Source of the DNA: a virus
IMG/VR virus record: IMGVR_UViG_3300009163_001912
Span: 1 to 20,159 of that record
Length of the DNA stretch: 20,159 bases
Strand: one strand, 5' to 3'
The position numbers and the translations under genes are program-made. The notes below the pieces were generated by a model. The model was not told where the DNA came from and searched no databases. It worked only from the letters and a program-made list of their open reading frames with translations. Below are positions 1 through 20,159 of this stretch, piece by piece. The number at the start of each line of letters is the position of its first letter. Position 1 is the first letter of the stretch.

Positions 1-357
1 AAAAGAGCGAATTATTTATTTAATCTACAGAATGCAAAGCTACACAGTGATGTTATAATTGTAGAGGGCAGTATTGACGCAATGTTTGTTCATCAAGCAG
101 GCTTCAGTAATGTCGTATCAAGTCTTGGTGCCGCAATCCCTAAAAGTCAGATAAATTTGTTGAAGAAATATTTTGACAAAATTATTATTTTTTCTGACAA
201 TGATATGGCTGGAAATGCCATGCGGGATGGTATCATAGAGCAATGCTTAGGAAAAGATATTTCCATAGCAAAAGTTTCGGAAGGGTTGAAAGACCCTGGC
301 GAAATGAATACAGAACAAATACAAAACGCGATAAAATTCGCAAATAAAAATATATAA
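1..357 (+). CDS. DnaG-type DNA primase, TOPRIM domain, 3' part only
   Basis: The reading frame is open from base 1, so the 5' part of the gene lies outside the window and 118 C-terminal residues remain. They form a TOPRIM fold like that of bacterial DnaG primase, which makes RNA primers at the replication fork. Visible motifs (numbered from the first complete codon) are the acidic VEGSIDAM with E22, the NVVSSLGAA loop at about 37-45, and SDNDMAG with the metal-binding pair D66/D68, followed by KDPGE at 97-101, the usual KDP element. The protein ends soon after the TOPRIM domain, so there is no obvious C-terminal helicase-binding domain. The downstream ssDNA-binding and polymerase genes agree with a replication role. 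Whether a zinc finger or a fused helicase precedes it cannot be seen. Confidence 0.88.
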   Translation, partial: KRANYLFNLQNAKLHSDVIIVEGSIDAMFVHQAGFSNVVSSLGAAIPKSQINLLKKYFDKIIIFSDNDMAGNAMRDGIIEQCLGKDISIAKVSEGLKDPGEMNTEQIQNAIKFANKNI

Positions 358-366
358 GGAGACATT

Positions 367-1008
367 ATGTCATTTACATCAATCAAAACATTAAAAGACC
401 TTGAAAAGGCAGTAGCAGAGAAAGGAGGAAAAGCAGGAGCGAAGAAGTTCTTTACAGTTACCGCAGGGCAATCGTATAGAATTAGATTCCGTCAAGAGTT
501 AACAGAAGATTCTAAGAATTTTAACTCAGAAATTGGAACAGGAATTACAGTGCCAGTTGTTACTTCGGTAATTAATTGGAAATGGAAAGTTGCATCAACT
601 TCAGGTATGGAGAAATTCAATTACCGTTGTTGGGCAACGGAGCAGTCAGTCGTTGATAAAGCATGGAAGCCAAAACCGCATTTGCTGATCAACATTGCTG
701 TTGAGATGGAGCCAGGTGTTTGGGAGCCAAGAGTCTTGGATACAACATTCAATCAGCGCCATATTGGTCTCACATTGCTTGAATACGCTAAAGAATTTGG
801 GACAATTACCGATAGATATTACAAGTACGCTAGAACAGGCACAGGGGCATCAGACACTAATTATAGTTTGATTCCTTTGGATGCAGCTCCTGAGAACCAA
901 GCAATTAAGGATATGCCGCTTCATCAACTTGATTCGGTTTATAAATTATTGCCATACGAACAACAGGAAGCATTTTTGACTACAGGCGAAGTCAAAGACA
1001 GTTGGTAA
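367..1008 (+). CDS. Probable single-stranded DNA-binding protein
   Basis: The product has 213 residues. The start has a strong Shine-Dalgarno AAGGAG five bases upstream, overlapping the primase stop. The N-terminus is lysine-rich, followed by a beta-rich core (FFTVTAGQSYRIRFRQ at about 28-43) and a segment, EFGTITDRYYKYARTGTG, followed by YSLIPLD. This Thr-Asp-Arg-Tyr plus Tyr-Ser-Leu-Ile-Pro-Leu pattern recalls phage proteins annotated as ssDNA-binding proteins of the gp32-like type. The basic and aromatic residues (W, Y, F) in the core would suit stacking on ssDNA. No acidic tail like that of E. coli SSB is evident, although the last 25 residues are mildly acidic. The position between primase and polymerase supports the call. 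Assignment is by family resemblance and context, not by a diagnostic motif. Confidence 0.6.
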   Translation: MSFTSIKTLKDLEKAVAEKGGKAGAKKFFTVTAGQSYRIRFRQELTEDSKNFNSEIGTGITVPVVTSVINWKWKVASTSGMEKFNYRCWATEQSVVDKAWKPKPHLLINIAVEMEPGVWEPRVLDTTFNQRHIGLTLLEYAKEFGTITDRYYKYARTGTGASDTNYSLIPLDAAPENQAIKDMPLHQLDSVYKLLPYEQQEAFLTTGEVKDSW

Positions 1009-1016
1009 AATAATCT

Positions 1017-1030
1017 AGGGATTCGTCCCT
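1017..1030 (+). other. UUCG-capped hairpin upstream of the tRNA
   Basis: AGGGA-TTCG-TCCCT forms a perfect five-base stem with a UUCG tetraloop, 9 bases after the ssDNA-binding gene stop and 6 bases before the tRNA. No T-run follows, so it is not a normal intrinsic terminator. It could be an RNA-processing or mRNA 3'-end-stabilising element between the upstream messenger and the tRNA. This is inferred from the structure only. Confidence 0.45.
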
Positions 1031-1036
1031 TGGTTA

Positions 1037-1109
1037 GGGTTATTAGCTCAATGGTCAGAGCAGGGTGCTCATAACGCCTTGGTTGTTGGTTCAATTCCAA
1101 CATAACCCA
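1037..1109 (+). tRNA. tRNA with CAU anticodon (tRNA-Ile2 or tRNA-Met)
   Basis: The full cloverleaf can be drawn in 73 bases: a 7-bp acceptor stem (GGGTTAT with ATAACCC, all Watson-Crick), D stem GCTC/GAGC, anticodon stem GGGTG/CGCCT closing loop CTCATAA with anticodon CAT at 1070-1072, 5-base variable loop, T stem GTTGG/CCAAC and discriminator A at 1109. CCA is not encoded. The G1-C72 pair argues against initiator tRNA. As I recall it, the run from the D-stem 3' half through the variable loop resembles E. coli ileX more than elongator Met, which would make this a lysidine-modified tRNA reading AUA, useful in an AT-rich genome. The Met alternative remains open. The last tRNA base is only two bases before the next gene's ATG. 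Confidence 0.92.
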
Positions 1110-1111
1110 CT

Positions 1112-1636
1112 ATGAAAAAAAATATTGTATTAGATTTAGATGGAGTGATTGCGGATATTGATACGTCAATATTTGACTACTTGCGTTACGATTGCGGAGT
1201 AGATGAAGATTATTCAGAATGGCTTACATCTGACACAAAAGACCCGGAGGCTATAAAGTTATTTTCCAATCCAGTTTTTTGGAAGAATATAAAGCCATTT
1301 GAGGATGCTTGGCATAAGTGTAATGAGTGGTTCAGTAAGGATATTGACATTTTCATTGTTACAGCAAGGAATAAAGAGGGTGCGGCTACCGCTACTCAAA
1401 AATGGCTTGATGAATGGGAAATTGGGCATAACAAAATTTATTTTTCTAATTTTGGCAAGAAGATTGACATCATTAAAGAACTCAATCCAATGTTTGTTGT
1501 TGAGGATAATCATAAAGAAATAGAAATTTTAGAAAAATCCGGTATAAAGTGTTATCTTAGAAAAGCATGGTATAATAAAAAATATTGGACAACATTGGAT
1601 AGCGTAGATTCACTACACGACATTAGATTGGATTAA
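1112..1636 (+). CDS. HAD-superfamily 5'(3')-deoxyribonucleotidase-like phosphatase
   Basis: The 174-residue protein starts with the HAD motif I DLDGVIAD, nucleophile D8 and acid/base D10. Motif II is FIVTAR with T84, a lysine (K116/K117) follows FSNFG, and motif IV is VVEDN with E131/D132. This order and length fit the NT5C-type 5'(3')-deoxyribonucleotidases, which remove phosphate from deoxynucleoside monophosphates in the cytoplasm. A role in nucleotide pools for replication is likely, because the polymerase gene follows three bases after its stop. Motif I begins at residue 8, so no later start is possible. The ATG lies two bases after the tRNA and has no Shine-Dalgarno sequence, since the bases where it would sit form the tRNA acceptor and T arms. 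Translation may therefore use a processed, nearly leaderless message. Confidence 0.82.
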   Translation: MKKNIVLDLDGVIADIDTSIFDYLRYDCGVDEDYSEWLTSDTKDPEAIKLFSNPVFWKNIKPFEDAWHKCNEWFSKDIDIFIVTARNKEGAATATQKWLDEWEIGHNKIYFSNFGKKIDIIKELNPMFVVEDNHKEIEILEKSGIKCYLRKAWYNKKYWTTLDSVDSLHDIRLD

Positions 1637-1639
1637 AAG

Positions 1640-4600
1640 GTGACAGATTTTGTACACTTACATTGTCATTCAGAGTACTCATTGCTTGATGGGATGTCAA
1701 CGCCAGACGAAATAGCCAAGATTACCAGCACAAACGGACAAGTTGCCGCAGCTATTACCGATCATGGGACTATGGGAGGCGTACTCAAATTCCAGAATGC
1801 TTGCATCAAACACCAAGTTAAACCTTTATTTGGTATTGAGTCGTACTTTGTCCCATCTGTAAGCGCCGATGTTGAGGATAAATCGGAAAGGTTCCATCTA
1901 ATACTTTTGGCAAAGAATGATGAGGGGTTAAAGAAGTTATTTAAGATTAATGAGATTGCTTGGAATAAGAATTTCTATTATAAGCCTAGAATGGACTTTG
2001 ACCTACTTGAAGATTTGGTTGATAACGATATAGTTGCTCTTTCAGGGTGCATGGCAAGTGCAATCTCTAAAGCAATTACGTCTGGCAATACAGCAAGGGC
2101 TGAAGAATTGTCGGAAAGATTTATTAAGATATTTAAAGATGACTTTTACTACGAAGTACAGGCTTGGAACCCAAAAGAGCTTAATGATGGTATTTTTGAT
2201 TTGGCTAAAGCTTTCGGGAGAAAGGTTGTTGCTACGGCAGACTGTCATTTCCCATCACATAAGGATAAAGGATGCGAAGAGATTCTATTGATGGTGTCTC
2301 AATATACGGGATTGTCTCCAGCCGATCAGCGCTATGCAAAAGACCACGCACATATTGCTAATGATATGTCTTTAGACTTAGTGGCGAAAATCAATAATAT
2401 GTATCCTAATAGGCATCTTAGGTTTGATGAGATTAATCCGTATGTGGCTCATGTTGATGAGGTGGCTTCGTGGTTTTGTGATGCTGGGTACGATAGGGTT
2501 GATATTCTTGAAAATACTTTGGAAGTGGCGGAGAAGTGTACCGCTCGTATACACAAGCATAAGAATTTGCTTCCAAAGTATCTCAAGAATCTTGATTCGG
2601 ATGATTATCTGGGGGAGATTTGTCGGTTTAAGCTTGATGGTTTTGCTTTTGGCCCTGAGTATCAGGAGCGTTTGTCTGAGGAGCTGGGTATTATTAAACA
2701 GCTCGGTTTTGCGGATTATTTTTTGGTTGTTTGGGATTTGGTTAAGTGGGCTGACGCCAATGGTATTGGTCGGGGGACTGGGCGTGGTTCTGTTGGTGGT
2801 AGTTTGATGGCGTTTTTGCTTGAGATTACGGATGTTGATCCGATTAAATACAATCTTTTGTTTGCGCGTTTTATAAACCCCGAACGAAATGATTATCCTG
2901 ATATTGATTTGGATTTTGAAGATAAACGGCGTGAGGAAGTTCGTGAGTATTTGGCGAAGCGTTGGGGTGAGGATAAGGTTGCGGCGATTTCTATTTATGG
3001 TGAGTTTAAGCCGAAGTCTGCTGTGAAGGATGTTGCTCGTGTGTTGCAAGTTCCGTTTGCCGAAATTAATGCGATTACTCCGTATTTTGAAACTATTGAT
3101 GAGTTGAAGAAAACTGATAAGGGCAAGATTTTTACGAAGAAGTATCCTGAGATTACCAATATTGCTGAACGGTTGCAAGACCGTATTCGTAATGCTGGGG
3201 TTCATGCTGCTGGTATGGTTGTTTCGGCGTTGCCACTTAACGAGGTTTGTCCTGTTGAGTCCCGAAAGGATTCCCAAGGGTCGGAACGAACGATGGTTTC
3301 TGCTTTTGATATGGTTGACGCTGAGGCTGTAGGACTTATTAAAATAGACATTTTGGGCCTAAAGACCGTATCTGTGATTAAAGACTGCTTAGCGAGCATT
3401 CAGAAGCGTTACGGGCTAGATGTGAAGCAGGCTTCATTGGGCCTTGATGACCCAAAAGTGTTTGAAAACTTTAATAATATCAATACTGTCGGTGTGTTCC
3501 AAACTGATGCTGCTGCCTATCGTAATTTGATTGAGCGTATGGGTATTAGTAATTTCAATGATTTGGTTGTGTCCAATGCTCTTGTTCGTCCTGGCGCTTT
3601 GTTATCGCAGGGTCAAAGATATATTGATTGCAAGAAAGGCACTACCAAACCTCGCTATCCTAATGAGATTGTTAAACCTATTTTGGAGGAGACTTTTGGT
3701 ACTGTTATTTTCCAAGAACAGTTGATGCAAATGGCTGTGTTGTTGGCTGATTTTACTTGGTCAGAGGCCGACTCTTTGAGAAAGATCATTGGTAAGAAAA
3801 GAGATGCTGCCGGTTTTGATAAATATAAGAGCAAGTTTGTTAACAATAAGTTTTTGACAACTGCCCAGTCAGAAAAGATTTGGGCTGAGTTTGAAATGTC
3901 GGCTTTGTATATGTTTAACAAATCTCACGCTGTTGCTTACTCTATGATGTCGTATCAGACAATGTGGTTGAAAGTTCATTACCCGTTGGAATTTTTGTTA
4001 GCGTTGCTCTTCAATGAATCTGCCAGCGATAAAATTACTGCATACCTTATGGAAGCTCAAAGGCTTGGGTTAACGATTTACCCACCAGATATTAATAAGT
4101 CTGATGAGTTCTTTTCTATCTCCACACCCGATGAACCATTGGGTATTAGATTTGGGTTAACAAATATTGCAACTTGTGGTGCTGCTGCTATCAAAGAAAT
4201 ATTCAATAAGAGACCATTCCATTCTTTTGAAGAGTTTAGCAATAAATGTAGTAAATCTGCTGTTAAAGCTCCGTTAAGAGAAAACCTTGACAAAGTTGGG
4301 GCTTTTGTTTCACTTGGGTATATTTCCCAATACGATCATACAAAATACTTTTTACCAATTTTAGGATTTCCTATTAAGGCTAATGAGCATGTAACTGAGA
4401 TAGACGAATTTGTTGAGAACGCTTCTGATTTTCACGAAATCAATTCGGGTCTTACTTTAATCAAAGCAGTTGTTAGGTCAACCAAGAAAGCTAATAACTA
4501 TCTTAGAATAGAATTTGAAGACCACTCTGGCTCTTGCACTGTGTTTGGCGAAAGAAATACTGAAGTTGCTCAACGAGATTACCTTTATATCCTGATCGGT

Positions 4601-5056
4601 GATAGAACCTTGCACGCTTACTGTGATGTATACGAAGCCGAGAATTCTAAACTTTGGAATATCATGATGTTAAAGAAAAAAGGTGAAAACCACGAATACT
4701 CTTGGCTCTACAAACATGACATTGGATTTGTTACAGACCCAAAAACTTTGATGTATATTTTTAATATTAGAATATTTACAACATCTAAAGGTAAAGAAAT
4801 GGCAAGTGTTTATTGCTGGGATGGTCGGCAATTCTTTAAGATAGTAATTTTTGCCAATGTCCTTAAAGGTGTAAAGAGCAGGCTAAAAGAGAATAGTTGG
4901 TATGCTGTTCGGTTGTCTCGTATTGAAGATAAAAATTCTTTAACCCGATTAGACTCATATAAGCTTGAATATTCTGATAAAATTATTAGTGTGGAAGAAT
5001 ATATTGAAAAAAAGAATTTAAAAAAGGAAAATTATGAGCAGCATAGTTTGGTCTGA
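1640..5056 (+). CDS. dnaE: DNA polymerase III alpha subunit (DnaE type)
   Basis: This 1138-residue replicative polymerase is close to the bacterial DnaE length. The N-terminal PHP domain (about 1-215) opens with FVHLHCHSEYSLLDG. The polymerase core carries GRGTGRGSVGGS, the catalytic PDIDLDF (D421 and D423) and a third catalytic Asp in KIDILGLKT (D570). NAGVHAAGMV, FQEQLMQMA and FNKSHAVAYS (from about 759) are conserved class C motifs. A C-terminal OB-like segment lies at about 935-975. The GTG start is forced: the next Met is residue 19, inside the PHP motif. Its Shine-Dalgarno is weak and touches the start codon. No proofreading exonuclease domain of the PolC type is seen. Between about 2,540 and 3,650 Arg codons are nearly all CGN, while AGA/AGG dominate on both sides. 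Confidence 0.97.
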   Translation: MTDFVHLHCHSEYSLLDGMSTPDEIAKITSTNGQVAAAITDHGTMGGVLKFQNACIKHQVKPLFGIESYFVPSVSADVEDKSERFHLILLAKNDEGLKKLFKINEIAWNKNFYYKPRMDFDLLEDLVDNDIVALSGCMASAISKAITSGNTARAEELSERFIKIFKDDFYYEVQAWNPKELNDGIFDLAKAFGRKVVATADCHFPSHKDKGCEEILLMVSQYTGLSPADQRYAKDHAHIANDMSLDLVAKINNMYPNRHLRFDEINPYVAHVDEVASWFCDAGYDRVDILENTLEVAEKCTARIHKHKNLLPKYLKNLDSDDYLGEICRFKLDGFAFGPEYQERLSEELGIIKQLGFADYFLVVWDLVKWADANGIGRGTGRGSVGGSLMAFLLEITDVDPIKYNLLFARFINPERNDYPDIDLDFEDKRREEVREYLAKRWGEDKVAAISIYGEFKPKSAVKDVARVLQVPFAEINAITPYFETIDELKKTDKGKIFTKKYPEITNIAERLQDRIRNAGVHAAGMVVSALPLNEVCPVESRKDSQGSERTMVSAFDMVDAEAVGLIKIDILGLKTVSVIKDCLASIQKRYGLDVKQASLGLDDPKVFENFNNINTVGVFQTDAAAYRNLIERMGISNFNDLVVSNALVRPGALLSQGQRYIDCKKGTTKPRYPNEIVKPILEETFGTVIFQEQLMQMAVLLADFTWSEADSLRKIIGKKRDAAGFDKYKSKFVNNKFLTTAQSEKIWAEFEMSALYMFNKSHAVAYSMMSYQTMWLKVHYPLEFLLALLFNESASDKITAYLMEAQRLGLTIYPPDINKSDEFFSISTPDEPLGIRFGLTNIATCGAAAIKEIFNKRPFHSFEEFSNKCSKSAVKAPLRENLDKVGAFVSLGYISQYDHTKYFLPILGFPIKANEHVTEIDEFVENASDFHEINSGLTLIKAVVRSTKKANNYLRIEFEDHSGSCTVFGERNTEVAQRDYLYILIGDRTLHAYCDVYEAENSKLWNIMMLKKKGENHEYSWLYKHDIGFVTDPKTLMYIFNIRIFTTSKGKEMASVYCWDGRQFFKIVIFANVLKGVKSRLKENSWYAVRLSRIEDKNSLTRLDSYKLEYSDKIISVEEYIEKKNLKKENYEQHSLV

Positions 5057-6098
5057 CAATCAAATACCTAAGTTTAGTGAAGGCTACGGGTATACCCCCG
5101 ATTGCCTTTGGGAGCATATTGGCCCAAGCGGTTTACCAATTAGGCGTAACAAGCCATCTATGCCTGATGAGATAGGCAGATTGCAGGCAAATGTTCCGGG
5201 GATTGGCTACTTTCAAAGAGGGCACTTTGCTGATGAGATTATCATAAACCATTCGGTTCCAGATATGTTTGTTAAATCTAATAAATATGCAATCGGATAT
5301 ACATTTTGGGAAACAAATAGGCTGCCTGTTGACTGGGTTGAAAGATGTAATGAGATGGATGAGGTTTGGACAACTACTCATGCTATGAGGGATGTCTTTA
5401 TAAATTCCGGTATTACTAAACCAGTATATGAATTTAAATTAGGGGTTGACCCAAAAATTTATTTCCCTAAAAAAAGAACTCCTCACAACCAGTTTACATT
5501 TTTGTCAGTGGGCTCTCCGGCAACCCGCAAAAACTCTCAAATGTCTGTTAACGCTTTCTTAAAAGTTTTTGAGGGTAATGATAATTATAGACTTATTTAC
5601 AAATCTAATGGCCCTCCAGATGCCAGGATATGGACACACGGGATGATCGGACCAGTTGAGCACCCTCAAATTGAAGTGATTGATTATGAGGTATCTCATG
5701 AAGATCTTGCTGCCATATATGATAGATCTGATTGCTTACTATTTCCGACAAGCGGTGAAGGCTGGGGCAACATCCCATTTCAAGGAATAGCCAAAGGCAT
5801 TCCAACAATTTGCACAAATGTTTTAGCATGCACAGATTTTGCTCATATGTCTGTACCTTTAGATTTTGTTTGGGGAACTAAAAATATGTCTGGAAGATAT
5901 TCAAATGCTGGGCAGTGGGGCGAGCCGGATTTTGATGATCTATGTGATAAAATGTTATATGTAGCTAATAATTACGAAGAAGTTTCTGATAAAACGTATC
6001 AGAGTGCTGAATTTATTAATCAGAATATGACTTGGGAAAAAGTTTCTCAAAAATATATTGCTAGGTGTTGGGAAATTCTAAAAGAGACAGGGAACTAA
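5034..6098 (+). CDS. GT-B glycosyltransferase (GT4-like)
   Basis: The 354-residue protein is predicted to transfer sugar from an activated nucleotide-sugar. The C-terminal Rossmann half shows FLSVGSPATRKN (R165 and K166), an IYKSNGPPDAR segment (K190) and the donor-site signature TSGEGWGNIPFQGIAKGIPTI, read across 239-259. In retaining GT4 enzymes this element has the form E-x7-E; here E242 is present but the second acidic position is Q250, so activity or mechanism may differ. The start overlaps the polymerase gene by 23 bases and has AAGGA five bases upstream. It is the first of four genes of a probable sugar cassette. There is no signal peptide or membrane segment, so it should act in the cytoplasm. 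Donor and acceptor are unknown. Confidence 0.82.
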   Translation: MSSIVWSDNQIPKFSEGYGYTPDCLWEHIGPSGLPIRRNKPSMPDEIGRLQANVPGIGYFQRGHFADEIIINHSVPDMFVKSNKYAIGYTFWETNRLPVDWVERCNEMDEVWTTTHAMRDVFINSGITKPVYEFKLGVDPKIYFPKKRTPHNQFTFLSVGSPATRKNSQMSVNAFLKVFEGNDNYRLIYKSNGPPDARIWTHGMIGPVEHPQIEVIDYEVSHEDLAAIYDRSDCLLFPTSGEGWGNIPFQGIAKGIPTICTNVLACTDFAHMSVPLDFVWGTKNMSGRYSNAGQWGEPDFDDLCDKMLYVANNYEEVSDKTYQSAEFINQNMTWEKVSQKYIARCWEILKETGN

Positions 6099-7093
6099 TG
6101 AAGATACATTATTTAAGTTGTCATTCAATTCTTGAATATGACGAAGTGCAATTACTGACGGATTTAGGGCATGATGTGTTTTCTAATGGTGCATATATTG
6201 ATCCTCGTGGTCATATAACTTTACCAAGACCATCAATTAAAGGCGCTATTTATCATGAGGATTATGCAAAGCTATCAATTGATTTTGCTAAAACAAATCT
6301 CCCACCAGAATTAATTGACCCATTTGACGTGATAATAGTAATGCATTCACCAGATGTGATTATTCAAAATTGGGACAGGATAAAGCATAAGACTGTTATC
6401 TGGAGAACTATCGGGCAGTCAACAACTGATGTTGAATCATATTTAGAGCCAATGCGCAGGGAAGGTTTAAAGATTATTAGATACTCTCCGAATGAAAGAA
6501 GGCTCCCCAATTATATTGGCGAAGATGTTTTGATTAGGTTCTATAAAGATGAAGATGAGTTTAGTGGATGGGTCGGTTCTGATGGTGTTATTTCTTTTGC
6601 TCAAAGCCTTAAAGGTCGCAGAACACACTGCCATTATGAAGAAGTAAGTCGTGTTGTTGGTAAGTATGACGGTAAAATTTATGGACCAGGCAATGATGAT
6701 TTAGGAAGCCTAAATGGTGGTTCAATTTCTTATGATATGCAAATTAAAAAAATGCAAGAATCTAGGGCAATGATTTATGGAGGCACAGCCCCGGCTTCAT
6801 ACACTTTATCTTTTATTGAAGCACTAATGATGGGTTTACCAATAGTTGCAATAAGCAAAGACCTCGCAAATATTATTTATGATTTTGATTTTTACGAGGT
6901 TGACGAGATATTATCTAAAATCGGTGGTCTTGTTTGTGATAATGTTGAACAAATGTTTGAAAAAACAGAAATTTTATTAAACGATATTGATTTTGCAAAA
7001 GAAATTAGCAAAAAACAAAGAAACTTGGCAATTGAAATGTTTGGTAAAAAGAAAATAATTAAACAATGGGAGGAATTTTTAAATGGAAATTAA
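6098..7093 (+). CDS. Glycosyltransferase-like protein, GT-B fold probable
   Basis: The start at 6098 shares an A with the preceding stop (TAATG) and has a purine-rich GGGA a few bases upstream. It is preferred over an in-frame ATG at 6065 that would lie deep in the previous gene. The 331-residue product starts MKIHYLSCHSILEYDEVQLL, a typical first beta strand and helix of a GT-B N-domain, with PFDVIIVMHSPDVI at about 75-88. Near 230-252 TAPASYTLSFIEAL continues as MMGLPIVAI, the donor-binding helix with a conserved Glu (E241) and a Gly-Leu-Pro turn. No DxD motif is needed in this fold. It sits between another glycosyltransferase and a methyltransferase-like gene, with tight coupling on both sides. 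The acceptor cannot be predicted. Confidence 0.68.
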   Translation: MKIHYLSCHSILEYDEVQLLTDLGHDVFSNGAYIDPRGHITLPRPSIKGAIYHEDYAKLSIDFAKTNLPPELIDPFDVIIVMHSPDVIIQNWDRIKHKTVIWRTIGQSTTDVESYLEPMRREGLKIIRYSPNERRLPNYIGEDVLIRFYKDEDEFSGWVGSDGVISFAQSLKGRRTHCHYEEVSRVVGKYDGKIYGPGNDDLGSLNGGSISYDMQIKKMQESRAMIYGGTAPASYTLSFIEALMMGLPIVAISKDLANIIYDFDFYEVDEILSKIGGLVCDNVEQMFEKTEILLNDIDFAKEISKKQRNLAIEMFGKKKIIKQWEEFLNGN

Positions 7094-7754
7094 AACAATA
7101 ACTGAGCAGCTTCGTGATCTTGATGGTCAGCTAGTGATACATAATGAAGGTGAATGGCATGGTGGTGTAGGGGTTAGTGACTATAGCTCCTTTAATGATG
7201 CTGGAGTGGAGTGTGAGGTTGGTGAGTTTCTCTATAGCTTTATGCGGTTGATTAAACCAAATTTTGTTCTTGAAACAGGGACTCATCAAGGGGTTAGTTC
7301 TTCATACATGGGTCTTGCATTTAAAAATAATGGGTTTGGTATTTTAGATACTCATGAATTTGCTAAAGAAACATACGATATTGCTAACGCTAGATTTAAT
7401 AGATTAGGACTAACAGAACAAATTTTCTCACATCTTGGTGATGTTGGTGATTTAGTTTTAACTAAGCATTATGATTTTATATTTTTAGATACAGAGCCTC
7501 AAACTAGATTTGCAGAAATGGTTAAATTTTATCCAAACTTAAAGGATGGCGGGTATTTGTTTATTCACGATCTTCACAGGAACATGCATCAAATTAATAA
7601 TGAAGAACATGGATTTGCCTGGCCTTATGGAGAAATACCTAAAGAGATGACTGATTTGGTTTTAAATAAAAAACTTGTTCCATTTCATTTTGAAACTCCA
7701 AGAGGTTTGACAATGTTTTATAAGCCAATGAAATCAGATTATAATTGGTTGTAA
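7083..7754 (+). CDS. SAM-dependent methyltransferase-like protein (Methyltransf_24 type)
   Basis: The 223-residue product has a class I Rossmann methyltransferase pattern: motif I VLETGTHQGVSSS at about 62-74, an acidic D89 at the end of the second strand (FGILDTHE), YDFIFLDTEP at 130-139 with D136, and GGYLFIHDLH at 156-165. This spacing fits the Methyltransf_24 or cephalosporin-hydroxylase-like families often found in sugar and surface-polysaccharide clusters. It overlaps the preceding glycosyltransferase gene by 11 bases and has GGGAGGA upstream. Its likely role is O-methylation of a sugar or another small group added by the neighbouring transferases. This role is inferred from context; the methyltransferase fold is read from the motifs. 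DNA methyltransferase motifs such as DPPY or PC are absent. Confidence 0.68.
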   Translation: MEIKTITEQLRDLDGQLVIHNEGEWHGGVGVSDYSSFNDAGVECEVGEFLYSFMRLIKPNFVLETGTHQGVSSSYMGLAFKNNGFGILDTHEFAKETYDIANARFNRLGLTEQIFSHLGDVGDLVLTKHYDFIFLDTEPQTRFAEMVKFYPNLKDGGYLFIHDLHRNMHQINNEEHGFAWPYGEIPKEMTDLVLNKKLVPFHFETPRGLTMFYKPMKSDYNWL

Positions 7755-7772
7755 TAAAGATCATAAAAAATT

Positions 7773-8816
7773 ATGAGTGAAGCTAATGTTTTTTGTGATT
7801 TTCATCATCACTCTTTGCTAAGGTCTTTTGTTTTATTGTTTGAAAATCGTTTTAATTGGAATGTTTACAGACCAATAGGTATGGAATGGTTTTACGAAGG
7901 ATATTGGGGCTACAATAATATTGAAGCAACAGCCAAGCAATTTTTAGATATAGAAACTACTATTATTGCTGACAAGACTCCGGCTTTAAATATTGTTAAC
8001 TCTGTTGATGATTGTATCTATAATGTTTATGATCCAGGTCATGTAACAACTCATAAAGCCATTTTGTTAAATACTTTTAAAGAAATAAAATTTGATTACA
8101 TCATAGCTTCAGTACCACAAAATGTTGATATTTTTAAAGACTTAATTAAGAAATATCAACCTAATGCTAAATTGATTATTAATTTTGGTAACAATTGGAT
8201 AGAGCCTGAAGATGGCAGCAATGTGATGGCTTCAGTTAAAGGACAGGGCTGGGGGAGAGCAAATGTTGTTTATTACCACCAAGAGTTTGACACGAATCTT
8301 TTTAAACCTATTGATGAATTTGGGTTTAAGAAAATAAGCACTTATATAAATGTTCTGCAGGAAAATAAAGGTTGGTTTGATTTTTTAGATATTGAAAATT
8401 ATTTACTAGATAAAGAAATTGTTTTAAAAAGCTACGGTGGGCAATGCCGGGATGGGTTTTTTGATGGGGCAGAAGCAGTGTCAAAATCTGTAAAAGAAAA
8501 TGATTTTATTTTTCATGTAAAGCATACAGGTGATGGTTATGGTCACGCTCTGTATAACGCTTATGCTTGTGGTAAGCCAACAATAATCCGCAGTTCGTAC
8601 TACAAAGATTGTTTAGGTGAAGAATTGTTTAATGATGATAACTGCATTGATTTAGACAAGATGGATTTTGATGATGCTATGAATAAAATCGTAGATGTAA
8701 TCAATGATATTGATCAATTAAAAACTATGTCGGCTAATGCTTATAGAGCTTTTACCAATGCAGTTAATTTTGAGCAGGACGCAGAAAAGGTAAAAAATTG
8801 GCTTGCAAATTTGTAG
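7773..8816 (+). CDS. Glycosyltransferase-like protein (GT-B)
   Basis: The 347-residue protein ends with a GT-B donor-site element: HVKHTGDGYGHALYNAYACG at about 248-267 followed by KPTI, where GYGHALYNAYACGKP replaces the usual EGFG-x-x-x-x-EAMACGKP (His at the first helix position, Asn near the usual second Glu). An upstream INFGNNWIEPEDGSN region and a strand-helix repeat before it fit an N-terminal Rossmann half. The N-terminus is His- and Phe-rich (CDFHHHSLLRSFVLLFENRF), with no clear signal peptide. There is an 18-base gap from the methyltransferase gene and only a weak purine stretch before the ATG. It closes the four-gene cassette, and a new promoter follows. The absence of the usual Glu pair makes the exact family uncertain. 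Confidence 0.6.
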   Translation: MSEANVFCDFHHHSLLRSFVLLFENRFNWNVYRPIGMEWFYEGYWGYNNIEATAKQFLDIETTIIADKTPALNIVNSVDDCIYNVYDPGHVTTHKAILLNTFKEIKFDYIIASVPQNVDIFKDLIKKYQPNAKLIINFGNNWIEPEDGSNVMASVKGQGWGRANVVYYHQEFDTNLFKPIDEFGFKKISTYINVLQENKGWFDFLDIENYLLDKEIVLKSYGGQCRDGFFDGAEAVSKSVKENDFIFHVKHTGDGYGHALYNAYACGKPTIIRSSYYKDCLGEELFNDDNCIDLDKMDFDDAMNKIVDVINDIDQLKTMSANAYRAFTNAVNFEQDAEKVKNWLANL

Positions 8817-8824
8817 TCATTAGT

Positions 8825-8854
8825 GCAAAGTTTGCAACACAAGTGTGTTATGAT
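8825..8854 (+). promoter_or_regulatory. Extended -10 promoter with two palindromes, upstream of the recA-like gene
   Basis: TGTTATGAT at 8846-8854 is an extended -10 box (TG-n-TATGAT) about 32 bases before the recA-like start. No good -35 sits 16-18 bases upstream, as can be the case for extended -10 promoters. Two palindromes touch it: GCAAA-G-TTTGC at 8825-8835 and AACAC-AAGT-GTGTT at 8836-8849, the second overlapping the -10 region. These could be operator half-sites or RNA hairpins. A promoter here would separate the recombination genes from the glycosyltransferase cassette. Read from sequence; function inferred. Confidence 0.5.
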
Positions 8855-8886
8855 TGTATCAAATATTTAACAGAGCAGGAGAATAA

Positions 8887-9801
8887 ATGCTAATTGTAGA
8901 TAAAAGAAAAGGCGATACAATGCCTATTCACGAAGTTATTGCAACCCCAAGTGTTGGCTTAAATAGAGCTTTAAATGGTGGTTTAAATTCTGGGGCAACC
9001 CATTTATTCTGGGGGACACCATCTGTTGGTAAAACGACAATGTGCTTTAGGATTATTGCAGAAGCCCAAAAGATGGGATACCGGCCAGTAATCGTGGATT
9101 CGGAGTCATCTTATAATGATGAGTACGCAAAGAAATGCGGAATAAATATTGATGATGTCGTAATTGTTCAATCAACTGTTGTTGAAGATATCATGAAAAA
9201 TATCATTACATATTTAAGTGATGATAAAGAAAAACATATTTTTCTATTTGACTCTTTGTCTAATATTGTTAAAGAAGAATTTTATGATAAACCTGAGAGT
9301 GGTAAAGCAATGGGGTTATCGGCTAGGTCGCAAGGGTATTTCTTACAGAAGTTGGTAAACTATTTACACAAAGAGCGAAACATCATGTTATTTGTTGCTC
9401 ACCAAACCGTTGATCTCAGCGGAATGTATGCCATCACTAAGGCCAAAATGGGAAATACTGTTCACCATAACATGTCTAACATTGTTAAATTGTTCTTGTC
9501 TATGTCTAAAAATGAAATGGAACGGGAAGAAAATAACATGATTACAAGCCAAAAAGCAACATGGACTGTTGAGAAAACAAAACAATGCCCAACAATTGGC
9601 AGCACTGGTTATTATTATGTTCTTCCCCAGCAGGGTCAAATAGACACTAAACGAGAATTGATTGATATTGCAATTGATATGGATATTATCCAGCGCAAAG
9701 GTGCTTGGTATTCGTACAAAGAAAGTAAATGGAATGGTTTGTCAAGCATTGATCTTTCCGATAAAGAAGTCTTGGAGTTGGAAAAGGCAATCAAGAAGTG
9801 A
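8887..9801 (+). CDS. RecA/UvsX-like recombinase
   Basis: The 304-residue ATPase has Walker A GTPSVGKTT at 43-51, an acidic VDSESSYNDEYA at 70-81 that aligns with the catalytic-Glu strand of RecA, and Walker B HIFLFDSLSN at 117-126 with D122. KAKMGNTVHHNMSNIVKLF at about 185-203 resembles the DNA-binding L2 region and the strand after it in RecA. It would form filaments on ssDNA and drive strand exchange for recombination-dependent replication or repair. The length is shorter than bacterial RecA and near that of phage versions. The start has AGGAG five bases upstream. It begins a co-directional operon with resolvase and nuclease genes, preceded by its own likely promoter. RadA-like or DnaB-like ATPases are less likely, because the L2-like region is present and no zinc finger is seen. 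Confidence 0.83.
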   Translation: MLIVDKRKGDTMPIHEVIATPSVGLNRALNGGLNSGATHLFWGTPSVGKTTMCFRIIAEAQKMGYRPVIVDSESSYNDEYAKKCGINIDDVVIVQSTVVEDIMKNIITYLSDDKEKHIFLFDSLSNIVKEEFYDKPESGKAMGLSARSQGYFLQKLVNYLHKERNIMLFVAHQTVDLSGMYAITKAKMGNTVHHNMSNIVKLFLSMSKNEMEREENNMITSQKATWTVEKTKQCPTIGSTGYYYVLPQQGQIDTKRELIDIAIDMDIIQRKGAWYSYKESKWNGLSSIDLSDKEVLELEKAIKK

Positions 9802-10097
9802 AAAGAACCGAACAGGAAGAGATAAAAAAAGATAAAGCTAAAGCTGTAAAGAACTCTGGCCGTGGTTTAAAAAAAGGCGATGCTTCTTTGAATAAGTTTT
9901 TAGTTGATTATAAGCATAACGGGAAGAGCTTTACTTTGAATCTTACAAACTGGAAAAAGATGAGAAAGGATGCTTGGAACTCTAATTATAAATACCCTTG
10001 TATTTCTGTTGTCTTGGGAGAGGATTCTGAATCCAAAGTTGCTATTATAGACTGGGATGTATTTAAAGAGCTAATTGAAGGGAGCGAATATGAGTGA
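9798..10097 (+). CDS. PD-(D/E)XK Holliday-junction resolvase-like protein
   Basis: The 99-residue protein starts with GTG in a four-base GTGA overlap with the recA-like stop. After a lysine-rich N-terminus it reads NSGRGLKKGDASLNKFLVDY at 19-38, then KHNGKSFTLNLTNWKKM. This matches the layout of small phage PD-(D/E)XK nucleases annotated as Holliday-junction resolvases: a Gly-Asp strand (D28), then D/E-x-K (D37-Y38-K39), then S-x-x-L-x-x-x-x-W-x-K and a Lys/Asp-Ala helix. Glu of the usual E-C-K is Asp here. The C-terminal KVAIIDWDVFKELIE is also usual. It would cut branched DNA made by the recombinase next door. The pattern recognition is good, but activity with the D-Y-K variant is untested. 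Confidence 0.6.
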   Translation: MKRTEQEEIKKDKAKAVKNSGRGLKKGDASLNKFLVDYKHNGKSFTLNLTNWKKMRKDAWNSNYKYPCISVVLGEDSESKVAIIDWDVFKELIEGSEYE

Positions 10098-10278
10098 AGT
10101 AAGAAAATACAGTTTCTTTTGCGACAAACTTTCCTGGTGGAGAGCATTTGGTGTAAGTGTTAATTGGGATGACGGTGTTTACTTTGGAATTTATTTTTAT
10201 AAGTATTTTTTTGGAATTCAAAAAATATATGTAAAGCAAGCTATGGTTGTCACAGAAGACTTAAGAAAGGATCTATAA
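10090..10278 (+). CDS. Small aromatic-rich protein of unknown function
   Basis: The start at 10090 is chosen over an upstream in-frame ATG at 10075 because GAAGGGAG sits a few bases ahead of it. It overlaps the resolvase-like gene by 8 bases and ends directly before the next ATG. The 62-residue product has 16 aromatic residues (about a quarter), concentrated in WWRAFGVSVNW and in YFGIYFYKYFFGIQ. The alternating charged and aromatic residues favour a beta-hairpin or small beta domain over a transmembrane helix. It does not match a family I recognise. Its tight position in the recombination operon argues for co-expression only. Confidence 0.6.
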   Translation: MSEVRKYSFFCDKLSWWRAFGVSVNWDDGVYFGIYFYKYFFGIQKIYVKQAMVVTEDLRKDL

Positions 10279-10602
10279 ATGGCCGATATTATTGTAAGTA
10301 AAGAAATTATCCAGTCCTTGATGGGCGATAAGGCAGAAGAATTTCTTGAATGCATTCGCATTGTTGAGGATATAATTCAGAATCCGGATCAATATCTTGG
10401 TATGCAAGCTATTAAGTCGGCAAATACATTAGCTGCATACAGAACTTTGATGATTGTTAAATCACAAGTTTTTAAAAGAAAATCAGCTGTAATGGGTGAG
10501 CAGGATAAATTCGTTAATGATATATGGAAAACAATGTACGAAGCGCTAGGAGAGAACATAAACGCATTAAAACTTGCGGGAAAAGGTGGTTATAACCAAT
10601 GA
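10279..10602 (+). CDS. Helical protein of unknown function, possible recombination mediator
   Basis: The 107-residue protein starts immediately after the preceding stop with AAAGGAT upstream. It is predicted to be mostly helical: an N-terminal helix-rich half and a C-terminal half with basic YRTLMIVKSQVFKRKSA, then WKTMYEALGENINALKLAGK. That C-terminal arrangement (basic middle, long helix with N-x-L-K) recalls the size and feel of T4 UvsY-type mediators and similar phage helical proteins, but I cannot see a diagnostic motif. Context supports a recombination role: the recA-like gene lies upstream and the Cas4-like nuclease gene overlaps its end by four bases (ATGA). The UvsY suggestion is an inference with low weight. 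Confidence 0.65.
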   Translation: MADIIVSKEIIQSLMGDKAEEFLECIRIVEDIIQNPDQYLGMQAIKSANTLAAYRTLMIVKSQVFKRKSAVMGEQDKFVNDIWKTMYEALGENINALKLAGKGGYNQ

Positions 10603-11375
10603 AAGCACTAAAAGCATTAAGAGTTAAGAAGGAAGAAAATTTAGAAAAGGTTCCTGATGATGGTATATCAAATACTGATTTAGAAACAAAACTTGCCGAA
10701 GCGGTTGATGAGTTTTTATCATTAAGAAATGAAACTTCTTTTAAACAAGTAAAAGGGTTTCACCCAAGTTATACAAACCAATGCAAGAGATATTGGTACT
10801 ATATGTTTGAGGGTGCGATGGTTGAGACTGATTTCAGACCACAAACTTATAGAATATTTGATAATGGGCACGCTGTCCACGACAGATTATACAAGTATTT
10901 TAGAGATATGGGTATACTCATAGCCGAAGAAATCAAGGTAGAACACTCATCTCCGCCAATTGAGGGCACAGCAGATGGTATAATTAATTGGTATGGTGAA
11001 AAGCTTATTGAATTAAAATCAATTAGTTCAGAAGGTTTTCACTATAGGCAAATTTATAAGAAACCAAAAGATGATCATTACAGGCAAGCACAGATATACA
11101 TGGAATGTTTAAATCTTGATGGCGGTTTTGTTATATATGAAAATAAAAATAATCAAGAATTGTTACCAATATATATAGAAAAAGACCAAGTTTTTATAGA
11201 TAAACTTTTTAAGAAATATAGGGAAATATATGGGCAATACGTCCAAAAAATTATCCCTGAGAGGCCGTACAAGATTACATCTAAACATTGTCAATCTTGT
11301 AATGTGCGCTCTCTTTGTTGGTCTGGTGATAATGACGCAGGAGAAAAGAGTTTGCAAGAATATCCAATGTTCTAA
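10599..11375 (+). CDS. Cas4/RecB-like PD-(D/E)XK nuclease with Fe-S cluster signature
   Basis: The 258-residue protein has the Cas4-like order: an early Cys in YTNQCKRYWYY (C62), IFDNGHAVHDRLY with H91 or H94, the catalytic strand EGTADGII with D126, then LIELKSI with E138-L-K140, then YRQAQIYM with Q163 and Y167, and a C-terminal CQSCNVRSLCW with C231, C234 and C240. These four Cys are those used for the Fe-S cluster in Cas4 and AddB nucleases. Such proteins resect ends or act as ssDNA exonucleases. There are no Cas1 or Cas2 genes and no CRISPR array here, so a phage recombination role is more likely than adaptation. The start overlaps the preceding gene by four bases. The first 45 residues are a variable, charged extension. 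Confidence 0.85.
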   Translation: MKALKALRVKKEENLEKVPDDGISNTDLETKLAEAVDEFLSLRNETSFKQVKGFHPSYTNQCKRYWYYMFEGAMVETDFRPQTYRIFDNGHAVHDRLYKYFRDMGILIAEEIKVEHSSPPIEGTADGIINWYGEKLIELKSISSEGFHYRQIYKKPKDDHYRQAQIYMECLNLDGGFVIYENKNNQELLPIYIEKDQVFIDKLFKKYREIYGQYVQKIIPERPYKITSKHCQSCNVRSLCWSGDNDAGEKSLQEYPMF

Positions 11376-11640
11376 AACTTTTGTCGCAAAGGTATACAAT
11401 AGTGTTTATTGTTGTGCTGAGTGCAGAAGGATTGTAACTAATGATAAGTTATTAAAAGCTTACCATGATAAAAAGATTAATAAGAATAAGCCAAGGACTT
11501 GTGCTACAAAAATTTGCACAACAGTTTTGTCATCTTACAATAAAGAAAATATTTGTGAATTGTGTAAACAGAAAAGATTTATCAAAAGGCTCGCCGGTTG
11601 GGGTTGGGATGAAGAAAAGCTCAACGAAGAATACCGATAA
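11332..11640 (+). CDS. Tandem zinc-ribbon protein of unknown function
   Basis: The start at 11332 (MTQEKRVCKN) overlaps the Cas4-like gene by 44 bases. Longer starts extend deep into that gene and give an unlikely hydrophobic N-terminus. The 102-residue product has two similar cysteine modules: CKNIQC followed by YCCAEC, and CATKIC followed by CELC, each C-x4-C, about 11-14 residues, then C-x2-C. The first looks like the short YC-x-x-C zinc-binding motif common in phage proteins. Basic residues around both, then a GWGWDEEKLNEEY tail, suggest nucleic acid or protein binding through zinc. It lies between nuclease and resolvase genes and its stop overlaps the RuvC start by one base. The weak Shine-Dalgarno suggests translational coupling. 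Confidence 0.62.
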   Translation: MTQEKRVCKNIQCSKTFVAKVYNSVYCCAECRRIVTNDKLLKAYHDKKINKNKPRTCATKICTTVLSSYNKENICELCKQKRFIKRLAGWGWDEEKLNEEYR

Positions 11641-12212
11641 TGAGCATAAAAAATATTGTCTCATCCCAAGACCCAGGAAGGATATTAGCAATAGACCCAT
11701 CATCACACTCATTAGGATGGGCTGTTGTTGATGTAAACAAAGCAGAATTAGTTGCTTATGGGAAAATTTCATTGACTAAGACTTTGGATATATCAATAAA
11801 GTTTGATCAAATATTTTCCGGACTTACTGATGTCTGTTTGAAACATAAGCCATCTGTTGCAATTATTGAACAATCTGTTTATATTCAAAATTTTCAAACA
11901 AGCAGAATTATATCTTATATAATCGGATACACATGGGGCGTTGTATCTAGGCACTGCGGTAAGGTTATTGACATCAACCCTATGCTTTGGAAAAGAGGGA
12001 TTGGTTATGTCAACATATCTAAGCACGATAAAGAGAGATTGCAAAATGATACAAGCAAGGGCTCTTTTGAATCTAAAAAGAAAAAAGAAAGAAAAGATCG
12101 TGTCAACAAGATAGTCTTAAGATACTTCCCGGTTGAGAATATAAATGATGATGACATAGTAGACGCAATCGGTATTGCATTGTGGTATCATTTGATGGTG
12201 GGTAAAAAATGA
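11640..12212 (+). CDS. ruvC: RuvC-like Holliday-junction endonuclease
   Basis: The 190-residue protein carries the RuvC RNase H fold motifs: RILAIDPSSHSLGWAVVD with catalytic D19, VAIIEQSVY with E77, and NDDDIVDAIGIALWYH with D172 and D175 in the usual D-x-x-D-A arrangement. It cleaves Holliday junctions symmetrically, acting with the recombinase upstream or during clearing of branched replicating DNA before packaging. Residues about 139-155 form a Lys/Arg-rich insertion just before the final helix, a probable DNA-binding loop. The start shares one base with the previous stop (TAATG). The length is near bacterial RuvC (about 170 residues). There is no RuvA or RuvB in the window, which is usual for phages. 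Confidence 0.9.
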   Translation: MSIKNIVSSQDPGRILAIDPSSHSLGWAVVDVNKAELVAYGKISLTKTLDISIKFDQIFSGLTDVCLKHKPSVAIIEQSVYIQNFQTSRIISYIIGYTWGVVSRHCGKVIDINPMLWKRGIGYVNISKHDKERLQNDTSKGSFESKKKKERKDRVNKIVLRYFPVENINDDDIVDAIGIALWYHLMVGKK

Positions 12213-12511
12213 CTTTAGATCCATACAAAGATAAGACTTGGCTTTATGAGCATTATGTTAAGAAGCGGATGAACTTGACTGACATTGTTAAGCTGTTAGA
12301 GCAAACTTACAATATTACGATTACTCCCCAGGCTTTGTACAACTGGTGCAAGAAATACGATTTGTTAAAGTTTAGAGGTAAAGGCCGCAATCTTAATAAA
12401 GGTGCAGCGACTAGAAGACCTCAATCGCCTATGCAAAAGATGGTAGAATTAAGAAAGAGAGAGCAAAGGAAAATGAACATGGCTAGAAAGAAAAATATGG
12501 GTGGAAAATGA
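12209..12511 (+). CDS. Small helix-turn-helix DNA-binding protein
   Basis: The 100-residue protein starts in a four-base ATGA overlap with the RuvC gene. Residues about 10-55 hold WLYEHYVKKRMNLTDIVKLL followed by ITPQALYNWCKKYDLL, a helix-turn-helix of the type in which a recognition helix contains an aromatic-W-C-x-K-Y motif. The tail from about 55 is highly basic (GRNLNKGAATRR, then KREQRKMNMARKKN), fitting nonspecific DNA contact. It could be a regulator or an accessory to packaging or recombination. Position just before the cysteine-cluster protein and the terminase genes gives no sharper clue. The HTH reading is by pattern. Confidence 0.65.
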   Translation: MTLDPYKDKTWLYEHYVKKRMNLTDIVKLLEQTYNITITPQALYNWCKKYDLLKFRGKGRNLNKGAATRRPQSPMQKMVELRKREQRKMNMARKKNMGGK

Positions 12512-13272
12512 GTAGGGCGGTTGGTTTAGGAGATATACATCTTTTTACTGAGCTTGATATGGTTTACAATCAAGTTCGTGTACTTGAAGCAAAGCAGAAC
12601 CGTACAAAATTTAAATGTCTGGGTTCTGGTAAGTGCTGCACGATTGGTTTGATTTTGCCGATGATGGAATGTGCCAGTATAGCTTTTAATTTAAACAAAG
12701 AGTACTATTTGAATCTTGAAAGTAAAGGTAAGGATTTTGCTGATGAATGGTTCAATTCTGTTAAAGAAGCGCTCATACACGCTCTCAGTGACCCTGATTG
12801 GGTGTGGGGAGGCGAGACTAAACGCCATTGTGCCTTTTACAAAGGTGGGTGCACTATTTATGGCTATAGGCCATTAGTATGTCGTTCTTTTGGGACGATC
12901 ACTGGAGTTGATGAATACTGCCCTCGTGAAAGAAATGCCTACGGCAATATAGATTTTTACTCAGGGCAGCCTATCAAAGATTTAGTTTTCCAATTTCAAA
13001 ACTTATTGAAGAAGTTCGCTAAAGGTAAAGACAAGTCTTTTGATACAGTTGTGTACATGCCTTTAGGCGTTTTAAGCTTCTTGCTTAGCGTTGAAGAAAT
13101 GATAGAGCTTGAAAAAGTTACTGATGATAAAATGTGGAAAGCAGTCCAGGGTTGGTTTAATTACCGAGTTCATTATGTTAAAGAACATGGGATGACACTA
13201 GAATCTTTAGCGCATGAAGCATCTGAAGTTGGCGGCCAAATTGCTTTTAGGAAATCCGATGATGAAGATTAA
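12508..13272 (+). CDS. YkgJ-like cysteine-cluster protein
   Basis: The 254-residue protein has the YkgJ/CxxCxxCC family layout, thought to bind Zn or an Fe-S cluster: FKCLGSGKCC at 36-44 (C37, C43, C44), then HCAFYKGGC at 107-115 (C108 and C115), IYGYRPLVCRSFG with C125, and YCP with C138. The Arg-Pro-x-x-C-R motif is typical. The function of the family is not settled; a redox or metal-handling role or modification of other proteins is suggested in the literature. It begins in a four-base overlap (ATGA) with the HTH gene. The C-terminal half beyond about 150 is unrelated to the core and mostly helical. It is an uncommon gene to find directly upstream of terminase. Confidence 0.75.
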   Translation: MSRAVGLGDIHLFTELDMVYNQVRVLEAKQNRTKFKCLGSGKCCTIGLILPMMECASIAFNLNKEYYLNLESKGKDFADEWFNSVKEALIHALSDPDWVWGGETKRHCAFYKGGCTIYGYRPLVCRSFGTITGVDEYCPRERNAYGNIDFYSGQPIKDLVFQFQNLLKKFAKGKDKSFDTVVYMPLGVLSFLLSVEEMIELEKVTDDKMWKAVQGWFNYRVHYVKEHGMTLESLAHEASEVGGQIAFRKSDDED

Positions 13273-13292
13273 ATTATTCATTGAGAGTGCCT

Positions 13293-13880
13293 ATGTCTGA
13301 TATAGAAGTTTCTAAAAAAAAATCAATTTTAGATAAAATTAAAGACATTGAAGAAGTCGGCCTTTTACATATAAAAGGTTATTCTAAAAATGAAATAGCT
13401 GCGCTGATGACCCTGCCGGTTGCTGACGTGAAAGAATATATTGAAGAATATAAAATAATCTTAAACAACAAAGCTGACGAAGATCCATATTTTTTAGAAA
13501 GAGTACAGTTTAATACGATAAGGGCTTTAGAAGAATTTGACCAGCTTAGCAAAGAAGCTTGGGAAACAATTAACATAGCGACAGATCACGGGATGGTCGC
13601 CGCCAGGATTCAAGCTATAAAATTAACTGGGGAATTGGCTACAAAGAAAGCCCAGCTTCATAAGTTAATGGGTGCCGGTAATCAAGCTGATACTGAGTAC
13701 ATACAAAGAATGCAAAAAGCAGAAAATGTAAACCAGATTTTGTCTAAAGTGTTAAGGGATGTCATCTCTAAGCACCCAGTTATTGCTGAAGAAGTTAGAC
13801 GAGAGCTAGAGATCGCCTTCTCAATAATGGGGAAAGAAGTTATAACTATTGAATCAAAAGAGATATATGACGAAGAATAA
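13293..13880 (+). CDS. Probable terminase small subunit
   Basis: The start is uncertain: ATG at 13293 (195 residues) is chosen over TTG at 13281 and GTG at 13287, with GAGAG six bases upstream. The N-terminus is lysine-rich, followed by an HTH-like segment IKGYSKNEIAALMTLPVADV, typical of small terminase DNA-binding domains. The middle, ALEEFDQLSKEAWETI then QAIKLTGELATKKAQLHKLM, is a helical region as in oligomerising small terminase subunits of large phages. The gene is directly upstream of the large terminase gene, with only a 98-base gap. The product would recognise the packaging site and form a ring. No sequence motif is unique to the family; the call rests on HTH, size and position. Confidence 0.6.
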   Translation: MSDIEVSKKKSILDKIKDIEEVGLLHIKGYSKNEIAALMTLPVADVKEYIEEYKIILNNKADEDPYFLERVQFNTIRALEEFDQLSKEAWETINIATDHGMVAARIQAIKLTGELATKKAQLHKLMGAGNQADTEYIQRMQKAENVNQILSKVLRDVISKHPVIAEEVRRELEIAFSIMGKEVITIESKEIYDEE

Positions 13881-13883
13881 ACG

Positions 13884-13973
13884 TCATAATTTGAGACCGC
13901 TTTTTTTTGCCAAAAGCCCTAAAATCTTTCATAATTTGAGACCGCTTTTTTTCGCCATAACCTTGAAAATCTG
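13884..13973 (+). repeat. Two near-tandem 45-bp repeats between the terminase genes
   Basis: Unit one starts at 13884 and unit two at 13929. The first 29 bases of each (13884-13912 and 13929-13957) are identical except for one T/C difference. They begin TCATAATTTGAGACCGC, then a T-run and GCCA. The next sixteen bases are partly conserved, ending AAAATCT in each. The second unit ends at the Shine-Dalgarno of the large terminase gene. Candidate roles are packaging-site recognition by the small terminase, control of terminase expression, or a slippage-derived duplication. There is no coding frame across them. The only hairpin I see is a very weak four-base GACG/CGTC arm pair at the start. Confidence 0.8.
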
Positions 13974-13978
13974 GAGAA

Positions 13979-15721
13979 ATGATGTCTGACTTCCTCGGTG
14001 TTAATCTTGAGTTTGCTGATTTTGATAGGCTTTTGAAACAGGAAGAACTTATGGAAGAACCTGTATCTATTGATGTCTTTGTTAAAGATAAAAAATATTT
14101 GGGATTGCCTAACCTTTCTGAAATTCAAACTGAAATTGTTAGACATAGTACTCAAATCTTTCGTAAGCCGACTTTAATTAAATTAATGGGTGAAGAAAAA
14201 GGAACTGAATATTATCATAAATACACTGATAATGAAGTAATTTGTATGCTCGGTAAGGGTAGTGGGAAAGACCATTGTAGCAGAATATCTATCGCTTATA
14301 CGTCATATTTGCTACATTGTTTAAGAGATCCTTTAGGTTATTATGGGAAGGCTCATGGTGTTTATATAGATTTGTTAAATCTTGCTGTAAACGCTCAGCA
14401 AGCTCAAAGAGTATTCTTTGAACCATTGAAGAATTTATTATTGGCATCTCCTTATTTTAATAGCGTAGGGTTTGAACCTAGAGTATCAGAAATCTTTTTC
14501 TTTTCTAGGCCGGTAAGACTATTCTCCGGGCACTCTGAAAGTGAAGGTTGGGAAGGTTATGAAGTAATGACAATTATTTTGGATGAGATTGCGGCATTTA
14601 AAACTGATTCTGAATTAAAAGGTGATACTAGAGCTAAAGGTTCTGCATCTGCAATTTATAATATGAGTAAGTTATCGGTTATGTCTCGGTTTCCAGAAGT
14701 AGGTAAAGTAATTCTTTTGTCATTCCCTAGATACAAAGGTGATTTCATTCAACAAAGATATTATAATTCCAGAGAGAAAAAAGAACCAAAAACCTGGACA
14801 ATTAAAGCTGCAACATGGGAAGTTAATCCTACGATCAAAAGAGAACAATTGGAATCAGAATATGTTAGAAACCCTATTGAAGCTAGAGCAAGATTTGAAT
14901 GTGAACCACCAAGCATGGAAGATGCTTATTTTAGAGATGAAAATTTAGTTAGAAAAGCTTTTAATTATGCGGATAATCCTTTAGATGAAGAAGGCCGCTT
15001 TAGTCCTTGGTTTAATAATTCAGATAGTCATAGAAGGTTTATTCATGTTGACTTGGGATTAAATAGAGATAGATCAGCTTTATGTATGACTCATTGTCCG
15101 GGCATTACGGAAATTAAAACTTCAATGGGAATAGAAAAATTACCAGTAATAAATGTTGATTTTATATATTCTTGGCAAGCAGAACCAGGCCAAGAAATTA
15201 ATTTTGCATCTGTTAGACAAATGATTATTGATTTGTGTAGAAGGTTTGATGTGGGATTAGTTACTTTTGATAGATGGCAATCTGTTGAAATGATTCAAGG
15301 CCTTAGAGCTTTGGGAGTAAATGCTGATTTTCATAGCGTAAAGAAAACTGATTACGATACTTTGATGACTGCAATATATGATACAAGATTGCGTGGGTAT
15401 TGGGATCAGCATTTAGTTGAAGATGAATTATTAAAATTAAGATTGTTTTCAAACAATAGAATTGACCACCCAAATGGTGGTTCAAAGGATATGGCTGACG
15501 CTTTAGCGGGTTCTGTGTTTGCTGCTGCTTCAAATATTATGGTTGATAATGAGATAGACCTGGAGATATTGGATTTTGATATTGATTCAGAAAAATATGA
15601 TGAATTTGATGATTCTGAAGCTGTATCTATATATGATGGTGATGCTGGCAAATTCTCCCGTTCTTATTCTAAAAAACAAAATCCTAGTGATGGATTTGAA
15701 TTTACATTAGAAAACCTGTAA
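13979..15721 (+). CDS. terL: Terminase large subunit
   Basis: The 580-residue motor and nuclease has Walker A GKGSGKD at 92-98 (Lys followed by Asp, common in phage terminases), Walker B MTIILDEIAAF with D202/E203, and an RNase H-like nuclease with FIHVDLGLNRDRSALC (D358), LVTFDRWQS (D431) and GGSKDMADALAG (D504/D507). It cuts and pumps phage DNA into the prohead. Two ATG codons are adjacent, at 13979 and 13982. GGAG at 13973 is better spaced for the second, which would remove one Met. The length is usual for large-phage TerL. The gene is preceded by the two 45-bp repeats. The C-terminal 50 residues are acidic and variable. Confidence 0.95.
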   Translation: MMSDFLGVNLEFADFDRLLKQEELMEEPVSIDVFVKDKKYLGLPNLSEIQTEIVRHSTQIFRKPTLIKLMGEEKGTEYYHKYTDNEVICMLGKGSGKDHCSRISIAYTSYLLHCLRDPLGYYGKAHGVYIDLLNLAVNAQQAQRVFFEPLKNLLLASPYFNSVGFEPRVSEIFFFSRPVRLFSGHSESEGWEGYEVMTIILDEIAAFKTDSELKGDTRAKGSASAIYNMSKLSVMSRFPEVGKVILLSFPRYKGDFIQQRYYNSREKKEPKTWTIKAATWEVNPTIKREQLESEYVRNPIEARARFECEPPSMEDAYFRDENLVRKAFNYADNPLDEEGRFSPWFNNSDSHRRFIHVDLGLNRDRSALCMTHCPGITEIKTSMGIEKLPVINVDFIYSWQAEPGQEINFASVRQMIIDLCRRFDVGLVTFDRWQSVEMIQGLRALGVNADFHSVKKTDYDTLMTAIYDTRLRGYWDQHLVEDELLKLRLFSNNRIDHPNGGSKDMADALAGSVFAAASNIMVDNEIDLEILDFDIDSEKYDEFDDSEAVSIYDGDAGKFSRSYSKKQNPSDGFEFTLENL

Positions 15722-15759
15722 AACTTCATAATTAGTAAGTTAAAATTTTCCCAAATAGC

Positions 15760-15819
15760 ATGAATAAAATAAAAAAAAGAGTTGTTAGCCTATATTTTAT
15801 TGCTATACTAATAGCATGA
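15760..15819 (+). CDS. Candidate 19-residue upstream ORF (leader peptide-like)
   Basis: An ATG at 15760 opens a 19-codon frame whose product starts MNKIKKRVV and continues SLYFIAILIA. The stop TGA overlaps the glycosyltransferase ATG (ATGA at 15816-15819). The basic start and hydrophobic end look like a short signal anchor or leader peptide, but no Shine-Dalgarno precedes it. It overlaps the proposed promoter, so both cannot be active in the simplest model. It could be a chance frame. Confidence 0.22.
   Translation: MNKIKKRVVSLYFIAILIA
15782..15815 (+). promoter_or_regulatory. Promoter with extended -10 for a leaderless glycosyltransferase message
   Basis: TTGTTA at 15782-15787 is a -35 candidate, a 16-base gap follows, then TGC-TATACT (15801-15809), an extended -10. 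The ATG at 15816 is only seven bases from the end of the -10, so the transcript would start at or next to the ATG with no leader. No Shine-Dalgarno precedes the gene, which agrees. An inverted repeat GCTAT-ACTA-ATAGC at 15802-15815 overlays the -10 and could be an operator. Read from sequence; use in vivo is inferred. Confidence 0.5.
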
Positions 15820-16643
15820 CAAAATTACAAGTAGAAACCGAAAGCATAGACATAACAGAAGAAATGACTAAATCATGGTATGTGATGTTTGCTATTCCAT
15901 GCTATGACCAACAGATAACAGAAGCAACATTTATGTCAATAATAAAAACTGTAATGTTTTTTAGAGATCATGGCATAAAGTTTGCTGTATCAACAATCAC
16001 TGATAGTTTAATTTCAAGAGCTAGAAATAACATTACCGCTAAATTTTTAGCAAATAGTGAGTTTACTCATATGATGTTTATTGATGCAGATATTGGGTTT
16101 GAGCCGCAAGATATTATAAAATTATTGTGGCATGATAAGGAAGTTATGACTGGGGCTTATCCGATTAAAGATATTAATTGGAAAAAAGTTAAGCATGATG
16201 CTGTTGTTAATGATGTTAACTATAAAGAATTGATGTCAAAGAGTTTGCGATTTGTTGTCAATCCTGTAAGGGATAGCGAACAAACAACTTTAAAAGTTGA
16301 AAATGGGGCAATAGAAATATTTGACGCTGGCACCGGATTTATGTTAATTAAAAGATCATGTTTTGAGAAGCTAATTGAGGCCTATCCTAATTTAAAATAC
16401 GATGATGATACTGGTTCGTTAACAGAAAAAGAAAAAGAATATACGTATGCTTTTTTTAATTCATATATTGACCCGCACCGAAATAGATTCTTATCTGAAG
16501 ATTATGGATTTTGTAGATATTGGCAGGATATTAAAGGTTCAATTTGGGTTGATCCAGGTATAACTTTGGTTCATGTTGGTCGTATTAGATACACCGGAAG
16601 TATGTTAACTTATTTGCAAGACATTGACGCATCTAAGAAGTAA
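15816..16643 (+). CDS. GT-A fold glycosyltransferase
   Basis: The 275-residue protein has the GT2-like GT-A order: a strand FAIPCYDQQIT at about 25-35, then SLISRARNNITAKFL, the metal-binding DxD in MFIDADIGFEP (D90-A91-D92), a SEDYGFCRYW acceptor/catalytic motif with E228-D229, and a late HVG with H253. Similar proteins occur in large phages and may act on phage structural proteins or host-surface sugars, or on modified bases. There is no signal peptide or membrane segment, so a cytoplasmic role is likely. It sits apart from the three GT-B-like genes. Its promoter seems independent, and no Shine-Dalgarno is visible. Donor and acceptor are unknown. Confidence 0.78.
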   Translation: MTKLQVETESIDITEEMTKSWYVMFAIPCYDQQITEATFMSIIKTVMFFRDHGIKFAVSTITDSLISRARNNITAKFLANSEFTHMMFIDADIGFEPQDIIKLLWHDKEVMTGAYPIKDINWKKVKHDAVVNDVNYKELMSKSLRFVVNPVRDSEQTTLKVENGAIEIFDAGTGFMLIKRSCFEKLIEAYPNLKYDDDTGSLTEKEKEYTYAFFNSYIDPHRNRFLSEDYGFCRYWQDIKGSIWVDPGITLVHVGRIRYTGSMLTYLQDIDASKK

Positions 16644-16952
16644 ATTGAATTCCAAATGTGTATTTTGTTTAAAAACAACAAGTAGTTGAAAAATATATAC
16701 TCAATTTATAACGATAAAAATAAAAAATATACGGGAGTGCTTTATCAAAGCCTTTTATATTTTATTTACAATGTGTCAAAAATGTATACTAAAGTTTGAC
16801 TATGATTAACTCAAATACGTTCCCGTCAATAATTATTTAATTAATTTTTTAACGGGATGCTGCACGCGCAAATAGCGTAAAGATTTACCGGCCATCTTCA
16901 TTAATTTTTTAGCGGGCAATCTAATTAATTATTTAACTAATGTTGAAATCTA

Positions 16953-17090
16953 ATGGCCGATCAAATAGCCGACATTTCTGTTGATCAAAAAAAGAATTAT
17001 AAAAAGAATTTTCAATTCGTTCTTGCCTCTATTAAAACCCACGATATACTGAGTATGCCGACTTTATTGTCGGATTATTTAATTCATTAA
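16953..17090 (+). CDS. Candidate 45-residue small ORF in the repeat region
   Basis: An ATG at 16953 opens 45 codons ending with TAA at 17088-17090. The product (MADQIADISVDQKK, then NYKKNFQFVLASIKTHDIL) has a balanced composition and looks helical, and its local GC is higher than that of the flanks. No Shine-Dalgarno precedes it. It also overlaps the proposed TTGCCT/TATACT promoter and the hairpin. An AT-rich 45-codon open frame by chance is uncommon but not rare. Codon use is too short to judge. Confidence 0.3.
   Translation: MADQIADISVDQKKNYKKNFQFVLASIKTHDILSMPTLLSDYLIH
17023..17050 (+). promoter_or_regulatory. Promoter for the downstream small-gene block
   Basis: TTGCCT at 17023-17028 and TATACT at 17045-17050 are separated by 16 bases, a normal spacing. 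The start would be near 17057, at a hairpin CCGAC-TTTATT-GTCGG (17058-17073). The first gene with a good Shine-Dalgarno begins at 17137. The leader would carry two hairpins, so control of message stability or translation is conceivable. Confidence 0.45.
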
Positions 17091-17095
17091 ATAAT
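17074..17095. repeat. Perfect AT-only palindrome
   Basis: Ten bases, ATTATTTAAT, then TC, then the exact reverse complement ATTAAATAAT. It follows the CCGAC/GTCGG hairpin directly and contains one forward and one inverted copy of the ATTATTTAA 9-mer. In the transcript it would be an AU hairpin. In DNA it could be a protein site or an easily unwound element. The role is unknown. Confidence 0.6.
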
Positions 17096-17136
17096 TAAAT
17101 AATAAATATCACAATCAAAATATGAAAGGTAATCAT

Positions 17137-17529
17137 ATGGTAATTAACAATTATAATACGCACAACAATACTATAATTAATTCTGATGATAATTCAATGG
17201 AAGAAATTATGATTGGATTAGAAGTTAATGATGGGGCAGTAGAATACGGAATTGTAGAATTTATTAAAGAGTATAGTGATGGTTATGAAATTATTTATTA
17301 TGCCGTGACTAATAAGGGTTATGAAATAAATACTTCAATTATATTAGAATTTTTTCGTTTAATGAGAGTAAAAGAGCATATGGCTAATAATCCAAATTAT
17401 TTAGGTATTGCTTATCCTGATGGTTATGAGTATTCTAAAAGAGTATTTGGTCCAAAAGGTAAATACAAGGCTCACTCAATAAATGGTTCAATGATTATTC
17501 ACCCTAGTAGATTATCGGAAATGGAGTAG
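17137..17529 (+). CDS. Hypothetical protein, first gene of the small-gene block
   Basis: The start at 17137 is preferred over an in-frame ATG at 17122 because AAAGG at 17125-17129 gives seven bases of spacing. The 130-residue protein is Asn-rich at the N-terminus (NNYNTHNNTIINSDDNS), then appears beta-rich with many Glu, Ile and Tyr (IVEFIKEYSDGYEIIYYAV at about 40-58), and ends with a conserved-looking GPKGKYKAHSINGSMI. It may be an early, host-interaction protein, since it follows a strong control region. I recognise no family. There is no signal peptide or cysteine pattern. Confidence 0.65.
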   Translation: MVINNYNTHNNTIINSDDNSMEEIMIGLEVNDGAVEYGIVEFIKEYSDGYEIIYYAVTNKGYEINTSIILEFFRLMRVKEHMANNPNYLGIAYPDGYEYSKRVFGPKGKYKAHSINGSMIIHPSRLSEME

Positions 17530-17531
17530 TT

Positions 17532-17987
17532 ATGGCTAGTATCAAAGTTAATTTGTCAGACATTGAATTTGCCAATATCAATTGGAGTGGTAAAAGAGTA
17601 AGTAAAAAAACAAAAACAAGTTATTCAGATTTATATCCAATTGTTAATGGTTCTACTTGTCAATTAGGAAAACTTCATAGAACTTATAAAAGTGATATTG
17701 ACCAAGAACTATTGTTATCTTTAGTAGTAAGCAAATTTGTTCACTCTAAAGTTAGAAAAAACAAAGACCTTGACTTAGACAATATCTATGAGTTTAGATT
17801 ATTGAAAGAGTATTTCAAAGTGCTAGCAGTAAGACAAATCTTAATTGCTGGATATGATGTATTTATTGAAGGTTGCTTAGAAGAATCAAACGAGAAAAAT
17901 ATACATCAATTAGGTAAGTATCTTGCTAAGTTAGAACTTGTTAAATTGGAAAAAATTAAAGATGCTGAATTAAGCAAGAATGCTTAA
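17532..17987 (+). CDS. Hypothetical protein, helical C-terminal half
   Basis: The 151-residue protein starts two bases after the previous stop with GGAG six bases ahead. Residues 1-55 are basic and polar (SGKRVSKKTKTSYSDLYP), and residues about 60-140 are helical with Leu/Lys-rich segments (LLLSLVVSKFVHSKVRKN, then EFRLLKEYFKVLAVRQIL). The last part (HQLGKYLAKLELVKLEKI) is a probable amphipathic helix. No catalytic motif is visible. The stop lies within a hairpin TTAAGCA-AGAA-TGCTTAA. I do not recognise the family. Confidence 0.65.
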   Translation: MASIKVNLSDIEFANINWSGKRVSKKTKTSYSDLYPIVNGSTCQLGKLHRTYKSDIDQELLLSLVVSKFVHSKVRKNKDLDLDNIYEFRLLKEYFKVLAVRQILIAGYDVFIEGCLEESNEKNIHQLGKYLAKLELVKLEKIKDAELSKNA

Positions 17988-18002
17988 GTAATTAAAATTT
18001 TT
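17970..18002 (+). terminator. Possible terminator-like hairpin over the stop codon
   Basis: A 7-base stem, TTAAGCA with TGCTTAA, and a 4-base loop include the stop codon of the preceding gene. A T-run of five follows ten bases later at 17998-18002. The stem is AT-rich and the T-run is displaced, so termination would be weak at best. The 168-base gap to the next gene fits a transcript boundary. Confidence 0.25.
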
Positions 18003-18008
18003 CGAGTT

Positions 18009-18095
18009 ATGATAATTTTTATATTGTATCTAATAACAAGTCTTTACCTACTTGTATATAAAAATAATTCTAGTTGTGTGGAATACTCGGATTGA
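18009..18095 (+). CDS. Candidate 28-residue single-membrane-segment peptide
   Basis: In the 168-base gap before 18156 a frame starts at ATG 18009 and ends TGA 18093-18095. The product begins MIIFILYLITSLYLLVY and continues with a polar tail KNNSSCVEYSD, the layout of a small membrane peptide. Only GAG two bases upstream could act as a Shine-Dalgarno. T-rich sequence readily makes hydrophobic frames by chance, so support is weak. Confidence 0.22.
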   Translation: MIIFILYLITSLYLLVYKNNSSCVEYSD

Positions 18096-18125
18096 TTAAA
18101 GAAAGCATAATACAAAACTTTAATC
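18094..18125 (+). repeat. Inverted repeat GATTAAAG/CTTTAATC upstream of a small zinc-ribbon gene
   Basis: Eight bases at 18094-18101 pair perfectly with 18118-18125 across a 16-base loop. It lies about 30 bases before the ATG at 18156. In mRNA this could be a 5' leader hairpin; in DNA it could be an operator. A second inverted repeat ACAAGT/ACTTGT is at 18036-18055. No confident promoter was found in this gap. Confidence 0.4.
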
Positions 18126-18155
18126 GCTTATATAAAAACAAATGAAAGAGAATAT

Positions 18156-18389
18156 ATGTCTTTATGTATTTATTGTAATAATGAATTGCTAGAAGAAAGA
18201 GCAGAGTTAAATTATAATTATTGTTTATCTGATAGTTGTCAAAAAATTGGATTAGATGTTTCAGAGAGAGAATTTAGAAAAGAATATACTCCGGCTTTAT
18301 TACATAAATGTAATTATTTCTGGATCAAGAAAAAAGAATTAGCGTCATTAAATGTTAGAGCAGATTTACTACAACAAAGGGAAGATTAA
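18156..18389 (+). CDS. Small zinc-ribbon protein of a common phage family
   Basis: The 77-residue protein has CIYC at 4-7 and YCLSDSC at about 22-28, with RAELNYNYC between. This C-x2-C ... RA-x-L-x-Y-x-YC-x4-C pattern recurs in many phage genomes of diverse hosts. It binds zinc very probably; the function is unknown. The start has AAAGAGA ahead of it and follows the hairpin-containing gap. A basic-acidic helical C-terminal half (KKKELASLNVRADLLQQRED) follows. Two bases separate it from the next gene. Confidence 0.7.
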   Translation: MSLCIYCNNELLEERAELNYNYCLSDSCQKIGLDVSEREFRKEYTPALLHKCNYFWIKKKELASLNVRADLLQQRED

Positions 18390-18391
18390 AT

Positions 18392-18592
18392 ATGGATAAT
18401 TATACAAGGCATTTGTTATTAAATGAACTTGATAAAGTATCAAGTCAATTCAATATACCAATTTCAAGATCAAAAGATTATGAATGGATATTGGAAAATT
18501 TAGAAATAAGTAATCAAAATGAAAAATTGGTAAAGAAAATAATTCAAATATGCAGTTTATTATCAAGTAAAGGGGATAATGATGAAAAATGA
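18392..18592 (+). CDS. Small helical hypothetical protein
   Basis: The 66-residue protein has GGGAAG before the start. It appears all-helical with Leu/Ile heptads (HLLLNELDKVSSQFNI, then WILENLEISNQNEKLVKKII) and no cysteine motif. It overlaps the next gene by 14 bases, ending inside its start region. It could be a small binding protein. I recognise no family. Confidence 0.6.
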   Translation: MDNYTRHLLLNELDKVSSQFNIPISRSKDYEWILENLEISNQNEKLVKKIIQICSLLSSKGDNDEK

Positions 18593-18905
18593 CAAAGTTT
18601 ATACTAAGAAAGATTGGTTAGATTGTGATGGTTGTGATGAAAAACTTATTCCAGTTTTTTGGGAAAGAGAATGGGATGAAGAAAAGAAAGAAGTAATTTT
18701 AAAAGAAACATCTACTCAGCCGATTAACTTTGATCAAATTAATGATGGTTTAAGTTTTAGTATTGAAGGTGGTTATGGTGAATTTTTTGATTCATATATG
18801 TCAGGCCCTATTACATTAAATTTATGTAAAAGTTGCTGTAATAAAATGTTTATGCTATTTAAAAAAACAAGAGATACTTTTGTCCTAGAAGGGGATAATC
18901 AATGA
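18579..18905 (+). CDS. Hypothetical zinc-binding protein
   Basis: The 108-residue protein has CDGC near 16-19 and CKSCC near 83-87, together a likely zinc-ribbon pair, separated by an acidic beta-rich middle (LSFSIEGGYGEFFDSYM). Two ATG codons occur at 18579 and 18582. AGGGG at 18571-18575 is better spaced for the second. It ends in a four-base overlap (ATGA) with the next gene, suggesting coupling. Similar CxxC ... CxxCC small proteins are common in phages, usually of unknown function. Confidence 0.65.
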   Translation: MMKNDKVYTKKDWLDCDGCDEKLIPVFWEREWDEEKKEVILKETSTQPINFDQINDGLSFSIEGGYGEFFDSYMSGPITLNLCKSCCNKMFMLFKKTRDTFVLEGDNQ

Positions 18906-19180
18906 ATGATGATCAAGATAATGAAGAAATTTCTATGAAAGAATTTTTAGAACAAGAAGAAGATAGACGATTTATGAGACAAGAAAAAATAAAGAAATTA
19001 CTTGAAGATATGGGTCTTGATGGTTCATTTGAAATTACTCCATTAAACAAAGTAAATATAAATAGCCATACAAAGACTGTGAACAATTATGAAAAAGACA
19101 AGGTATTTAATTGGGAAAATGATACAGAAATGAATCCGGATTTTGAATTATGGGAACTTGAACTCTTACAAGGAGAATAA
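18902..19180 (+). CDS. Acidic hypothetical protein
   Basis: The 92-residue protein begins with a charged helix (MNDDQDNEEISMKEFLEQEE, then DRRFMRQEKIKKLLEDMG) and ends with acidic residues (NDTEMNPDFELWELELLQGE). Such strongly acidic small proteins in early phage blocks are sometimes inhibitors of host enzymes, but nothing here identifies a target. The start overlaps the preceding stop by four bases, and the AGGAGA near its end provides the Shine-Dalgarno of the next gene. I recognise no family. Confidence 0.6.
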   Translation: MNDDQDNEEISMKEFLEQEEDRRFMRQEKIKKLLEDMGLDGSFEITPLNKVNINSHTKTVNNYEKDKVFNWENDTEMNPDFELWELELLQGE

Positions 19181-19181
19181 A

Positions 19182-19532
19182 ATGATTGATGAGTATACAA
19201 CAGGAATTGAACAAATAAAAATATTTGAACAAAATGTTTTAATGCATAATCATAAACAAAGGGACTTTTGGAAACCTTTACCTTTGCCAATTAATGAAAT
19301 GAAAATAGCATTTTGTGGTTCTTATCACGATTATGTTAAAAGTGAATTTAATATGACAGAAGTAAAATTTAACTCTAAAGCATTTAAAATTCAATTTCCA
19401 AAAATGCTTTATGCTGTTCAACTATATTACAAATATTTTGGATGTGATGAATCAAAATTATATAAAGAAGTAATATCTTTATACTTTATTGATAGGAATA
19501 ATGAACTTATCCACATTAGTAGAAATTGGTAA
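19182..19532 (+). CDS. Hypothetical protein
   Basis: The start at 19182 (MIDEYTTGIEQ) has AGGAG six bases ahead. A longer start at 19143 would lie within the previous gene and is rejected. The 116-residue protein has mixed helices and strands with MKIAFCGSYHDYVKSEFNM at about 40-58 and LYAVQLYYKYFGCDESKLYK at about 74-93. One Cys pair is too far apart for a zinc motif. There is no family match that I recognise. It is in a tight, co-directional run with the neighbours. Confidence 0.65.
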   Translation: MIDEYTTGIEQIKIFEQNVLMHNHKQRDFWKPLPLPINEMKIAFCGSYHDYVKSEFNMTEVKFNSKAFKIQFPKMLYAVQLYYKYFGCDESKLYKEVISLYFIDRNNELIHISRNW

Positions 19533-19535
19533 ACA

Positions 19536-19895
19536 ATGAAAAATTATTTGGTATTAGGTTCTACACCTTGTAATGAAGATTGTGCTCAAGTAGGTAATGA
19601 TAATTATTATGATCAATCACAAATTGAATTGCACGTATATGGAAAGTATATTCATAGGATTTTCCCACAAATATTAGCATCAAAAACTTTATATTTAAAA
19701 ATTAAGAGTTTTCCTCACGATTTTGGAACATATAGAGAATTAGTTCTTTATTACGATGACAGTAACGAAGAAGAATTAAGTTTAGCATATTCAATAGATG
19801 AATTTTTGCCTAGAAATTGGGATGAAGAAGCATTAAAAGAATTAACAGAAAAAATTAATATAAACAATACAAACAACATAAACAAAGGAGAATAA
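19536..19895 (+). CDS. Conserved-looking phage protein of unknown function
   Basis: The 119-residue protein begins MKNYLVLGSTPCNEDCAQVG, a pattern seen in small phage proteins of several hosts, and contains SFPHDFGTYRELVLYYDD, also recurrent in that family. Both suggest a real conserved fold without known function. It is three bases after the preceding stop, with a weak Shine-Dalgarno. The acidic, Asn-rich end (TNNINKGE) runs into the next gene's AAAGGAG. Confidence 0.7.
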   Translation: MKNYLVLGSTPCNEDCAQVGNDNYYDQSQIELHVYGKYIHRIFPQILASKTLYLKIKSFPHDFGTYRELVLYYDDSNEEELSLAYSIDEFLPRNWDEEALKELTEKININNTNNINKGE

Positions 19896-19896
19896 A

Positions 19897-20159
19897 ATGG
19901 TTACATTACAAGAAGATAAATTTGAGGAATTGGTTATAAAGTTATCAAAAGAACTTGATTATAATTATGACGCAGGTAACTGCGTAATATTTGGTATCAA
20001 TATTAAAGATGACTCTTTTGAAGCAGAAGAAATAACTACTCACGGTGATATTTATGAGATGTTAGATTCAGATGATATTGATCTATTAGTTGAAGCTTCA
20101 AAATATGATTATTTAACAGTTGGAACTTGTGGTTGGGCAGCGCCTATTGATAATGATGA
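19897..20159 (+). CDS. Hypothetical protein, 3' end outside the window
   Basis: ATG at 19897 has AAAGGAG seven bases ahead, and 87 codons are open to the window end with no stop. The product begins MVTLQEDKFEELVIKLSKEL, is acidic, and ends with KYDYLTVGTCGWAAPIDND. The GWAAP-like motif occurs in small phage proteins of unknown function. The remainder lies beyond the window. Confidence 0.65.
   Translation, partial: MVTLQEDKFEELVIKLSKELDYNYDAGNCVIFGINIKDDSFEAEEITTHGDIYEMLDSDDIDLLVEASKYDYLTVGTCGWAAPIDND

Follow-up and report, generated by a model that had tools for sequence, protein, structure and literature searches.

The four genes between dnaE and uvsX in the window, which is the whole analysed stretch of 20,159 nucleotides, probably constitute a recombining cassette that builds an oligosaccharide, O-methylated in most of its forms, on a virion protein. 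The enzyme classes, the gene order, the capsid-module site of homologous cassettes, the nested phylogeny and the cassette swapping are directly supported. The swap slot and the derivation from capsid modules are the two most informative features, and both go beyond what the first-pass annotation saw.

Gene layout and enzyme classes

The window is a 20 kb piece of the genome of an uncultivated freshwater (lake) phage, and megablast with its full sequence found no match among phage records. Its gene order (primase, ssDNA-binding protein, nucleotidase, DnaE, cassette, UvsX, Cas4, RuvC, TerS, TerL) agrees with that of the Streptomyces phage Jay2Jay (Stanwilliamsviridae), and longer relatives of the window have portal, protease, capsid, RNR and ThyX in common with Jay2Jay. 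The relevant features are as follows.

1640..5056, + strand: dnaE-type DNA polymerase III alpha, bounding the swap slot on the left (phrog_405, E 1.6e-288)
5034..6098, + strand: GT1, GT4-type GT-B glycosyltransferase of 354 aa, cassette gene 1 (Pfam and PHROG)
6098..7093, + strand: GT2, GT4-like GT-B glycosyltransferase by predicted fold, no Pfam/PHROG family
7083..7754, + strand: MT, class-I SAM O-methyltransferase-like (Methyltransf_24/Methyltransf_3, Pfam above cut-off)
7773..8816, + strand: GT3, GT4-like GT-B glycosyltransferase by predicted fold, most divergent cassette enzyme
8887..9801, + strand: UvsX/RecA-like recombinase, bounding the swap slot on the right (phrog_97, E 1.4e-40; Pfam RecA)
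15816-16643: gene behind terminase, GT-A-like (phrog_1574 at 140 bits, of unknown function; a weak Anp1 match below cut-off)

The cassette (5034-8816) comprises four complete ORFs between dnaE and the UvsX/RecA gene. The ORFs overlap or almost touch, and the ATG of GT1 sits 23 nt within the 3' end of dnaE, which bears out the tight coupling from inside dnaE described in the first-pass annotation. The best start of GT2 is the ATG at 6098, overlapping the stop codon of GT1, and alignments with its relatives begin at residue 12 of the ORF as listed with a GTG start. The dN/dS values of the cassette genes (0.035-0.24) indicate purifying selection, most relaxed in GT3, and the genes are therefore regarded as real and constrained. 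The GT-A enzyme after terminase, earlier mentioned alongside the cassette, is a real gene, but since it is kept across the window's family regardless of cassette type, it probably has a separate function outside the cassette.

The earlier assignment of three GT-B-like proteins and one SAM-methyltransferase-like protein is confirmed by Pfam for GT1 and MT, and by AlphaFold models and Foldseek for GT2 and GT3. GT1 matches the Pfam families GT4-conflict (36.2 bits, cut-off 26) and Glyco_trans_1_4 (31 bits, cut-off 27) and the glycosyltransferase family phrog_2170 (E 1.5e-33), and glycosyltransferases of Streptomyces phages are 34-37% identical to it. MT matches Methyltransf_24 (32.3 bits, cut-off 26.3) and Methyltransf_3 (24.1 bits, cut-off 22), and is SAM O-methyltransferase-like by these curated profiles. 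With Pfam and PHROG profiles, GT2 gave no match and GT3 a sub-threshold match only. The structure-based search recommended at first pass, performed with the predicted models of GT2 and GT3 (pLDDT 86.8 and 86.7, respectively), matched both to GT4 GT-B enzymes (E 5e-12 and 7e-9, respectively). The best PDB match of the GT2 model is a methylmannose-polysaccharide mannosyltransferase (Z 23.7), and the GT3 model has PDB matches to GT4 enzymes including SdgB, GtfA and TarM. Thus, GT1 is GT4-type by profile, while GT2 and GT3 are GT4-like GT-B enzymes by predicted fold. The protein O-glycosyltransferases SdgB and GtfA are included among the fold matches of the GT2 and GT3 models, and T4 DNA glucosyltransferases are absent among the matches listed, though unlisted families may exist. 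A PDB entry named 'phage HY126 glycosyltransferase', for which no paper was found, ranks 42nd for the GT2 model in Foldseek.

The canonical E-x7-E motif region is present but altered in the three glycosyltransferases. In GT1, the second E is replaced by Q. The region in GT2 is without the first E, and that in GT3 reads GDGYGHALYN; the key residues are invariant in the families of GT2 and GT3, respectively.

Contents of the dnaE-uvsX interval

We compared slot contents among relatives of the window's recombinase. Type A slots hold GT1, GT2, usually a methyltransferase, and GT3, whereas a GT2-family enzyme is paired with a cytidylyltransferase in type B slots, some of which also have GT1. Other slots contain a methyltransferase set (L157 and L158), a GT25-like and methyltransferase pair (L153), a GT2-family and MptE-like pair (L107), or non-sugar genes as judged by inspection (L146), and the interval in L101 is empty, with a length of 10 bp. 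Within type A, methyltransferases of unrelated types alternate at one position, which is occupied by Methyltransf_24, FkbM, a protein without a Pfam match, or nothing. A further variant has MT and two extra genes, GTx348 and GTx245, at this position, and one GTx348 homologue is a GT2-family glycosyltransferase. In L003-L005, the slot between dnaE and recA keeps GT1, GT2, MT, GTx348, GTx245 and GT3, four of which are found in the window.

The dnaE and recA DNA of L017 is 88-91% identical to that of the window, yet its slot carries GT1, a GT2-family enzyme and a cytidylyltransferase. Conversely, the dnaE of L003 is 68-73% identical to that of the window, but GT1, GT2, MT and the spacer before recA are 84-95% identical. 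Like backbones with unrelated sugar-enzyme sets, and unlike backbones sharing one, mark the dnaE-uvsX gap in the window's family as a swap site at the level of sequence comparison. Of the co-occurrence of the four genes with a DnaE-type polymerase, proposed earlier as a check, the position is conserved among the relatives while the content is swapped.

Jay2Jay and its relatives share the replication block helicase-primase-SSB-DnaE-UvsX-HJR-Cas4-RuvC-TerL with the window, but the DnaE-UvsX gap of Jay2Jay holds a small gene and MazG, without sugar enzymes. Bacterial surface-polysaccharide (serotype) loci have fixed flanking genes and exchangeable glycosyltransferase and sugar-methyltransferase content. 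The window slot resembles such loci in its flanks and exchangeable content, and differs from them in lying in a phage replication module with no polymerase or flippase recognised.

Homologous operons in capsid modules

Homologous operons were found by searches with the methyltransferase and with a GT2 alignment. Unrelated phages carry the collinear operon GTa-GT1-GT2-MT-GTx348-GTx245-GT3. The earlier idea of a multi-gene glycan pathway is upheld. The gene upstream of the operon encodes the major capsid protein (phrog_283, P22 coat/Phage_capsid_2), a call that agrees with annotated isolates, and is itself preceded by a scaffold protein gene. A phrog_283 capsid gene is upstream in 35 of the 66 GT2 loci outside the window's family; these 35 loci represent 18 lineages at 80% capsid identity, only three groups at 60%. 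In L210 and L216, a capsid gene of an unrelated family (phrog_1357) precedes the cassette. Searches of 50,697 phage records with GT2 (by tblastn), GT3 and one external GT2 found no homologue, and a GT2 scan of genome contigs gave four MAG contigs only, one of which (L256) has the scaffold-capsid-cassette operon. L256 (JAHISN010000064.1) was assigned to a Patescibacteria MAG, which means either that the phage infects this host or that the contig was misbinned.

All 19 dnaE-slot rows of the GT2 tree group in a single clade (100/99), nested in successive sisters from capsid contexts. This nesting among capsid-module copies suggests that the type A cassette apparently moved from a head module into the replication module. 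The capsid-gene linkage holds for the homologous operons elsewhere, while the window's own copy is in the replication module. Other related cassettes also lie near replication or recombination genes (clamp loader in L248/L249, Sak4 in L218, DnaD-like in L214 and Cas4 in L209), and location alone is therefore not decisive for the target.

In Jay2Jay, gp46 is GT1-like and adjoins RNR and head genes, and gp37-39 are glycosyltransferase/nucleotidyltransferase genes. A GT1 paralogue, the counterpart of gp46, is located at G007:C1:71416-72429 and G004:C1:8290-9309, beside RNR and adjoining the portal-capsid module. It is a candidate priming glycosyltransferase.

The probable acceptor of the glycan

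A virion-protein glycan is favoured because the homologous operon is capsid-linked, the proteins are without membrane segments, the methyltransferase is exchanged and GT3 is relaxed. Priming of a virion protein, most likely a capsid protein, may be due to a distinct GT4-type enzyme encoded next to the head genes (GT46/GTa type). GT1, GT2 and GT3 would then lengthen the oligosaccharide using host nucleotide sugars, and the methyltransferase would O-methylate one sugar. Recombination through the conserved flanking genes dnaE and uvsX would replace either the complete set or its central portion to give the particle a new sugar coat, and the benefit may be that co-infecting phages, the host or grazers recognise the particle differently.

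According to PMC12363180, virion glycosylation is described for few phages; citing Freeman et al. 2023, that paper attributes virion glycosylation to the actinophage glycosyltransferases Che8 gp108-110, Corndog gp38 and those of Myrna, with capsid or tail-tube proteins as the acceptors in mycobacteriophages and Che8 gp110 essential for capsid glycosylation. Like the window cassette, these systems are clustered, actinophage-encoded glycosyltransferases. However, the three glycosyltransferase genes of Che8 lie side by side close to the end of the genome, and no methyltransferase is annotated in that group, whereas the system here has as many as six enzymes, occupies a swap slot and lies between dnaE and uvsX. 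Comparison of the cassette families with Che8 gp108-110 by HMM and hhalign was not significant, Che8 being the one example compared and homology being no requirement of function.

Alternatively, as proposed at first pass, the cassette might glycosylate phage DNA bases against nucleases, as for T4 hydroxymethylcytosine: a C5 methylase would give 5-methylcytosine, an oxidase would provide the hydroxyl group, and the glycosyltransferases would add a methylated sugar chain. We consider this unlikely. T4 likewise has its DNA glucosylation genes between the DNA polymerase gene and uvsX, among them that of the beta-glucosyltransferase, also a GT-B enzyme, but this T4 enzyme has no sequence similarity to the cassette families, and the T4 interval is without a three-glycosyltransferase/methyltransferase operon. 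T4 has the gp42 hydroxymethylase, while a ThyA/dCMP-hydroxymethylase homologue is found in none of the 16 contigs of the window's family, the window being a genome fragment and the 105.7 kb relative G007 being included, and in two jumbo contigs only among the 25 outside contigs with GT2. A search for Tet/JBP gave no match, a weak absence because the control search was silent too. Authors working on freshwater actinophages suggested that a phage glycosyltransferase serves to protect DNA or to alter the cell wall (PMC10202952).

A C5-cytosine methylase in the g10-g11 interval co-occurs with type A cassettes, being present in 12 of the 13 recA clusters with type A and in 4 of the 25 remaining clusters (Fisher test, p 7e-6, uncorrected for phylogeny). 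This co-occurrence may reflect linkage because the two slots are ~1 kb apart; the window has no such methylase in the interval, and none of the 25 outside contigs with GT2 encodes a C5-cytosine methylase. The interval (L020 15226-17774 / G007:C1:11510-14668) is a second variable slot ~1 kb downstream of the cassette slot, with the C5-cytosine DNA methylase in most type A relatives and, additionally in G007, a DpdA-type 7-deazaguanine DNA enzyme; both are missing from the window. G007 (L054-L059) is apparently near-complete, its two ends appearing contiguous in G010. Besides DpdA, it encodes two 2OG-Fe(II) oxygenases (53641-53895 and 80564-80797) and a cytochrome P450, which could fit base modification, and also a tryptophan halogenase-like protein and a Dam methylase. 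Nevertheless, a virion target is favoured over DNA, given that the operon adjoins capsid genes in the head modules of other phages and that the searches revealed no machinery for hydroxymethyl bases.

It is comparably improbable that the enzymes prevent superinfection by modifying a wall polymer or glycolipid of the host cell surface. The GT4 fold matches do include PimA, TarM and the methylmannose-polysaccharide mannosyltransferase, and the type B cytidylyltransferase resembles those of wall-polymer precursors. FkbM/RfbT-like methyltransferases act in surface-glycan pathways, and those named by profile here would fit surface-glycan loci. However, a simple hydropathy scan found no membrane segments in the cassette proteins, no flippase or membrane glycosyltransferase was recognised in the slot contents examined, and a capsid gene directly precedes the homologous operons. 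Virion or host-surface modification had been offered earlier as one alternative; the capsid-linked operons support its former half, and the lack of membrane segments and flippase speaks against the latter.

The methylmannose polysaccharide mannosyltransferase works alongside a sugar O-methyltransferase. An auxiliary metabolic role, with a storage glycan or a small methylated glycoside as product and no connection to the particle or its DNA, is nonetheless very improbable: this enzyme is the nearest fold for GT2 and GT3, with BshA and sucrose-phosphate synthase also close, but sequence identity to these fold matches is just 10-17%, GT4 folds are widespread, and cassette swapping and capsid-gene linkage are unexpected for metabolic genes.

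Returning to the virion-protein glycan, we tentatively propose a phage serotype-switching locus, at which uncultivated freshwater phages may exchange whole virion-glycan cassettes between lineages at dnaE-uvsX. Type A would have been recruited once from the capsid modules of unrelated phages, and the particles of close relatives would differ in their, often methylated, oligosaccharides. The type of function is known. What appears new is the operon conserved next to capsid genes, together with its apparent transfer to the replication module and the swap slot there; no literature on such capsid-linked cassettes was found among open-licence papers. If true, an operon of up to seven enzymes behind capsid genes in many uncultivated phages, exchanged in a serotype-like manner among actinophages of fresh water, would mean that variation of particle glycans is widespread in phages, and would speak against the common assumption that phage glycosyltransferases serve DNA protection.
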